Of a stretch of 51,692 nt of DNA, positions 1-51,692 are shown piece after piece. Source of the DNA: a virus; the IMG/VR virus record IMGVR_UViG_3300005529_001122, positions 1-51,692 of that record. The stretch is one strand, 5' to 3'. The notes below the pieces were generated by a model. That model ran no database searches. It saw only the letters and a list, made by a program, of their open reading frames with translations, and was not told where the DNA came from. The translations under genes and the position numbers were made by a program. Positions within the stretch are counted from its first letter, which is position 1. The number at the start of each line of letters is the position of its first letter.

Positions 1-417
1 TCAGATTACGATCCCACCAAGAGCACATTGCTGACCTGGCTCTGTAATCAGGCGCGGTACAACGCACTTAGCCAAGTCCGAGATCATGGTCGCCGCGTGG
101 CTCGGCTCGATAAGTTGGGGGAGGCTGTCCGAATCGGGCTGCTCGGACGCGATAAGGGGCAAGATGGCGAGGACCACTTCCTGGATGCCATCGAGGCCCA
201 GCAGATAATGGCCCAGTACGGCCATGAAATTGCTACCGACCACGGAGACGACGAGGTGTTCCTATTGATGGCGGCGGGAACGAAGGATGAAGCAATGTTT
301 GTGGAAGCGCTCCATCTCACCGGATCGCACGCTGAGAATCGGGCCGAGGTTCGGCGCCGGCGCGATCTCATTCGTAAACGCCTCGAGCGAGTACGCTCGA
401 AATTGCGCACAAAGTAA
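1..417 (+). CDS. Sigma-70-like protein, C-terminal part (cut by the window edge)
   Basis: The frame is open from base 1, so the start lies outside the window; 138 codons remain before a TAA. The first residues (DYDPTKSTLLTWL, then an Ala/Arg-rich helix) resemble sigma region 2 of ECF-type factors. The basic, helical end (EVRRRRDLIRKRLERVRSKL) occupies the place of a region 4 helix-turn-helix. It is the first gene of a + strand run ending in an ImmA/IrrE peptidase and a NurA-HerA pair, so it could control that locus, with the peptidase removing it or a partner. The fold is judged by eye from pattern only; another small DNA-binding protein is possible. Confidence 0.5.
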   Translation, partial: SDYDPTKSTLLTWLCNQARYNALSQVRDHGRRVARLDKLGEAVRIGLLGRDKGQDGEDHFLDAIEAQQIMAQYGHEIATDHGDDEVFLLMAAGTKDEAMFVEALHLTGSHAENRAEVRRRRDLIRKRLERVRSKLRTK

Positions 418-478
418 ATGGTGAATGGCTCCAACTGACATGACCAATACCAGGAAGCAGGACAAAGAGGGGCGCGTG

Positions 479-856
479 ATGGGTGCTGACACTCTGCGAT
501 CAAGCCTTGTGGAGCGCGCGGAGAGTGATGCGCATTTTCTGGCCAGCGCCTTGGCCGCATGGCGCTCAGCTCACCCAGATCTTGACCCACATGATTTGTT
601 GCAATGTGAGAAAGATGATCTCTGGCGAATTGCTTTGTCGCCGCGCCCGAAGAGTGACACCGAGTTCGCTACTGCTGCGAAGCGGATCGCGGACGCGTTC
701 GCGATCGACCTTGACGGATTGATATCGCTTCTCCGACTGGCAGACGCAATGGACGCCCTAGCAACTCCTGATTCAGGATCCGACGAGCTTCTGATGGCCG
801 CTCGCGATCGCTCCGATAAGGACAAGGATCCGAGCGATGAACCTGATCAGCGGTGA
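479..856 (+). CDS. Small helical protein between sigma-like and ImmA/IrrE genes
   Basis: Not recognised as a named family. The 125-residue product is acidic, predicted helical and has no membrane segment or cysteine motif. ATG 479 was chosen because a GAGGGG sequence lies about 7 bases upstream; ATG 425 and 440 are in frame but have poorer sites. The centre (about residues 55-90) looks like a short helical DNA-binding or adaptor bundle. Its stop overlaps the ImmA/IrrE start by 20 bases, implying coupled translation. ImmA/IrrE peptidases usually cleave an XRE-like repressor encoded next to them, so this protein is a candidate substrate or adaptor. That role is inference. Confidence 0.55.
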   Translation: MGADTLRSSLVERAESDAHFLASALAAWRSAHPDLDPHDLLQCEKDDLWRIALSPRPKSDTEFATAAKRIADAFAIDLDGLISLLRLADAMDALATPDSGSDELLMAARDRSDKDKDPSDEPDQR

Positions 857-1619
857 TGTTCTCGATTCTATTCAACGGTTCTGGAACGCCGTAGCTTTAG
901 CCTACCCAGGCGTCGAGGCGCGATTTCCCCGTCAGCTTGAAACCGCTATTCCTGCAGCTCTGCCCCTAGCAATCGTTTCAATCCGAGACTTGAGGGGTTC
1001 GAGTGTTAACGATTGGCTGGCAAAATTGTCGGTGGCAATGCGCGATTTTGGGCCTGACCGGCCGTTGCGGGGCTGTCTCGTAGCATTTCGAGGACGAGGC
1101 CTAGTATTTGTCGATAGCAATGACAGTCCGGATGAGACTCAGCTTACGTTGGCCCACGAGGCGGCGCATTTCCTCCTTCACTATCTTGGACCTCGGGCTA
1201 GGGCCGTTGCTCGCCTAGGGCCAAAAATTCTTGAAGTTCTTGATGGTCTCCGTGCTCCGAGGAATGAGGAGCGCCTCGCCGGCGTCCTGCGGGGCTGCCC
1301 CATTGGGCAATACCGGCATATGATGGGCCGGGGCCAAGAGGGTGCAATTGTCGATTCGGACGTAGAACGGGCAGAAACCGAGGCTGATCTGGTCGCTCTC
1401 GAATTATTGGCTCCGGCGGAAGCTGTCGCACGCATTTGCCGACAGCGAAAAGGCGGCATTGACGAGATGACCGCGTTGGAAGTGCTGCAGACCGAATATC
1501 GAATACCGACTTGGGGAGCAAAATTGCAGGCCCGGGTCATTATTCGGCGTTATGGCAGCCGACGGTCAAATTGGCTGGAAGGTTTAGGGAATCTGGCCAA
1601 AAATCAGGCTGAACCTTGA
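837..1619 (+). CDS. ImmA/IrrE-family metallopeptidase
   Basis: This 260-residue protein has the zinc motif HEAAH at residues 107-111, with the usual hydrophobic flanks (LTLAHEAAHFLLH). A downstream ERAETEADLVALELLAP stretch near 178-194 matches the third-ligand helix of the family, with Glu180 or Glu182 as the likely ligand. ImmA and IrrE enzymes act in the cytoplasm and switch on silenced mobile elements or stress genes by cleaving a repressor. An AAGGAT sequence about 7 bases before ATG 837 supports the start. It sits between a small helical protein and the NurA-like nuclease, suggesting a damage- or phage-triggered switch for the locus. The substrate is unknown. Confidence 0.82.
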   Translation: MNLISGDVLDSIQRFWNAVALAYPGVEARFPRQLETAIPAALPLAIVSIRDLRGSSVNDWLAKLSVAMRDFGPDRPLRGCLVAFRGRGLVFVDSNDSPDETQLTLAHEAAHFLLHYLGPRARAVARLGPKILEVLDGLRAPRNEERLAGVLRGCPIGQYRHMMGRGQEGAIVDSDVERAETEADLVALELLAPAEAVARICRQRKGGIDEMTALEVLQTEYRIPTWGAKLQARVIIRRYGSRRSNWLEGLGNLAKNQAEP

Positions 1620-1725
1620 GATCGATTGGCTGGGGCCCAGCTGGTGATTTGTTGGGCAAAGAATTCGTGTCCGAAAAGTTGCGGGTGGAAGCGATAAGGG
1701 GCGAGTAATTCAGCGAGGTGCTGCG

Positions 1726-3042
1726 ATGCCAGACGGGTCCATACCTCAGTCCGGGGCGACAGGGCAGGGTCATGCCGGGACCCAAGCTGACGCGAATGCA
1801 GACGATTCGTCGCTGAATGCCGGGGCTGCATCAGCGCGAATCCAGCCCAGGGTCCGCGGATCGGAATCCCATCAATCAGCAACGCAAACGGAACCTGACG
1901 AATACGAGAGGGCAACCGGCGAGCGTCTCAGTCAGACGCTTGACATCAATTCGTGGGAGCCAGCGCAGCGGCTGGCCGAGAGCTATGGGCGGTTTGAGCG
2001 AGAGGTAGCGGACGCTGTGCGGACGGAGGCCTTGGTCCGCAATGACGTTCGAAAGCAAGTGCTTCCAATCCTGTCGCAAGCGCCCCATGCTCCTCGCGGA
2101 GCGGGCCATTACCGCGTCTCTCCTGGCCAACTGAAGGACGTGCAGAACAAGATACTTTTCAATGGCCTGACGCAAGCCGCCGATGGGACGTCGGTGGTCT
2201 TCGAGACATTGCCGGTCAAGATGGTGCAGATCGGCGTTGCTCTCGTGAATTACTGCGGCGACAACGGCACGTGGGGTCACCGCATATATCGCCGAGACGT
2301 GCGCATGCGCGGCGGTAATCTCGTCGAAGACGCGATTGCAATTTTGGAGCGGCGCGCGCGGAGAGACGGCGAACGGCAGGTAAGTGTCACTGAGCTTTTG
2401 CGGCGTGCGGTGATGACCTATGGAGAACGCGCAGTGCTCACCTACAAGGCGACTGCGCCATGGAGGATGGGACACGGGAATCCACTTGCGTATGAGCTTC
2501 TAACTGGCTCGGGCGATGCCCGGATAATTGGCATTTCGCTTCCCGTGCTGCGTGATCTAGTGCTTGATCACAAACAGTTCGTTTTCATTCCAAGCGGCAC
2601 GAAGGACGATCTCCTGCTAACGATCGGAAATGCGCTTCTTCCCCTTGAGTATGCGATCGTCAAGGACTTCAGCGAGTATCTCGCTGATCTCCTTGCCGGC
2701 CATTACCGCGGCGAGGAATTCGAACAGATGCATGTGCGCTTGGAAGATTTCAAGGCCGCCGCGGGCCCTTCGCTGATCATGGGCGTCTTCCGTGCTTCAG
2801 CATTTGCTCCACCGCAAGTTTTTTATGCGCACGCCGATCACGCGCACGAGGCGGCACTGATTGCCATGGCCGATGCCATGCTTGTGGACCATCGAGGGTT
2901 TCCAATGCTGCTCGATCTAGCAGATCGCCTCTGCGTTGGTCTGTTTGGCGCCGACACATTGGTTCGGCCGGCAACTGCCGCGTATGCGCAAGCGCAGGAG
3001 GGAACCCAGTATCTGCCGGAACGTCGAACGCGAACCGCCTGA
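1726..3042 (+). CDS. NurA-like nuclease, partner of HerA
   Basis: The 438-residue product has about 65 N-terminal residues of low complexity, then a folded region. The DGT motif at Asp153, followed by a hydrophobic strand (VQIGVALVNY), matches the first metal-binding motif of the NurA nuclease domain. A C-terminal stretch near residue 390 (GFPMLLDLADRL) fits the family's closing G-x-P-x-x-L-x-x-A-D signature. NurA is a 5'-3' exonuclease/endonuclease that works as a dimer on a HerA hexamer to resect DNA ends. The next gene, 38 bases downstream, is a HerA ATPase, which strongly supports the call. The 106 bases before this gene hold no clear terminator, so it may share the upstream transcript. 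Confidence 0.72.
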   Translation: MPDGSIPQSGATGQGHAGTQADANADDSSLNAGAASARIQPRVRGSESHQSATQTEPDEYERATGERLSQTLDINSWEPAQRLAESYGRFEREVADAVRTEALVRNDVRKQVLPILSQAPHAPRGAGHYRVSPGQLKDVQNKILFNGLTQAADGTSVVFETLPVKMVQIGVALVNYCGDNGTWGHRIYRRDVRMRGGNLVEDAIAILERRARRDGERQVSVTELLRRAVMTYGERAVLTYKATAPWRMGHGNPLAYELLTGSGDARIIGISLPVLRDLVLDHKQFVFIPSGTKDDLLLTIGNALLPLEYAIVKDFSEYLADLLAGHYRGEEFEQMHVRLEDFKAAAGPSLIMGVFRASAFAPPQVFYAHADHAHEAALIAMADAMLVDHRGFPMLLDLADRLCVGLFGADTLVRPATAAYAQAQEGTQYLPERRTRTA

Positions 3043-3080
3043 ACAGACGTCAAAATCTCTTGTGATTTGAGGAGAACGCT

Positions 3081-5000
3081 ATGTCCAGTGAAATGCATGA
3101 CTCCGATGCGGTGGGCCAATCCAGTGATCAGGCCGGAGTGCCACGCGTTGACGGACAGGATTGGATTCCGCCGTTGGACGGTCGCGTGTCGATCGCGCCG
3201 GCTGAGGCACCGGCCGAGGCATTTGCACGACTGGAGCGTACCGCCCAGGCGAATGGAGGCGAATACAAGCTGCCCAAGGAGTACGAAGGTTCGTTTGGCC
3301 GCACGCTGTTTGACAGTCCGGCGAGCGAGGACGGAAGCGTTACGGTTGTGCTGCCGCCGCCGGAGATCGAGCACGTCACCACTCAAGCCTTGGTTCGAAT
3401 CCAAAGCTATCCCGATAATCGAGTCTACGTCGGCGCTGTGAGCGCTGGTCCCTTCTATGACCCAGACGGTCTCAAGGCAGATAGTCCGACGATGGTCGTT
3501 TCAGCTGTTTCGGGAGCAATCATCATGCCGAGCCACCATGGACGGCTCAGCGTCTCAATTATTGGCCTGGAGCACAATGGACGCATTGGTCCGGCAAACC
3601 GGCGGCCCCGACCGAACTCACCGGTTTTTTTGGTGCCCGACCAGGAGATGTCGCGCATTCTGGGCCTGAGGGGCGATTTCCCTCTTGGAGTTGTCGTTGG
3701 GCACGAACGGGTCGATATCCCCGTGCCTGTGCACGACAAATCCGTTCTGTATCGCCACACCGGCATTCTCGGCACGACCGGGGGCGGCAAATCAACGACG
3801 GTCACAAATTTTGTCGGAGGGCTTAGGAATCACGGCGCTGCCGTAGTTCTGCTTGATACCGAGGGCGAGTACACCACCATCAATGAACCGACCGACAACG
3901 AGGTCATGATTGAGCTCCTGCGGGAACGTGGAATCGCGCATCAAGGGATGTCCGATACTCATGTTTATCACCTTGTCGGAAGGGAAACGGCGAACCCACG
4001 ACATCCAAGTATCACGCCGTTCACATTGTCGTTTGCCGCGCTCTCGCCTTACGCCGTCATGGAAATCCTGGAGATGAACGACGCGCAGCAGAGTCGCTTC
4101 TTGGCTGCCTACGACTTGGCGAAGCGCTTCATGCGTGATTATCGGGTGTTTCCAACGACTCAGCAGGAGGAGCAACTCGTCCTGGATTACGATGAACAGG
4201 AAATGGGTTATCCGCGGTTGACACTCTCTTTCCTGATCGATGTCGTGACAGCTTGCATCTGCGCTCTGCAGAACCAGCCACAGCCGTCGAACGTCCTGAA
4301 CCGCAATATCTTCGGTACAAACTGGGACGCAATAATCCGCACCATCAATGGTGCCGGCCTCGAGAAAAGCGCGCCAAGCTGGAAGAAAGTCAGTGGAATG
4401 CTGTGGCGCCTTCACCGCCTCGGCATATTCGACAGCCGTGCGGCCCGGACGCTGGATGCTCGTACTATGCTGCAGCCCGGCCGCGTCAACATCATTGATC
4501 TCTCCGATCTCGACGGCGCTGTCCTGCGTAACCTTGCGATTGCACAGATTCTGCGACAGCTACACGAGACCCAAGAGGCCAACTACGTCGCGGCCAACGA
4601 GCGCGGCCAGGCGCCAACGCCAGCCCATGTGGTGATTGAGGAAGCCCACGAGTTTCTGTCCTCAGCTCGCATTCGGCAGATGCCGGTTCTCTATCAACAG
4701 GTCTCTAAGATCGCAAAGCGAGGGCGCAAGCGTTGGCTCGGCCTAACGTTCGTAACGCAGCTACCACAGAATCTTCCGGATGAGGTTCTCGCTCTCGTGA
4801 ACTCCTGGATACTTCACAAAATTCAGGATGAAAGTGTCGTCAACCGGCTGCGTAAGACGATTCCCTCGATCGATCCATCGCTATGGAAAATGATCGCCAG
4901 CTTGCGATCTGGCCAGGCGGTTGTCCAGTTATCGCATATGAGCCGGCCAATGTTGACGGCGATCAATCCCTCGCCTTATCGGTTGCGCCTGGAGAACTAA
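3081..5000 (+). CDS. HerA-type hexameric DNA-translocating ATPase
   Basis: A 639-residue FtsK/HerA-superfamily ATPase. Residues about 90-215 form a beta-rich HAS-barrel-like N-terminal part. The Walker A motif GTTGGGKST begins at Gly231 with Lys237, and the Walker B motif HVVIEEAHEF carries Glu520-Glu521. A conserved RGRKRWLGLTFVTQ segment follows, as expected for the sensor/arginine region of this family. HerA pumps duplex DNA through its ring and feeds an attached nuclease, here the NurA-like product encoded just upstream. A GAGGAG site 7 bases before ATG 3081 fixes the start. The last four bases overlap the end of a convergent methyltransferase gene, so the two ends abut exactly. Confidence 0.88.
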   Translation: MSSEMHDSDAVGQSSDQAGVPRVDGQDWIPPLDGRVSIAPAEAPAEAFARLERTAQANGGEYKLPKEYEGSFGRTLFDSPASEDGSVTVVLPPPEIEHVTTQALVRIQSYPDNRVYVGAVSAGPFYDPDGLKADSPTMVVSAVSGAIIMPSHHGRLSVSIIGLEHNGRIGPANRRPRPNSPVFLVPDQEMSRILGLRGDFPLGVVVGHERVDIPVPVHDKSVLYRHTGILGTTGGGKSTTVTNFVGGLRNHGAAVVLLDTEGEYTTINEPTDNEVMIELLRERGIAHQGMSDTHVYHLVGRETANPRHPSITPFTLSFAALSPYAVMEILEMNDAQQSRFLAAYDLAKRFMRDYRVFPTTQQEEQLVLDYDEQEMGYPRLTLSFLIDVVTACICALQNQPQPSNVLNRNIFGTNWDAIIRTINGAGLEKSAPSWKKVSGMLWRLHRLGIFDSRAARTLDARTMLQPGRVNIIDLSDLDGAVLRNLAIAQILRQLHETQEANYVAANERGQAPTPAHVVIEEAHEFLSSARIRQMPVLYQQVSKIAKRGRKRWLGLTFVTQLPQNLPDEVLALVNSWILHKIQDESVVNRLRKTIPSIDPSLWKMIASLRSGQAVVQLSHMSRPMLTAINPSPYRLRLEN

Positions 5001-6235
5001 TGAACTGTCCTCGTAAATCCAAGGACCACTTCGCGCCGCATGCGCGCGTTTAACTGAGCTGACCCATTTTGTAAGGGAGGTGGCAAGTATCGGCGGTTTG
5101 CTGGCAGCTTACGCGTGCGGCGTGCAAAAAGCTTGAGGCCGACTGATTCGGCGACTGCCGATACAACGATAGCGTTGCGAATGAACGTTCCCCTTACCGT
5201 GTTTTCGCCGACTACGTAAATGGCCTTGCCCCCTGGCACGAGCACGCGTGCGGTTTCGCTCAGAGAAAGTCGCATGTCATCTATGTAGCGGGCGAGAACT
5301 GCTCCGTCTCCAGAGCGCAATTGCGGGCGGAGTTTCAGGTCGCGCATGATGTCGCGAATTGCTGGTTCATCCTGCGGAGCGCCATTTCCAACTTCGGTTC
5401 CAACGCTCGACGCTCTGATGCGGCGAAGTTCGTCGATGCTGTAGCCCATCCAAACAAGTGTAAACTTACTGCATCGCATGTAGTCGATCGCGTTGAGGTA
5501 AGGAGGAGATGTCAGGACCAGATCGACGGACTGTTTTGATAACGGAAGGCTGCGCGCATCACCTTCGTAGAGGTGAGGCGAGGGACCACGGGATTGACTA
5601 CTCGCGTGGATGCAGTTTTCGACCACCCGGGACATCGCTGTCGCAAACGTCCGGAACGGCTTAGTCGGGGCGCGGTCATAGGATTTGTGAGGGCGACTGT
5701 GCGCCAAATCCATCGCCAATGAAGCTCCTGCCTGCTTGGCGATAATCAATCGGGAAAATCCGCACCACAGAACGTCACGCGTTGTACGATCCCGAACTCT
5801 ACCGATAGCAGTAGAAAGCGAGGCGAGCTGTTTGCGCGCGTAATCGTCAAACCAGTATGAAATGAATCGTCGCGTCTCCTCGTCCGCCCCATGAGGATAT
5901 GAATTTCGTGCGGGGAGAGAGGCGAAGATCGACCTGGCGCGAGAGAGGACGTCTGCTGCCTTTTCGTGAACCTGTTCTGGGTCAATCGTGGTCGACCAAA
6001 CTTTTGAGATGAGCACCGCGAGCGGGTCGATGTCTACGCCGAACGCTCGATGTCCTTTGCAACGGGCAAGCGCGATCACCGTGCCAGACCCCATCATCGG
6101 GTCCAACACGCGAAGAGGCTTCTGTGCCTCGCTCAACACCTCAAGAGCGATCCCGGGCGCCATGCGAGCAGGAAAAGGATGGACGGGCTCGCGCCCCAAG
6201 GCCTCATAGACTGTTTTCTTGTGGGATCCGATCAT
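4997..6235 (-). CDS. Site-specific DNA methyltransferase of the defence island
   Basis: This 412-residue SAM-dependent amino-methyltransferase has motif I DPMMGSGT at residues 45-52, followed by GVDIDP, and the catalytic motif TSPPY at about 242-246. Motif I therefore precedes motif IV, as in the alpha or gamma arrangement; SPPY is used by N4-cytosine and some N6-adenine enzymes. About 190 residues separate the motifs and may hold the target-recognition part. The first ATG, at 6235, is used; an upstream in-frame TTG gives only six more residues. It converges with herA and ends inside the last codon of that gene. In this setting it may mark self DNA for a NurA-HerA nuclease, which is inference; no restriction endonuclease gene is visible nearby. 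Confidence 0.8.
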   Translation of the reverse strand: MIGSHKKTVYEALGREPVHPFPARMAPGIALEVLSEAQKPLRVLDPMMGSGTVIALARCKGHRAFGVDIDPLAVLISKVWSTTIDPEQVHEKAADVLSRARSIFASLPARNSYPHGADEETRRFISYWFDDYARKQLASLSTAIGRVRDRTTRDVLWCGFSRLIIAKQAGASLAMDLAHSRPHKSYDRAPTKPFRTFATAMSRVVENCIHASSQSRGPSPHLYEGDARSLPLSKQSVDLVLTSPPYLNAIDYMRCSKFTLVWMGYSIDELRRIRASSVGTEVGNGAPQDEPAIRDIMRDLKLRPQLRSGDGAVLARYIDDMRLSLSETARVLVPGGKAIYVVGENTVRGTFIRNAIVVSAVAESVGLKLFARRTRKLPANRRYLPPPLQNGSAQLNARMRREVVLGFTRTVH

Positions 6236-6401
6236 TATCCAGCCCAAACTCAAGGTGAACGCGAGGGCGCATGAATGGCGAGAACTCCACTATTGCACAG
6301 GACTGTAGGATCGCAAAATGTCCCAGTCGGCCGTCCACCTTTGAAGGGCGCACGGCAAGTCGGCTGCGATGCAGGGCGTTCAACGAGAAGGAGTAGGCGT
6401 C
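6236..6401. promoter_or_regulatory. Divergent intergenic region between methyltransferase and HEPN-like gene
   Basis: This 166-base gap separates the start of the - strand methyltransferase from the + strand HEPN-like gene, so both promoters should lie here. No convincing -35/-10 pair or operator palindrome stands out. The right end carries an AAGGAG ribosome-binding site about 8 bases before ATG 6402. The arrangement would allow opposed control of the modifying enzyme and the downstream gene. Confidence 0.3.
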
Positions 6402-6979
6402 ATGCCTGCGGACAACGTGGGTCCTCACGATCTTCTGTCAGATGTCACTGAACTCGACTTAGTCCGCCATCTTCTGGCCGATCTCCATGACGACCTGATC
6501 GAAAAGGTCGCCCGTTTTCGACAACTGATCGACCTCGGCTTGCAGATGGGCAGACGAACAATGATCTTTGGGGGCCACGCCGCTCATCACGCGTGGATTG
6601 AGGCACGGTCGTCTTTTGTTCACGGAAACTATGCGGCGACGGTCCTTCTCTGTCAGAGCCTTGTAGAGAATCTTCTCGCCGCGTTTCTGCATGCCGGGCT
6701 GCTGATGGATGATCTACCCGATCGAATGCTTTTCGGGAAACGCTGCGACGTTGCCGCGAGCGGGATGTCATTTCGGATCAGGACGTGGAAGACCTTAGCC
6801 GACTGATGGAGCTGCGAAACCCACTATCGCATTTTCGGCATGTGCAAGAAGTCGCCAATCTTGATCGGCGCGCCATCCAGACTGGGGAAACGGCGGAGGA
6901 GCTTCTGAGCCGAGACGCAGTATTTGCAATCGGTCTCGCTGTGCGAATGTTGGGCAAACCAGCCTTTCGGCTTGGCTAG
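6402..6979 (+). pseudogene. HEPN-like gene broken by a single-base frameshift
   Basis: The first part reads in one frame from ATG 6402 (AAGGAG about 8 bases upstream) to a premature TAG near 6804. The second part continues in the -1 frame to TAG 6977-6979. Adding one T to the run at 6730-6733 restores a continuous protein of about 190 residues whose join reads DRMLFRETLRRCRERD. The restored protein has a long amphipathic helical region, and its end carries RNPLSH, an R-x4-H motif typical of HEPN-fold RNases and toxins. The break may be a true mutation, an assembly error in a homopolymer, or phase variation. HEPN assignment rests on the motif and helical pattern only. Confidence 0.6.
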
Positions 6980-6980
6980 C

Positions 6981-7268
6981 CTATGGTTGTTTGGCAGGTG
7001 TCACCTGTTCAAGACGATCCACGCGCCGTTCGATAGCGTTGAGCCTTTCATCCTGCCGTGCTGTGAGCACCACGACATTTGCGAGTTGCTGTAGCGTAGC
7101 TTCGATCTTCGCGACGCGTTGGTCCACGCTTTGCAGCTCTGCTCTCATGCCGAAGAAAGCTGCCGTTCCGGCGATGATAAAACTGATTGCAGTTAGGATA
7201 TGACCGTAATTGATCGTCGGATCGAACAGTGGTTTTTGCTTCTTACGTTCGCTCGCATCGTCGCTCAT
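6981..7268 (-). CDS. Membrane-anchored coiled-coil protein of the lysis region
   Basis: The 95-residue product has a charged N-terminus, one membrane helix at about residues 22-42 (YGHILTAISFIIAGTAAFFG), then a coiled coil to the end with heptad-like leucines (VAKIEATLQQLANVV and ERRVDRLEQV). One membrane anchor followed by a long coil is the layout of phage lysis accessory proteins such as spanin-like or holin-regulator proteins, but no specific family is recognised. It is the last gene of the phage late operon and ends two bases from the stop of the + strand HEPN-like gene, marking the junction between the island and the prophage. Confidence 0.65.
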   Translation of the reverse strand: MSDDASERKKQKPLFDPTINYGHILTAISFIIAGTAAFFGMRAELQSVDQRVAKIEATLQQLANVVVLTARQDERLNAIERRVDRLEQVTPAKQP

Positions 7269-7385
7269 TGAAACGCTCGCTAAGTAGATGCATTCATCAG
7301 GTCCGCGCAGAACTGATGCGCTCTACACCTTGAATGCTATTTGTCCGGGGTGAGATGCCGTGGGCACGATTGGTGAATTCCGGCA

Positions 7386-7775
7386 TCATCGCCGGAAAAT
7401 CCGCGCGACTTTCTCGATCGACCGACCGCCGACGTAAGCGGTGATGATCATGCCGGTCCAATCCGCTATCATGCCCGTGATCGGATCAGTGGTGCCAAGT
7501 CCGAGCACCTTGTCCCATACGATCACCTTCCAGAAATAGATGATTACGGGCGCGGCGAGCAGCGGCCGAATGATGGCCGTATACCATCGGCCCTGCTCGG
7601 CGATGATGATCGCCGACGCCTGCCTGCGCGCTTCGATCTCAGCTTCGATCTCCTTGGCGGCGAGGTCGGCCGCCATCCGGTCCTGTGTGTTCGCGGCGTT
7701 GAGCTTGGCCTTGTACGCACTGATCAGGCCGCTGATGACGGGCCCGCCGATGAGGCTTGCAAGCCAGGTCCACAC
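7386..7775 (-). CDS. Holin-like membrane protein (3TM type)
   Basis: A 129-residue protein with a hydrophobic N-terminus (LASLIGGPVISGLISAY), a charged coil (residues about 25-60, rich in Ala, Glu, Arg), then two strong hydrophobic spans (IIRPLLAAPVIIYFWKVIVW and ITGMIADWTGMIITAYVGG). This order matches the three-TM holins seen beside muramidases in alphaproteobacterial prophages. Holins form inner-membrane lesions that release endolysin at a set time. It lies one base from the next gene upstream and two genes from the endolysin. The 117 bases downstream of it hold no recognisable feature. Confidence 0.68.
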   Translation of the reverse strand: MWTWLASLIGGPVISGLISAYKAKLNAANTQDRMAADLAAKEIEAEIEARRQASAIIIAEQGRWYTAIIRPLLAAPVIIYFWKVIVWDKVLGLGTTDPITGMIADWTGMIITAYVGGRSIEKVARIFRR

Positions 7776-7776
7776 G

Positions 7777-8166
7777 TCAGCCTCCCTGGCCCGCTGCTGT
7801 AACGTCGGCGAGCTCGGTCTTGTGCCGCCTGTCGGCGAGGTTGCGCAGGAACTGGAAGAGCGCAGTGAGCGAGATCAGGATCAGCGGCCACGCCCAAGAC
7901 GGCACCTTGGCGGCGAGCGAGCTCACATCGACGCCGCTCACGATCGGCGCGAAGAAATCGTAGCCGCTCACGGCTGCGCTTGCGACGATCACGACCGCGG
8001 ACGAGAGCTTCTGCTTGATGCCTGAAAACTTTTCGCGCAGTGCCGCGAAGAAACTCTCTTCCTTGTCGTAAAGCTCGCGGAATGCCGGCCGCGATTTCAG
8101 GATCGGACGAATCCAGAACCAGTAAATCGCGACAAGCGTCGCGAGGACCAATAGGAACATCAACAT
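7777..8166 (-). CDS. Small membrane protein of the lysis cassette
   Basis: The family is not recognised. The 129-residue product shows an N-terminal membrane helix (residues 2-20), a charged amphipathic region (about 25-55), a second hydrophobic segment (SSAVVIVASAAVSGYDFFAPIV) and a third near the end (WAWPLILISLTALFQFL). It could be a second holin, an antiholin or a pinholin-like accessory. It is tightly packed between the endolysin, 17 bases away, and the 3TM holin. A signal-anchor-like N-terminus with three spans is what can be seen; lysis function follows from position only. Confidence 0.6.
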   Translation of the reverse strand: MLMFLLVLATLVAIYWFWIRPILKSRPAFRELYDKEESFFAALREKFSGIKQKLSSAVVIVASAAVSGYDFFAPIVSGVDVSSLAAKVPSWAWPLILISLTALFQFLRNLADRRHKTELADVTAAGQGG

Positions 8167-8183
8167 GGCTTGTTCTCCTGTGG

Positions 8184-9515
8184 TTAGGCTGTGACGGGGA
8201 CGAGCCCGGGCGTCGGCGCCTCATGGCGCGCCTGGTGCCAGCGGTTGAGGGCGTAGGCGGCGCCGCCGATCGCGCCGGCGCCGACAAGAGCGATGCCCGC
8301 GGTCTCCCACGGGTGCATCGCGACCCAGTCCCAGAATCCGAGTCCGCCAGCGGCACCACCGGCTGGCGCGCCCTTGGTGATGACTTCCTTCGCGATCTTG
8401 GGCGGGGGGACGATTCCCTTCGCGGGCAGCTCGAGCTTGGTGGGCGGCGGCAGTGCGATTTCCCGTTTCGCCTTGGGCGCAGGTTCAACGATCGGCAGCG
8501 CGGCAAACCCGACCCGCGCAGGCTGCGGATAATCCTTCGGCCAGGTGAAGGCGGTGATGACCGAGGAATCGAAGACCTCGTCGCACACCATGTCGTGTTG
8601 ATTGCCGCCGCGGCCGATCAGGCGGCCGTCCTTGGTCCGGCCGACCACCAGGAACACATGCCCGCCGCCGTCGCGCGATTTTGTGGCGATGGCGCCGAGT
8701 GCGGGGCCCTTGAGGCGGACGCCGTAGCGCGTGAAATTCAGCGCCCACAGACTGTCGTCACCCGGCAGACCGGAGGCGACCAGGCAGTAGTTGACGGTGA
8801 GCGCGCACCACGGCGTCGCGTCGTGCCGATACGTCTTGGCGATGTTGCCGCCGCAGGCTTTGGCCATGCCGATGATAGCTGGGTTGTCGGCAGCGCCCGG
8901 AAACTCATAGAGCCCGATGATCGCGTTCATGCGCGCGAGCCACGGCGGAGTGCCTGCGACCGGCACCGGCGCCGGACTCGGCGTCACGCCCTGCGCCGCC
9001 CCGGCCATGGCGAGCGAGACCGCCTTCACCTCGGCAACGCGCGTGCCCCAGCCGCGGCCGAACACCGGCCAGGTCTTGAGCGATTTCAGGAAGGCGAGCC
9101 GCTCGTCGCAAATTGCCGCGGCGAGCACCCTTGGGTCGCGCACGCGCGCGTAGGCGAGCACCTTGTCGGTGACGACACTCGTGTCGTCCGGCAAGCCGAC
9201 GACGCGGCGCAGCACCTTGCCGCTGCGGCCAAGCCCTGAGTTCACGCCATAATCGAAGAGGCTGTAATCGACACCGGCGGGAAGTTCGTCGCAACGCTGC
9301 GCATCCCAGTAGCGTTTGCGGTAGATCGCCTTCGCCTCGTCGACCGACATGGCGCGCACATCGGCGGCCGTGGCGTTCGGCTTCACGTATCTGCGGTAAT
9401 CGTAGATCGTGATGCCGAAGTTGGTGGGCCCGCCCGGGTCGGACGGATGGTTGGTGTAGCCGCCCTCGTGGACGAGCAGGCGCCGCAGCGCCTCGTCGTA
9501 GATCGAAGCCGCCAT
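8184..9515 (-). CDS. Two-domain endolysin: GH108 muramidase plus TIGR02594-type peptidase
   Basis: This 443-residue protein starts with a glycoside hydrolase 108 domain (residues about 5-170); the catalytic Glu17 lies in LVHEGGYTNHP. A Pro/Ala linker at about 178-192 leads to a second domain resembling the CHAP/NlpC-like TIGR02594 group, with Cys237 in PWCALTVNYC and His286 in GGHVFLVVGR. A Pro-rich stretch and a hydrophobic C-terminal segment (about 404-424) follow, suggesting membrane attachment. ATG 9515 is preceded by TTGGAG at about 8 bases; a longer in-frame opening upstream has low-complexity residues and was rejected. The protein would cut both glycan and peptide bonds of peptidoglycan during lysis. 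Confidence 0.83.
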   Translation of the reverse strand: MAASIYDEALRRLLVHEGGYTNHPSDPGGPTNFGITIYDYRRYVKPNATAADVRAMSVDEAKAIYRKRYWDAQRCDELPAGVDYSLFDYGVNSGLGRSGKVLRRVVGLPDDTSVVTDKVLAYARVRDPRVLAAAICDERLAFLKSLKTWPVFGRGWGTRVAEVKAVSLAMAGAAQGVTPSPAPVPVAGTPPWLARMNAIIGLYEFPGAADNPAIIGMAKACGGNIAKTYRHDATPWCALTVNYCLVASGLPGDDSLWALNFTRYGVRLKGPALGAIATKSRDGGGHVFLVVGRTKDGRLIGRGGNQHDMVCDEVFDSSVITAFTWPKDYPQPARVGFAALPIVEPAPKAKREIALPPPTKLELPAKGIVPPPKIAKEVITKGAPAGGAAGGLGFWDWVAMHPWETAGIALVGAGAIGGAAYALNRWHQARHEAPTPGLVPVTA

Positions 9516-9583
9516 GACGGTTCTCCAAATGAAAAGACCGCCCGGAGGCGGCCGACGTTGGGGTTGGATTGAAGCGGTTGGGA

Positions 9584-9805
9584 TCAGCCCGAAGGGGCGT
9601 CCGATTTCAGGTCGCGAGGCTCTTTGGCCTTCGCGAGCTCGTCCTGAAGCGCATCGATGCACGCGAGATGGAGCTCGTTCTGCTCGTTCGCCGCCGCCAG
9701 GTTAGCGGCCAGGTTTGCCGCGCGCTCCGACAGTACCTGGATCTGCGCTTGCAGCTCGCGGACGTAGCCGCGGACACCGGTCGGCAGCACGATCTGCTCA
9801 GTCAT
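9584..9805 (-). CDS. Small coiled-coil protein
   Basis: The 73-residue product is largely one coiled coil from about residue 14 to 62 (Ala/Leu/Gln/Glu-rich, with two near-identical NLAANLAAANEQ-like steps). No enzymatic motif or membrane segment is visible. It lies between the DUF2793 fibre gene and the endolysin, a place where phages encode fibre chaperones or lysis accessories. Function is not recognised. Confidence 0.55.
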   Translation of the reverse strand: MTEQIVLPTGVRGYVRELQAQIQVLSERAANLAANLAAANEQNELHLACIDALQDELAKAKEPRDLKSDAPSG

Positions 9806-9823
9806 GGCCTCTCCATCCTCGGT

Positions 9824-11179
9824 TCAGGCGATCCGGACGCCGCAAAAGTTGTTGGTGTTGGCGGCAACGTAGCCGTCATTGGTGACGAACTGGATGCGCG
9901 CATCCACCGTGTCCCCGGCGCCGAGCTTGAGTACCGCGGTCGTATGCAGGAAGGTGCCGAGATCGACGACGGTCTTCGTCAGCACCTCGGACTGCGTGAC
10001 GATCGATCCGTTGAGGTAGAGGGCGAGATCGACCTCGGTCGGAAGTGTCGCGTTCTTCTTGAACACGAAGTGCGCACCGAAGAAGTAATAACCCGCAACC
10101 GGCGCCACGAAATTGCTGTTTGCCGCGCTGAACGCATTCTGGTCGTTGTGATTGGAATTGTTGAAGCCAATCTTCGCCCACGCGCCGGCGGCGTGGTAGT
10201 CGTCGAAGTTCACATAGGCAGAGAACTTGGCGCCTTGGATGTGGTCGATCTTGCCGCTGCCCTTGTCGATCGTCAGCGCGGTGTAGAAGGTCGACGCATC
10301 GGGCGTGACCTTGACGGTGAAGTTGTCGTCGCCAAGGAGCCCAAACATCGCCCGGGTGCTGAAGTTGTCCTGGAGAGTAAAGCCGGCGTCCTTGGCGGCC
10401 GCGCTCTTGTTGATCGTGACGCGCATGTCGCCGGAGGCATCCTTGTTGAAGAGGATGCCGTCGGCGTTGACCGCGAGCCAGTTGTTCGAATCAGGCGAGC
10501 CGTTGATGCCGATGTGACCGTTGCTCTTGTCGATCACAATCGCGGTCTTGAAGGTCGAGCCGTCCGGCGAGACCTTGATGGTGAAGTTGTCGTCGCCGAG
10601 GAGGCCAAACAGCGCCCGCGTGCTGAACGCGTCCTGCAAATTGAACGCCGCGTCCTTGCCGGCGGCGCTCTTGTTCAGCACGATGCGCATGTCGCCGGTG
10701 CCGGGCGTCACGTCATCGTGGCTGAACAGGGCGGCGTTGGATTTCAGCGCGAGGCGGTTGGTCGTGTCGGCCGCCGTGTTGACGCCGAGCTTCGTGAGCG
10801 TGCCATTGCCGGCGCCGGTCAGCGTCAGGTAGCCGCCGGCCGTCCCGAAGTCGGTCCAGGCCGTGCCGGTCCAGACCGTGAGCGCGCCGGTCGCCTCGTC
10901 GAAGCAGGTCCAGCCCTTCCTGGGCGTGAGCTTGATCCACTGGCCGTTGGTGTAGAGGGCGATATTGAGGTCCCATGTGGCCCAGGCGCCGGTTGCGCCG
11001 GAAGCGACCTTGTAGCGGTCGCCTTCGGCCGGTGAGCCGGGCGGCAGGGTGTGTGTCGAATCGATTACCGACAGCATGACGATCGAGTCGAGGATCACGA
11101 TCGCCTGATTGTGGGTGACGTGCTTCTGCGACTGGCTTGCCGCGATCAGCGGCATGCCGAGGTGGGGCGTGTCGGTCAT
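9824..11179 (-). CDS. DUF2793 tail fibre protein with C1q-like tip
   Basis: The first 90 or so residues of this 451-residue protein match the DUF2793 module (TPHLGMPLIAASQSQKHVTH and GDRYKVASGATGAW), which follows the giant tail protein in GTA-like and alphaproteobacterial phages. The middle contains two copies of a roughly 70-residue repeat. The C-terminal 130 residues have the aromatic beta-sandwich pattern of a C1q-like trimeric head (VAPVAGYYFFGAHFVF). The likely role is a trimeric receptor-binding fibre. The start is ATG 11179, just after the stop of the upstream tail gene, so translation is probably coupled. Confidence 0.8.
   Translation of the reverse strand: MTDTPHLGMPLIAASQSQKHVTHNQAIVILDSIVMLSVIDSTHTLPPGSPAEGDRYKVASGATGAWATWDLNIALYTNGQWIKLTPRKGWTCFDEATGALTVWTGTAWTDFGTAGGYLTLTGAGNGTLTKLGVNTAADTTNRLALKSNAALFSHDDVTPGTGDMRIVLNKSAAGKDAAFNLQDAFSTRALFGLLGDDNFTIKVSPDGSTFKTAIVIDKSNGHIGINGSPDSNNWLAVNADGILFNKDASGDMRVTINKSAAAKDAGFTLQDNFSTRAMFGLLGDDNFTVKVTPDASTFYTALTIDKGSGKIDHIQGAKFSAYVNFDDYHAAGAWAKIGFNNSNHNDQNAFSAANSNFVAPVAGYYFFGAHFVFKKNATLPTEVDLALYLNGSIVTQSEVLTKTVVDLGTFLHTTAVLKLGAGDTVDARIQFVTNDGYVAANTNNFCGVRIA
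10249..10738 (-). repeat. Tandem internal repeat in the tail fibre gene
   Basis: Two consecutive copies, each about 70 codons, share GDMR, NKSAA, KDA and the nearly exact block FSTRA-FGLLGDDNF, followed by KV-PD-STF-TA--IDK. The copies differ at many synonymous and some non-synonymous sites, so the duplication is not recent. Such shaft repeats allow fibre length change by recombination. Confidence 0.7.
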
Positions 11180-11183
11180 TTAC

Positions 11184-14100
11184 TTAAACCGTTCTGGTGG
11201 CGCCGGTGCCGCGCCCATAAGCGAGGCTGATTTGGTAGACGGCGAACTTCACTTGCGCCTGGTTGCTGCCGAAGTCGGCGACCTGCATGGCCGAGGTGTA
11301 GGCGAAGCTCGGCTGCCCGACGCGGGTGGTGCGCACGACCGCGCCGGTGCCGATGTTGATGATGTCGATGTCGTAGAGTTCGACTTCTTCGCCGAGCGGC
11401 ACGTCCGGCGCTTCCCAGTTATCGCCGTCGATGCGGGTGCGGCGAATCCAGCTGAGCGTCCAGTCGAACGTGCTGAGATTGCGGATACCGGCGAGCTGCA
11501 CAGGGCTGTAGGGCCGAAGGCCGACGCCGTCGAAGCTGAACGACGTGACCTGATAGGTCGGGTCATCGATTGTCTTGGTCGAGGGGCCCCACTTCCAGTT
11601 CCACGGATTGTGCCGTTCGGTCACCGCGATCGACGACTGCATCACGGTGGTGTCGAGCACGACGAACGGGGCGCCCGCGGCGACCGGGCTGCGCATGGCG
11701 TATTCGCTGCCGAGTTGCCCACGCAGCAGCCGCGTGAGCTTGTATTGGTCGGCGGCGATCAGCTCGGCCGTCGCGAATTGCAGGACCTCCCACTGCCCGT
11801 CGCCGTTACGGACCGCGCAGGTGTTGCCGCCGGCGAGCACGAACAAGTCGTCGAGCGAGAACAACCCCTGGCTGGACGGGACCTGGACATAGAGGCTGTT
11901 TGCCATGTCCCAGTTCCAGAGCGGCCCGGAATAGAAATCGAACAGCGTCTTGCCGATTGTCGATCGGTTGATGACAAGCTGGTCCAGCAGGTAGCCGCTG
12001 GTCGTGGGCGATCGGAACACGTTCACCCGCGCCCATGGCTCGGCATAGGCGGCGAGGCGCGGAACGCCGGGGACCTCGGTTGGGGTCAGGATCGGCAGGT
12101 CCATGATCTGAAGAGCCGCCGGCCCGGGCTCGATGACCGGCTTCGGCTGCCGGGTCGGCGGCGGCCCGTCCGAGGCGCCGTAGGTCGCTTCGTCGGTGCG
12201 GACGAGCTTCGCCGGCCGGCTGCGTTCGAAACCAACCGAGTCGGCGCGCATCTGGAAAATGCGGCCATTGAGATCGAGATTGACCACGTCGGTCGGCTCG
12301 ATCGCAAACGCCGACGGCGGGAACGTAAGCTCCGAGCGTTCGCGCATCACCCAGGCATCGACCAGCAATGTGTCGACGATGCCTTGCGCCTCGGCGAAGT
12401 CGAACACGATCGCCGGCTGCAATTCGATGGTCTTGGCACTCGATCCGCGCAGCCGGCGGGCATAGACATCGGCGGCCTGGAAATCGTTGTCGGGGTCAAG
12501 GAATTGCAGGTGCACGGTGCGTGGCAGGTCGGTCTCCTGCGCGCGCGTGAGGCTGTAGACGCCCTTGCTGTCATTGCCGTTGTCGATCAATCGGTCGATC
12601 GCATAGGTCGCAACGGGCGAGCCGCCGCGCTGCACGAATTTGATCAGAGCATTCGTCTCGCAGGCATCAAAGAAGTAGAGCTGCATCAACGGGCCCAGCG
12701 CTGAACGCGGGCTCATGATGTTGTTGATGAGGTAGCCGCGCACGATGCCGTTGATGCCGGCTACATCGATCGAGATGCCGAGCCCAGCGCAGATCTCCGC
12801 GACCACGTCCGATAGTGTGACGAGCCCCAGGCGGCCGGTCAGCCAATGGCCGCGCCGCCAGTTCGGTCCATCGCGCCAGACGAGCGAGCTGTTCGGATAT
12901 TGCGGATACGGCCGCGCATCCCAGGTCCAGGCCCACATCGAGCCGCGGTCGATCATCGGCGCGCCGTACACCGAGGACGTGGGGTTGTGGCCGTTGGCCG
13001 GGTCCCAATAGATCAGGTGCGCTTCGAGGAAGGCGCGCTGAATCAGGTCGTCGCGCCGGCCGGTCGAGAAATACGGAAAGAAGCTCTCGGACGATTTCGG
13101 GTCGTAGAAGACGTTCGGCTGGTTTGTGCCCTTGTCGATCGCCGGGCAGCCGAATTCGGTGAACCAGATCGGTTTGCCTTGCGGCACCCAGGCGGTCGGC
13201 GTGCCGCTCTCGACTCCGCCGGGCCGATTGTAGTGCTGGTTCGCCCACCAGCTATAAAAATCCTTGTAGCGGAAGACCCAGGGCTTGCCGTAGGCGCCGT
13301 CCGTGACGTTGGTCCGCGTTTGCGTCTTGCGGTCATTGCTCGATGCGTAGAACCAATCGAAGAGTTCGCCGCCCTCGATGTTACCTTGCAGGTAACCCTG
13401 GTCATAGATCGACGGCGCGCCGGCCTCGGCGTCAAGGTGCAGCCGGCCCGAGCGCCAGTCGGACAGCGGCATGTAGTTGTCGACGCCGACGAAATCGACG
13501 TTCGCGCTGGCCCACAGCGGATCGAGATGGAAGTAAACGTCGTTCGAGCCGTCGCTCGGCCGGAAATTCGCGTACTCGCTCCAATCGGCCGCATATCCGA
13601 CCTTGCAGCCAGCGCCCACGATCCCTTTCACATCGACGGCGAGCGCCACCATTTTCGCGACCGCCGGGAATGCCGACGCGCTCGATCGCACGGCGTTGAG
13701 CGCGACCATTTCCGAGCCGATGAGGAATGCGTCGACGCCGCCGGCCGCGACCGCAAGCTTGACGTAATGCAGGATCATCCGGCGATACGACCACTCGCTC
13801 GGCCCGCTGTAGGGAATCGTATCGCCGTTCCAGGCGCCGAAGTCCGACGGCGCGGCGCTTCCGAAGAAGGCGTCCACCTGCGTCGCCGCGGTCGCGGTCT
13901 TGTCGACCGTGCCGGCGTATCCGGGCGCCGGCGAGCAGGTGATGCGTCCGCGCCACGGAAACGGCGGCTGCCCGTTGGTCGCGGCATTGTTGCTGTACGG
14001 GTTCGGCAGGCTGTTGCCCGCCGGGACATCCATCATGACGAACGGGTAGAGCACGACGCGGAAGCCACGCGCCTTGAGCTCCGTGATGGCCTGAACCACC

Positions 14101-15119
14101 GCGCGATCGGCCGGCGCACCCCCAAGCAGCGGACCAAAACTGTCCGACGACACGATGTCGGCGCTCGCCCGGCCGATGCCCGAGACCTGCCAGCTCCAGG
14201 GCGTGGTGGCCTTCGCGCTGAACTCGACCTTCGGCTTGATCTGGCAGTTGCCGCAGCGCAGATCGGTGCCATGCCATGCAACGACGAGCGAGATCGTGTC
14301 GATGTTCGGGGCGCTGGATTGAAGTTGATCGAGCGAGACGAGAACGTCAGCCTTGCCGACGCTGCCGTGCCGGTTCTCCGCAATCGTGTGGCCGAAGCCA
14401 TCGTCGCGATAGACCGTGTCGGTGGCATAGGCGAACTCGCCCAGGCTCGGAATGAGCGTGACGCCGGTCAGGATGTCCTCGAGGCGCATACCCATGGCGC
14501 TTGGGCGGCGGATCACCTCGACGGTGATCTGCGGGATGCGGTTGCCGAACTTCTCGACCGGCATTTCCTCGAACACGAGGTAGGCGAGCCCCCGAAAGCC
14601 GGGCACATTGCCGGCACCCTCGACCGCCTCGATCTTCGGGTCGGCGCCTTGGCTTTGGTCGCCCTTGTAGAGCCGCCAGGTGAACTGCGACATGTCGAGC
14701 GGCTTGCCATCCGCCCAGACGCCGCCGATATCGACGATCGGCCCCTCGCAAAGCCCGAGCGCGAACGACACGAAATAGGTGTAAGTCGTAGTCGTCGTGG
14801 TGACGGTCTGGCCACCGCCACCACCGCCCTTGCCGCCGCCACCCTGCGTGCTCGTCGATGTGGTGACGACCTCGCGAAAGTTGGTCGCCCAGATCATCTG
14901 CGGGCTCACCCGCATGCGGCCGTAGACGCGCAGGACCGACGCGCCCTCGCTCGATGAGGTGACAAACAGGTTGGTGAGTCGCGGGCCTTCCTCCTGGTTC
15001 TGGATCGGTGCCGGCGCAAAGAGTTGCCGGTCGATGAAGTTGCCGGCAAAGGCGCCAACGAGCGCGCCGATCGGCCCGCCGACCGCATAGCCGGCGACCG
15101 ACAATACGAGAGACGCCAT
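11184..15119 (-). CDS. GTA-type giant tail protein (TIM-barrel host-interaction protein)
   Basis: At 1311 residues this matches the length of the last large tail protein of gene-transfer-agent clusters (orfg15-like). The N-terminus has a Gly/Ala-rich hydrophobic stretch, then a Gly-rich linker and a Thr run before YTYFVSFALGLCEGP, a hallmark of the family. Residues about 420-740 form the GTA TIM-barrel-like domain, with candidate acidic residues in GSEM and WFTEFGCPAID. The remainder resembles the phage-tail_3 hub/baseplate region with many Trp and Asp. It would sit at the tail tip and contact or penetrate the envelope. It ends 5 bases before the DUF2793 fibre gene. Confidence 0.88.
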   Translation of the reverse strand: MASLVLSVAGYAVGGPIGALVGAFAGNFIDRQLFAPAPIQNQEEGPRLTNLFVTSSSEGASVLRVYGRMRVSPQMIWATNFREVVTTSTSTQGGGGKGGGGGGQTVTTTTTTYTYFVSFALGLCEGPIVDIGGVWADGKPLDMSQFTWRLYKGDQSQGADPKIEAVEGAGNVPGFRGLAYLVFEEMPVEKFGNRIPQITVEVIRRPSAMGMRLEDILTGVTLIPSLGEFAYATDTVYRDDGFGHTIAENRHGSVGKADVLVSLDQLQSSAPNIDTISLVVAWHGTDLRCGNCQIKPKVEFSAKATTPWSWQVSGIGRASADIVSSDSFGPLLGGAPADRAVVQAITELKARGFRVVLYPFVMMDVPAGNSLPNPYSNNAATNGQPPFPWRGRITCSPAPGYAGTVDKTATAATQVDAFFGSAAPSDFGAWNGDTIPYSGPSEWSYRRMILHYVKLAVAAGGVDAFLIGSEMVALNAVRSSASAFPAVAKMVALAVDVKGIVGAGCKVGYAADWSEYANFRPSDGSNDVYFHLDPLWASANVDFVGVDNYMPLSDWRSGRLHLDAEAGAPSIYDQGYLQGNIEGGELFDWFYASSNDRKTQTRTNVTDGAYGKPWVFRYKDFYSWWANQHYNRPGGVESGTPTAWVPQGKPIWFTEFGCPAIDKGTNQPNVFYDPKSSESFFPYFSTGRRDDLIQRAFLEAHLIYWDPANGHNPTSSVYGAPMIDRGSMWAWTWDARPYPQYPNSSLVWRDGPNWRRGHWLTGRLGLVTLSDVVAEICAGLGISIDVAGINGIVRGYLINNIMSPRSALGPLMQLYFFDACETNALIKFVQRGGSPVATYAIDRLIDNGNDSKGVYSLTRAQETDLPRTVHLQFLDPDNDFQAADVYARRLRGSSAKTIELQPAIVFDFAEAQGIVDTLLVDAWVMRERSELTFPPSAFAIEPTDVVNLDLNGRIFQMRADSVGFERSRPAKLVRTDEATYGASDGPPPTRQPKPVIEPGPAALQIMDLPILTPTEVPGVPRLAAYAEPWARVNVFRSPTTSGYLLDQLVINRSTIGKTLFDFYSGPLWNWDMANSLYVQVPSSQGLFSLDDLFVLAGGNTCAVRNGDGQWEVLQFATAELIAADQYKLTRLLRGQLGSEYAMRSPVAAGAPFVVLDTTVMQSSIAVTERHNPWNWKWGPSTKTIDDPTYQVTSFSFDGVGLRPYSPVQLAGIRNLSTFDWTLSWIRRTRIDGDNWEAPDVPLGEEVELYDIDIINIGTGAVVRTTRVGQPSFAYTSAMQVADFGSNQAQVKFAVYQISLAYGRGTGATRTV

Positions 15120-15122
15120 CGG

Positions 15123-15623
15123 TCAGTCCGTCACGCCCGGAAACTGGAACGCATAGGCGATGCGACGGCGCCAGGCCGCCGGCAGCGCGTTTTCGGCCAC
15201 CGCATGCCGATCGTAGGCATGAATGATCGAGTCCGGACCCGAGACAATCGCGGCGTGCTTGGCAGGCCCACGGTCCTTGACGCGGATCAGGATCACGTCG
15301 CCCTCTTGCAGCGGCGCGCCGTCACGGAACGCCGCGGCGTCGATCTCGACCAGGTGCCGGCGCGCAGCATCGCGCAGCGTCTCCTGCCCGGTCTCCTCGG
15401 CCCAGTTGGGCGAATAGGGCGTGATCGGCTCCTTCTCGGGTCCGCAGAAGGCGCGGTAGACGCCGCGGATCAGGCCGAGGCAGTCGGCGCCGGCACCCTT
15501 GAGCGACGCCTGGTGGCGATAGGGCGTGTCGATCCAGGTGCGGGCCTCGGCCACGATGTCAGCGCGGCTAACCTTGTCCGCTGATTTTTGATCCGCCATC
15601 GTTGGCATCGCCGGTGTTGGCAT
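15123..15623 (-). CDS. NlpC/P60-family tail peptidase
   Basis: The NlpC/P60 catalytic set is visible in this 166-residue protein: Cys48 in GADCLGLIRG, His123 in AKHAAIVSG and a further polar His near 135. Its size and place between DUF2163 and the giant tail protein are those of GTA orfg14-like cell-wall peptidases, which open peptidoglycan during DNA entry. ATG 15623 gives an overlap with the upstream gene; ATG 15608 and 15599 (MADQK) are alternatives and none has a strong ribosome site. Four genes from DUF2460 to the giant tail protein keep the GTA order. Confidence 0.84.
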   Translation of the reverse strand: MPTPAMPTMADQKSADKVSRADIVAEARTWIDTPYRHQASLKGAGADCLGLIRGVYRAFCGPEKEPITPYSPNWAEETGQETLRDAARRHLVEIDAAAFRDGAPLQEGDVILIRVKDRGPAKHAAIVSGPDSIIHAYDRHAVAENALPAAWRRRIAYAFQFPGVTD

Positions 15624-16467
15624 AGCTCGTCACCGCATCGTTTCCTGGGATGTAGGGAAATCCGCGGAAGTTAGGGACGTTATTGAAGCGGTCGCGACAG
15701 GTGGCCAGGCTCTTGTCGCAACCGGCCGTCACCGCGAAGGTGTCACCGACCGCGATGTCGAACGGCATGGTCTCCCACAGCTCGAACGACACCTCCGCGC
15801 CGCTGTTGACGTGGAATTTGACTTCCATGATGGCGCCCGCATTGGCGCCCGTGACCCACGTCACCTTGCCGCCGGTGAACCAGCCGTCCTGGTAGCCGGC
15901 AAGGCCGCTGGCCGAGAACGTGTGATTGGTGGCGACGCCGTCGACCGTGCCGCTGCCCTTAAACGCGGGCGACGTGAGGTCGACCGTGCAGCGGCTATCG
16001 CCCAGATCGGCGTCGCAGGAGCGCTGATAGATGCGCCCGCGCTCCTGGTTCAGCGCGTGCGACAGCCCCCGCATCTCCGTCGTGAACGCGTTAAGCCCCC
16101 GCGAAATCTCCCCGACCGAGCCCGAGAATACGATGTCGCGATCACTGACGTCGGTCCAATCGACCAGAAACAGGGTGAGCGAGGCGTTGTCGTAGAGACC
16201 TGCGGCCAGATCCGATTCGTTGAGATGATCGCTCTGCAACGCGCCTGCGATATCCATCGTGTCGACATTCAAGGAGAGCGTCTGCGTCACGGCCGACGCC
16301 GTCATGCCGGCGAGCCGCTCGTAGGTCACGCCCTCGAAGGTCAGGTCCTCGTCATGATCGGTAAATCCGATCTTGACGCCATCGGTTCGCTGCAACAGCC
16401 AGCAATGGCAGAATGTGGTGAGCCCGCTTGCGAGCTTTGCCTGCATCGAAACTGACAGATCGCGCAT
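15568..16467 (-). CDS. DUF2163 tail protein with phage BR0599-like C-terminus
   Basis: The 299-residue product begins with the DUF2163 pattern (FCHCWLLQRTDGVKIGFTDHD) and a beta-rich body. It ends with the BR0599-like region where paired Cys flank CDKSLATC and FRGFPYIPGND. The family is the orfg13-type baseplate protein. Its C-terminal Cys arrangement suggests a metal or disulphide site, by analogy to minor tail proteins that hold an iron-sulphur cluster. The 3' end overlaps the NlpC/P60 gene by 56 bases if the longest start is used. Confidence 0.85.
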   Translation of the reverse strand: MRDLSVSMQAKLASGLTTFCHCWLLQRTDGVKIGFTDHDEDLTFEGVTYERLAGMTASAVTQTLSLNVDTMDIAGALQSDHLNESDLAAGLYDNASLTLFLVDWTDVSDRDIVFSGSVGEISRGLNAFTTEMRGLSHALNQERGRIYQRSCDADLGDSRCTVDLTSPAFKGSGTVDGVATNHTFSASGLAGYQDGWFTGGKVTWVTGANAGAIMEVKFHVNSGAEVSFELWETMPFDIAVGDTFAVTAGCDKSLATCRDRFNNVPNFRGFPYIPGNDAVTSYANTGDANDGGSKISGQG

Positions 16468-16496
16468 GGCTCAGTCCGAAGCGCTGTCGTTAGCGT

Positions 16497-17087
16497 TCAC
16501 TCGCGCACCTCGACGAGGTCGATCTGCGAGACGATCTGCTGATCGAAGGCGTTGGCCTGCACCGGCAGGTGGTCGGTGTCGAAACGCACCGGCACGTCGA
16601 ATTCAAAGCTCGCGGTCGGGTTCGAGCCGGGCGCGGCCGCGAGGGTGACCTGACCGGTCTGATAGTCGATTCCGGAAGGCGCGACCGGAGAGCCACCGAC
16701 CATCACAATAACGGTGCCAACGACCGGCTTGGTGATGGTACGGATATGCTGAAAGCCGCCGATGTCGTAGCGCTTAACCAATTGCCAGACGGTCGAGGTG
16801 ATCTCGACCATCGGCTGATCGGCAGCGTTGTAGTCGTTCCAGTCCTTTAGCCGAAACGAATAGGCGCGGCCTTTCACGACATGAAAGAACGCGATCACTT
16901 CGAGCATCTGCTCGCGCGTGCGGATGCCGGTCGAGATGTTCCATTTACCGCGCGAGTTCGCCCACAGGATGTTGCGCTCTTCGGCGCCCGAAGCGAGGGT
17001 CACCACGCTGGTCGAGAATGACGGCCCGCCAGTAGCGCCGCGCGCTATGTAGGGCGGAAACGAGATGTCTCGAAACGGCTGCGGCAC
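16497..17087 (-). CDS. DUF2460 distal tail protein
   Basis: This is a 196-residue DUF2460 protein (orfg12-like), recognised from its start (FRDISFPPYIARGATGGP), the central NISTGIRTREQMLEVIAFFHVVKGRAYSFRLKDW block, and the polar beta-rich end. It forms the distal tail ring that joins the tail tube and tape measure to the baseplate. It directly precedes DUF2163 in the transcript, 29 bases away. Upstream, between it and the tape-measure gene, lies a MITE-invaded gene, an interruption absent from ordinary GTA-like clusters. Confidence 0.85.
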   Translation of the reverse strand: MPQPFRDISFPPYIARGATGGPSFSTSVVTLASGAEERNILWANSRGKWNISTGIRTREQMLEVIAFFHVVKGRAYSFRLKDWNDYNAADQPMVEITSTVWQLVKRYDIGGFQHIRTITKPVVGTVIVMVGGSPVAPSGIDYQTGQVTLAAAPGSNPTASFEFDVPVRFDTDHLPVQANAFDQQIVSQIDLVEVRE

Positions 17088-17199
17088 GGCTGTCCTGACA
17101 TCGAGAGCCTACGCCCGCTGACGCAGGCGAACAGGCATGGTAAGTTCGGGCTACGCGTTCAGCAGGGGGCCTGCGCGTGATCGCAGAGTGGGGCGATGC

Positions 17200-17351
17200 T
17201 TAGAGCGGTTTCCGCTCGTTTTGAATCGTCATACGCGGGCTTGTCCCGCGTATCCCGCTTATAAAGGCACCGCGCCCTCCTCATCGGGATGGCCGGGACA
17301 AGCCCGGCCATGACGAGAAGGTCGGGTCAAGACGATCGGAATCCGCTCTAA
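17200..17351. mobile_element. MITE/REP-like element with TTAGAGCGG ends
   Basis: A 152-base element bounded by 14-base inverted ends, TTAGAGCGGTTTCC at 17200-17213 and GGAATCCGCTCTAA at 17338-17351 (one mismatch). Inside are two perfect hairpins: ATACGCGGG/CCCGCGTAT at 17231-17253 and ATGGCCGGG/CCCGGCCAT at 17289-17311, each with a 5-base loop. Similar palindromic units are common in Bradyrhizobium-type genomes. It encodes no transposase, so movement would need one supplied in trans. The TA inside the ends is compatible with an IS630-type target, but no longer target duplication is seen. It changes the end of a phage gene. Confidence 0.75.
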
Positions 17352-17679
17352 GTGGCGGCGGCATCGACAATCGGATCGTGAACGCGTCACTCGTCAGGCG
17401 GACGAACTGATCGCGCTGCATCGCGATGACGCCTACGGCATCGCCCGTGATCATCGAATCCGGACGCTTCAGAAACAGCAGCAGCAGGAGCATCGGTTCT
17501 GGTCTGCCGTCGCACGGATGATCGCAGATCGCACCGGACGAGAGGTCGGCGTCGACACTGCAACCCGGTATCTCGAAGCCTTGCCACCTGATCGTGACGC
17601 ACTCGCAGACGAGCAAGTACCGCGCGCCGGCGATCAAGAAGCAGTGTCGGTTGACGCGGGTAGCGGCGCCAGCGCGCAT
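17281..17679 (-). CDS. Small tail-region protein whose C-terminus is replaced by a MITE
   Basis: A frame with phage-like third-position GC runs from ATG 17679 (or a non-ATG start nearer 17700) through about 110 codons, then enters the MITE at 17351 and stops at 17281. The native part contains several Cys (LLVCECVTIRW, FEIPGC, GAICDHPC) and ends with MQRDQFVRLTSDAFTIRLSM. The last 24 or so residues are encoded by the MITE. Position between tape measure and DUF2460 suggests a minor tail protein or chaperone. Family not recognised; the original C-terminus is lost and activity is uncertain. Two other - strand frames here look like shadows. Confidence 0.5.
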   Translation of the reverse strand: MRAGAATRVNRHCFLIAGARYLLVCECVTIRWQGFEIPGCSVDADLSSGAICDHPCDGRPEPMLLLLLFLKRPDSMITGDAVGVIAMQRDQFVRLTSDAFTIRLSMPPPLRADSDRLDPTFSSWPGLSRPSR

Positions 17680-17709
17680 CTGCGGCTCGTACCGAAGGAG
17701 TAAGCGCAG

Positions 17710-20700
17710 TCACGTTCCTCGCATCCCCAGGCGCACTGCGCGTGCAAGATCGGCGGCGACCTGGGTGCGGCTTGCCTGGAACGCGGATGGGCTTGGCGTC
17801 TGGATCGTGACGTTGATCACCGGCGCCGCCATCGGGCCGCGCGCGCCGTAGCCTCGTGCCTCGTCGCGGTTGAGCACCCGCTCGCCGCGCTGCAAGATCG
17901 CCGGCACTTCATCCGGTGAGAGGAATGCACCGTCGTGGAAGCGGGGCGCATGGCGGAACACGGCCGCCGGAACGACCGCCGGTGTGCCGTCCTGGCCCAC
18001 GACACCGCCCTCGTGGAATTTGAGGCCTGCGAACAGGCTGCCAAAGAGGCCGCCGACATTGCCGAGCGTAGTGAGGTTTGTTCCGAACAGGAAGTTCTTG
18101 AGCGGATTGAGCACCGCAAGCTTGAGGATTTCCTTTTCGATATCGACAAGCGCCGCGCGTCCGGCATCGGCCCACGATTTCCAGTCCATCTTGCCCTCGG
18201 CAATGAGGGTCGCGAAGCGATTGAAGGTCGTATCCGTCATGCCCTGCAAGGACTGCATCGCGCCTTGCGAGCGGGCGAGCGACTGGTTGAGGCGTTCGAT
18301 GTTGGCGGCATTGGCGAGGATCGCCTGGCCTTCGGCGCTGGCGAGGTCGATACCCTTCTGGCGGAGCTGCTGCTCCGCCTGAAGCTGAGCGATGATGATC
18401 GCCCGCTGCGATTCCCCTATGCCCGCAAGATCGATCTGCTTCTGCAGCAGCTCGACCTGGTTCCTCTGGCCCTCCAGGGTCTGCAGGGCCGCGGCACGGG
18501 CCTGCTCACCGTGAAGCCGTGAATAAGCGCCGCGCAGTGCGTCGATGACGCGGCCGAGCGTGCTTTTCGCATCGCCCTCCGCGAGCGATTGCGCGACGAT
18601 CAGCGGGCGCAGCGCCTGCTCGACCTGCATCTGCCGCTGCGCCTGCTCGGTCGAGAGCCCGCCGGCGAAGACGGCGTCGTTGAGTCGCCGCTGCGCGGCC
18701 GACTCGGCGCCAAGGTCGTTGACGGATTTGGCCGATTGCGCCGCCTGCTCGGCGATCTGTTCCCGGAGCAAGTCGCGGGCCCGGGTGTCGACGTCGACGC
18801 CGTTCTGCACCGCCTCGGTCAGCGCCTTGCGCCGGGCTTCCGCCTGCTGGGCGGCGGCGGCACCCTTCAGCCAGGCTTCGGCGAGGCCAATGGTCGCCTT
18901 GGTGTTGACGTCGAGGACGCGCGCCTGGTCGATCAGCGCCTGCGTTGCCTCGGCGCGCGCCTTGGTGCCGGCACGCGTGATGTCGGCCTCGGCGATTGCG
19001 ACCGGAATCGCCTGGCCGGCGAGTTCGACCCGCCGCCGCTCTTCGGCAATGGCCGCCTTCTGGGCCGGGGTCTTGGCGGCGAGCGCCTGGATTTCGAGTT
19101 CGTCGAGACGGCGGGCCTTATCGGCCGGATCGAGCCAGGTCAGGATCGCCCGCGTCACCGCGTCATAGGCGGTCTCGACCTGCTTGAGGTCGGCGACCTT
19201 CTGCTTCGCCAGCGGGTCATCGAGCGCGGTGCGAATCTGCGCCTCGCGGGCCTTCAGCGATTGCAGTTCCTCGAAGCCCGGCGTCAGCTCGCGCGCCACC
19301 GTGCCGGCGCGCACCGACAGCTCATTGGCCTTCGCCTCCTTGGCGCGAACCTGGATGATATCGAGCTTTGCCTCGATCTTGGTAATCTCGGCATCGACCT
19401 CCGTCAGCATCCGCGTGTTGAAATTGCGTGCCTGCGCGGCAAAACGCGTCGGCGGGTTCGCGATCAGCGCCTGCAGGCGCGCGCGTTCCTGCTGAAGCTC
19501 TTTGAGCCGCTCCTCAATCGGGGCGCCGTCCAACACGCGCGAAATCGCCCGGCCGAGCGCGTCGTAGGCATTCGACGCCATCCGCCCGACGAAATCCCAG
19601 GCGCGGCCGAGCGCCGTGGTCGCATCGGCCGCGTTGACGAGGCTGCCCTTGAGGGCGTCGAGCAGGACCCGCTGCGCGGCGGTGCGGTCGTTATGGTCGG
19701 CAAGCGTGCGGACGTACTGGCGCGTCCTGTCGTCGAGGAAGTTGAGCTTGGCATTGAGCGCATCGGCACCCTTGATCGGATCGGCAAACGCTCCCGCCAG
19801 CTCTTTCGCCGCGGTTGCAACGTCGGTGCCGGTGGTCGCGGCGTAGTTCTTCGCGACCTTGATCAGGCCATCGAAATTCGAGACCGCAATCCTGCCGGTT
19901 TGCAGGAACGCCGCCTCCATTTCGCGCGCGGCCGCGACCGAGACCTTGCCGGCCGAGGCCGATTGCTCGGCGATGCGCTCGACCTGACCGACGGTGGCTC
20001 CGGCGGCTCGGCCGGTGCCCCCGAGCGCGACCTCGAGTTCCTTCTGCGACTCGATGTAGCGGTAATAGGAGTAGCCGACCGCAGCGCCGATTGCCGCGAT
20101 GCCGGCGACCACCGCCATCGTCGGCGTGATCAGGCCCGTCAGGCCCTGCCAGACTCCTTTCAGGAGCCCACCGAGTCCACCTTCGCCCAAGGCGGCAGAG
20201 GCCTTGATGCCCTCGACGGTCAGAACCCGCATCGGGCTTTGGCCCGAAATGAGCGCGTCGACCGTATGCCGCGCGGCCGACCCCAGGACCAGGACCTGGT
20301 TCGTGCTGAGCGCCGCGCTACCACCATACTTCTCGATGACGCTGGCGGCTTCCCTGTAGCGGCTGTTGGCGAGCGCGACCGCCGCCGCATGCTCCGCCTG
20401 CGTGATTGCGCCTACCTTGAACAGCGAGCCGGCTTCCGCGACGTCGGTGTTGAGTTTCTTTTGCGCCGTCCCAAGCGGATCGATCTGCGCGCGCAGCGCC
20501 GAGGTTCGCGCTTCCAGGTCCTCTGCGGCCCTAGCGGTTTCCTCGAACACCGCAGCCGACTCGCGCGCCGACTTGGGCTGCGCCGTGCCAACGCCCAGAA
20601 CCTGGTTGAAACTGCGCTGCGACTGGTCGGCGGCGCCAGCCTGTCGTGCGGCCTCCGCCAGCCGCTGAAGGCGCTGGGCCTGGCGATCGGTGGCGGCGCC

Positions 20701-20829
20701 CGTTGCATCCATATCGGCTGCAACACCACGGAACGCATCCTGCCCGGCCTTGCCGACCTCTTCGAAGGCGCGCTTGACGTCGGCCTTGCCCTCGACGCCG
20801 AGACGGATCGAAACCTGAGTCGTGCTCAT
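17710..20829 (-). CDS. Tail tape-measure protein
   Basis: The 1039-residue protein starts with the typical self-association region (VSIRLGVEGKADVKRAFEEV), followed by long Ala-rich coiled coils to about residue 200. A hydrophobic segment near 227-250 comes next, then a further helical body with repeated Gln/Glu/Arg heptads. The C-terminus shows the tape-measure ending (WKSWADAGRAALVDIEKEI, GTNLTTLGNVGGLFGSLFAGL, and the GERVLNRDEAR-like tail). It sets tail length and forms a channel through the membrane during DNA delivery. The ATG touches the stop of the GT chaperone frame directly, as in lambda where T and H are adjacent. Confidence 0.88.
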   Translation of the reverse strand: MSTTQVSIRLGVEGKADVKRAFEEVGKAGQDAFRGVAADMDATGAATDRQAQRLQRLAEAARQAGAADQSQRSFNQVLGVGTAQPKSARESAAVFEETARAAEDLEARTSALRAQIDPLGTAQKKLNTDVAEAGSLFKVGAITQAEHAAAVALANSRYREAASVIEKYGGSAALSTNQVLVLGSAARHTVDALISGQSPMRVLTVEGIKASAALGEGGLGGLLKGVWQGLTGLITPTMAVVAGIAAIGAAVGYSYYRYIESQKELEVALGGTGRAAGATVGQVERIAEQSASAGKVSVAAAREMEAAFLQTGRIAVSNFDGLIKVAKNYAATTGTDVATAAKELAGAFADPIKGADALNAKLNFLDDRTRQYVRTLADHNDRTAAQRVLLDALKGSLVNAADATTALGRAWDFVGRMASNAYDALGRAISRVLDGAPIEERLKELQQERARLQALIANPPTRFAAQARNFNTRMLTEVDAEITKIEAKLDIIQVRAKEAKANELSVRAGTVARELTPGFEELQSLKAREAQIRTALDDPLAKQKVADLKQVETAYDAVTRAILTWLDPADKARRLDELEIQALAAKTPAQKAAIAEERRRVELAGQAIPVAIAEADITRAGTKARAEATQALIDQARVLDVNTKATIGLAEAWLKGAAAAQQAEARRKALTEAVQNGVDVDTRARDLLREQIAEQAAQSAKSVNDLGAESAAQRRLNDAVFAGGLSTEQAQRQMQVEQALRPLIVAQSLAEGDAKSTLGRVIDALRGAYSRLHGEQARAAALQTLEGQRNQVELLQKQIDLAGIGESQRAIIIAQLQAEQQLRQKGIDLASAEGQAILANAANIERLNQSLARSQGAMQSLQGMTDTTFNRFATLIAEGKMDWKSWADAGRAALVDIEKEILKLAVLNPLKNFLFGTNLTTLGNVGGLFGSLFAGLKFHEGGVVGQDGTPAVVPAAVFRHAPRFHDGAFLSPDEVPAILQRGERVLNRDEARGYGARGPMAAPVINVTIQTPSPSAFQASRTQVAADLARAVRLGMRGT

Positions 20830-21542
20830 CTATTCGTTGTTCCGGCCGTAAGCGCGAACGATGATCGGCTCAACCTCGGGAAGGAGTTCAACGAGCAGCG
20901 TGTTGAGCGCGCCCATGGCGTCTGCGAGCAGCAGCACCGCGGCGAAATCGAGCGCGTAGACGCCGCCCATGACGGCACGAACCTGTCCGGCCGCGCGCTT
21001 GAGCACGGCCCAGGCCGCAATGCCGTCCGGCGTTTGTGGCGCGTGTTCGAGGTAGGGGCAGGCGGGGCAGGTTTCGGGGCAAACGGCGCAATAGCCCTCG
21101 CCCCCGCCGAAGTGCCATTCGGCGAGAGCGGTCAGACGTTTTTTTCCGCGTCCTGGATCAGCGCGGGGCCGACATAGAGGCGATCGATCGCGTCGAACAC
21201 GGGCCAGTGCTCAAGCGCCGCATCGATCGTTTCCTTGGTCGGCTCGACCGGATTGCCGTCGGCGTCGCCGATGCCTTCCCAGGCGGCGATTCCGGAATGC
21301 GCGAGCGAGCGCGTGAAAGCGACGCCCGCTTTCACCATCGCGTCGTCGCCACCGGCGCGCAGCACGTCGGCGGCAGCCGTGCGTGCGATCAGGATTGCGG
21401 CGACGCTGATCGGTCGGAACTGAGCCCGCACGCCTGCAACGAGATTGAGCCAATATGGCTCGCGGCCTGCGGTGAGCTTGAGCATCGGGGCTTTCGAACG
21501 GGAAGTGTCGTGCGATGACGGCTTGGTTTTGACCTTGGTCAT
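20830..21542 (-). CDS. Tail assembly chaperone GT fusion made by -1 frameshift
   Basis: The second frame, from the slippery site at 21138-21144 to TAG 20830-20832, has no good own start but keeps codon use typical of the phage. It reads on as RLTALAEWHFGGGEGY. A -1 shift joins it to the upstream G frame, giving about 136 plus 100 residues. The T part carries C-x2-C-x3-C-x2-C (CAVCPETCPAC), a zinc-knuckle-like cluster, followed by a helical end (AVLLLADAMGALNTLLVELL). G/GT pairs chaperone the tape measure during tail assembly in lambda-like phages. The GT stop abuts the tape-measure ATG. The shift itself is predicted, not observed. Confidence 0.72.
21132..21542 (-). CDS. Tail assembly chaperone G (unshifted product)
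   Basis: The 136-residue zero-frame product starts at ATG 21542, with AAGGGG about 8 bases upstream, and ends at TGA 21132-21134 just after the slippery run. It is helical and acidic toward the end (VFDAIDRLYVGPALIQDAEKNV). It sits between the tail tube and the tape measure, the classic chaperone place. A start 11 codons earlier overlaps the tail-tube gene and lacks a ribosome site, so was not chosen. Sequence similarity to a named chaperone family is not obvious by eye; identity follows from position, size and frameshift layout. Confidence 0.7.
   Translation of the reverse strand: MTKVKTKPSSHDTSRSKAPMLKLTAGREPYWLNLVAGVRAQFRPISVAAILIARTAAADVLRAGGDDAMVKAGVAFTRSLAHSGIAAWEGIGDADGNPVEPTKETIDAALEHWPVFDAIDRLYVGPALIQDAEKNV
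21138..21144 (-). promoter_or_regulatory. A AAA AAC slippery heptamer for -1 frameshifting
   Basis: On the - strand, the zero-frame codons GAA AAA AAC GTC TGA contain the heptamer A AAA AAC, the canonical X XXY YYZ type. Both tRNAs can re-pair after a one-base slip, entering the T frame at CGT CTG ACC. The zero-frame stop lies only one codon after the heptamer. No stimulatory hairpin was folded here, though the downstream bases are GC-rich. Confidence 0.72.
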
Positions 21543-21558
21543 GCTTGGGGCCCCTTGA

Positions 21559-22500
21559 TCAGTAAGCAGCAACATCGTTGATCAGCACCGCGGTGCAGGT
21601 CTTGTGCAGTGTCGGGTCCTTGGCGGCCTGCCAGGCGAAGGTCGCCTGGATGCCGCCAGGACCCTGGATCGGTGTCTTGGGCTTCGGCAGGAACGCACTG
21701 TGGATCGTGAACAGCAGTGACTTGTCGGCGTCGATCGCCCAGCCAAACGACAGCTCGCACGGATCGCCAGACGTGGCCTGATCGAGCAGCACGGTGTCGG
21801 CAAACCGCACGTTGACGCTGCCGGTCACGGCGACCATCGCCGGATCGGCGTCCTCGATGCGGCCATCGGGACGAATGACCTCGACCTTGTCGAGATTGTT
21901 GGCGTAAGTGAGTTCGGCCGAGACGATATGACCGAGTGCGGTTCCGTTGCGCTTGATCTCGCCCATGAACTGGGAGAAGCGCTCGATCACTGCCTCGCTG
22001 GGCGAGCCGGCAGCCGACGAGGTCGCTTTCGTCTCGCCCTGCGCGATCAGGCTCATAGTGGCGTTGAGCAGGCCCGACCGCTGCAGCTGGATTTTCATGG
22101 TGTTGGCGCGGACGCCGACGTTCATGCCGAAGCTTGGCACCTCCGGCATGCCGATCTCGATCGCCATGGAGGGAAGGGTCAGGGCGCCAGACACGAAGGT
22201 GTGGGTGTGGACGCCCGAGTTGTCGACCGAGGTCGGCGCGCCCATGAGGAGCTTGAGCCAATAGCCGAAATTGCGCAGGTCGACCGGAACAACGGCATCG
22301 CCGTCGTTGTTCACCACGTCGCGGCTCGGCGGCAGCGGTTCGCGGCCGTAGCCGAGGAGGTCGCTCGCAATCAGGTTCTGCTCGTCGCCAAGCGCCGAGG
22401 AGACGAACGGCAGTTTCTTGAAGCCCGAGACCGGCGCCGTGCCGTAGGTGGTCTCGAATGCCGCAGCCATGACGGCGTTGGCACCTCTGGCACGAGCCAT
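21559..22500 (-). CDS. Major tail tube protein
   Basis: The 313-residue product has the tail-tube pattern: an N-terminal GANAVMAAAFETTYGTAP segment, alternating beta strands with Gly turns, and a central FVSGALTLPSMAIEIGMP block. It corresponds to lambda V by position, between the terminator protein and the G/GT chaperone. A roughly 40-base spacer separates it from the HNH gene upstream. Copies stack as hexameric rings around the tape measure. Family membership (phage tail tube, alphaproteobacterial type) is judged from sequence character and context; the start ATG 22500 is preceded by AAAGGAGAGG. Confidence 0.8.
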   Translation of the reverse strand: MARARGANAVMAAAFETTYGTAPVSGFKKLPFVSSALGDEQNLIASDLLGYGREPLPPSRDVVNNDGDAVVPVDLRNFGYWLKLLMGAPTSVDNSGVHTHTFVSGALTLPSMAIEIGMPEVPSFGMNVGVRANTMKIQLQRSGLLNATMSLIAQGETKATSSAAGSPSEAVIERFSQFMGEIKRNGTALGHIVSAELTYANNLDKVEVIRPDGRIEDADPAMVAVTGSVNVRFADTVLLDQATSGDPCELSFGWAIDADKSLLFTIHSAFLPKPKTPIQGPGGIQATFAWQAAKDPTLHKTCTAVLINDVAAY

Positions 22501-22540
22501 GGTCCTCTCCTTTTACCGGGTGTCTTGGATCTGCGCGGGC

Positions 22541-23044
22541 TCACGCGGCCCGCGCGAACTCACCGAAGTGTTTCGTGGCGGCGGCGATGTAAGCCGCATG
22601 CGCCCGCTCGGCGGATCGAAATCTGCCGAGATGAACGGCGCAGCCGCCCACAACGATCTTTGCGCGCCAAAGACCGGTCTGACGGCAGAAAGAAACGCCT
22701 TTGTATCCCGAGGAATTCGTCGCAAATCGGCGGGAATTCTGCATGTTCTGCGATGTCGTCGCGGGCCTCAAATTTCCAATTCTGTTGTCGTCCGGGTTCC
22801 CGTTCGCGTGATCGAGCTTGCCGCTCGGCCAGACACCGTGGACAAGAAGCCAAGCCAATTGGTGTGCTTGATAGCGGCAACCGTCGATCGCGATCCGGCG
22901 ATGGCCACTGCGTGAAATGGACCCAGCGAGCTCGCCGGTGTTCGTCCGGCTGTTGGGCCTCTTGCGCCAACGAAACGCTCCGGACTCCGGGTTGTAGTCC
23001 AGCAGCTCGCGCAGCCTGGCGAGGGTGATCGCCGAGCGTGCCAT
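22541..23044 (-). CDS. HNH endonuclease with AP2-like DNA-binding domain
   Basis: Residues about 60-95 of this 167-residue protein hold the HNH core, with the KLDHANGNPDDNRIGNLRP pattern (His79, Asn81, Asn87, Asn91). Residues about 112-164 form an AP2/ERF-like DNA-binding domain (SGYKGVSF, WRAKI, HLGRF, AERAHAAYIAAATKHFGEF). This HNH-AP2 pairing is typical of free-standing homing endonucleases. It interrupts the tail genes between the terminator and tail-tube proteins, as expected for a selfish gene inserted between structural genes. The target site and activity are unknown. Confidence 0.85.
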   Translation of the reverse strand: MARSAITLARLRELLDYNPESGAFRWRKRPNSRTNTGELAGSISRSGHRRIAIDGCRYQAHQLAWLLVHGVWPSGKLDHANGNPDDNRIGNLRPATTSQNMQNSRRFATNSSGYKGVSFCRQTGLWRAKIVVGGCAVHLGRFRSAERAHAAYIAAATKHFGEFARAA

Positions 23045-23063
23045 GCGGATGTCCTTGTGAAGC

Positions 23064-23498
23064 TCAATTCAACGGATCGGGCGTGCCGTAGACCGCGACG
23101 ATCGCGACGTCGGCCCACCGGCTCGCGCGAGCGCCCGCCGTCTCGACGTCTTCCGTCGACGGGGCTTCCGCCTCGATGAAGTCGCAGAGACCGCCGAGCG
23201 TCCGGTCGGAAACGACGGCTGTGCCGATCGCTCCGAGCATGTCGTCGAGCACCTGCTCGCGGGTTTCGCTTGACGTTTCGTAAGCTGCGAACTCGATTGG
23301 GATGCGGTGCGTGTAGACGTAGATGAGCGGCGACAGGATGACCTCCGGCTCGCCGGGATCGCCGTCGCGGATGATCGCAAGCCCACCCGGCGCAATACGT
23401 TCCGGTTTGGCGAGGTTGCGCTTGACCTCCGCATTGGGCAACGCGGCTGCGACCAGCGCTTTGATCGCGTCGAGCACCTGTTCTCGCCGGCTGGTCAT
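23064..23498 (-). CDS. Tail terminator-like protein (lambda U position)
   Basis: The 144-residue product starts at ATG 23498, inside an ATGA overlap with a tiny upstream membrane ORF. It has an alpha-beta pattern: an N-terminal helix (REQVLDAIKALVAAAL), a beta sheet (GGLAIIRDGD, VILSPLIYVYTHRIPIEF), then helices with TREQVLDDMLGAIGTAV. It ends in VAIVAVYGTPDPLN. This fold pattern and place, after the DUF6441 protein and before the tail tube, match minor tail proteins U of lambda, which cap the tail tube. Confidence 0.68.
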   Translation of the reverse strand: MTSRREQVLDAIKALVAAALPNAEVKRNLAKPERIAPGGLAIIRDGDPGEPEVILSPLIYVYTHRIPIEFAAYETSSETREQVLDDMLGAIGTAVVSDRTLGGLCDFIEAEAPSTEDVETAGARASRWADVAIVAVYGTPDPLN

Positions 23499-23584
23499 CG
23501 CGCAGTTGCCACCAGGATCGACGCGATGAAAGCGAACGACAGAAACGCCATCAAGATCGCGATCCGCCTGTGATCCACCATCAT
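23495..23584 (-). CDS. Tiny single-span membrane protein
   Basis: A 29-codon frame reads MMVDHRR, then a strong hydrophobic helix (IAILMAFLSFAFIASILVA) and TAR. It starts inside the stop of the DUF6441 gene (a TTGGAG sits right before ATGATG) and ends with TGA overlapping the next ATG. The double coupling and the clear membrane span argue for a real gene, though its brevity leaves doubt. Function unknown; small membrane proteins in this place have not been described to my knowledge. Confidence 0.42.
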   Translation of the reverse strand: MMVDHRRIAILMAFLSFAFIASILVATAR

Positions 23585-24237
23585 CTCCAATGACTCGCAA
23601 GCAGCCCCGGCACGCGATCGGCCCAACGCTGGGCTGCGCTCGCGATGTCGAGCCGTTTTTGCAACGTGACCTGCGGCACCAGGATGAACACCACCACGGT
23701 CGACCGGCCCTGCAACCGCGTGAATTGCGCGCCGGCACGGGTGCGGCCGATGTTCGGCCGCGCGAGCCCCTTCTTGCTCAGCCGGGCATTGTCGGCGACG
23801 AGCAGCGATGGACGGCCGCGGCGATAGACGAACCGCAACCGCATGCCGGTGCGGCGCTCCCAGCCACCCGGCGTGATCCGCTTCATGCCACCCGTTGCAC
23901 TCAATCCTTTTACGCCTGCGGCCGGTGTCGGGATCGCGAGCCAGAAGCCGCGGCTCGATTTGATGGTCACGCCGCGGTCGAACGCGTCGATGATGTTGGG
24001 CGCCTTCGACCAGACGAACGAAGCGGCTTCGAGGCTGACGCCGCCCTCGGGATAGGTCTTGCCGCGCCAGGTATTGGCGAGACGCTGTCCGAGGCCAGCG
24101 TCGACCACATCGGCCCGAAGATCGCCCTTCAGCCCTTCCGTGACCTCGCGCATTGCGCTGGTAACCGAACGCGCCGCATCGCCCTCGGCCTCGGTCAAAC
24201 CCTTGGCGAGGTCATCCGTCTTGAGCGTGAAGCGCAT
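23581..24237 (-). CDS. DUF6441-type tail completion protein (lambda Z position)
   Basis: The 218-residue protein is basic (many Arg, Lys) with an N-terminal helix (LTEAEGDAARSVTSAMREVTEGLKGDL) and a beta-rich body (FVWSKAPNIIDAFDRGVTIKS, WLAIPTP, STVVVFILVPQVTLQKRLD). It fits the DUF6441 family found between capsid and tail genes of alphaproteobacterial phages. By place it corresponds to lambda Z, a minor tail protein that readies the tail for head joining. The assignment to DUF6441 is from memory of its pattern, so treat the name as probable. Confidence 0.62.
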   Translation of the reverse strand: MRFTLKTDDLAKGLTEAEGDAARSVTSAMREVTEGLKGDLRADVVDAGLGQRLANTWRGKTYPEGGVSLEAASFVWSKAPNIIDAFDRGVTIKSSRGFWLAIPTPAAGVKGLSATGGMKRITPGGWERRTGMRLRFVYRRGRPSLLVADNARLSKKGLARPNIGRTRAGAQFTRLQGRSTVVVFILVPQVTLQKRLDIASAAQRWADRVPGLLASHWR

Positions 24238-24240
24238 GCA

Positions 24241-24558
24241 TTATGCCGGGAGTGCAGCTTCGCACGTCCACACGAGCCGCAGGCTGTCGATCGTAGGCGT
24301 GGCAATGACCTCGAAGGTCTCGCTTTCGATCTCCACCGTATCGCCGCTGGCGGGGCCCGGAACTTCCGATCGGCGCACATCGATCAGCATGATCGGGAGA
24401 ACCGTCCGGCTGTCACCGAAGGAGCCGACCTGGTCGGGCCGTTTGGTGATCACGCGGACTGATACTCCGCCGCCCGTACCGCCCGCGCGCCAGGTGGCGT
24501 CGCGGGCCATGTTCGGGTCGGCGAACAGCGCGTCGGTTGCCGCGGCGAAAGCGTTCAT
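24241..24558 (-). CDS. Head-tail joining protein (lambda FII-like)
   Basis: A 105-residue, beta-rich small protein (residues 35-100 alternate VSVRVITKR, LPIMLIDVRRSE, DTVEIESETFEVIATP). Size and fold pattern match the head-tail connectors of the FII/stopper kind, which bind below the portal and provide the surface for the tail. Encoded 4 bases after the DUF6441 gene end and 4 bases from the capsid gene, so within a packed operon. Confidence 0.68.
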   Translation of the reverse strand: MNAFAAATDALFADPNMARDATWRAGGTGGGVSVRVITKRPDQVGSFGDSRTVLPIMLIDVRRSEVPGPASGDTVEIESETFEVIATPTIDSLRLVWTCEAALPA

Positions 24559-24561
24559 CGA

Positions 24562-25584
24562 TCAGTTGCTGGTGAGAATCTTGACCGCAAGCCGCGGCCG
24601 CTTGTTCACAGGCAGGGGCGAGGCCTCGGTCTTCACGTCGATGGCGCTGCCGTCTTGGCGGGCGATCTGGCGGGCATAGATTGGCAGCCCGACCGTGTTG
24701 ACGGTCTCGATCAGGTTCGCAGGCGCCCCATAGGTCACGAAGGTATCCATCGTGCCGAGCGGAAACGCGATGCCTTCATTGGCCGGGATCAGGGTCTCGG
24801 TTGCGCCGGTCGAGAGCGTGACGGTGGCGTTGTATTCCTCGAACACGATGCCGGCGAAGGGGAAGCGCCGGCGGGTGTCCTCGCGCAAGGGCTGGGCGCC
24901 GGTTGAGGAGAAGTACTTATAGGCCTCCTCGACCTTGGAGTGACCGATCAGCTTGTCGAAGAAGCCGGGGCTGACCATCGCGAGCACCCCGTTCATGGTC
25001 TCGCCCTTGAGCTCCGTCTCGATGTCGCGCAGCACCTCGCGGCACTTGGCCTGCACGTTGGTGCCGGCGGTCCCGAGCACGAAGTCGACCGACTGCTGGG
25101 CAAGCCCGAACTCGTCGAAATAGTCGTAGAGCTCGACGCCGGCGCCGTCCTTGACGATGCCGCGCAGCGCATTGACCTCCATGTATTCCCGGGTCTGGGC
25201 GTGCTTGCCCCGCATGCGGGTGAGCTTGCGTTCCATGACGGTGGCGAGCGGATCGGCCGCGTCCGCGACGCCGAAGCCGCGCACCCCCTGAATGTCCTGC
25301 GGGGTGATCACGTCGTCATGGGGAATCCACGGCACCGTGAAGGATCGCATCGCTCGCGTGTCGCGGTTGGCGACGGTTGCGGGCCCGCCGAGCGGCACGG
25401 TCGGCAGCAGGTTCAAGACGCCTTCGGCCTGCTCGATGATCACGCTGCGCTGGGTGATGCCCTCGAAACGGAACAGGCCGAGCTCACCGAGACGCGTGTA
25501 GATGTTGGGCAGGATGTTGATGGCGGTGGTCATCTCGGCGAGCGTGTAGCCGCCCGCGTCGAAGGGATTGATCATCGGGGCCAT
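24562..25584 (-). CDS. Major capsid protein (lambda gpE family)
   Basis: ATG 25584 gives 340 residues, close to lambda gpE (341). The N-terminus (INPFDAGGYTLAEMTTAINILPNIYTRLGELGLF) and the VERKLT-like E-loop and spine helix region are characteristic. Later blocks such as FDKLIGHSKVEEAYKYFS and LIPANEGIAFPLGTMDTF match the P-domain of this family. Longer in-frame starts upstream have low-complexity Pro/Arg sequence and were rejected. It follows the decoration protein, as in lambda (D then E). This places the virion in the lambda-type HK97-fold group. Confidence 0.88.
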   Translation of the reverse strand: MAPMINPFDAGGYTLAEMTTAINILPNIYTRLGELGLFRFEGITQRSVIIEQAEGVLNLLPTVPLGGPATVANRDTRAMRSFTVPWIPHDDVITPQDIQGVRGFGVADAADPLATVMERKLTRMRGKHAQTREYMEVNALRGIVKDGAGVELYDYFDEFGLAQQSVDFVLGTAGTNVQAKCREVLRDIETELKGETMNGVLAMVSPGFFDKLIGHSKVEEAYKYFSSTGAQPLREDTRRRFPFAGIVFEEYNATVTLSTGATETLIPANEGIAFPLGTMDTFVTYGAPANLIETVNTVGLPIYARQIARQDGSAIDVKTEASPLPVNKRPRLAVKILTSN

Positions 25585-25672
25585 GGGGTCTCCTTGAAAA
25601 TGCTGCAGGCCCCGACGATTGATTCCGTCGAGGCCCGGTGATGACGTATGGAGCGATGTCTGCGGTGGCGGA

Positions 25673-26062
25673 TCAGGCGGTGTCGCGGGGAATGACACCG
25701 GCGGTGGCGAGCTGGGCGTGTTTTGCGGTCTTCTCGGCTGGCTGGTCGACGGAAGCATCGAACACGAGCGCTGCCTTGGATACGATCGCGGGGCCGCGCG
25801 CGACCACGAGGCCGATCTTGTCGGCGGCCGTGGCATCGACTGCTTCGATCAGGACCGCTACTGCGGTCTCGGCGCCCTCGTCACCGACCACCTGGGCAGC
25901 CGGCGAGAGCCGGTATTTGCCGGACGCCGTGATCTTGCCTAGCACGGAGCCGAGCGCGTAGCTCGTGCCGGACTTCAGCGTCACGGTCTCGCGGCTGTAA
26001 TTGCCGTTGAGCTCATACTTGAGCAGGTCGCCGAGGGTCGGCGCCATCGTCAGAGTGGTCAT
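25673..26062 (-). CDS. Head decoration protein (lambda gpD-like)
   Basis: A 129-residue protein with the gpD layout: a polar N-terminus (LGDLLKYELNGNYSRETVTLKSG), the beta turn YALGSVLGKI, and a C-terminal part including VAVLIEAVDATAADK and VVARGPAIV. Such trimeric proteins bind the capsid surface and stabilise the expanded shell. It lies between protease/scaffold and capsid genes as in lambda. The 88-base gap to the capsid gene and 22-base gap from the protease gene contain only ribosome-binding sites. Confidence 0.82.
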   Translation of the reverse strand: MTTLTMAPTLGDLLKYELNGNYSRETVTLKSGTSYALGSVLGKITASGKYRLSPAAQVVGDEGAETAVAVLIEAVDATAADKIGLVVARGPAIVSKAALVFDASVDQPAEKTAKHAQLATAGVIPRDTA

Positions 26063-26084
26063 GTGTTGTGCTCCTCAAAATTGA

Positions 26085-26483
26085 TCAGGCGCGAGCTGCC
26101 GCAGCCCGTTGCTTGGCGCGTCGCACGATCGGGCTATCGCCGGTGCTTGGGGTTGACGGCGCTGCGGCGATGACGCTCGACGCCTCGGTGCGCGCCGCGA
26201 GCGTATCGAGCACGGATCGGCGCAGCGCGTCCGGCGCGATGCCCTTCTTCAGCGCGTCGGCAGCATCGACCGTGACGCCCAACCGGGCGGCTTGCGCCGC
26301 AATGGCCGCAACTTCGGCAAACTCCGCCCGCAGCTTCTCGGCGGTCCCGGCCTCGGGCGTCCGCTCCGGAGCGCCTGGTACAGGTGCGGGATCGGGCGCC
26401 GCATTCGTCGGTGCCGGCGGAGAGTCGGCCGGCTGCGGCTCCCTCGGCTGATCCTGGACTTGTTCGGTGTCGTTCGTCGCCAT
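26085..26483 (-). CDS. Nested scaffold protein (Nu3-like), internal start
   Basis: In the same frame as the protease, ATG 26483 (codon 296) is preceded by GAGGAG with a 7-base spacer, far stronger than expected inside a gene. The 132-residue product (MATNDTEQ start) is Pro/Ala-rich then helical, like lambda Nu3, which is made from inside gene C. It would line the inside of the prohead shell. A strong internal ribosome site plus lambda precedent make translation likely. Confidence 0.62.
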   Translation of the reverse strand: MATNDTEQVQDQPREPQPADSPPAPTNAAPDPAPVPGAPERTPEAGTAEKLRAEFAEVAAIAAQAARLGVTVDAADALKKGIAPDALRRSVLDTLAARTEASSVIAAAPSTPSTGDSPIVRRAKQRAAAARA

Positions 26484-27368
26484 GGACGGGCTCCTCTTGG
26501 GTGTCGGGTTGATAAGTGCGCGCGTGGACGCCGTGCGGTCGAGTTCAGCGGCCATTTCGGCGATGGCGAGGTCGAGCGTGCCGAGGCGGTCAGCCAATCC
26601 GGCGCGGATCGCAAGCGCGCCGCGATAGATTGCGGCGTTCGTGCCGCGCACGGCTTCGTTGGTCAGCCCGCGATTGGCAGCGACCAGCCCGCAAAACTCT
26701 GAGTAGAGGCGGTCGACGTCGGCCTGGATCGTCGCGCGGGCGCGTTCCGAAAGCGGCTCGTGCGCATTGGCATCGACCTTGCGCTCCCCGGCGAAGACGA
26801 AGGTCCAGGCGAGGCCTGCTTTCGCATCCGCCCCGCTCTCGTCAACGTGGACCGCGACCACGCCGATCGACCCGACCTCGCCGGTCCGCGTCACGTAGAG
26901 CCGATCGGCGGTGCTCGCGATGGCGTAAGCCGCGGACAGTGCGCTCTCGTTGGCGGCCGCCCAAAGCGGCTTTGTGCTCGCGCTCCTGATGGCCCTAATC
27001 TGTTCGATCAGATCGAACAGCCCGCCGACTTCGCCACCGGGTGAGTCAACATCGAGAATGACGCCACGCACGGTCGGGTCATCCATCGCAGACGCGAGCG
27101 CGTCGCTGATCTCTCCGTAAGACTGCAGACCGCTTGCGGCGTCGAGATAGCCGGAGCGGCTCACCAGCGTGCCGATCACCGAAACGACTGCGATCCGTTC
27201 GACCGTGATCGAAATCGGCGGTGCCGGATCGGGTTCAGGATCGATTGGTTCGGCGACAGCCCCGCTGAGACGCGGGGCCAGGACGCCGAGGATCACCTCG
27301 AGCTTGGCGCGCGCGATCATCAAGGGGGTCCCGAACACCCGAGAAGCGATATGAGGCAGATTGCGCAT
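26085..27368 (-). CDS. S49-family prohead protease with C-terminal scaffold
   Basis: The 427-residue product has the SppA/S49 fold: GVILDVDSPGGEVGG at residues 102-116, nucleophile Ser145 in ESALSAAYAIAS and probable general base Lys197 in GERKVDANAHEP. The lambda equivalent is gpC, which is processed during capsid maturation. After about residue 290 the chain becomes Pro/Ala-rich and helical, the scaffold part, with its own internal start at 26483. ATG 27368 overlaps the end of a MerR-like gene upstream; an alternative internal Met is 16 codons on. It probably cleaves itself and the scaffold during prohead assembly. Confidence 0.84.
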   Translation of the reverse strand: MRNLPHIASRVFGTPLMIARAKLEVILGVLAPRLSGAVAEPIDPEPDPAPPISITVERIAVVSVIGTLVSRSGYLDAASGLQSYGEISDALASAMDDPTVRGVILDVDSPGGEVGGLFDLIEQIRAIRSASTKPLWAAANESALSAAYAIASTADRLYVTRTGEVGSIGVVAVHVDESGADAKAGLAWTFVFAGERKVDANAHEPLSERARATIQADVDRLYSEFCGLVAANRGLTNEAVRGTNAAIYRGALAIRAGLADRLGTLDLAIAEMAAELDRTASTRALINPTPKRSPSMATNDTEQVQDQPREPQPADSPPAPTNAAPDPAPVPGAPERTPEAGTAEKLRAEFAEVAAIAAQAARLGVTVDAADALKKGIAPDALRRSVLDTLAARTEASSVIAAAPSTPSTGDSPIVRRAKQRAAAARA

Positions 27369-27375
27369 AATGGAT

Positions 27376-27711
27376 TCAGAGCAGAGCCGTGCGGACACGG
27401 TCGGTGACCGCTGCGAGGTTGAGCCGGATTTCCGTATTTGCGCGGCGGGCAATAACAGTCTGACGGCCCGCGGTTTCCATCGGGGAGGTCCCCAGAAGCT
27501 CGACCGCGCTCGATACGGAGAGCCCGGCGGCGTCGAGCTCCACGATCGCGGCAAGATGCACGATGTCTCTTAGCGTGTACTCCCGGGCGCGCCCGGACTG
27601 CGTGTCACGCAGCGGCACGAACTGCCCACGCTCGATCCATTGGTGCAGGCAGGCGGCCGTAATGCCAGCCGCGGCGCATGCTTCGTGGATTGTAAAGGTG
27701 CGTTCGGTCAC
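27376..27711 (-). CDS. MerR-like HTH protein between portal and protease
   Basis: The 111-residue product begins with a MerR-type winged helix (TIHEACAAAGITAACLHQWIERG, then a wing near RDTQSGRAREYTL). It continues with a helix (DIVHLAAIVELDAAGLSVSSAVELL). It is short for a MerR regulator and lacks an effector domain. Genes of this kind occur at the same place in related prophages, but a structural or late-regulatory function is unproven. It overlaps the portal stop region by four bases and the S49 start, so it is translated with them. Confidence 0.72.
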   Translation of the reverse strand: MTERTFTIHEACAAAGITAACLHQWIERGQFVPLRDTQSGRAREYTLRDIVHLAAIVELDAAGLSVSSAVELLGTSPMETAGRQTVIARRANTEIRLNLAAVTDRVRTALL

Positions 27712-29171
27712 GGCTGAGAATTCTCCTGCGGGAACTGGTCCGTAGTTGGAACGGACGTGTTCATGGTGCTGGCGCTAAACACGAGCCCAAGGTTCTTTTC
27801 CCGCGCCTTGTCCGCTGCGATTTCGGTGTCCACCTGCTCGGCGTCGTAGCCGCGCTCAGCGAGCGCTTGCGTGCGGCTCTTGAGGCCTGCATCGATCTGC
27901 TCGATCTCGGCGCGGGCATCCTTCAGCGGGTCGACCCAGTCCCACTTCGGCGGCAGCCATCCGCAGGCGAGATACTCGCGCCGGCGTTGGTCGTAGGCCG
28001 CAAGATCAAGCGCGCCTGAAAGCACCGCGGTGTCCATCCAGCGCGCCCACACCTGGCGGCAGAGCTGCCAGACGATCACGGCATGCTGGTAGGCGTCGAT
28101 GCGGCGGCGGAATTCAAGCAGCGCCAGGCGCGAGTTCGAATAGTTCGCCTTGAGCATGTCATTCGACAGGTAGGCGTAGGGCACGCCGAGGGCCGCTGAC
28201 ACCTGCAACAGCGTGCGGTACTGGAACGGCTCATAGGTCTGGCCCGAATCCGCCGGCGTCGAGGTTTGCACTTCCTCGCCAGGCTCCAGCATCGTGATCT
28301 GGCCGGGCTGCAGGTCGATGGTGCGCTCGTCGTTCTCGTCGCGTCCTTCGGCAGCATCGAGCGGTTCGGCCGGCGCCGGCGTCGTGATGAAGAGGGCGTG
28401 CATCGCCGCGACCTTCTTCCGGTCGAGCTCGGCATCGTCGTACTGGTCGAGCAGGAACAGCTTCACGATTCCGGAGGCGAAACGGGAAACTCCGCGCAAC
28501 TGCCCGGCATCGACCGGGTCGATGACGTGCACGATCTCGAACGCAGGCACCCGAACAATGTCGCCCGCCAGACCTGGATCGGTGAAGTCACCCGGGTGCC
28601 GCCGCAGGAAGTGGTAGGCAACGCGCCGGCCGATCGCGTCGAATTCGATGCCCTGGCGGATCACATTGCCGCCGGGCATGACTTCGTTGCGGTTGAGCGG
28701 CAGCATCTCCGACGGGAGCATCTGCAGCTGCAGCGGCACTGTGAGCTCGTCTTGCGCGCGGCGCGGTCGGAACCGAAAGAACACTTCGCCCGCGATGAAG
28801 ACCTCACGCGCCGCCCGGCGCTGCAGGCCATAGAAGTCCGTAAACCCTTCGGCGTCCGCTTCGTCGGTCCAGTCCAGCCAGAGCTTTTGCACCTGGGCCT
28901 TGAGCCTGGAATCCGAGATCATCGAGGACGGCTTGATGCCGGCACCGACGACATTGCCGGCCCAGCTCTCGATCGCGTTCGCCGCATAACCGTTGTTGCG
29001 CACGAGCCAGCGGGCGCGCGCCGTGATGTCCGGTCCGGCCGCCGCAATCAAGGTATTGAGGTGCGCCCGGCTCGGCTGGAAGCCTTTCAATCGCCGGTTC
29101 GCAAGCCCCGCCTCGAACCCGCCGATGAACGCTCCGACCCGGCGCCGGAATGCTTGCAGCGAGGCGAGCAC
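27708..29171 (-). CDS. Portal protein (lambda gpB family)
   Basis: The 487-residue protein begins at a GTG coupled to the gpW-like stop (TGAGTG). The N-terminal ARARWLVRNNGYAANAIESWAGNVVGAGIKP block is the standard start of lambda-type portals. Later pieces match too: AAREVFIAGEVFFRFRPRR, the QMLPSEMLPL loop and the conserved YLSNDMLKANYSNSRLALLEFRRR region. Twelve copies would form the DNA entry channel. The C-terminal third is charged and helical. Confidence 0.9.
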   Translation of the reverse strand: MLASLQAFRRRVGAFIGGFEAGLANRRLKGFQPSRAHLNTLIAAAGPDITARARWLVRNNGYAANAIESWAGNVVGAGIKPSSMISDSRLKAQVQKLWLDWTDEADAEGFTDFYGLQRRAAREVFIAGEVFFRFRPRRAQDELTVPLQLQMLPSEMLPLNRNEVMPGGNVIRQGIEFDAIGRRVAYHFLRRHPGDFTDPGLAGDIVRVPAFEIVHVIDPVDAGQLRGVSRFASGIVKLFLLDQYDDAELDRKKVAAMHALFITTPAPAEPLDAAEGRDENDERTIDLQPGQITMLEPGEEVQTSTPADSGQTYEPFQYRTLLQVSAALGVPYAYLSNDMLKANYSNSRLALLEFRRRIDAYQHAVIVWQLCRQVWARWMDTAVLSGALDLAAYDQRRREYLACGWLPPKWDWVDPLKDARAEIEQIDAGLKSRTQALAERGYDAEQVDTEIAADKAREKNLGLVFSASTMNTSVPTTDQFPQENSQP

Positions 29172-29384
29172 TCAAAGTCCCTTCGAAGCTGAGGTCAGAA
29201 TCCGGCGGCGGCGGCCGCCTTCCTGTGCGGCCGCAATCCGGCGTTCGAGATCGGTGATGGCAGATGCCATCTCGGCGTCGCTTGCATAAGTGACGCGCCT
29301 CCCATCGATCTCGACCGTGCGCACGCCGCGGAAACGGGCCGCGAGCAGCGCATCGCGCTGCGCCGTCATCTCTTCGAGCGTCAT
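29172..29384 (-). CDS. Head-tail joining protein gpW-like
   Basis: Seventy residues, compared with 68 for lambda gpW, encoded exactly where W lies, between terminase and portal. The protein is two helices with a basic end (ERRIAAAQEGGRRRRIL), and the YASDAEM turn between them fits the gpW fold. gpW binds beneath the portal after packaging and stabilises the full head. The stop overlaps the portal GTG start. Confidence 0.75.
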   Translation of the reverse strand: MTLEEMTAQRDALLAARFRGVRTVEIDGRRVTYASDAEMASAITDLERRIAAAQEGGRRRRILTSASKGL

Positions 29385-29388
29385 GGGT

Positions 29389-31395
29389 TCAGCTCAGATA
29401 GCTCGATCGGAACACGCGTCGGGCGCGGCGCGGGGACCGGCGTCGGAGCACGCCGGCAACACTGTCGGCCGGCACGTCAGCCAGCTCATCGCTTCGTACC
29501 TCTTCGGCGAGACCGACTTGCTGCTCGAGGTCACGCCACATCGCTTCGGTCCAACGGTCGGCGCCGGCAATCCAGGCCGCGGCGCGCGCATAGACCCGGC
29601 AATCAAGCGCTTCGTTTCGCTCGCGCAGCTTCTGCCATTCGAGCCGGCTGAAGCCGCGCTTGGTCTTCACCGTGACGAGCTGCTCGGCGACGAGCTGCTT
29701 CACCCACTCCGCTTCGGCGCCGCGCGGCAGGTGGACATAGCCCACCGGATACCGGGCGCCGGCGGCAATCTCTTCGTCGGTCGGAGTTGACAAGCGCAGG
29801 AAGCGGTAGGTCTCGCTCTTGAAGGTCGCGACCGCGATCGTCCACAGCCGTGCGCCGCGACGCAGCTTCTTGCCACCTTCGGTGACATCGACGTGCGTCG
29901 GGCCCGCAACGGGTGCTGCTCGATTGAACCCCTCGACACCTTTGATGGGCGCGACCTGCGCGTGGCCGACCTTGCGAGCCCAGGCATAGACGGCGGGCGC
30001 CTCGTAGCCGGTGTCGATCGCGAGCTTCGCGATACCGATCCGCGTACCGTGCGCATGCAACCAGGTCCGATCGAGGACGAGGCCGAGCTCCTCCCAGGTC
30101 TCGGCTTGCTCGGGTCCGCCTTCGACCACGATGTGGTCGACGAGCCAGCTTTCGAGACCTCTGCCCCAGGCCCAGACGTCGACCTCGATGCGGTCCTTCT
30201 GGACGTCGGCGCCCGCCGTCAGGAACAGGCCGCCCTTCGGCACCGTGCCGATCTGCCAGGTTTCGCGGCGCTCATAGAGCCGTTGCCAGTCCGGCACCTC
30301 GCCGGTCTCGATCCACGTCTCGCCGAGCACGCTGTTCTTGAAGCTGCGCTTGGCCTCGTCGGTGGTCGCTGCTTCCCAGAGCCGCGCGATGTTCTCCCAG
30401 GAGAACCAACCGACGGGCGAGTACAACGCCGAGATGTGAAAACCAATGGTGCCCGGGTCCTGCGATTCCGCAGTTGCGCGCCACTCGCCGGCCTCGAGCA
30501 TGGCCGTCTTGTGATGCTCCTCGATCCGGCCGTCGCAGAACGCACATAGATAATGTGCGGAACCGGGTTCTCCTTTTTCCCACCGCAGCCGCTCAAACTT
30601 GAGCCACTGCATCTCCCCGCAATGCGGGCATGGCACGAAGTAGCGGCGCTGATCCGAGGCTTCGTATTCGCGCTCGATGCGCGATAGGCCATGGATCGTC
30701 GGCGTCGATCCGAGCAGAACCTTCGAGCGCCAGGAGAAAGTGCGCGTGCGCGCCTCGGCGAGGGCAACAGGGTCGCCTTCCTCGTCGGCCGAGGGCGGAT
30801 AGGCGTCGACCTCGTCGAGGAAGAGGTAGCGCGCCGGCATCGAGCGCAGGCCGACCGCGCTGTTCGCGCCGGTGATGACCAGCAGGCCTGCCGGAAACTC
30901 CTTCGAGAGCACCGTGTTGCCGGCGTCGCGCGAGCGCGCGGGCTTCACCCGCTCGCGGAGCGCCCGGCTCTCGCTGACCAGCGGATCGATGCGCTGGCGA
31001 GAGAACCGCTTGGCAAGTTCGACGGTCGGCTGCACCGCGAGCATCGGCCCGGGCGCATGATGGATGACGTACCCGATCCAGTTGTTGCCGCCTTCCGTGA
31101 AGCCGATCTGGGCCGACTTCATGACGACGACACGGCGCGCTGGATGCGTCGGCGACAGCGCATCGACAATCGCCCGTATGTAGGGCGTGCGGTCGGTGCG
31201 GTATCGGCCGGGCTCGGCCGAAGCGCGCGGGCTCAGCAGCCGATGGCGATCGGCCCATTCCGAGACCGTCAGCGACGGATCGGGCATCAGCCCGTCACGC
31301 CAAGCCTGGCCTAGTTCTTCCGCGCCATCGAATGCGAACAGTTCATCGGAACTCGGGCCGGAAGTCGGCGAGTTCGCCAAGGTGAGCGCGGACAT
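29389..31395 (-). CDS. Large terminase subunit (lambda gpA family)
   Basis: ATG 31395 gives 668 residues, near lambda gpA (641). The ATPase part has RRVVVMKSAQIGFTEGG as the Walker A region and YLFLDEVDAYPPSADEEGDP as the DE-box. The CPHCGEMQWLKFE and CAFCDGRIE segments form a zinc-finger pair seen in this family. The C-terminal half includes AGADVQKDRIEVDVWAWG, a nuclease strand-loop. Together with the small subunit it packages DNA from a cos or cohesive site. A longer start (31449) exists but its residues are out of family. Confidence 0.9.
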   Translation of the reverse strand: MSALTLANSPTSGPSSDELFAFDGAEELGQAWRDGLMPDPSLTVSEWADRHRLLSPRASAEPGRYRTDRTPYIRAIVDALSPTHPARRVVVMKSAQIGFTEGGNNWIGYVIHHAPGPMLAVQPTVELAKRFSRQRIDPLVSESRALRERVKPARSRDAGNTVLSKEFPAGLLVITGANSAVGLRSMPARYLFLDEVDAYPPSADEEGDPVALAEARTRTFSWRSKVLLGSTPTIHGLSRIEREYEASDQRRYFVPCPHCGEMQWLKFERLRWEKGEPGSAHYLCAFCDGRIEEHHKTAMLEAGEWRATAESQDPGTIGFHISALYSPVGWFSWENIARLWEAATTDEAKRSFKNSVLGETWIETGEVPDWQRLYERRETWQIGTVPKGGLFLTAGADVQKDRIEVDVWAWGRGLESWLVDHIVVEGGPEQAETWEELGLVLDRTWLHAHGTRIGIAKLAIDTGYEAPAVYAWARKVGHAQVAPIKGVEGFNRAAPVAGPTHVDVTEGGKKLRRGARLWTIAVATFKSETYRFLRLSTPTDEEIAAGARYPVGYVHLPRGAEAEWVKQLVAEQLVTVKTKRGFSRLEWQKLRERNEALDCRVYARAAAWIAGADRWTEAMWRDLEQQVGLAEEVRSDELADVPADSVAGVLRRRSPRRARRVFRSSYLS

Positions 31396-31900
31396 GCCCT
31401 TCCACGATTTTCTGCACCGCGTGTGCTTCCACGCCGAGCTCGGCTGCAATCAAGGCTGAAACCCTTGCGGGCCAGTTCAGCCAGGAATCCCGCTCCTCGC
31501 GCGCGAGCCGGAACACAAACGCGGTCGCGCGGGCGCGATCGACAAGCTCGCCCTTCATGCGCTGCAGGCGCAGCCGCGCGAGATGAGCCTTTGCGATTTC
31601 GTGCGCGGTGCGGGCCTGGACAAAGGTGACATTGCCGCCCGCAGGCAGGCCCTGCTCCTTCAGCGTCTCCCGCACGGAGCCGAGTGCCGCCTCGCCAACG
31701 GGTCGGAGCTTCTCCGCGGAAGTCTTCGTTTTTGTCTTCGCGCGTCCGGGATCGGTAGAGCGTTCCCACGACGCGTCTGCTTTCGCGGGATCAATGGTGC
31801 CGTCCGGCTCGACCGGGACCCGACCCTGCTTAATCGCGCGCAGCACCGCAACATGGCTTACGCCACGCCTGCGCGCATAAGCACGGATTGATAATCCCAT
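31343..31900 (-). CDS. Small terminase subunit (Nu1-like)
   Basis: A 185-residue protein whose N-terminus is a winged HTH (SIRAYARRRGVSHVAVLRAIKQGRVPVEPDGTID), as in lambda Nu1, for binding the packaging site. A long coiled coil (ARTAHEIAKAHLARLRLQRMKGELVDR) and a VEGHVRAHLGELADFR end follow. It overlaps the large subunit by 53 bases. The region directly upstream of ATG 31900 is the likely place of the packaging site. Confidence 0.84.
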   Translation of the reverse strand: MGLSIRAYARRRGVSHVAVLRAIKQGRVPVEPDGTIDPAKADASWERSTDPGRAKTKTKTSAEKLRPVGEAALGSVRETLKEQGLPAGGNVTFVQARTAHEIAKAHLARLRLQRMKGELVDRARATAFVFRLAREERDSWLNWPARVSALIAAELGVEAHAVQKIVEGHVRAHLGELADFRPEFR

Positions 31901-32001
31901 GATGGTCCTGGCGCGAACAAAGCAATCAAATGACGCGATTATCTGCTTGGCTCCGGGCCGAAGCAGCGCGTTTATGGGGTCATCGAAGGACGGAGAACGC
32001 C
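31901..32001. other. Divergent gap upstream of terS, candidate packaging-site region
   Basis: This 101-base gap separates the - strand terminase operon from a + strand gene. In phages with gpA/Nu1 terminases, the cos site lies just upstream of the small subunit, so this is where it is most likely to be. No 12-base staggered palindrome of lambda type is obvious by eye. It must also hold the + strand promoter for the following genes; GGAG lies before ATG 32002. Confidence 0.28.
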
Positions 32002-32373
32002 ATGATCAAGACCGGCAAGTTGGCCAGCAACAACGAAGCCTGGGGCTTCTGGGGCACCATTCGCCACCACGCTGACCCCGCCGAAGCCTGGCCGATTGCC
32101 ATGCAGACCATCGCGGAGGCGACAGGTTGCTCCGCAGTCGACGTGCGCGACTTCCTCGACAGCCGCCATGGCCGGCACTTCGCCGATGACGTGGCGAACG
32201 GCTTGTACAAAGGACTGCCCCTGCCACAGGCGATCGAAGCCGCCGTCGACCGCTGGATGACTTGGACAATCAATCGGCGCACTGCGCGCGAGACAGGGAT
32301 TCCGCGCGGGCTGCCCTATCTGGTCGGCTTCGTCACCGACCGCGAGATCATGGCCGAAGCGACGATGTCATGA
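32002..32373 (+). CDS. Small uncharacterised phage protein
   Basis: The 123-residue product starts at ATG 32002, with GGAG about 8 bases upstream; an in-frame ATG 24 codons earlier lacks a good site and is in the terminase gap. It has a Trp-rich start (NNEAWGFWGTIRHH), a helical middle (AWPIAMQTIAEATGCSAVDVRDFLDSRHG) and an Arg/Thr turn near TINRRTARETG. No enzyme motif is visible. It overlaps the next gene by ATGA. It is the first gene of a three-gene + strand group that runs against the surrounding operons, perhaps a moron or late regulator. Confidence 0.55.
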   Translation: MIKTGKLASNNEAWGFWGTIRHHADPAEAWPIAMQTIAEATGCSAVDVRDFLDSRHGRHFADDVANGLYKGLPLPQAIEAAVDRWMTWTINRRTARETGIPRGLPYLVGFVTDREIMAEATMS

Positions 32374-32636
32374 GCGGAAGGAGCATCGCCATTGAAGACT
32401 GGACTGGACTCACTCCCGCGGCGATTCGCGCCCGCGTCGCCGCGGCGCGCGAGCCGGCTCTGCGCAGGTTCCTCGCGAATTGCGGTGCGACGGTTCTGCC
32501 CGGCGAAACGCTCGAACAGGCGGTCAGGCGCGTGCAGCTTGTCGTGTTTGACGTGATCCGCCACGCGGCCGAGACCGCGCTCCCGAACGAGACCTTCGAG
32601 CAATCCATGAACCGCATGCTGTCGCGACGGAACTGA
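32370..32636 (+). CDS. Small helical protein coupled to the upstream gene
   Basis: An 88-residue product starting at ATG 32370 in a 4-base overlap. It is helical with a strongly charged centre (AAIRARVAAAREPALRRFLANCG) and one cysteine. The C-terminal part (QLVVFDVIRHAAETALPNETFEQSMNRMLSRRN) reads as a further helix. Family not recognised. The coupling to the previous gene implies a shared function. Confidence 0.52.
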   Translation: MSGRSIAIEDWTGLTPAAIRARVAAAREPALRRFLANCGATVLPGETLEQAVRRVQLVVFDVIRHAAETALPNETFEQSMNRMLSRRN

Positions 32637-32736
32637 TTGGCTTCCGCGTTCCGAGGCGCCGCCCCGCTCCGACACGGGGCTCGGGGTCGTAGAAGGGCTG
32701 CGATGGTCGCTGCCCAACTACCAAGGAGCCAACACC

Positions 32737-33318
32737 ATGGCCCAGCTTTCCGATTCTCAACTCGTCGTTCTCTCTGCCGCATGCCAGCGGCCCGACCGCT
32801 GTGTCTTCCCGGTCAATCCGAAGCTCAAGGGCAATGCCGCCGGGAACGTGCTCAAGAGCCTTCTGAAGAAAGACCTGATCAAGGAGGTGCGGGCCAAGCG
32901 CGACGACACCGTCTGGCGACACGACAAGAACAACGGAAAGATGACCCTGCGCGCCACTCGGGCCGCCTTCGATGCGCTCGGCATCGATCCGAAGGAGGCT
33001 GCGGCAACCGAAGACGAGACCGAAGAGACCACCACCGCCGCCGAGGCCGCCGGCGATGCCGGCAAGACCTCGACCAAGTCCAAGTCCCGCCGACGCGCCG
33101 CTCCAAAGCAAACCCGGGCCGACAGCAAGCAGGCCCAACTCATTGAGATGCTGAAGCGGCCCGACGGTGCCACGATCGAGGAGATTGTGAAGAAGTTCAA
33201 ATGGCAGGCGCACACGGTTCGCGGCGCCATCGCCGGCGCACTCAAGAAGAAGCTCGGGCTGGATGTTCAGTCCGAGAAGATCGAAGGGCGCGGCCGCGTC
33301 TATCGCATTCCGGCCTGA
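32737..33318 (+). CDS. DUF3489 winged-helix protein
   Basis: A 193-residue protein with two folded ends joined by a Thr/Lys/Ala-rich linker (about residues 90-130). The N-terminal part (LSDSQLVVLSAACQRP, then LLKKDLIKEV) is a winged helix. The C-terminal 65 residues (QLIEMLKRPDGATIEEIVKKF to GRVYRI) match the DUF3489 domain, also a winged helix. Two DNA-binding ends suggest a DNA-bridging or regulatory role. AAGGAG about 8 bases upstream supports ATG 32737. A strong terminator follows at once. DUF3489 proteins are common in alphaproteobacterial phages and plasmids, with no assigned role. Confidence 0.75.
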   Translation: MAQLSDSQLVVLSAACQRPDRCVFPVNPKLKGNAAGNVLKSLLKKDLIKEVRAKRDDTVWRHDKNNGKMTLRATRAAFDALGIDPKEAAATEDETEETTTAAEAAGDAGKTSTKSKSRRRAAPKQTRADSKQAQLIEMLKRPDGATIEEIVKKFKWQAHTVRGAIAGALKKKLGLDVQSEKIEGRGRVYRIPA

Positions 33319-33332
33319 CTCGCATTCAATTA

Positions 33333-33365
33333 AGCGCCGCCGGCTTCACGGCCGGCGGCGCTTTT
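33333..33365. terminator. Rho-independent terminator between DUF3489 and methyltransferase genes
   Basis: A perfect 12-base GC stem, AGCGCCGCCGGC at 33333-33344 pairing with GCCGGCGGCGCT at 33351-33362, has a 6-base loop and is followed by TTTT. It lies between two convergent genes and can serve as the DUF3489 end; the reverse strand has few T bases, so it is weaker for the methyltransferase. Confidence 0.85.
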
Positions 33366-33370
33366 GTCGT

Positions 33371-34678
33371 TCACGCGGTCAACCGCTCTTCCTTCAAGGC
33401 ATCGAAGGTGCGGCCATCGTCCGCGAGTGTCGCCGCGCCTCCCGCCTGGCGCTGCCAGCGTTCGATGATCACATCGCAGTAGCGTGGGTCGATCTCGATG
33501 GCGAGACAAACACGACCGACGGACTCGGCAGCGATCAGGGTCGAGCCGGATCCCGCGAAGGGCTCATAGACGAGCTCACGTTTCGCGCTGTTGTTCACGA
33601 TCGGCCGGCGCATGCATTCGACCGGTTTCTGGGTGCCGTGCTCCGTGGCCTCATCGTTCTCGCCGGTGGCGATGGTCCATAGCGTGGTTTGATCGCGCGC
33701 GCCCTGCCAGTGGCCGGTCGCTCCCTTTCGCACCGCGTAGAAGCACGGTTCGTGCTGCCAATGATAATCGCCGCGGCCCAGCACCAAGCGCGGCTTCGCC
33801 CATATGATCTGTGTCCTGATCAGGAAGTCGCACGCGTCCAGACTCTCCGCGACGGTCGGCGCGTGGATCCCGGAGTGCCAGACATAAGCGACCTCGCCCG
33901 GAAACAGGCTCCAGGCGTCGCGCCAGTCGGCGCGGTCGTCATTGCTGACTTTGCCGGTCCGTGCTGTCGCGGACACTCCCGACTCGTTTCGCCAGCTCGG
34001 ATCGTAGTCGACGCCGTAGGGCGGGTCCGTCACCATCAGGTGCGGACGCGCGTCGCCCAGTAGCCGCTGAACATCGGTCGCAACCGTCGCGTCGCCACAC
34101 AGCAGACGATGCGGCCCAAGCAGCCAAAGATCGCCTGGCCGCGTTACAGCCGCGGTGGGCGGTTCTAGGACTTCGTCCTCTTCCTCGGATGCTCCGCCCT
34201 CGTCGAGGCCGTCGAGCAGGCGGTCGAGCTCGTCCTCGGCAAAGCCGAGCAAATCGAGCGCGACGCCATCCTCCTTGAGCCGATCGAGCTCGGTAGAAAG
34301 CAGCGCCTCGTCCCAGCCGGCGTTGAGGGCGATGCGGTTGTCGGCGAGCCTGAATGCTCGTGCTTGCGCATCGGTCAGGTGCCCGAGCCGAATGATCGGA
34401 ACCTGCTGCAGGCCGAGCCGCTTCGCCGCGATGATGCGGCCGTGGCCAGCGATCAGTACGCCACGATCGTCCACGAGACAGGGAACGTTGAAGCCGAACT
34501 CGGCGATCGAGCCTGCAATCTGGGCAACCTGCTCGTCGGGGTGCGTCCGCGCGTTCGCCGCGTAGGGCAGGAGCCGATCGATCGGCCAGAGCTCGACCTG
34601 CAGCGTGTCACTCGTCGTCGGGGATTGCGACCCCACGCTGTCGCGCGACCGCTTCAAAGGTTTGGCCTTCGCCATCAA
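33371..34678 (-). CDS. ParB-domain / DNA methyltransferase fusion, copy 2
   Basis: A 435-residue protein with a ParB/Srx-like nuclease-fold domain at about residues 30-120 (LLPYAANARTHPDEQ, GHGRIIAAKRLGL). A beta-class methyltransferase follows: motif IV TDPPYG at 217-222 before motif I YEPFAGSGST. This order fits N6-adenine methylation of the beta class. A helical hinge with acidic repeats (GASEEEDEVLEPP) joins the parts. It overlaps the upstream paralogue by 71 bases if ATG 34678 is used; a start at a later Val or Met would shorten the overlap. ParB-methyltransferase fusions are typical of phages that protect or mark their DNA. Confidence 0.83.
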   Translation of the reverse strand: MMAKAKPLKRSRDSVGSQSPTTSDTLQVELWPIDRLLPYAANARTHPDEQVAQIAGSIAEFGFNVPCLVDDRGVLIAGHGRIIAAKRLGLQQVPIIRLGHLTDAQARAFRLADNRIALNAGWDEALLSTELDRLKEDGVALDLLGFAEDELDRLLDGLDEGGASEEEDEVLEPPTAAVTRPGDLWLLGPHRLLCGDATVATDVQRLLGDARPHLMVTDPPYGVDYDPSWRNESGVSATARTGKVSNDDRADWRDAWSLFPGEVAYVWHSGIHAPTVAESLDACDFLIRTQIIWAKPRLVLGRGDYHWQHEPCFYAVRKGATGHWQGARDQTTLWTIATGENDEATEHGTQKPVECMRRPIVNNSAKRELVYEPFAGSGSTLIAAESVGRVCLAIEIDPRYCDVIIERWQRQAGGAATLADDGRTFDALKEERLTA

Positions 34679-35996
34679 GTTTCACTGGCTGATCGGGAAA
34701 GAGCTTGCGCCACCGGCGGAGCGCGACATCGACGTATTCGGCAGCGAGCTCGATTGCCCTGGCTCGCCGGCCGGCACGTTCTGCAGCGATGATGCCGGTG
34801 CCTGACCCGGAAAAGGGCTCGTAGACGATCTCTCGCTCATTGCTGTAGGCGCGCATCACGAATTCCGGCAGCGCGACCGGAAATACCGCCGGGTGCTCGG
34901 TCTCGATGCCGCGCGCCTTGTGCCGCGTGATGCGAATGACGTTGTCGGGGATGCGCGTTTCCTGAACGCCCTGGCCGGCGTGCGTCCAATCACCGACATG
35001 GCCATCCTTGTGGCGAATGCCACCGTGCGTATCGTTGACGTGCCCAGCCCATTTGCAGGGCACGATCTTGTTTGGTTTGCGGGCCTTGCGATTGAAGTGA
35101 AAGATGAACTCGAAAGCCGGCGCCAGCCGTCCGTTCCAGTCGCCCGGCAATCCCGGTCCCTGGTCCCAGACGTAGAACCCGAATCGGCGCCAGCCCTGCT
35201 CGCGCATCCATTCGAGCCAGGTCTGCCAATAGGGCTGCCATTCGTTGTCGCGGTGGACAAGGCCGAGATTGACCAGGACCTGAGCCGAGTCCGTGACCGG
35301 CAATGCTGCGAACACGCCGCGCATGAGCGCGTCCCAATTGCCGACACCGCCGGTCGTGTAATCGCGCTGGTTACCGTAGGGCGGTGACGTGAAGACCAGC
35401 GCGGCGCGTTCGGCGTTCATCACTCGCGCCACGGCCGCAGCATCGGTGCTGTCGCCGCAGAGCAGGCGGTGGTTCCCGATCAGCCAGAGATCGCCCGCGC
35501 GAGTGATCGGCTCACGCGGCGGCGCGGGCATTTCGTCGGCTGCATCCTCGCCGGCAGCCTCTGCGCTCTCGGCATCGTCGAGCGGCGCCATAAGCGCGTC
35601 GAGCTCAGCCTCGGAGAAGCCCGTCAGCGAAAGGTCGAATCCGTCGCCGTTGAGCGCATGCAGCTCGGCCGCGAGCAGTTCCTCGTTCCAGCCGGCGTTC
35701 AGCGCGAGCTTGTTGTCGGCGATGACGTAGGCGCGCCGCTGGCCCGGCGTCAGGTGGCCGAGGACAACGACAGGCACCGTGACGAGGCCAAGCTTGCGCG
35801 CAGCAAGCAGCCGGCCATGGCCTGCGACAATGCCGCCCTCCGCATCGACCAGGATCGGATTGGTCCAGCCGAATTCGACGATCGAGGCAGCGATCTGCGC
35901 CACCTGGTCGTCGTCGTGCGTGCGGGCGTTGCGCGCATAGGGGCTGAGCCGATCGAGCGGCCAATGCTCGACCGCGTCGGGCAATCGCGGCGTCAT
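34608..35996 (-). CDS. ParB-domain / DNA methyltransferase fusion, copy 1
   Basis: A 462-residue protein with the same ParB (about 10-110) plus methyltransferase layout as its downstream neighbour. The catalytic motif here is TSPPYG (about 203-208), and YEPFSGSGTGIIAAE is motif I. SPPY instead of DPPY, together with low identity between the two target regions, suggests a different target base or site, possibly N4-cytosine. The two genes are likely an old duplication followed by divergence. It starts at ATG 35996, and a region with several small palindromes lies upstream. No restriction endonuclease is adjacent. Confidence 0.83.
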   Translation of the reverse strand: MTPRLPDAVEHWPLDRLSPYARNARTHDDDQVAQIAASIVEFGWTNPILVDAEGGIVAGHGRLLAARKLGLVTVPVVVLGHLTPGQRRAYVIADNKLALNAGWNEELLAAELHALNGDGFDLSLTGFSEAELDALMAPLDDAESAEAAGEDAADEMPAPPREPITRAGDLWLIGNHRLLCGDSTDAAAVARVMNAERAALVFTSPPYGNQRDYTTGGVGNWDALMRGVFAALPVTDSAQVLVNLGLVHRDNEWQPYWQTWLEWMREQGWRRFGFYVWDQGPGLPGDWNGRLAPAFEFIFHFNRKARKPNKIVPCKWAGHVNDTHGGIRHKDGHVGDWTHAGQGVQETRIPDNVIRITRHKARGIETEHPAVFPVALPEFVMRAYSNEREIVYEPFSGSGTGIIAAERAGRRARAIELAAEYVDVALRRWRKLFPDQPVKLDGEGQTFEAVARQRGVAIPDDE

Positions 35997-36029
35997 GTGC
36001 TTCGGGTCGGGGCCGGTACCGCGGCGGGT

Positions 36030-36049
36030 GGTAACTTGGTTGGGTTACC
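36030..36049. repeat. GGTAAC/GTTACC inverted repeat
   Basis: A perfect 6-base inverted repeat (GGTAAC 36030-36035, GTTACC 36044-36049) with an 8-base centre, plus two direct GGTAACT units at 36133-36146. These lie in the 338-base gap 35997-36334, which has no convincing gene. They could be operator sites for the methyltransferase genes. Confidence 0.35.
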
Positions 36050-36298
36050 GCGCGCGGGGCGTACCAGGTCAGCCGAGTGAAAAAATCCAGCCGTTGCGCG
36101 GCTTTAGGGGCACCCAGGCGCCAACGTCGCGTGGTAACTGGTAACTCAGATTTTGTGGCTGCCTGTAGCGAAATTCCGGGCCATTGCCCCCCGCATACCA
36201 TTTCCGCCAGGGAGGACCCGCGACTCGGCTCTGTTGATCGCGCGCGCCTCTCGCGAGCCTGCCGTCGAAGCTATCGAATTCCCGTGTTTATGGAAGTA

Positions 36299-36325
36299 AG
36301 AAAAGTGTCAGGCAGACACTTTTCT
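36299..36325. terminator. Perfect 11-base inverted repeat downstream of the DUF6362 gene
   Basis: AGAAAAGTGTC at 36299-36309 pairs with GACACTTTTCT at 36315-36325 around a 5-base centre. It sits 10 bases beyond the DUF6362 stop (read on the - strand). It could be a weak terminator, since the - strand side ends in TTTTCT, or a protein-binding palindrome. GC content of the stem is too low for a strong terminator, so an operator is equally likely. Confidence 0.45.
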
Positions 36326-36334
36326 ATTCGCTTC

Positions 36335-36775
36335 TCAAGCAACCGCCGCACGGGCACGCTCGACTACGAACTGACGCGAGCGCTTGCTCGGGATTCTCCG
36401 TCCATTAAGCCGAAGCGCGATCACACAGAGAGCATAAAGCCAGTGCTGGTGAGCTGTCTGACGCGCCAGACCGACCGTCCAGCACACCGTCTTCCAGCGT
36501 TCGCCGGTCGCCCGCAGCCAAACGATCTTCGCGTCCATCGGCTCAAGCCAGAGCAGCCAGCCGAGCGTCTCTTCCATCCTGCTGATTGCGTCCGGGGCAG
36601 GACGAGGGCGGCGCATAGGTGCGGCCTCTTGCCCAACGAGATCGGCGAACTCGCGCAGCACCTTCGGCCAGGTATTGAAGTAGCCCGGCACGCGCACATC
36701 GGGCAGACGCTTCATCACATCGGCGGCTTCGATGAAGCGCTCCTCGATTAGAGACGGCGTCCAATTGTCAGGCAT
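36335..36775 (-). CDS. DUF6362-family HTH-like protein
   Basis: A 146-residue protein with the DUF6362 start (WTPSLIEERFIEAADVMKRLPDVRVPGYFNTWPKVL) and a conserved C-terminal HTH-like part (VGLARQTAHQHWLYALCVIALRLNGR) with a basic end. Proteins of this family sit in the early region of alphaproteobacterial prophages and resemble sigma region 4 or GcrA-type binders. It overlaps the next gene by 8 bases. The role is probably regulatory, for late or methylation-linked genes, which is inference. Confidence 0.72.
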   Translation of the reverse strand: MPDNWTPSLIEERFIEAADVMKRLPDVRVPGYFNTWPKVLREFADLVGQEAAPMRRPRPAPDAISRMEETLGWLLWLEPMDAKIVWLRATGERWKTVCWTVGLARQTAHQHWLYALCVIALRLNGRRIPSKRSRQFVVERARAAVA

Positions 36776-36965
36776 GGCAGATCTCCTTGATGTCTCGCTT
36801 GCCGTACAGCTTCTCGCCGATCTGACGGATCAGCTCGCGTTCCGGCCAAGTGAGGCGATAATCATCCGGGCTCACGACGAGGATGTTCTGATCGTGCCAT
36901 CCGTCACGCTTGAGGTGGTCGGGCGAACGACGCTCGCCGCCATAGCCCTTCGGAAACCATCTCAT
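36768..36965 (-). CDS. Small conserved-looking phage protein
   Basis: A 65-residue, charged, Trp- and Tyr-containing protein (MRWFPKGYGGERRSPDHL and DDYRLTWPERELIRQIGEKLYG). No known domain is recognised. It overlaps neighbours on both sides (8 and 4 bases), so it belongs to the same transcript as DUF6362 and DUF6378 genes. The LTWPERELIRQIGEKL helix could contact another protein. Confidence 0.55.
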   Translation of the reverse strand: MRWFPKGYGGERRSPDHLKRDGWHDQNILVVSPDDYRLTWPERELIRQIGEKLYGKRDIKEICHA

Positions 36966-37219
36966 CGCGTGACCTCCCGCAGCACGGCCGCGTAGCCGGC
37001 GATGTCGAGAGCAGAATCGAGATGCGTCGGGTCGTGTGCCAAGCGCGCGAGCTTGAGATCAATCAAGCACAGTGCGACCTGGGCCGGGGTGATGGGATGG
37101 TCGAGCGTAAGTGACCAGCGTGCTGCGACGATCGCCATGGAGCTGGCCGGATCCCCGTAGGTCGTGCGCCGATGAGTTACCAATTCGGCAGCGCGCTTGA
37201 GCATCCTCTCGCCGGTCAT
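36962..37219 (-). CDS. DUF6378-type phage protein
   Basis: The 85-residue product matches the short DUF6378 pattern: an N-terminal helix (ERMLKRAAELVTHRRTTYGDP), then a central helix with SSMAIVAARWSLTLDHPITPAQVALCLIDLKLARL and the DPTHLDSALDIAGYAAVL end. The HRRTTYGD and DIAGY blocks resemble all-alpha NTP-pyrophosphatase-like phage proteins, so a nucleotide-pool role is possible. The family assignment is from pattern; function is unproven. It overlaps both neighbouring genes by 4 bases. Confidence 0.7.
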   Translation of the reverse strand: MTGERMLKRAAELVTHRRTTYGDPASSMAIVAARWSLTLDHPITPAQVALCLIDLKLARLAHDPTHLDSALDIAGYAAVLREVTR

Positions 37220-37557
37220 TGCTGCGTCTCCTCAGTGTGCTGCGATGTCTGGACTGCCGCGGCGGCCGCAAAATCGATAACGGCACCGATGATGGAAGCC
37301 GGCTCGGCATTGCCGAGACGGCCCATGCTGCTCGCAATCTCGCGCGGCTCGACTCCGTGTTGCATGAGGCAGGAGACGACGATGCAGGCATCAGCTAGAA
37401 GCCCGTCGAGATTCGAGCCGCTCCGCAGCCCGTGGGTGAACACTTCACCGGGTCGTCCATCCGGATAAAAGCCGACCGTCACCGTGAACCGCTGACCGCC
37501 GTGCTCGAGCTCAACCGTTTCCGCGGCGCGTCGATTGGGCAAACGCACGCGCGTCAT
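37216..37557 (-). CDS. Stand-alone TSCPD-domain protein
   Basis: The 113-residue product resembles the TSCPD domain found at the C-terminus of class II ribonucleotide reductases: GQRFTVTVGFYPDGRPGEVFTHG, a short helix, then ADACIVVSCLMQHGVEPREIASSM. In that family the domain helps reduce or bind the enzyme. Here no reductase gene is visible in the window, so it may assist a host reductase or have another role. It overlaps both neighbours by 4 bases. Confidence 0.6.
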   Translation of the reverse strand: MTRVRLPNRRAAETVELEHGGQRFTVTVGFYPDGRPGEVFTHGLRSGSNLDGLLADACIVVSCLMQHGVEPREIASSMGRLGNAEPASIIGAVIDFAAAAAVQTSQHTEETQQ

Positions 37558-38081
37558 CGCACGCCTCCATGCGTCTCAATCGACCAGAGCAGGATGGCGA
37601 TGGCATCTGCTTCGTTGTCGTCGACAGGCTTAAAGCCACGCGCTTGCACGGCGGCAATGACCGCTGACTTATCCGCGTTCCCCTTGCCAGCGATGAAGCG
37701 CTTGATCGTGCTGACCGGAACGCCTTGGTAGGCGATGCCCTGCTGCTCGCACCAGGACGTTAGCGTCGCGAGCAGGCCGCCGTAGACATGCGCTGCATCA
37801 GTGCCGAGATGCCTCCGCACTTCCTCGAAATAGATCGCTGCAAGGCCGGTGGCGTCCGTCGCCATGCAATCGAGCCATCCGCGGAAGCGTAGATAGCGCA
37901 TGCCGCCGCCATCGTAGCGGCTCGGGCGAAACGAGACGGCACCGCTCTCAATCCTGCCGCCGGCGAGCTGCATCGCCCAGCCGGTTGTGGTGCCGAGATC
38001 GAGCGCGAGTACGGCCGATCGGCTGCGATCAATTGATCGCTCAGCCGCCTCAGCCACCGCAGGTTCAGTGGAGATGTTCAC
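37554..38081 (-). CDS. RuvC-like Holliday junction resolvase
   Basis: The 175-residue RNase-H-fold protein has acidic residues in the RuvC places: Asp28 in ALDLGTTTGWA, Glu86-Glu87 in IYFEEVRR, and Asp154/155 and Asp159 in DDNEADAIAI. A VSTIKRFIAGKGNADKS region matches the DNA-contacting loop of phage resolvases. It would cut branched recombination or replication intermediates before packaging. An upstream 436-base gap with iterons precedes its start, so its promoter probably lies there. Confidence 0.82.
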   Translation of the reverse strand: MNISTEPAVAEAAERSIDRSRSAVLALDLGTTTGWAMQLAGGRIESGAVSFRPSRYDGGGMRYLRFRGWLDCMATDATGLAAIYFEEVRRHLGTDAAHVYGGLLATLTSWCEQQGIAYQGVPVSTIKRFIAGKGNADKSAVIAAVQARGFKPVDDNEADAIAILLWSIETHGGVR

Positions 38082-38200
38082 TACGAAGGCTCACGCAAGT
38101 GGGCCTTCGGCTTTGGTCAGCAACGACCTTAGGACGAGCAAATCTCGCTGATCAAGCAAAAAGGAATCGCGTTCGGGAAGGTTCGAAAAAGATCGTAGTT

Positions 38201-38462
38201 GTCACCGCCTGACGCGGCTTGCGCCACGTCGATCGGGAAAGGTGGTGACAGGCTATTCGTGTGCCGCGTCAGCGACTTAGTCGGTTTGTCACCACTGTCA
38301 CCATGTCACCACCAGCTCCTATAGACATTCATATAGAGAGGGTGCTCAGAACACCCTTTCTTACGTGTATGGTTTGAAACAGGTGGTGCAGGTGGTGACA
38401 GTGGTGACACGCTTGTTTTTGCTCGCAAATTTTTGTCACCACCTTGTCACCACCGTCACCAC
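38201..38462. repeat. Iteron-like TGTCACCAC field, candidate phage replication origin
   Basis: Three clusters of about three TGTCACCAC-type units stand in the 436-base gap 38082-38517. Cluster A (+ orientation) begins at 38287, 38296 and 38304. Cluster B (inverted) is at 38383, 38392 and 38401. Cluster C (+ orientation) begins at 38434, 38445 and 38454. A lone inverted unit is at 38242-38250 and a shorter GTCACC at 38201. Between A and B is a small hairpin, AGGGTG/CACCCT, in AT-rich sequence. A primase-VapE helicase gene lies about 3 kb away. Repeats spaced 8-11 bases around an AT-rich centre are how many phage and plasmid origins look. A repressor-binding field is the alternative. Confidence 0.6.
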
Positions 38463-38517
38463 TTCAATGGTAGCTCTTTTGGGGACGTGCTGGAGCTGAA
38501 GGGCGGTCGCTTTCAGG

Positions 38518-39315
38518 TTAGGGGCCAATGTCGATGAAGACCGGGATACCGACGCGCTCGGGTGCGGGCGCATCCAGCACCTTGATGCGAACTTGTTGCT
38601 CGTTCTCTGCCGGCTGTCCTAGTACGTCATCCATCAACAGCTTAATCAGGCCATAAAGAACCGCGTGCATGTGCCAGTTCGCCTTGCTCGCATCGTCGAG
38701 CGCAATCTTGGTGCCCTTGCGCACGCGCTCCTCGTGACTTCCGATGGCCGCTCCATCGGCCTCGTCCGCGATCATGGCGAAGGCAGCGCGGAACACGAGA
38801 GCCGAGCCCATGTAGTAGAGCGAGTTCGCCGGATGCTGTGCGAGGTAGAGGCTATTTTCGCCAGCGGCCAAATTGTCGGCTGCCTCGGTAAGGTTGAGCC
38901 GGTCATAGTGGAACGCGGTCTTGTCGCGGATGATCTTCAGCGCGCTGCCCTTGAACGGCTGCTCGTTGCCGAAGTAATCGGTCAACCATCGCAGGCTCGC
39001 TTGATGCGCCGGCTCGAGGCGGGGCACGACATCGGGCGGATTCGACTGCAAGAACCGCTCATTGAGCATAACCCACGTCTCGAACAGCTTGGCCGCCAGA
39101 AGTTGCAGCATGAACCACATCTGCACCGACTGCGCCGAATTGTGCAGCTCACCGTCGCCGGTGTCGTTCATCGTGAACATGAGCAAGCGGTTCAGGATCG
39201 TCAGCTCATTGTGCGCGTGCATGCAGCCGACGAACTGATTGCGCAGGCGGTTGCTTGCGCTCTTTAAGCGCGCTTCATCGACTGTGAGATGGATGAGCTG
39301 AAAATCCTTTGCCAT
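38518..39315 (-). CDS. HEPN-like protein A of the three-gene cassette
   Basis: A 265-residue mostly helical protein with no close known relative by eye. Residues 130-136 read R-D-K-T-A-F-H, an R-x5-H arrangement followed by Tyr, as in the RX4-6H motif of HEPN RNases. Long helices precede it (SVQMWFMLQLLAAKLFETW). ATG 39315 was chosen because GAGAG lies about 10 bases before it; a GTG 14 codons upstream would overlap the previous gene. The gene ends at the iteron region. The protein could be an RNase toxin or a structural helical protein; the motif alone does not prove activity. Confidence 0.58.
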   Translation of the reverse strand: MAKDFQLIHLTVDEARLKSASNRLRNQFVGCMHAHNELTILNRLLMFTMNDTGDGELHNSAQSVQMWFMLQLLAAKLFETWVMLNERFLQSNPPDVVPRLEPAHQASLRWLTDYFGNEQPFKGSALKIIRDKTAFHYDRLNLTEAADNLAAGENSLYLAQHPANSLYYMGSALVFRAAFAMIADEADGAAIGSHEERVRKGTKIALDDASKANWHMHAVLYGLIKLLMDDVLGQPAENEQQVRIKVLDAPAPERVGIPVFIDIGP

Positions 39316-39346
39316 CGCTGTCGCTCTCAATGTGCCGCTGCCCCCA

Positions 39347-40405
39347 TCACGGGCCACCTAATTGGCCATCGTTGATGTAACGCGGGTCGAAGCCGCCAAG
39401 CGCATCGGTCGGATTGATGGAGGCGCCCCACAGCGTCCGCCGCTCATTCTCGCTCAGCGCCCAAAAGGCTTTCAGCGCGTCGGTGTTGGCAAAGTGCGAC
39501 CACAGCTTGCTATCGAGCAGGATGCGCACCAGCGCACTGCGCGCCATGTACTCCATCATCTCCAGCTTTTTCACCAGGTCAAGCCGCGCAGTGCGGTCGA
39601 AAGCCTCCAGGTGCTTATTCTCGTACAGGTGTTCAACGTCGCTGCGCACGTCATACGTCTCGCCCATCAACGTGTGATGCCGAGGGCCGATGAACAGCTC
39701 TGTCCGGCTCTTAAATCGGTTCTTGCCTTGACCCGGCTCCGACACGATCAGCCCCTCGATGCAGCGGCAGTATTGATGCAGCCGGTCCATGTTGTCGCGG
39801 ATCGTGCGGATTTCCAGGTATAAGTGCAGGACGCGAAAGAGCCGCCAGTGACCGCCGGCCAGCGGCGTGGTTTCGATGGCAGCGATCTGCGAGGCGATCT
39901 TGGCCGCCAATTGCAACTCCGCGAGCGTCACTGGCGGATAGTGCCGGACCATACTCGGGATGGCCGAATCGTAGTCGTCCTGCGAGCGGACCTTGATCTC
40001 GCTTTGGTGACGGTATCCGGCAAGCATGACCGGCTTGTGTGCCGGCGCAAATGGGCTTGCGAGCAGAAGGCCGGCATAGAAGTGCCCCGCGTGCCGCTTT
40101 AGCTCGGCAGTCTCGGCATCGACGACTTCCGGCACCTGCGACCGCATCTTGCTGAGCAAGAACAGATTGCTGTCCTCGACCTCCTCGGTACGGATCGTGC
40201 CAAGCCACTCGCGCCAGTGCGCCGGCATATCGAACCGCGCATCCGCGAACGCCCAATGGTTCGGCGTCATCTCCTGGAGCGGCACGGGGTCATCAAGCTT
40301 CACGCTCAGCGCGATCACGGCATATTTCTGGCCGTCATCGATCCAGGATGCGGAATTGCGTCGGCTCGGTTCTATGGTCATGGCATCGTGTTCGAGTGCC
40401 TGCAT
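39347..40405 (-). CDS. HEPN-like protein B of the three-gene cassette
   Basis: A 352-residue protein starting at ATG 40405, with AGGAG 8 bases upstream. Its last third is helical and includes YDVRSDVEH at about 251-259, an R-x4-H motif in a setting (RxxVEH after a Tyr-Asp) like that of ApeA- and Abi-type HEPN domains. The first half is mixed alpha-beta with Trp- and His-rich segments (MTPNHWAFADARFDMPAHW). Genes A and B lie 31 bases apart and end with partner C in one - strand group. An anti-phage abortive response is plausible but untested. Confidence 0.6.
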   Translation of the reverse strand: MQALEHDAMTIEPSRRNSASWIDDGQKYAVIALSVKLDDPVPLQEMTPNHWAFADARFDMPAHWREWLGTIRTEEVEDSNLFLLSKMRSQVPEVVDAETAELKRHAGHFYAGLLLASPFAPAHKPVMLAGYRHQSEIKVRSQDDYDSAIPSMVRHYPPVTLAELQLAAKIASQIAAIETTPLAGGHWRLFRVLHLYLEIRTIRDNMDRLHQYCRCIEGLIVSEPGQGKNRFKSRTELFIGPRHHTLMGETYDVRSDVEHLYENKHLEAFDRTARLDLVKKLEMMEYMARSALVRILLDSKLWSHFANTDALKAFWALSENERRTLWGASINPTDALGGFDPRYINDGQLGGP

Positions 40406-40439
40406 TGTGGCAGCTCCTAGCTGTGTTCGCGCATCGGGC

Positions 40440-41321
40440 CTAACTCCAGCCCTTCTTGAAGATCATAAAGACGGGCTTCGCCGCGTCGTAGACGGCCAGA
40501 TCGAGATGCCGAAAAACCCATGACAGTTTCGACTTGGCCGGCGCCTCCTCGGGCGGGTTGTAAAGGCTTTTGACGTATTCGGGATCGTCGAGCTTCGGCT
40601 CAATCTCGCGGATGATGCGCGCGCAGTCTTGAGCGTACCGAACGACATGGACGGCGTGACCCGAGGTTGTGATCATTGCAGGCACCACGACCGTGCCCGG
40701 CGCAACGCCACGAGTGATGATACTCTCGTGAAGCGCCCAAAGCCGCATGCGTTCGGCAGAGCTTTTGTTGAACACGTCATGGTGAAAGATTGCGATCACC
40801 TTGAAGGTTTCGCGGCGAACCTCTGCGAAGATCAGATCATCGGTGCGATCAACGTGCCCGCGCTTTTGCGTTGTCGTGCCGAGATGAAAATGGTGGAAAC
40901 CCATGACGTTCAAGAGGAAGTCTTTATCGGACCACCGATCATCCGGCGTAGCGCCGGATGTGCGCGCCGCAGGGGCGTATCCCCGAGTGCGCGGTTCGAT
41001 GGAAAGGTGCGGCGTCAGGTCGTCGCCCCGCTCCACCTTGTCGAGGAAGGCTTTGATCGCCGCAGCGTCGGCCGACCAACGCGGGTCGGCCTGAGCCGCC
41101 CGCTCGATTGAAACGGTACGCGGGCGCTCACCAACATAGCGCGAGCGCCAGTTGATGTAGTCGATGAGCAGATCGGTAAGGTGCTTCGCCTCCATGTGCT
41201 GGAGTGAAGCCTTGTTGTTCGGAACGCGCGGGATCGCCTTGATAAGATCGCGCCGCAATCTCTTGATGCGCGGCGGCTCAGCAGCGGTCGCCTGCGCCGC
41301 TGTCGTAGCCGACTTGCGCAT
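40440..41321 (-). CDS. His-rich uncharacterised protein C of the cassette
   Basis: A 293-residue protein with a basic N-terminus (RIKRLRRDLIKAIP) and a helical middle. A striking His cluster at 141-147 (GFHHFHLG) is followed by VDRTDDLIFAEV and IAIFHHDVF near 158-184. Such invariant-looking His and Asp/Arg residues in short strands suggest an active site, perhaps a nuclease or hydrolase. I do not recognise a named family, though proteins with a similar HHxHxG core occur in mobile elements. It is first in a three-gene run with two HEPN-like genes and has its own possible promoter upstream. Confidence 0.6.
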   Translation of the reverse strand: MRKSATTAAQATAAEPPRIKRLRRDLIKAIPRVPNNKASLQHMEAKHLTDLLIDYINWRSRYVGERPRTVSIERAAQADPRWSADAAAIKAFLDKVERGDDLTPHLSIEPRTRGYAPAARTSGATPDDRWSDKDFLLNVMGFHHFHLGTTTQKRGHVDRTDDLIFAEVRRETFKVIAIFHHDVFNKSSAERMRLWALHESIITRGVAPGTVVVPAMITTSGHAVHVVRYAQDCARIIREIEPKLDDPEYVKSLYNPPEEAPAKSKLSWVFRHLDLAVYDAAKPVFMIFKKGWS

Positions 41322-41343
41322 GCGGTCTTTACCTCGTCGGAGG

Positions 41344-41379
41344 TATATAGGGGCACAATCCAGCAGTTCCAGTTGTCAA
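41344..41379 (-). promoter_or_regulatory. Possible promoter of the cassette
   Basis: On the - strand a TTGACA hexamer (41374-41379) and a TATATA box (41344-41349) lie just before the first cassette gene. The space between them, 24 bases, is too long for a standard sigma-70 promoter, so only one of the two may be used. The 135-base gap 41322-41456 otherwise shows nothing. If real, it would let the cassette be transcribed apart from the replication operon. Confidence 0.3.
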
Positions 41380-41456
41380 GCTCGAAAACGGCAGGTGAAT
41401 GATCACGCCCCGACGGCTATTGCGTTTCATGCAAGCTGGACGTAACGACCCGTGGC

Positions 41457-43979
41457 TTACGTTTTTCGATATCGCCACTCGCGCAACATGCCGCTGCGCG
41501 CTTGGTATCTCTCCCATTGCCTCGTTTTGAGGTATGCGCCAACACGCATCTGATCAGCCTTCGTCCACCGTGCCGGCTCAATGCCGAGGGCCCCTTCGAG
41601 GATTTCACCGACTGACACATCGGTAAGTGGTGTCGCGCGCTCAACTTCCTCATCGTGCCAATCATCGTAATTGGCATAGCCATGATTGACCCGCCGCCGC
41701 TCATAGACGAGCCACCGATCGATACGGGCGTCCCAGGCGTCGGCGTGGTAGCGCTGATCCTGCTCAGCCTTGGCAAGAGCTATCAGCTCTGGGTCGTCGA
41801 GCCACCAGATAGCGCCTTCACGATAGCGCGCCACCGCTTCGGCCCACAGCTGATCGCGGTCGCGCGCAAGCCCGTCAACGTCGATCATCCCGCAGCGGAT
41901 CGGCCAGAAGCGTCGGTTGCCGGTCTCGTCGCGCAAATATGTTTCTGGATTGACGCTGCCGGCAAAGATGCATTGACGCGGCACCGTGACCACGTAGCGC
42001 TCGTAGGGCGGGCGATAACGATCGGTGGTGCGGGTCAGAAATGCCTTGATCCGCGACACCTCGGCGCGACTGATGGCATCGAGTTCGGCGAATTCGACAA
42101 CCCAGATTCCGCGCATCTGTTGCGCGGCATCTTTGCTGCCGATCTCGGCGAGCTCGTCCGTGAACCACTCGGCGCCCGCGAGCGTTTTGATGGCGCTTGA
42201 TTTCTTGCCGCCCTGCGGGCCTTCGAGAATCAGCATGTGATCGACCTTGCAGCCCGGCTGCATGATGCGGGCAACGCCCGAGATCATCCAGCGCGAGCCG
42301 ACGGCACGATTGAGCTGCGTGTCTTCGGCGCCGAGATAGACGATCACCCATCGTTCCAGCCGCGGCACGCCATCCCAGCGCAGGCTCGTCAAATAATCGC
42401 GAACCGGGTGAATACGAATCTCACGTGCCACCGCGCCAACACCGCGGCTGACTGTGATGGGTGAGACATTGATCTCGCGTCGCTGCAACCACTCGGCGCA
42501 GCGCACATCATCCGCATCGGTCCATGCACGCGGCAGAGTGGGCGGCTGTTCGTCCCAAGGCAGTGGCCGCATTACCAGCACTTCCTGGCGGAACTCGTCG
42601 AACACCATGGCGCCCGCTAACGCCTCGTCATTGGAGAGCGCGGTGATGACGTTTGCCTCATTGCGCTCGGGCGTGCCGGCGAGATCGAGGCGGAGCTGGT
42701 TTGCCCAGCGGGGCCGAACGGGCCGATGGTGGATATCTCCGGTCGTGTTCAGGCGGCGGCGTAGCTCGCCGATCTGCTTTTCCAAGATCGAGACGGCTAT
42801 TCCCGTGGCGCTCTTGACCGCTAGCAGAACCTGGCGCTCGGGCAAGGGCTCCAGGCGCGCCAGGACGAGCTGACCAAGCAAGGTACCCAGAGCCGTGATG
42901 TCGGGCGGGTTTGTCAGGCCGCGAGCGCCTGCTTCAAACTCTGCAACGGTCGCCGGCGCGACGGGCGTGCTCACCGCAGTGGGTTCCGATTGCTGGTAGT
43001 CGGCGGCCGTCGCCCCGTGCAGCAGATCGTCGTTGAAATCATCGCCATGCAGGGGGCGAACGACGGTGTTCGGTATGTCGGCGGCATTGAGCTGGCCGAC
43101 GAGCGCGGCGGCAGCCTGCATTCCTGCATCGCCGGCATCGGCGAAGATGATCACGCGTTTGATGCCCTGCGGCCACTCCCAGCGGCGTAATCCGTCGGCG
43201 GACAGAGCGGCCCAGGTCGGAATCCTGAAGATCGCCTGTGCCGAGAGGGCTGTCTCGATCCCTTCGGCAATGCCGAGACGACCGTCCTCGGGCAATGGTG
43301 CAAGCCCGACCGAGCCGCCGGCGACCGGATCAAGCATCTTCTTGCCGGCGGGCGCCTTGCCCGATCCATCATCGAGCAGAAAAGTGCGGTGGATGCCGCC
43401 GGTCGGCGAACCCGCACCATCCCGCACGATCGCCACCAGGCCGGGCCGGCCGCGCTTCGCCTCGTAATCGGTCAGGTCGGCATTGAACAAAAGGTCCGGG
43501 GAGCCCGGATCAGAAAGGCCGCGGCTCTTCAGATAGACCTCGCCGAGGGTCCCGGCGAGCGGCTGGCAGCCAGCGAGAATACGGGCCACCTCGTGGGCGT
43601 GATCGCGGCGCGGCGCCGGCGGTGGTCGCACTGGCGCCGGCCGATCCAGTCGGGCATTGCGCGCGGCTTCCTCGAACAGCGCCGGGGGCGTGAGGCCGGT
43701 GCCATGGTGGATCAGGTCGATCGGGCCGGCGCATTCGCCGGTGGCGTGATCGTAACCCCAACCGGCGCGCGGGCCCCGGAGGTGGATGACACACGAGCCC
43801 TCATTGCGCGGCGCACGCCCGGACAGGTCGGCGCAGCGCAGGGTCTTGCGATCGGCCGATATGCGCGCATGCGGAAATAGCGGCGGCAGCCATTCGGCTG
43901 CCGTTGCACAAAGCCGCTCGCGAATCTCGCCGAGGTCGTAGCGGACGGGCGGCCTCCAGACCTCGTTGAGATCGATCAT
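41457..43979 (-). CDS. Primase-helicase fusion (Toprim plus VapE/SF3-like)
   Basis: The 840-residue product starts with a primase-like region and a Toprim domain (EGIETALSAQAIF and IFADAGDAGMQAAAAL at about 240-290). The C-terminal half is a VapE/SF3-like helicase with Walker A GPQGGKKSS near Gly587-Lys592, the strand RGIWVVEFAELDAI, and a CIFAGSVNPETYL sensor region. Such proteins start and drive replication in many prophages and satellite elements. It overlaps the RecD-like gene by four bases. The iteron field 3 kb downstream is a reasonable origin for it. The Walker A Lys pair and intact Toprim acidic residues suggest activity. Confidence 0.84.
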   Translation of the reverse strand: MIDLNEVWRPPVRYDLGEIRERLCATAAEWLPPLFPHARISADRKTLRCADLSGRAPRNEGSCVIHLRGPRAGWGYDHATGECAGPIDLIHHGTGLTPPALFEEAARNARLDRPAPVRPPPAPRRDHAHEVARILAGCQPLAGTLGEVYLKSRGLSDPGSPDLLFNADLTDYEAKRGRPGLVAIVRDGAGSPTGGIHRTFLLDDGSGKAPAGKKMLDPVAGGSVGLAPLPEDGRLGIAEGIETALSAQAIFRIPTWAALSADGLRRWEWPQGIKRVIIFADAGDAGMQAAAALVGQLNAADIPNTVVRPLHGDDFNDDLLHGATAADYQQSEPTAVSTPVAPATVAEFEAGARGLTNPPDITALGTLLGQLVLARLEPLPERQVLLAVKSATGIAVSILEKQIGELRRRLNTTGDIHHRPVRPRWANQLRLDLAGTPERNEANVITALSNDEALAGAMVFDEFRQEVLVMRPLPWDEQPPTLPRAWTDADDVRCAEWLQRREINVSPITVSRGVGAVAREIRIHPVRDYLTSLRWDGVPRLERWVIVYLGAEDTQLNRAVGSRWMISGVARIMQPGCKVDHMLILEGPQGGKKSSAIKTLAGAEWFTDELAEIGSKDAAQQMRGIWVVEFAELDAISRAEVSRIKAFLTRTTDRYRPPYERYVVTVPRQCIFAGSVNPETYLRDETGNRRFWPIRCGMIDVDGLARDRDQLWAEAVARYREGAIWWLDDPELIALAKAEQDQRYHADAWDARIDRWLVYERRRVNHGYANYDDWHDEEVERATPLTDVSVGEILEGALGIEPARWTKADQMRVGAYLKTRQWERYQARSGMLREWRYRKT

Positions 43980-45298
43980 GACAGAATCACCAGCCCTCGC
44001 TCGGCTCGCGTGATCACGGTGTAAAGCCAGCGCCGCCGGTCGGCCTCGCTGCGGCCAAGCCCGTCATCCCAGACAATGACGTTCTCCCATTGCGAGCCTT
44101 GCGATTTGTGGCCGGTGATCGCCCAGCCGAAGGTCGCCTCGGTCAGCAGGCGCTTGTCCTTCCAATCGCGATCATGGCGATGCCGGTCGAAAGCGACATG
44201 ATCCTCGAAGTGCCCCTTGTAGATTCGAAGCCGCTCGCGGTTGCCGTCGCTCCCTAGGCGACCGATCGGGTTGCCCTCCTCGTCGGTGACCGTCGCGGAG
44301 AAGAAGAGACTGCCCTCGTCGACGATGTCGTCGAGGGTAACGAACATGCCGTTGATCAGGCCGCGATCGTTCTCATTCTTGAGGCAGATGATCTTCTCGC
44401 CATGGCCGGTCGGCAGCCAGCCGTCGCCGAACCCCGCGGCGCGGCGCATCGCATTGTTGAGCTGGAGGCGCGTGGCGTTGAGCCCGCAAATCACCTGACC
44501 CCCGCGCAGGCATTGCTCCGGCGTCACATCCATCTTGCGCATCTTCCAGACGAACGTGTCGTACTGGCCGAAGCCGATCGGCTCGCCCCGGCGCGCCATA
44601 GTGGCGAGCCGGATGATGGCGCTTTCCTCGGCTTGCCGATGGATCTCGGTCAGCATGATATCGGGCGCCTCGTTGGTGAACGCGCCTTCGCCCTTGATCG
44701 GTGGCAGTTGGCCAGGATCGCCGAGCACCAGGATGGGTTTGCCGAAGCTCATCAGGTCGCGCGCCATTTCCTCGCCGACCATGGAGACTTCGTCGAGCAC
44801 GATCAGCTTGGCATGCGCGGCGTCGCTCTGCGGGTTGAGCGCAAAGCGCGGCTTTTTCATCTGCGACAGCGCCTGCCGCATGGCCTCGATCGCCGCTTCC
44901 GCGGCGGTGCGGTCAAAGCCGCTGAGCCGGCGTGCGTCCTTCTCTGCGTCCGCGATTCTTGTGTTGGCTGTCTCGATTTCCTCGTCGGTGGCAACGATCA
45001 CGCTGTAGATGAGGCTGTGGATGGTGCGCGCCGGCGTGCCCTTGCGGCGTAGCACCAGCGCGGCTTTGCCGGTGAAGGTGGCGGTCACCACGCCCGGCAC
45101 GCACTCGCCGCCGTCGCGGTCGCCTTTGTGCGGTTCGAGCCCGAGTTCAGCGAGCGCGAATTTGAGGACCGTGCTCTTGCCGGTGCCGGCATAGCCAAAC
45201 AGCCTGAATACCTGCTGCTTGTCGGTCCGGTTCTGAAACCAGTCCTTAATGGCGGCGATGGCGCGCGCCTGCGTGTCGGACGGTGTAATTTCGTTCAC
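43976..45298 (-). CDS. RecD-like SF1B DNA helicase
   Basis: A 440-residue helicase beginning at GTG 45298, where GGAGGG precedes the start and the GTGA overlaps the exonuclease stop. Walker A GYAGTGKST spans residues 35-43; the DEVSMVGEEMARDLM motif is Walker B, with GDPGQLPPI as motif III. The C-terminus has the SF1 motif V/VI region (AITGHKSQGSQWENVIVW and YTVITRAERGLVIL). It unwinds DNA 5'-3' and would assist recombination-dependent replication with the neighbouring Cas4-like exonuclease. The central insert (EIETANTRIADAEKDARRL) is coiled. Confidence 0.86.
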   Translation of the reverse strand: MNEITPSDTQARAIAAIKDWFQNRTDKQQVFRLFGYAGTGKSTVLKFALAELGLEPHKGDRDGGECVPGVVTATFTGKAALVLRRKGTPARTIHSLIYSVIVATDEEIETANTRIADAEKDARRLSGFDRTAAEAAIEAMRQALSQMKKPRFALNPQSDAAHAKLIVLDEVSMVGEEMARDLMSFGKPILVLGDPGQLPPIKGEGAFTNEAPDIMLTEIHRQAEESAIIRLATMARRGEPIGFGQYDTFVWKMRKMDVTPEQCLRGGQVICGLNATRLQLNNAMRRAAGFGDGWLPTGHGEKIICLKNENDRGLINGMFVTLDDIVDEGSLFFSATVTDEEGNPIGRLGSDGNRERLRIYKGHFEDHVAFDRHRHDRDWKDKRLLTEATFGWAITGHKSQGSQWENVIVWDDGLGRSEADRRRWLYTVITRAERGLVILS

Positions 45299-46092
45299 GG
45301 CGCCGCCCTCCAGCACCGGTCCTGCCAGGCGCAGGGCGCGTGCCACTCGCCAGCCGTCCATCCGCCACGGCAGATGGCCGAGCTTTGGTCGGCGGCGGCG
45401 CGCGGCAGGAGCTCCTGCGCTTCGCTCGCACGCACGATCTGAACGGCTCGATCACTGGCGCGTTGGGCAAGTGCCGCATCGAACGGAACCAGCTCGCAGT
45501 GCAGCTCGAACGTGTCTCGATTGAGCGCGGTGAACAGCGCCGAGTTCGGCAGCTCGAGATAGGCCTGATAGAGCGCGATCTGCGCGGCATAGAGCGGCCT
45601 TGCCAACACGACGCCCTTTTTGACCACCTCCTTCCACGGTGCGGCGCCCAGCGCCTTGTTTTCCCACAGCGCCGGAAAATCCATTGCGACCGGGCCGCCA
45701 ACGAGACAGCCATCGATGTGACCCCTGAACCGGCCTTCAAGCGCCGAGAATCCGAACTGCCGTCCATCCGAGCGTTGCGTGCGCAGGTCGAACCCGGCGG
45801 CGCGCAGCCAGCCGGCCACGATGTCCTCGGCGCGATGGCCGGCCTCGAAGATGCGGAGCGTCTTTGGCTCGAACTCGCGGCTTTCGTCCTTCGGAACCGC
45901 GAGATAATCATATTGGATCTGCCGCAGGCACTCTCGACCGAGACCGGACGTGCTCACATAGCGCCGGGGCGGCTGCGCCCGGTCGCGTGCGCTCAGCGCT
46001 GCATCGATTGCCGCATTGACCGCGGCGCCGATGCCGGGCGGTCGGCTCGGGCCTGCGTACTGGCATCCGGATCCGTGGTTCAGGTCGATCAT
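45295..46092 (-). CDS. Cas4/RecB-like PD-(D/E)XK exonuclease with Fe-S cysteines
   Basis: A 265-residue nuclease. The catalytic core is Asp127 in GHIDG, then Glu144-Asn-Lys146 in WENKAL, the D...ExK signature. Cys55 (RECLRQIQY), Cys241, Cys254 and Cys260 at the C-terminus reproduce the Cas4/AddB pattern of one early and three late cysteines that hold a 4Fe-4S cluster. It is packed between an HNH gene and the RecD-like helicase with 4-base overlaps. In a phage it would resect DNA ends for the Sak4/SSB recombination pair. No CRISPR genes are near, so a Cas4 role in adaptation is not supported. Confidence 0.82.
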   Translation of the reverse strand: MIDLNHGSGCQYAGPSRPPGIGAAVNAAIDAALSARDRAQPPRRYVSTSGLGRECLRQIQYDYLAVPKDESREFEPKTLRIFEAGHRAEDIVAGWLRAAGFDLRTQRSDGRQFGFSALEGRFRGHIDGCLVGGPVAMDFPALWENKALGAAPWKEVVKKGVVLARPLYAAQIALYQAYLELPNSALFTALNRDTFELHCELVPFDAALAQRASDRAVQIVRASEAQELLPRAAADQSSAICRGGWTAGEWHAPCAWQDRCWRAAP

Positions 46093-46511
46093 GGCTGCTC
46101 GGCCTTCCGGCGCGCTTTGGCGATCGGGCTGCGGTCGCCGGTGCGGCCACGGCAGTAGGCGAGAAACCCTTCGGCGTTGAGGTTCTCCTTCTGTGTTCCC
46201 CAGCGTAGATTCGACGCGCGATTGTTGGCAGCGTTTTCGTCCAGGTGCATGACAACCGCTCCATCAAATGGAGCGGGCCCGTGGAACGCTTCGGCCACGA
46301 GCCGGTGGAGCTTGTAGGTCTTCCCATCGATGATCGCGATGAAACGTGCATCGGCTTTGTTCCAGACACCGAATGTCGGCTGACCGCCGTAGGGACGCGT
46401 GCCGCCCTTCGGCATCGGTTCGCGATGCGGCAAATGCATCACACGTCCCTCGCTGCTCACGAGGATGCCAGGGACGCTTGGTACGTCTCGCCAAACTTCT
46501 CCGCTCAGCAT
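46089..46511 (-). CDS. NUMOD4-HNH homing-type endonuclease
   Basis: A 140-residue protein whose start (VWRDVPSVPGILVSSEGRV) matches the NUMOD4 DNA-binding motif. The HNH core is at about 95-125 with MHLDENAANNRASNLRWGTQKENL. A basic tail follows. It interrupts the replication gene run, with its stop overlapping the Cas4-like start by 4 bases. It may be a free-standing homing endonuclease; its target would be the matching locus in a related phage. Confidence 0.82.
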   Translation of the reverse strand: MLSGEVWRDVPSVPGILVSSEGRVMHLPHREPMPKGGTRPYGGQPTFGVWNKADARFIAIIDGKTYKLHRLVAEAFHGPAPFDGAVVMHLDENAANNRASNLRWGTQKENLNAEGFLAYCRGRTGDRSPIAKARRKAEQP

Positions 46512-46520
46512 GGATCGAGC

Positions 46521-46865
46521 TCACCAGGGAATGTCGTCGTTGAGCGATTGGCGTTGCATGGACTCCTGAAAACCGTCCACGCAGGTCTCGATAATGCGAT
46601 CGATTTCCTCGGCGGTACGATCGTGGAACGGCCCCATCAGGCCCAGTTCGGTGAGGACTTCCGCGAGAAGGCGGCGCGCGTCCTTGATCGCGCGTATCTC
46701 CATGTCGGTCTTATCGATCATGCCGCGTTTCCTCTTGGCGATGGTGCTACCGGCCGTGAGGCAGCGCATCGAGCAGAAGGCGAAGGTCCGATAGCGATCG
46801 GCGCGAAGCTGGTGGGTGTAATAGAAGCCGCGAGCTTCCCGGCTGCAGAGAGCGCAGGCCCTCAC
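46521..46865 (-). CDS. DUF6511-like zinc-binding protein
   Basis: A 114-residue product starting at GTG 46865 (GTGA overlap with the upstream stop). Two cysteine pairs (CALC near the N-terminus and FCSMRC about 25 residues on) form a zinc ribbon. A helical C-terminal half (IKDARRLLAEVLTELGLM, AEEIDRIIETCVDGFQESMQRQSL) follows. The pattern is that of DUF6511 proteins in alphaproteobacterial prophage replication regions. A longer in-frame start adds Arg/Pro residues and was rejected. The role is unknown. Confidence 0.65.
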   Translation of the reverse strand: MRACALCSREARGFYYTHQLRADRYRTFAFCSMRCLTAGSTIAKRKRGMIDKTDMEIRAIKDARRLLAEVLTELGLMGPFHDRTAEEIDRIIETCVDGFQESMQRQSLNDDIPW

Positions 46866-47095
46866 CCCAGGAGCAGCATCGAGAGCTTCTGCGACCCGGA
46901 CTCGTCGGGGCGCTGCGCGATCCGCTCCCACGTCTTCACGATGAAGACGCTGATGGCGTTCTGCGCTATCGCCTCGAGCTCGGGCATGGTCAAACAGCGG
47001 ATTGGCTGGTGCAGGCCTCCTCTTCCTTCGAGCCATTCGCCGATCGCCTTCGCCGCTTCATGCGTGACATGTGCCTGCCATTCGTCATCGGTCAT
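46862..47095 (-). CDS. Small helical protein of the early operon
   Basis: A 77-residue product with a helical start (DDEWQAHVTHEAAKAIGEWLEGRGG) and a second helix (MPELEAIAQNAISVFIVKTWERIAQRPDES). No known domain is recognised. It overlaps the DUF6511-like gene by 4 bases and follows the SSB-like gene by 18 bases. It is probably a minor replication or recombination accessory, by position only. Confidence 0.55.
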   Translation of the reverse strand: MTDDEWQAHVTHEAAKAIGEWLEGRGGLHQPIRCLTMPELEAIAQNAISVFIVKTWERIAQRPDESGSQKLSMLLLG

Positions 47096-47113
47096 GCGCG
47101 CCCTCGAATTGCT

Positions 47114-47821
47114 TCAGCCGTTGAGCCAGGCCGGCCCGGTCGCGGGAGCGCCCTGAGGCGGGTTGGTTGCGCCTTGGTTCGCCCACGGCACGCCCGTCTG
47201 CCCTGCCGGCTGTGTTGCCGGGCTGCCCCAGGCGGGCGCCTGCTGGGCAGAATCCGCGGCCTTGCGCGGCTTGGCGTTGACCGGCTCGGGTTGCACGTTC
47301 TCGCCGCGCATGATTGCCGCGTACTGCGGCTCGCCGGGCAGCACCACATTCGCGAGTTTGTTCTGATCCTTGTATTGCGGGTTCGAGGCCGGCTCGATCA
47401 TGATGCGCGCCGCGAACGCGATGCCGTCGAGCTGCTTCAGCCCCTGGATGACGCGCTTCTGCTTCGCGACTGGGCTCTCGTCCTTGGGATCGAGGCCGAG
47501 CGCGCTATCGACCATGGCGCGGAACGCGCTCTTGGAGATATTCCAGCCCTTGGACTGCCCTTTCTCGTCGAGCTTGCCGCCGGCGACGGTGAAGTTCTGC
47601 CAGAACTTGCGCCGGGCATAGGGTCCCGCGACCACGGTGAATTCGCAGTCGAGCATCTTGGCGTCGCTCGATTGCGAGGCCTTGAGCAGCCCCGCATCCA
47701 TCGGCGTCGAACCGTTCACTCCACCCGGGCGGATGGACATCTTCACCTTGGCGAACGTGCCATCCGGGATCAGTTCGCCCATGGGCGCCATTTGCGGCTG
47801 GGCGTCGTTGAGGTCGTACAT
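47114..47821 (-). CDS. SSB-like ssDNA-binding protein
   Basis: A 235-residue protein with an OB-fold-like N-terminal 150 residues (IPDGTFAKVKMSIRPGG, MLDCEFTVVAGPYARRKFWQNFTVAG) and a Pro/Gln/Ala-rich tail ending PAWLNG, as in phage SSB-type proteins of the DUF669-like group. AGGAGA lies 7 bases before ATG 47821. It sits directly downstream of a Sak4-like ATPase; Sak4 recombinases in phages work with a matching SSB. The acidic DEKGQSKGWNISK loop probably faces solvent. The Sak4 pairing supports a recombination role. Confidence 0.7.
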   Translation of the reverse strand: MYDLNDAQPQMAPMGELIPDGTFAKVKMSIRPGGVNGSTPMDAGLLKASQSSDAKMLDCEFTVVAGPYARRKFWQNFTVAGGKLDEKGQSKGWNISKSAFRAMVDSALGLDPKDESPVAKQKRVIQGLKQLDGIAFAARIMIEPASNPQYKDQNKLANVVLPGEPQYAAIMRGENVQPEPVNAKPRKAADSAQQAPAWGSPATQPAGQTGVPWANQGATNPPQGAPATGPAWLNG

Positions 47822-47847
47822 GGTCTGTCTCCTCTGTTGGATTTCGA

Positions 47848-48702
47848 TCAAGCTGCATGGGTGTGCGCGAATGGTGTCGTGTTGATCTTGGCGAGCAGCG
47901 TACCGAGGTCGGGTGGCTCGGTGACGTCGAGCCGACCGCTACGATCCTTGGCCGGCAGGCCGAACGGATTGCCGGCGCGGCAGACGAGGCGGCGTTCGCT
48001 CGCCTTCTCGTCGAGCACGTAACCGCCGTCGGCGTCGCGCGCGAACAGGTGGAGCGAGATCACCTGGTCGACGATGCCGGGCAGTTCGCGGCTGGCTTTG
48101 GAGCCTTCCATCTGCGGCTGCCAGGTCGTGACGTTGAACTCGTCCGTGACCTTCTCCAGCACGCCGACGAAGATCACCGTCTTGCCGGGGGCATGCTGCA
48201 GATGTTTCAGCGCCTGAATAACTTCGCGCCCCAGTAGTCCGTAGGCGCCACGCACGTCGGGCTTGCCGGTGCGCTCGGAGAACGCTTCCGGCTGCTGCCG
48301 GGCATAGACCATGACCTGGCGCGTGAGATCGGTGATGCTGTCGACAAAGACGATCGACTTCGATCGAAGGAAGTCTTCGATGCCGCTGCCGGCATAGACG
48401 CTGCGCGCATGCTGGTGATGCTGCGCGCTGTACCAGGCATTGGCATCGGCGGCGGGATCCGGCCCACCGATCAGCACCGCAAGGTCGCGGAAATCGACGA
48501 AGCTGCGGATCGGAATGCTGGCGCCCGGCCAGTCCTGGACGGATTTCATGCCAGCCTCGAGATCGAGGCAGATGGTCTGGTCTGGCGGCAGGGTCCTTAG
48601 CAGAGAGGTCTTCCCGCTACCCGCTGGCCCAAAGATTGCGAGCGAGGTTTTGTTGTTGGCTGTCGCGAGACGCTCGTCGGCTGTTACGATGCGAACGGGC
48701 AT
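47848..48702 (-). CDS. Sak4-like RecA-fold single-strand annealing ATPase
   Basis: A 284-residue ATPase with Walker A GPAGSGKTS at 25-33 and a Walker B strand (SIVFVDSITDL). It lacks the extra domains of full RecA, as Sak4 proteins do. ATG 48702 follows AGGAGGG at about 8 bases; a longer start enters the HNH gene. The partner SSB-like gene is 26 bases downstream. It would anneal or exchange single strands made by the Cas4-like exonuclease. Another phage ATP-binding family (AAA, DnaB loader) is possible but less fitting. Confidence 0.74.
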   Translation of the reverse strand: MPVRIVTADERLATANNKTSLAIFGPAGSGKTSLLRTLPPDQTICLDLEAGMKSVQDWPGASIPIRSFVDFRDLAVLIGGPDPAADANAWYSAQHHQHARSVYAGSGIEDFLRSKSIVFVDSITDLTRQVMVYARQQPEAFSERTGKPDVRGAYGLLGREVIQALKHLQHAPGKTVIFVGVLEKVTDEFNVTTWQPQMEGSKASRELPGIVDQVISLHLFARDADGGYVLDEKASERRLVCRAGNPFGLPAKDRSGRLDVTEPPDLGTLLAKINTTPFAHTHAA

Positions 48703-49208
48703 TGAGAACCCTCCTGGCGGGTTGCGGTCCACGATTGGTTGTTGGCTATTCGCGTGATGGTCGACTTGCTGACACCCAATAGTTTGGCCGCGTGCCGGTG
48801 CGATATGCCGTCATCGAGCAGAGTCCGGACAAGCGCCACATCGAGGAAGTCCAGCTTGGCCGCAGGATTGGTATCGCCGGCGCCATGGGGTGGCGGAACG
48901 CCACGTCCCTTGCGGTTCATATCGGCGACGTTTTCGATCTGCGGTGCCGCAAATAAGTGCGCGGGATTGACGCAAGCAGGCGTATCGCAGGCGTGGCAGA
49001 TCACCATGCCGACAGGAATGAGGCCGTTTGCCCATTCATAAGAGAGCACATGCGCACGAGCATTTCCTTCGCCTCTGCGACCCCGTCCGATAACGCCGTA
49101 CCCAAAATTCCCAGTTGCTCCGGTCCACAGCCAGCAGCCATTCGGGCTGCTCGTCGTGTCGACTTTTGCCCAGAATCTCTCTTGCAGGGGCTTTGGGTGA
49201 CGAGGCAC
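48684..49208 (-). CDS. HNH endonuclease with C-terminal HTH
   Basis: A 174-residue protein with an HNH core at about 68-95 (VICHACDTPACVNPAHLFAAPQIENV) including Cys residues for zinc. The N-terminus (FWAKVDTTSSPNGCWLWTGATGNFGYG) is typical of phage HNH families. The end is a resolvase-like HTH (VALVRTLLDDGISHRHAAKLLGVSKSTITRI) that would help DNA recognition. It overlaps the Sak4-like start by 19 bases. It is the third HNH gene in this prophage. Confidence 0.85.
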   Translation of the reverse strand: MPRHPKPLQERFWAKVDTTSSPNGCWLWTGATGNFGYGVIGRGRRGEGNARAHVLSYEWANGLIPVGMVICHACDTPACVNPAHLFAAPQIENVADMNRKGRGVPPPHGAGDTNPAAKLDFLDVALVRTLLDDGISHRHAAKLLGVSKSTITRIANNQSWTATRQEGSQCPFAS

Positions 49209-49248
49209 ACACTTTCCTTTTGCATGCTTTCCAGGTCGCTCGATCTGT

Positions 49249-49318
49249 AACGGCGGGGCGTTGACCGGGCGCCGAAGGATTGCCTGCCCGTCCTTGCGGA
49301 GCGGGCCGCCCCGCCGTT
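49249..49318. repeat. Extended inverted repeat, 11-base arms
   Basis: AACGGCGGGGC at 49249-49259 pairs with GCCCCGCCGTT at 49308-49318, with 48 bases between that can form an inner AAGGA/TCCTT pairing. It lies in the 114-base gap between the HNH gene start and the next gene. It may be a structured transcript, a terminator without T-run, or a homing-related site. No coding potential is seen. Confidence 0.35.
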
Positions 49319-49322
49319 GTTC

Positions 49323-49808
49323 TCAGGACTCCTTACGAAGTTGCAGCACGAAGCTGGGCTTTCCTGTCCTCACGGTGCGCGCTGGCGCGAACGCGGCACG
49401 GATGTGTGCGGGCCAGGCGGCGTATTTCCGCTCGGGCACCTTGAAGGCGAGCTCGACATATTCGGACGGGTCCTCGCCACTGGCGCGAATGCGCTCGACC
49501 AGCGCGGCAAGCTGCGCCTGAACCCATTCGACGCGTTTCGGCAGGTCGGCGACAACGGTCACCGGTCCATCGTCGAAACGCACCGTGCCGGTGTCCTTGT
49601 CTTCTGCAGCACGGGCAGAGGCCGCTCGATCGCCGTAGCGAAGCGCGATGGCGCCATCCAGCCATTCCTTGAGGTTCTTTGCTGCCTGGAACGCAGCCTC
49701 AGCATCCTCCTGGAGGAGAGCGAGCTGATCGGCCGGCAATGCGGCGATCTCGCCGATCGGCAGGGCGCGGATGTCGTCGAGCGACGGGCGGTTGGCTGCG
49801 GGCATCAT
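49323..49808 (-). CDS. Uncharacterised early protein, helical
   Basis: The 161-residue product (ATG 49808, ATGA overlap with the upstream gene) is helical and charged: SLDDIRALPIGEIAALPADQLALLQEDAEAAFQAAKNLKEWLDGAIALRYGDRA. A second part (VRFDDGPVTVVADLPKRVEWVQAQLAALVERI) and a final segment (YVELAFKVPERKYAAWPAHIRAAFAPARTV) follow. No family is recognised. The YVELAFKVPERKYAAWP stretch looks like a protein-binding region. It belongs to the cro-side early operon. Confidence 0.58.
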   Translation of the reverse strand: MMPAANRPSLDDIRALPIGEIAALPADQLALLQEDAEAAFQAAKNLKEWLDGAIALRYGDRAASARAAEDKDTGTVRFDDGPVTVVADLPKRVEWVQAQLAALVERIRASGEDPSEYVELAFKVPERKYAAWPAHIRAAFAPARTVRTGKPSFVLQLRKES

Positions 49809-50158
49809 GCGGCCTCCTCGGCAAACAAGGTGGAGAATGAAAGCGCCGCGCCCGCCGGCCGTGATCGCGCGACAGCGAGATAGCTGAAGGTGTCGGCTCC
49901 GAGCCGGCGCTGGACCAGATGGACGAGGCCTTGCTCGGCAAGCCGCATGGCGCGCTCCGCGATGCAGATGAGATCGCCGCGATTCTCGATGCTCATCGGC
50001 TGGCCCAGCGGCGTGCGGTCGATGCCGAGAAATCCGCGGTGATATTCGATCGTCTCGCCAGGCTCGGCCTGACTGAGCCAGCCGCACAATTCGATATCGC
50101 TCATGCGCAGCCGGACTGGCGGAAACGGGCTGACGTTGCTCGTCATTAGAGTGTCCAT
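49805..50158 (-). CDS. Uncharacterised early protein
   Basis: A 117-residue product from ATG 50158. It has an N-terminal hydrophobic region (VSPFPPVRLRMSDIELCGWLSQAEPGETIEYHRGFLGID) and a winged-helix-like end (LAEQGLVHLVQRRLGADTFSYLAVAR). The centre (ICIAERAMRLAEQGL) is a helix followed by a turn and strand, as in wHTH domains. It might bind DNA. The stop overlaps the next gene by 4 bases. Confidence 0.55.
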   Translation of the reverse strand: MDTLMTSNVSPFPPVRLRMSDIELCGWLSQAEPGETIEYHRGFLGIDRTPLGQPMSIENRGDLICIAERAMRLAEQGLVHLVQRRLGADTFSYLAVARSRPAGAALSFSTLFAEEAA

Positions 50159-50160
50159 GA

Positions 50161-50397
50161 TCACGCCGTCCTGCATGCATCGAGTGCCGGCGTGTTCGCT
50201 CCGGCTGCCGTGCTCGCGCGCGTCTGTTGCGCTTCGAATGCCTCGATCTCTTCGAGCCGGTAGACGACTCGGCCGCCGATCTTCAGGTAGCGCGGCCCCT
50301 GACCCAGCCACCGCCATCGCTCCAGCGTGCGCGGCGAGATGCTCCATCGGCGCGAGAGCTCGACCTGATTGAGGTGCTTGATCGGCCGGTCGGTCAT
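50161..50397 (-). CDS. AlpA/excisionase-like HTH protein
   Basis: A 78-residue small HTH protein: LNQVELSRRWSISPRTLERWRWLGQGPRYLKIGGRVVYRLEEIEAFEAQQ is the MerR-type HTH_17 fold of AlpA and excisionases. Such proteins control excision or early expression in prophages. It starts at ATG 50397, inside a 4-base overlap with the Cro-like gene. No integrase gene lies in this window, so a regulatory role is at least as likely as excision. Confidence 0.78.
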   Translation of the reverse strand: MTDRPIKHLNQVELSRRWSISPRTLERWRWLGQGPRYLKIGGRVVYRLEEIEAFEAQQTRASTAAGANTPALDACRTA

Positions 50398-50615
50398 GCG
50401 GACCTCCTTGGGCGATGCCGCTTCCGTTCCGTGGATTCGAAATCCGCCATGAAGGAGAGCACCCTGTCCGCTGTGGCGAGCGTCGGGGAGCGGCCCCGGC
50501 GCAAGCCCAGGATGAATGATGGATCGCCGACTGCTTGCCGGCCGAACTCGGTCGGCTTGAAGCCATGAGCGGCGATAAAGGCCTCTACCTGCTCGCGAAA
50601 TTGACTGCTGATCAT
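50394..50615 (-). CDS. Cro-like HTH regulator
   Basis: A 73-residue protein whose centre (FIAAHGFKPTEFGRQAVGDPSFILGLRRG) has the XRE/Cro helix-turn-helix layout with a recognition helix near SFILGLRRG. It is the first gene of the - strand early operon, divergent from a CI-like repressor, just as Cro is in lambdoid phages. It probably competes for the operators in 50616-50733. The start ATG 50615 faces the operator region directly. Confidence 0.7.
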   Translation of the reverse strand: MISSQFREQVEAFIAAHGFKPTEFGRQAVGDPSFILGLRRGRSPTLATADRVLSFMADFESTERKRHRPRRSA

Positions 50616-50733
50616 GGCGGAATCTGCCTGCCGATAGGGCGTGGTGATAGGAATTAGAAAATCCCAATCGGCCTATTGCGTCAATTGGAAAAGATTGTTA
50701 ATTTCCTATCTAATCGATTCAAGGAGATAGGCC
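50616..50733. promoter_or_regulatory. Immunity operator region between cro-like and CI-like genes
   Basis: The 118-base divergent region contains GATAGGAATTA at 50646-50656 and a near-matching inverted copy TAATTTCCTATC at 50699-50710, likely half-sites bound by CI and Cro. It is AT-rich (TTGGAAAAGATTG) compared with its surroundings and must hold both early and maintenance promoters; a TTGGAA at 50685 is a possible -35 for CI. AAGGAG lies before the CI start. Sites were found by eye, without footprint evidence. Confidence 0.5.
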
Positions 50734-51447
50734 ATGGACCTCGATCCCGTCCGGACCCGCGTCCTCAAGCTGATCGAGGATCGCGACACCGATCTGAAGC
50801 ACGCCTCGCTCAAGATCGGTCGCAACGCCGCCTATTTGCATCAATTCATCTTCCGGGGGACGCCGAAGGTGCTGACCGAGGACGTGCGCGAGGCGCTGGC
50901 TAAACACCTCGGAATCGACGAATCCGAGCTGCGTCACCGGAAGGTGCCGCCGCGCAAGCCTCGATCGAAGCGCAACGCGAACCACAATCGTGCCGCGGTG
51001 CCCTTGCGAACTGCTCATGTGCCGGAAGGGTTCGTCGGCATCGCCGAGATCGACGTGCGCGCCTCGGCCGGTCCTGGCGCGTTCAACGAAGACCTTGAGG
51101 AAACCAAGGTGACCTGGTTGTTCCCTGAGGCGATCGTGCGGCACGAGTTTCGGGCGCCTCCCAACGAGCTCAGGATGATCACAGTCGACGGTGATTCGAT
51201 GGAGCCGCTGTTGTCGAGCGGCGACCGGATCTTGATCGACACCAGTCAGCGCGTTCCAGTGCCGCCCGGCATCTTCGTCGTCTGGGACGGCATGGGGCTC
51301 GTGGCAAAGCGCGTCGAGCACATCCCCAACTCCGACCCGGCGAAAGTCGTCATCAAGTCGGTGAACCCGGAATACCAAGCCTACGAGCGCATCGCTGAAG
51401 AGGTGAATGTCGTCGGCCGGGTGGTGTGGGTAGCGAGACGACTCTAA
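50734..51447 (+). CDS. CI-like repressor with S24 peptidase domain
   Basis: A 237-residue protein with an N-terminal HTH (LKHASLKIGRNAAYLHQFIFRG) and a C-terminal S24/LexA fold: the catalytic Ser155 is in VDGDSMEP and Lys192 in GLVAKRVEHI. A SAGPG segment at 111-115, just before the peptidase domain, is the usual hinge where such repressors are cut or simply flexed. It keeps the prophage silent and would be inactivated through RecA during DNA damage. A GGAG site 7 bases before ATG 50734 supports the start. The stop overlaps the next gene. Confidence 0.86.
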   Translation: MDLDPVRTRVLKLIEDRDTDLKHASLKIGRNAAYLHQFIFRGTPKVLTEDVREALAKHLGIDESELRHRKVPPRKPRSKRNANHNRAAVPLRTAHVPEGFVGIAEIDVRASAGPGAFNEDLEETKVTWLFPEAIVRHEFRAPPNELRMITVDGDSMEPLLSSGDRILIDTSQRVPVPPGIFVVWDGMGLVAKRVEHIPNSDPAKVVIKSVNPEYQAYERIAEEVNVVGRVVWVARRL

Positions 51448-51692
51448 TGGTCGGCATCAACTCAATTGTGCTCAGCGCGGCAAAATGGATTAGCACCGGT
51501 GCGGGCGTGTCCGGCGCGATCCTGGTCGCGCTCAATGTCGGCGTCGTCGCTTATGGGTTCGCGCTGTTTCTTGTGTCGTCCGTGCTGTGGGGTGCGGCAG
51601 CGCTGATTCAACGCGAACCGAGCTTGGTCGTGCTGCAAGGCGCGTTCACGGTGATCAACTTACTTGGGCTCTGGCGTTGGACAGGGAGCTGA
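51447..51692 (+). CDS. Small membrane protein coupled to the repressor gene
   Basis: The 81-residue product starts at ATG 51447, overlapping the repressor TAA by one base, and ends at TGA 51690-51692, the very end of the window. Two or three membrane spans are visible (AGVSGAILVALNVGVVAYGFALFLVSSVLWG and LVVLQGAFTVINLLGLWRW), ending with a Trp-Arg-Trp cap. Expression with CI implies a lysogenic function such as superinfection exclusion. The family is common in alphaproteobacteria but its role is unknown to me. Confidence 0.68.
   Translation: MVGINSIVLSAAKWISTGAGVSGAILVALNVGVVAYGFALFLVSSVLWGAAALIQREPSLVVLQGAFTVINLLGLWRWTGS

Follow-up and report, generated by a model that had tools for sequence, protein, structure and literature searches.

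A conserved sigma–g2–immA–nurA–herA locus with a frequent methyltransferase partner is a candidate inducible, restriction-like system of bacteria

The first 6,979 bases of the virus record analyzed here (the window, 51,692 nucleotides in full) most likely carry a copy of a bacterial system that is conserved, horizontally mobile, and built of two halves. The regulatory half most likely comprises translationally coupled genes for a sigma factor, a small protein (g2), and an ImmA/IrrE-type peptidase, and the effector half a NurA-fold nuclease and a HerA ATPase. We give a probability of about 0.58 to the reading that this is an inducible restriction-like system, in which a protease-controlled sigma switch governs a NurA-HerA effector usually accompanied by an exchangeable methyltransferase. 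The locus looks like an unnamed phage-defence system. Its genes, with the HEPN-like gene beside them, are the following.

1–417, + strand: sigma-70-like (ECF-type) factor, C-terminal part (5'-open ORF, 5' end lost at the record edge)
425–856, + strand: g2, small XRE-HTH-like protein (ORF; alignment, with HTH Pfam matches in a few members)
837–1619, + strand: ImmA/IrrE-type zinc metallopeptidase (Peptidase_M78, PADLOC capP, HExxH)
1726–3042, + strand: NurA-fold nuclease-like protein, without a Pfam family (AF2 model and Foldseek)
3081–5000, + strand: HerA-type hexameric DNA translocase ATPase (DUF87; PDB sequence match 9x1l)
4997–6253, − strand: amino-type DNA methyltransferase (DPMxGSG ... TSPPY; N6_N4_Mtase, PADLOC MTase_II)
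6369–6979, + strand: HEPN-like (RNPLSH) accessory gene outside the core, frameshifted near 6715–6735

An earlier note on positions 1–6979 had listed sigma-like, ImmA/IrrE, NurA-like, HerA, convergent methyltransferase, and HEPN-like genes, and this observation is confirmed. Lying between sigma and immA, g2 was not named in it. As the note had also recorded, the methyltransferase overlaps herA by four bases (herA stop at 5000, methyltransferase 3' end at 4997), the two genes being convergent. The GC content of the island is indeed below that of the adjoining prophage (57.3% versus 64.4%), as is its GC3 (0.52–0.65 versus 0.82–0.85). This GC3 gap fits the proposal that island and prophage were transferred separately, as does the finding that 49 related virus contigs lack the island.

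Relatives of the locus were not found at once. No relatives of NurA or ImmA came from scanning viral contigs with single proteins or from tblastn against plasmids and phages, and for the scans this is explained by automatic peptide patterns that sat on variable regions. Nor did an initial genome scan give a match; it used a two-row NurA alignment whose pattern also lay on a variable region. The family was opened by a hand-made pattern for the Walker A motif of HerA. Co-occurrence of the genes elsewhere, on which the earlier single-system reading had been made to depend, was then looked for and found for sigma–(g2)–immA–nurA–herA. Gene order and strand are identical in 60 of 62 loci from at least 10 phyla, which rules out an accidental mixture of genes, and the same order is seen in all 14 loci retrieved via NurA alone. 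The NurA-fold gene adjoins herA in 62/62 loci. Evolutionary distances of HerA correlate with those of NurA (rho 0.73), sigma (0.60), ImmA (0.53), and g2 (0.46), and 0/500 permutations reached values as high. The sigma-g2 and g2-immA junctions overlap or abut (medians of −8 and −4 bases), and the immA-nurA gap is at least 30 bases in 36/60 loci, leaving space for a promoter.

The single-system reading, which stands for these five genes, fails for the HEPN-like gene, present in 3/62 loci, all of alphaproteobacterial type; its homologues are confined to the Mesorhizobium loci L103 and L118. In the window a frameshift at about 6715–6735 divides the gene, and tblastn with an intact 222-aa Mesorhizobium protein (L118:6211-6879) places the two halves in different frames, with 47 and 51% identity. 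It is an alphaproteobacterial extra outside the system, and a role as core toxin is ruled out by its presence in so few loci and its broken state in the window. Taken as a whole, the earlier interpretation is partly supported.

Within the regulatory half, the truncated sigma-like ORF of the window gives weak NCBIfam sigma matches (E 0.004), and a full-length homologue (L119) matches Sigma70_r2 at 2.2e-6. Sigma homologues lie upstream of g2 in all complete loci. The g2 family shares a conserved C-terminal L-x-A-A-R-D motif, in which A125/A126 are invariant and R127 is kept in >90% of 38 aligned members; a simple AA[RL][DEHQ] pattern is found in 58/61 g2 proteins. HTH Pfam matches are significant in a few members (best HTH_31, 2.1e-5). 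The AF2 model of g2 is all-helical (pLDDT 85.6), and Foldseek against the PDB gave no significant structural match, so that a role for g2 as substrate rests on conservation and analogy. By that analogy, g2 is predicted to be the target of the ImmA peptidase, acting as an anti-sigma factor or repressor. ImmA itself matches Pfam Peptidase_M78 (2.8e-7) and PADLOC capP (1.2e-6), keeps HExxH in 61/61 homologues, and has an E180 that is invariant in 29 homologues. A simple ECF promoter pattern showed no clear enrichment upstream of sigma (1/60) or nurA (3/61; control 0/61).

In the effector half, a NurA fold for the product of positions 1726–3042 is supported by its AlphaFold (AF2) model (pLDDT 85.5). 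The best Foldseek match of the model is SsoNurA (2ygk, E 9.4e-7, probability 1.00), followed by the Thermococcus kodakarensis HerA-NurA complex (9x1n) and the NurA entry 3tal, with modest TM-scores to the three (0.34–0.48). Pfam NurA matched neither the window protein nor any of 45 homologues, scattered weak Pfam hits being all that was seen, and a PDB sequence search with the window protein returned nothing. Residues Q168, E234, and D383 are invariant in all 62 NurA-like proteins; D153 of the DGT motif, from its sequence presumed to be the first catalytic residue, is retained in 46/62, window included. HerA matches Pfam DUF87 (4.8e-19), its closest PDB sequence match is HerA of the T. kodakarensis HerA-NurA complex (9x1l, 3.5e-20), and its Walker A motif, GILGTTGGGKSTT, and EEAH are conserved.

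The methyltransferase of the window (N6_N4_Mtase, 4.1e-7; PADLOC MTase_II, 1.1e-28) is a frequent but exchangeable partner of this core. The part of the earlier reading that placed it in the system holds as a strong association, qualified by its exchangeability and its absence from all Myxococcota copies. That the core is a real operon and the methyltransferase an unrelated gene merely sharing defence islands appears distinctly unlikely. Such independence would agree with the 19 loci that have no methyltransferase, with the three placements seen (31 upstream on the same strand, 9 downstream convergent, and 3 upstream divergent), and with the weak co-variation with the core (rho 0.19–0.23). Yet chance neighbours would be expected to differ in family, whereas a methyltransferase of one and the same family stands beside the core in 43/51 non-Myxococcota loci, mostly within tens of bases. 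Its several subfamilies and weak co-variation are also what is expected of an exchangeable modification module.

The distribution of the system is patchy, with 1/289 genomes in Alphaproteobacteria, 17/301 in Chloroflexota, 1/297 in Bacteroidota, 4/247 in Actinomycetota, and 2/199 in Acidobacteriota (anchor genome counted). In Myxococcota it is common (56/193 genomes). All 11 Myxococcota loci examined lack the methyltransferase, and D153 is lost in all 11 as well as in five copies from one Bacteroidota clade. Because the methyltransferase and the putative catalytic Asp are both missing there, the Myxococcota copies may have a different function, one that would seem nearer to housekeeping or stress response; both losses count against a defence reading. 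Some 155 bases upstream of sigma, 6/11 Myxococcota loci share a palindrome close to TACCACCCGGGAGGTA; it was not found in loci outside this phylum, which makes it a clade-level lead only.

Known systems resemble the locus in part. Like archaeal HerA-NurA (Sulfolobus, Thermococcus) and the Deinococcus operon, it has a HerA translocase beside a NurA-fold protein whose modelled fold matches SsoNurA and TkNurA. Unlike them, it has a sigma/HTH/peptidase switch and a linked methyltransferase, its 46 NurA-like members searched fall outside Pfam NurA, and D153 is lost in two lineages. With SIR2-HerA and HerA-DUF4297 it shares a HerA ATPase and partner enzyme in a defence-type setting, and PADLOC HerA models match at 8e-28; the partner here, however, is NurA-fold, with no SIR2 or DUF4297 match in PADLOC or Pfam, and the window HerA reaches 58 bits where the cut-off of NCBIfam HerA_antiphage is 800 bits. 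As in CapH-CapP (CBASS), PprI-DdrO, and ImmR-ImmA, a small HTH protein (the HTH being significant in a few g2 members) precedes a coupled ImmA/IrrE peptidase, but here sigma is upstream in every complete locus and nurA-herA stand as the output genes. DISARM, BREX, MADS, and other methylation-linked systems also combine methyltransferase, ATPase, and nuclease in one locus, and the exchangeable methyltransferase recalls the DISARM classes. In the window genes, PADLOC nevertheless found no DrmA/DrmB, PglZ, BrxC/BrxL, or Mad kinase, and its partial mad8/mad2 matches were confined to HerA and the methyltransferase. The same analysis bears out the earlier view that the locus does not match DISARM, BREX, SIR2-HerA, or HerA-DUF4297 as systems. 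No description of the five-gene system was found by full-text searching and targeted reading of journal literature, mostly outside subscription titles. With no Pfam model for the NurA-like and g2 families and no system match in PADLOC 2.0.0, current annotation misses the system.

The neighbours of the loci bear on three other roles for the whole locus. Defence genes are more numerous near the loci than in a control set, in a small comparison (112 and 107 proteins) where some matches are not independent owing to three near-identical Mesorhizobium loci. In L119, L129, and L156, herA is directly followed by a cas1 gene on the same strand, whereas the families listed for the control set do not include Cas1; Z1 is also a neighbour. 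These genes speak against a damage-inducible repair operon, in which ImmA, g2, and sigma would sense damage, NurA-HerA would resect ends, and the methyltransferase would be a neighbour with a separate role. Such an operon has precedent in archaeal NurA-HerA, reported as an end-resection complex (PMC12977600), and in the HerA-NurA operon of Deinococcus (PMC10904395), and it would suit Myxococcota, which commonly carry the system without a methyltransferase. We nonetheless consider it unlikely, given the sparse, patchy presence and tight methyltransferase linkage outside Myxococcota, the adjacent prophage (window) or recombinase (L003), and the loss of the D153 motif in the very lineage that carries the system most often.

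A DNA-transfer or mobile-element module, with HerA pumping DNA for conjugation or donation like Thermus TdtA and NurA processing it, would account for the resolvases, rve integrases, and DUF5712 protein in the flanks, and a similar ATPase serves DNA donation in Thermus (PMC5365140). However, these mobile genes vary from locus to locus, the recurrent flank families listed include no type IV secretion or pilus family, and Myxococcota copies are broadly retained, all of which makes this role very improbable. Scarcely plausible is a CRISPR auxiliary module acting with Cas proteins. The three Cas1 genes, the RAMP and Cas_GSU0053 proteins that flank methyltransferase-less loci, and the naming of NurA and HerA as putative CRISPR auxiliary genes in PMC10910872 point that way, but cas genes are near only a few of the 62 loci, and most loci stand alone or with the methyltransferase.

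For the inducible restriction-like system that we favor, we infer the following course. In resting cells, g2 would keep the sigma factor, or the promoter, silent. Single-stranded DNA from phage replication or DNA damage would activate ImmA, which would cut g2, the probable site being the conserved C-terminal xLxAARD motif or its vicinity. Released sigma would then drive nurA-herA, and the HerA hexamer would pump DNA into a NurA dimer for degradation, conferring anti-phage activity; the linked methyltransferase would limit self-damage by methylating host DNA. The switch has precedents in PprI, which cleaves DdrO, and in CapP of CBASS, which cleaves CapH, both reactions being promoted by ssDNA (PMC10904395). 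More tentatively, and at somewhat less than even odds, the family may be an unnamed class of inducible immunity, in which proteolysis-released sigma turns on NurA-HerA and interchangeable methyltransferases set self/non-self, with a Myxococcota branch that dispensed with both methyltransferase and putative catalytic Asp, became a near-core gene set, and took on another role.

Work on NurA-HerA has treated it as a repair machine of archaea. The present loci represent a divergent bacterial branch that, in at least 10 phyla, is tied to a sigma/HTH/peptidase switch and usually to a methyltransferase, and the Myxococcota copies offer a natural test of how the machine acts without one. If the system gives immunity, it would be one in which proteolysis gates the transcription of a HerA-nuclease effector, and it would shed light on how a DNA-degrading machine is kept silent in bacteria until it is needed.

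A tailed prophage fills the right 44 kb of this IMG/VR virus record (51,692 bases); its genes include those for repressor, primase, terminase, portal, capsid, tail, and lysis functions. This prophage also encodes a ParB-like/DNA methyltransferase fusion (phrog_498, 34608-35996), which gives the record a second methyltransferase. The left 6,979 bases contain seven open reading frames (ORFs), in this order:

sigma-like C-terminal fragment, truncated at the record edge
g2, a 143-aa protein
ImmA/IrrE peptidase (immA), with direct domain-search support
NurA-like protein (nurA), 438 aa
HerA ATPase (herA), 639 aa, with direct domain-search support
methyltransferase, convergent with herA, with direct domain-search support
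6369-6979, HEPN-like gene with an RNPLSH motif, disrupted by a frameshift

For the truncated window copy, sigma matches are weak; a full-length homologue, however, matches Sigma70 region 2 at 2e-6. As described in the earlier note, the methyltransferase gene overlaps herA convergently by 4 bases. The HEPN-like gene is disrupted: an intact homologue from Mesorhizobium, 222 aa long and without a Pfam family, aligns to it in two different frames, the frameshift being either a sequencing error or a sign of a pseudogene.

To find relatives, we searched GTDB species genomes and virus contigs with a degenerate HerA Walker A pattern, which identified 54 loci in the former and one other virus contig. 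In local searches, NurA adjoins HerA wherever the stretch is long enough, with sigma-g2-immA upstream. The earlier note proposed searching other genomes for the same six-gene order, and the core does recur: sigma-g2-immA-nurA-herA is complete, ordered, and on one strand in 60 of 62 loci (20-kb regions). One exception ends at a contig end, and the other (L133) has no detectable separate sigma ORF. Because 14 of the 62 loci came from a NurA profile alone, the association is independent of the HerA pattern. The core is a conserved unit, and pairwise distances of its proteins co-vary. By record titles, its hosts include Chloroflexota, Bacteroidota, Myxococcota, Actinomycetota, Acidobacteriota, Planctomycetota, Pseudomonadota, Bacillota, Armatimonadota, Syntrophaceae/Syntrophobacteraceae lineages, KSB1, and Lindowbacteria. 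Most clades have it at low prevalence, whereas Myxococcota have it often (56/193 genomes). In the HerA tree, sequences cluster by phylum, yet Bacteroidota and Chloroflexota split into several separate groups, as some lateral transfer would produce. HerA of the window groups with those of Mesorhizobium and Sphingomonas (SH-aLRT support 100%), making the island of alphaproteobacterial type. In the other virus contig, a serine-recombinase-like gene (L003:14923-16284) adjoins the system, which points to mobility.

Is the island part of the phage? Its GC3 is 0.52-0.65 vs 0.82-0.85 in tested phage genes, its proteins are absent from 49 related virus contigs, and in several of these contigs chromosomal-looking genes, identified by eye, start right after the lysis cassette. 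The island is therefore either host flank or cargo at the phage end. In one related phage contig, genes resembling a Vsr endonuclease and a cytosine-C5-methyltransferase (L194:12748-16061, by eye) lie right after the lysis cassette, at a site matching that of the window's island.

The Pfam NurA model matches none of 46 members of the NurA-like family. The AlphaFold model, confident except at the N terminus, has archaeal and other NurA structures as best PDB matches. Q168, E234, and D383 are invariant across 62 sequences. D153, at the position of the NurA DG(S/T) motif and putatively catalytic by motif rather than superposition, is retained by 46 of them; the sequences without it are all 11 from Myxococcota and a Bacteroidota clade of five.

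The methyltransferase (METHYLTRANSFERASE) belongs to a family present in 43 of the 51 loci outside Myxococcota. In 31 of these it lies upstream, on the strand of the core, in nine downstream and convergent as in the window, and in three upstream and divergent. None was found in the 11 Myxococcota loci. The family comprises several subfamilies and shows weak co-variation with the core, which points less to an obligate subunit than to an exchangeable partner for modification.

Flanking proteins (112, at most two per side, from loci with a methyltransferase; PADLOC cut-off 1e-10) match 183 PADLOC models and 107 control proteins of the same genomes match 50, numbers inflated by redundancy, so that only gene kinds were compared. 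The flanks include Cas1 in three loci. Cas1 is missing from the control models listed, which represent single proteins of the UvrD, cysteine-desulfurase, and RT-associated-helicase types. The three Cas1 genes (L119:13312-14415, L129:11960-13669, and L156:12542-13558), in loci of Chloroflexota and Lindowbacteria, immediately follow herA and share its strand. Three near-identical Mesorhizobium loci (L118:12394-14235, L103, and L148) have a Z1/SWI2/SNF2 ATPase gene between herA and the methyltransferase gene. A figure legend in PMC10910872 lists NurA and HerA among putative CRISPR auxiliary genes, an entry that may concern some members of this family.

The g2 protein is highly variable save for a C-terminal xLxAARD motif (simple pattern in 58/61), and XRE-type HTH models match a few members. 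In size, place before immA, and conserved C-terminal site, g2 resembles DdrO and CapH, which PprI and CapP respectively cleave; for the DdrO studied in PMC10904395, the cleavage region spans residues 116-121 in the C-terminal domain. By analogy, rather than proof, g2 may be an ImmA substrate. The sigma, g2, and immA genes overlap or abut, and a gap often precedes nurA, so nurA-herA could have its own promoter. With published PprI-DdrO and CapP-CapH behaviour (PMC10904395) as precedent, the simplest model, extrapolated beyond gene content and fold, is that single-stranded DNA would activate ImmA, which would cleave g2; sigma would then gain activity, nurA-herA would be expressed, HerA would feed DNA into NurA, and the methyltransferase would limit self-damage.

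The Myxococcota branch is the strongest ground for caution on this mechanism. In the 11 loci read (L108, L109, L141, L149-L153, and L160-L162), D153 is replaced by Ala, Asn, Thr, or Cys, and the lack of both this residue and the methyltransferase suggests a different or non-nucleolytic role. Six of them have a palindrome close to TACCACCCGGGAGGTA at ∼155 bases before the sigma gene. We found no description of the five-gene system in the open-licence papers searched. HerA with a nuclease partner is an already known kind of defence/repair machine; the new elements here are its subfamily of NurA, the switch made of sigma, HTH protein, and peptidase, and a methyltransferase that can be exchanged.

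Follow-up and report, generated by a model that had tools for sequence, protein, structure and literature searches.

A probable lambda-type -1 frameshift joins tail chaperones G and T in a phage group whose T part carries a conserved four-cysteine module

How does a phage translate a reading frame that follows its tail chaperone gene G and ends exactly where the tape-measure gene begins, and what kind of protein does that frame encode? We analysed such a locus in a virus record of 51,692 bases (hereafter, the window). All genes of the locus lie on the minus strand, with the following features.

21559..22500 (-): tail tube protein gene, Phage_tube_2 (E 6e-59), upstream of G
21132..21542 (-): G, tail assembly chaperone, 136 aa, from ATG at 21542 to TGA at 21134-21132
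21144-21138 (-): slippery heptamer A AAA AAC, in the phase xxA AAA AAC, fit for tandem -1 slippage
20830..21138 (-): T part in the -1 frame, 102 codons plus the stop TAG at 20832-20830
21099..21130 (-): hairpin of 13 bp with loop TGGCAC, 7 nt past the heptamer; probable frameshift stimulator
21058..21090 (-): C-x2-C-x3-C-x2-C cluster, T residues 17-27; probable metal site
20845..20973 (-): DUF7697/phrog_11212 core, T residues 56-98; weakly DUF1799-like
17710..20829 (-): tape-measure protein gene, TMP_2 (E 2e-38), starting one base past the T stop

The gene order, tail tube then G/T then tape measure, is the lambda-type layout. After the heptamer come GTC and then TGA, so that the slip site sits one codon ahead of the G stop, and the T stop abuts the tape-measure ATG at 20829 without a gap. 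A preliminary description of this DNA had noted the heptamer, the exact junction with the tape measure and the cysteine cluster, and had read the locus as a -1 frameshift joining G and T. All three features are present where it placed them, and conservation of the heptamer, the second frame and the cysteines supports its reading. We consider it highly probable that the locus encodes a lambda-type G/GT pair of tail assembly chaperones expressed by programmed -1 ribosomal frameshifting. A second in-frame ATG for G lies upstream, at 21575, and in most relatives G starts at a Met that matches residue 20 of the window G (MLKL; conserved start, alignment A4). Upstream of the tail-tube gene there is also, in the midst of the tail genes, an HNH endonuclease gene with an AP2 domain (22541-23044, minus strand), likely a homing endonuclease.

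As a string, AAAAAAC is unremarkable, with 3 matches in the window against 1.83 expected. What is notable is its phase and its place: in 12 other window genes, comprising 5771 codon positions, in-phase AAAAAAC was found at none, and an in-phase XXXYYYZ of any kind at only 7. AAAAAAC was present in all of the 80 viral relatives examined (the best 80 of 163 IMG/VR relatives of T, comprising 68 distinct T sequences). Among 43 loci from bacterial genomes, by title nearly all alphaproteobacteria, 35 had AAAAAAC and 8 had GGGAAAC. When loci were pooled, every one of 156, which are not independent of one another, carried a heptamer near the 3′ end of G (AAAAAAC in 141, GGGAAAC in 14 and AAAAAAA in one), and the heptamer ended in C in 155. 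Three loci with truncated or over-long T frames (L159, L162, L163) were removed before this tally, and 12 loci from a search with the DUF7697 model, described below, entered it after their heptamer had been seen. Exchange between AAAAAAC and GGGAAAC preserves the XXXYYYZ rule although the encoded residues differ. Chance occurrence of the heptamer and second frame was rejected on the grounds of this conservation, of selection in the T frame (below) and of the rarity of in-phase heptamers in window genes.

Two records, apparently from one genome, have A8 instead of A7 (L078, near 2501, and L131, near 3001), so that G and T share a reading frame; A7 is found at a further locus (L129) of that genome. 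Either a homopolymer error or a genuine, fixed fusion could account for the A8, and the two records count against the frameshift reading. In many clades (L051, L144, L149 and others), the G frame stays open for 20-38 codons beyond the heptamer and overlaps the coding sequence for the N-terminal, WHFG-Cys4 half of T, a stretch that is thus read in two frames. The heptamers themselves also weigh against frameshifting: according to the portion of the source available to us, the efficient slip class in E. coli is V_VVA_AAR, E. coli ribosomes are less tolerant of re-pairing from AAC to AAA, and both A_AAA_AAC and G_GGA_AAC fall outside the most efficient E. coli motifs (PMC4066793). A weak heptamer combined with a hairpin could set a low share of GT.

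The second frame behaves as a protein-coding frame with no beginning of its own. Its preceding stop lies at 21213, and there is no ATG, GTG or TTG from there to the heptamer; the N-terminal half of T in the window therefore lacks its own start. In 51 distinct relatives whose 0 frame stops one codon past the heptamer, pN/pS in the T frame was 0.06 over codons 1-13, 0.25 over codons 14-43 and 0.22 over codons 44-60, compared with 1.6 or more in both other frames (1.6-1.7 over T codons 14-43). Purifying selection on T is confined to the shifted frame, and we conclude that the second frame encodes a real protein.

A stem with as many as 14 pairs and the loop TGGCAC begins 6-7 nt past the heptamer, and the 13-bp hairpin of the window has a folding energy of -28.5 kcal/mol (55 nt folded). 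The preliminary description makes no mention of this hairpin. Among 79 distinct sequences, 1048 of 1106 cells were paired, compared with 476-643 when partners were slid. Because part of this pairing follows from the protein sequence, we used synonymous recoding. Across 29 representatives, recoding gave a Stouffer z of -5.84 at the hairpin, compared with +3.49, +4.59, +3.49, +1.37 and -0.51 in five control stretches of T; taken singly, 8 of the 29 reached p<=0.05 and 5 had z>0. Two-sided changes in 27 representatives numbered 20 cells versus 9.5 ± 2.3 in shuffles, with 0 of 500 shuffles as high, and the covariation score was 0.251 versus 0.178. However, a control slid by +1 exceeded the structure in two-sided changes (23 versus 20 cells, 9 versus 6 pairs), and the RNAalifold consensus of the 27 was weak (6 pairs only, -2.3 kcal/mol). 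Two loci with a two-residue insertion (L197, L199) were folded but excluded from the alignment (A3). The hairpin is kept beyond codon need, and we are fairly confident that it is a real but lineage-variable frameshift stimulator. An upstream Shine-Dalgarno-like stimulator was not conserved (an AGGA, GGAG or GAGG core in 6 of 29 representatives), and a pseudoknot between the loop and downstream sequence was unconvincing, with a best complement of 5.5 nt versus 4.9 in shuffles. Rfam gave nothing credible at E<=1, and a promoter and terminator scan gave nothing relevant. Over T codons 8-47 of the 29 representatives, codon choice past the hairpin favours less RNA structure than is seen in synonymous recodings (z up to +4.6).

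Could the stem pairing be a by-product, arising because the WHFGGG protein sequence is conserved and the codons are GC-rich, and play no part in slippage? Synonymous nulls do fold, at about -19.5 versus -23.3 kcal/mol observed; several lineages (L069, L160, L164, L171, L204) show no excess, and the Methylobacterium-like L170, L171 and L173 are predicted to fold a different, later stem. Still, the combined recoding excess is absent from all five control stretches, two-sided changes are well above their shuffled number, and one locus (L202) has WAW for WHF yet keeps a stem at the same place, so we regard a by-product as unlikely. The position of the constrained hairpin, 6-7 nt past the heptamer, also suits a stimulator acting on ribosomes, since such structures generally begin 5-8 nt downstream of the slip site, as stated in the available part of PMC4066793. 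It speaks against the idea that T is made through RNA polymerase slippage on the A7 run instead of ribosomal frameshifting. That idea draws on the A7 in the window and most relatives and on the A8 in one phage, but it would have to accommodate the 14 of 156 loci with GGGAAAC, which contains no long homopolymer, and we hold it to be very improbable. More improbable still is a T gene that stands alone and has its own start, or one whose translation is coupled to that of G. GenBank lists T of Nostoc phage Nsp-JY21 from an internal ATG, and in 34 of the 80 viral relatives a start codon in the T frame lies somewhere between the heptamer and the previous stop upstream, which counts against frameshifting; the other 46, however, have none, a start between the heptamer and the first Cys was found in 0 of 80, and internal starts would leave out the WHFG-Cys4 half, which is the most conserved part of T. 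The Nsp-JY21 record starts T at residue 41 (locus base 2121), past all four Cys, and shows that annotation can drop the Cys4 half.

Ribosomal frameshifting thus remains our preferred reading. Most ribosomes would end after G, and the smaller share, held up by the hairpin 7 nt further on, would slip as both tRNAs re-pair from A AAA AAC to AAA AAA, entering the T frame and producing GT. Following the lambda model, G would coat the tape-measure protein together with the G part of GT, T would recruit the tail-tube protein, the tube would polymerise to the measured length, and G and GT would then depart from the tail. For lambda itself, the section of PMC5009743 that we could consult states that G, and GT through its G part, bind the tape measure, that T binds the tube protein, that both leave the finished tail and that the two products are made in a 30:1 ratio, citing Levin 1993 and Xu 2004, 2013 and 2014. 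For the phage studied here, the sequences establish the anatomy of the locus, its conservation, selection on the second frame and constraint on the hairpin; slippage in cells, its rate, zinc binding and the partners of G and T we infer.

In kinship, G appears to be a chaperone. It matched phrog_313 ("Tail assembly chaperone") with E 5.6e-7 and had no match to a Pfam TAC family; phrog_313 matched 21 of 21 G members. Its predicted model (pLDDT 87.6) aligned with 3fgx (Z 6.8, rmsd 4.4, 85 aligned) and with HK97 chaperone structure 2ob9 (Z 5.7, rmsd 5.5 over 96 residues), both with modest Z, ahead of a further match at Z 3.0; Foldseek alone gave no significant match for G in the PDB. T, in contrast, matched DUF7697 (PF24752) with 47.8 bits, above the cut-off of 27, and DUF7697 and phrog_11212 each matched 21 of 21 T members, although both models span only the C-terminal half. 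DUF1799 (PF08809) remained below its cut-off (15.7 versus 26 bits), with E<=0.1 in 15 of the 21. In the genome of Caulobacter vibrioides, used as a control, DUF7697 likewise scored above its cut-off and DUF1799 below its own. For the T model (pLDDT 91.5), the best BFVD matches included proteins named "Tape measure chaperone", from Enterobacter phage F20 (prob 0.94, E 0.17) as well as from other phages. Against solved structures, T gave no sequence match, no significant Foldseek match in the PDB and no useful VIA-align row, and a search of NCBIfam returned nothing relevant. T looks like a DUF1799-like core with an added WHFG-Cys4 head.

Frameshifting of the lambda type is textbook biology, and the locus shares with lambda G/GT its gene order, a -1 slip near the end of G, a T frame ending at the tape-measure start and the presumed roles of G and GT. 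The two differ in slip site (GGGAAAG in lambda, A AAA AAC in the window) and downstream structure, the first 50 nt in lambda folding at just -7.3 kcal/mol. They differ also in T: homology to lambda T was rejected, as the window T had no match to Phage_tail_T (PF06223) at E<=1, whereas lambda T itself scored 54.1 bits. The lambda G/T layout named in the preliminary description holds, with the refinement that T belongs by sequence to DUF7697 and carries Cys4, and is not, like lambda T, a Phage_tail_T protein without Cys.

Direct relatives, with the same T family, are the RcC phages of Rhodobacter capsulatus (RcKemmy and 10 others). RcKemmy has a joined "tail assembly chaperone" CDS, the Cys4 motif and a hairpin, but its heptamer, unlike that of the window, is G GGA AAC; the span of the joined CDS fits a slip there. 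The portion of PMC8601537 that we consulted reports a chaperone frameshift in most RcC phages, and that portion mentions neither the cysteines nor the hairpin. Because frameshifted chaperones are already annotated in these relatives, the locus is of a known kind and not a new system. Nor is a heptamer ending in AAC unique to the group. AAAAAAC occurs at the chaperone gene end in Acinetobacter phages Loki and IME_AB3, where a frameshift has been proposed (PMC5313236, consulted in part), and in the T1-like phage F20 (Phage_TAC_4 and DUF1799), which shares A AAA AAC at the end of G and a T gene adjoining the tape measure. In F20, TAA directly follows the heptamer, and there is no Cys downstream of it. 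F20 T scored 55.6 bits against DUF1799 (E 6.5e-15), compared with 15.7 bits for the window T, and hhalign of the T profile against F20 T was weak (E 6e-4, prob 29%, 45 columns); the T core is possibly a distant relative of DUF1799. In GenBank, F20 T is annotated with a separate GTG start that precedes the slip site (L209:30627-31028), despite the in-phase A AAA AAC at the G stop, and F20 G/T is probably an unannotated frameshift.

The C-x2-C-x3-C-x2-C motif was found in 80 of the best 80 of 163 viral relatives and in 42 of the 43 bacterial-genome loci, the exception being cut by a contig end, and at least four Cys lay within the first 65 residues of T in all 156 (non-independent) loci. T parts obtained with distant seeds, 33-49% identical to the seeds (close seed relatives aside), also had at least four Cys, with changed spacings; the arrangements seen were C-x2-C-x3-C-x2-C, C-x2-C-x6-C-x12-C and C-x2-C-x6-C-x7-C. 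Because some search peptides contained the Cys motif, we also searched with the DUF7697 model, which does not include the Cys half. In 385 alphaproteobacterial genomes it found 16 loci, of which 14 combined an AAAAAAC or GGGAAAC heptamer with four or more Cys. The exceptions were a sub-threshold match in an unrelated-looking frame (L203) and a broken-looking locus without a heptamer (L200); the latter, with broken G/T frames beside an ORF that we take to be transposase-like, is a decaying prophage. Lambda T lacks Cys altogether and HK97 T lacks a CxxC pair, in keeping with the earlier remark that the cluster is foreign to lambda T.

Since at least four Cys are retained though their spacing varies, we favour a metal site, with structural zinc binding as the most likely, though putative, role of the Cys4 head. 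The motif alone cannot discriminate between zinc binding and disulfides or a redox switch, and the AF2 model contains no metal; yet variable spacing suits a metal site with variable loops, and phage tail assembly takes place in the cytoplasm, so that disulfides or redox switching, while plausible, are the less likely use of the four Cys. More speculatively, the WHFG-Cys4 head might be a metal- or redox-sensitive gate through which GT would pass the tail-tube subunit to the tape measure only when the Cys4 site is loaded. We think this doubtful; if true, tail assembly in this phage group would hinge on the zinc or redox state of the cell. To our knowledge, no lambda-type chaperone has such a layer of zinc or redox control.

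The literature that we searched, which included few subscription papers, contained no mention of DUF7697 that we could find, and in the passages retrieved from it for tail assembly chaperones, mentions of zinc or CxxC concern other genes. As far as that search reaches, the conserved Cys4 module, the hairpin and the identity of DUF7697 are new. DUF7697 and phrog_11212, both listed as of "unknown function", would thereby acquire a function, as the C-terminal half of a frameshifted tail chaperone, and a large class of T domains with a candidate metal site is defined. The relatives also form a natural series, with two heptamer types, a covarying hairpin and many alphaproteobacterial hosts, in which one can ask how bacteria other than E. 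coli use slippage on an A-site AAC, E. coli being less tolerant of it according to the accessible part of PMC4066793. Of 50,697 phage records, the window T found 14 and the T of a distant member found 15. One T that is 78% identical to that of the window (L139) lies on a 3.4-kb contig binned as Phycisphaerae, an assignment that is probably a binning error.

Follow-up and report, generated by a model that had tools for sequence, protein, structure and literature searches.

Which protein reads a field of short repeats in a gene-free gap of a phage genome, and could replication begin there? We address this question for a window of 51,692 bases, a virus record that encodes a large terminase (phrog_15, 7.6e-260) and an S24-type repressor and therefore represents a temperate phage, whole or in part.

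The repeat field and its candidate reader

The repeats lie in an ORF-free gap of 436 bp (38082-38517, - strand), with a RuvC-like gene (37554-38081) on one side and a gene without assigned function (38518-39357) on the other. An initial annotation had described a field of near-identical 9-base units at 38201-38462, and a pattern search bore this out: 38200-38462 contains TGTCACCAC seven times exactly and three times with one mismatch (Table 1). Exact copies of TGTCACCAC/GTGGTGACA number seven in the entire 51,692-base record, every one of them within 38242-38453; shuffled windows hold a mean of 0.135 and a maximum of 3 exact copies. With up to one mismatch allowed, the 51.7 kb record has 20 matches where 6.85 are expected, and ten of these 20 fall into 38200-38462. 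Read along the + strand, the iterons are ordered + - +++ on one side and -- +++ on the other side of a core with 55% A+T, compared to 37% for the record, which includes a TATA-rich stretch (38320-38334) and an imperfect, hairpin-capable dyad (38335-38361; RNA fold z -3.8). A scan found no terminator-like site at this hairpin, and its form is not kept in relatives. GC skew along the record shows no turn at the iteron field and thus contributes no origin signal.

Table 1. Coordinates of the iteron field, the candidate initiator gene and the genes between them
Feature	Position	Strand	Basis or remark
Iteron set 1	38200..38312	.	pattern search, repeat finder
Set 1 iteron TGTCACCGC	38200-38208	+	pattern search
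Set 1 iteron	38242-38250	-	pattern search
Set 1 iteron	38287-38295	+	pattern search
Set 1 iteron TGTCACCAT	38296-38304	+	pattern search
Set 1 iteron	38304-38312	+	pattern search
Putative origin core between iteron sets; candidate strand-opening region	38313..38391	.	base composition, fold
Iteron set 2	38392..38462	.	pattern search
Set 2 iteron	38392-38400	-	pattern search
Set 2 iteron	38401-38409	-	pattern search
Set 2 iteron	38434-38442	+	pattern search
Set 2 iteron	38445-38453	+	pattern search
Set 2 iteron CGTCACCAC	38454-38462	+	pattern search
Three genes between candidate initiator and putative origin	38518..41321	-	gap length varies in relatives
Gene matching the PD-T4-7 defence family (E 2.6e-13)	40440-41321	-	family match
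Primase-helicase, candidate initiator, 840 aa	41457..43979	-	Pfam VapE-like 6e-84, Toprim_3 1.2e-24
Predicted winged-helix codons, residues 790-838	41466..41612	-	AlphaFold2 models, co-variation

The candidate reader is a primase-helicase that combines DUF7146, a DnaG-type Toprim_3 domain, a VapE helicase and a predicted C-terminal winged helix. Its family profile found a single sequence relative in the PDB, 7PDS, over residues 426-761 (E 1.4e-64), which the structure library describes as PriRep1 with dsDNA. We take PriRep1 to be the SaPI1 protein. With regard to iteron recognition by the C-terminal winged helix, the fold match to 7PDS is weak (E 0.12). AlphaFold2 models place K807 and G814 in a recognition helix (807-819) and Q826 in the first of two wing strands (823-829 and 832-838).

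The initial annotation had the field beside this primase-VapE module; the field stands, but the adjacency does not hold in this record, where the array follows 3.0 kb downstream of vapE with three genes between, though the two are adjacent in many relatives. Two of the intervening genes (38518-39357 and 39347-40405) gave no Pfam or PHROG match. We note that the gap between vapE and the array resembles an insertion spot for cargo genes.

Position and anatomy of the array in relatives

Relatives of the primase-helicase were taken from viral contigs and bacterial genomes, yielding 186 unique VapE proteins of phages and prophages whose named hosts are, apart from a few metagenome-assembled genomes with other labels, nearly all Alphaproteobacteria. 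In 158 of these 186, vapE is followed downstream by a clear iteron array, meaning that a single iteron type occurs four or more times without mismatch within 420 bp. Most of the remaining relatives come without downstream DNA or have weaker arrays, and no array was recognisable in L039, L273 and L216. We also counted repeats without reference to any motif (at least five identical 8-mers within 320 bp) at the 92 loci where 5 kb of sequence was available to either side of vapE, and found a dense array in the downstream 5 kb of 80/92, compared to 0/92 each for upstream DNA, the inside of vapE and shuffled sequence. The array begins around 20-100 bp past vapE at many loci and kilobases off where genes are inserted. 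Among nine named VapE phages, six have clear arrays shortly downstream of the gene (Pseudomonas U5, Marinobacter PS3, Bacteroides F2, Corynebacterium Adelaide, Staphylococcus phi2958PVL and Listeria LWP01), two have weaker ones (Streptococcus Javan100 and an Oscillospirales phage), and Acidovorax Aval has none downstream of vapE.

The two-sided anatomy is shared as well, with an AT-rich region enclosed between two iteron sets across 155 arrays (median core length 82 bp; A+T 0.52 vs 0.34). TATA-rich motifs are conserved in these cores; the dyad in the core is weakly supported over the family as a whole (mean z 1.2).

These features also bear on a regulatory role, in which VapE or another phage protein would mainly control transcription of the downstream RuvC-like or late-side genes while replication starts elsewhere. 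The field indeed occupies the 5' region of the 37554-38081 gene, and the conserved TATA-rich core motifs might be a promoter, but a scan found no sigma-70-like promoter and, in relatives, the array accompanies vapE with or without inserted genes between the two. Given that SaPI/PICI origins of the same layout drive plasmid replication (PMC6092414), we consider this explanation improbable.

Co-variation of iterons with VapE residues

Further evidence for the identity of the reader comes from the spelling of the iterons, which differs among relatives (TGTCCCAAC, TGTCCCAC, TGTCACCAAC, TGTCACCAC and rarer types). Residue 826 is Q at 41/41 loci with TGTCACC and K or R at all 94 aligned loci with TGTCCC, and residue 814 is G at 59/59 loci with CCAC and S, T or A at 83 of 84 aligned loci with CCAAC. 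When the 840 VapE columns are ranked by how well they predict iteron type, residue 826 comes first for TGTCACC against TGTCCC, where it accounts for 100% of the type information, and residues 807 and 814 come first for CCAC against CCAAC, where residue 814 accounts for 95%. With phylogenetically independent pairs drawn from a tree of VapE residues 1-740, polarisation was complete for residue 826 (11/11) and residue 814 (26/26), and the next best columns outside 807/814/826 scored 7 and 10; flipping labels within pairs reached the observed scores in 0 of 1000 trials. The rule is kept at every aligned locus with the array more than 1 kb from vapE (54 for residue 826, 55 for residue 814), and the co-variation is therefore not only a matter of close linkage.

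A small forward test outside the training set drew on seven new proteins, given that most further loci repeated earlier ones, and all three scorable four-class arrays were as predicted (L449, L452 and L491), including one located 5.9 kb from vapE (L491). At another locus outside the training set, L437, the array is weak and belongs to a different type, and the divergent relatives L492-L497 were left out because no full ORF was recognised. One locus, L041, is an exception in combining G814 with CCAAC iterons, and the minority types TGTCCAAC, CCCTACC and TGGCCCCAC are not fully fitted by the two-residue rule. At around 6576-6800 of L015, the iteron TGCACCAC is found where the wing reads RYQRQ rather than RYQxR, and residue 828 may read the TGTC half.

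Readout of A by glutamine and of G by lysine or arginine is chemically reasonable, but we can only infer the register of bases to residues because the iteron types are not equally long (TGTCACC/TGTCCC; CCAC/CCAAC). The co-variation and the structural models agree in pointing to the C-terminal winged helix as the candidate site of iteron recognition. Three pairs of loci (L017/L016, L029/L229 and L312/L220) are near-identical over VapE residues 1-740 yet differ in both winged helix and iteron, which suggests an exchange of the winged helix and the origin as a unit. We lean towards a more general view in which VapE-family phage initiators hold an evolving C-terminal winged-helix code, with residues 807/814 for one iteron half and 826 for the other; winged helix and iterons would change in concert while the rest of the primase-helicase stays conserved, creating many mutually incompatible replicons whose specificity is predictable from sequence alone.

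The same matched variation speaks against operators of CI/Cro or another repressor, a very unlikely explanation even though short repeated units can be operators and the phage has its S24-type repressor, because the iteron variants track VapE residues and no array lies near cI/cro, where a single one-mismatch site was found (50641). The phage also encodes ParB-domain methyltransferase fusions, and a different repeat cluster (GGTAAC/GTTACC) occurs at 36029-36148 upstream of a ParB-domain methyltransferase gene, with equivalents (GTGGTAAC, GGTTACC, GGTTTCC and GGTTCGCA) upstream of methyltransferase genes in L012, L030, L035, L066 and others. We rejected the GGTAAC, GGTTTCC and GGTTCGCA arrays as variant iterons because they are separate and upstream of methyltransferase genes; possibly, they are an operator or site of another protein. 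The ParB domains could suggest a partition (parS-like) or packaging site at 38200-38462, but the repeat beside the ParB-domain gene is a different one and the vapE-linked array follows VapE, leaving this proposal with hardly any credit.

The array downstream of vapE, the anatomy around its AT-rich core and the matched variation of iterons and winged helix, all observed here, lead us to interpret 38200-38462 as the likely phage replication origin (probability around 90%) and thus support the initial proposal of an origin with the primase-helicase as candidate initiator. The C-terminal winged helix of this protein would bind each TGTCACCAC iteron, with helix 807-819 reading the CCAC/CCAAC half and wing residue 826 reading the TGTCACC/TGTCCC half. 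Facing iteron groups could let the protein assemble on both sides of the core, possibly with double loading, from where it would open the core strands and load as helicase. The Toprim domain would then prime replication, which probably proceeds in both directions.

Comparison with known replicons

If this interpretation is correct, a large family of temperate phages of full size, and VapE phages of several phyla besides, carry a SaPI/PICI-like replicon, which contradicts the published statement that only PICIs have origins laid out in this way. The interpretation would also yield a table of which residue specifies which base in a primase-helicase initiator, deduced from sequence, and suggests how replicon incompatibility evolves among co-resident prophages and satellites.

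The closest likeness is to the Rep/ori systems of SaPI1 (PriRep1), SaPI5 (Rep) and SaPIbov1, based on homology of the VapE/D5-like helicase (7PDS) and a C-terminal DNA-binding domain, here predicted. The C-terminal domain of SaPI Rep recognises iterons downstream of its own gene, comparable to the short-iteron array 3' of vapE (PMC7581432). In contrast, the primases of SaPIbov1 and SaPI5 are of AEP type (PMC7581432), whereas 41457-43979 encodes a Toprim/DnaG-type primase (Toprim_3 and DUF7146). The iteron sequences are also unlike those of SaPIs, and the putative origin here belongs to a full-size phage with terminase and may sit kilobases off behind inserted genes.

Origins of PICIs always have two iteron sets around an AT-rich region, and in PICIs of Gram-negative bacteria (EcCICFT073) this arrangement lies just 3' of pri-rep (PMC6092414). 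However, PICIs are satellites without virion genes of their own, whereas the large terminase marks the record studied here as a phage and not a PICI. The P4 alpha protein is likewise a primase-helicase initiator that binds short iterons, at ori/crr, but its helicase family and layout differ from those of our phage. P4 alpha is named in the study of PICI origins (PMC6092414). The SCCmec protein Cch2 similarly binds repeats downstream of its gene with a C-terminal domain (PMC7581432), but there the helicase and polymerase-primase are separate and the iterons are three units of 5 nt. Across these comparisons, the locus appears best explained as a SaPI/PICI-like replicon of common helicase ancestry that resides in a full-size temperate phage and employs a Toprim-type primase.
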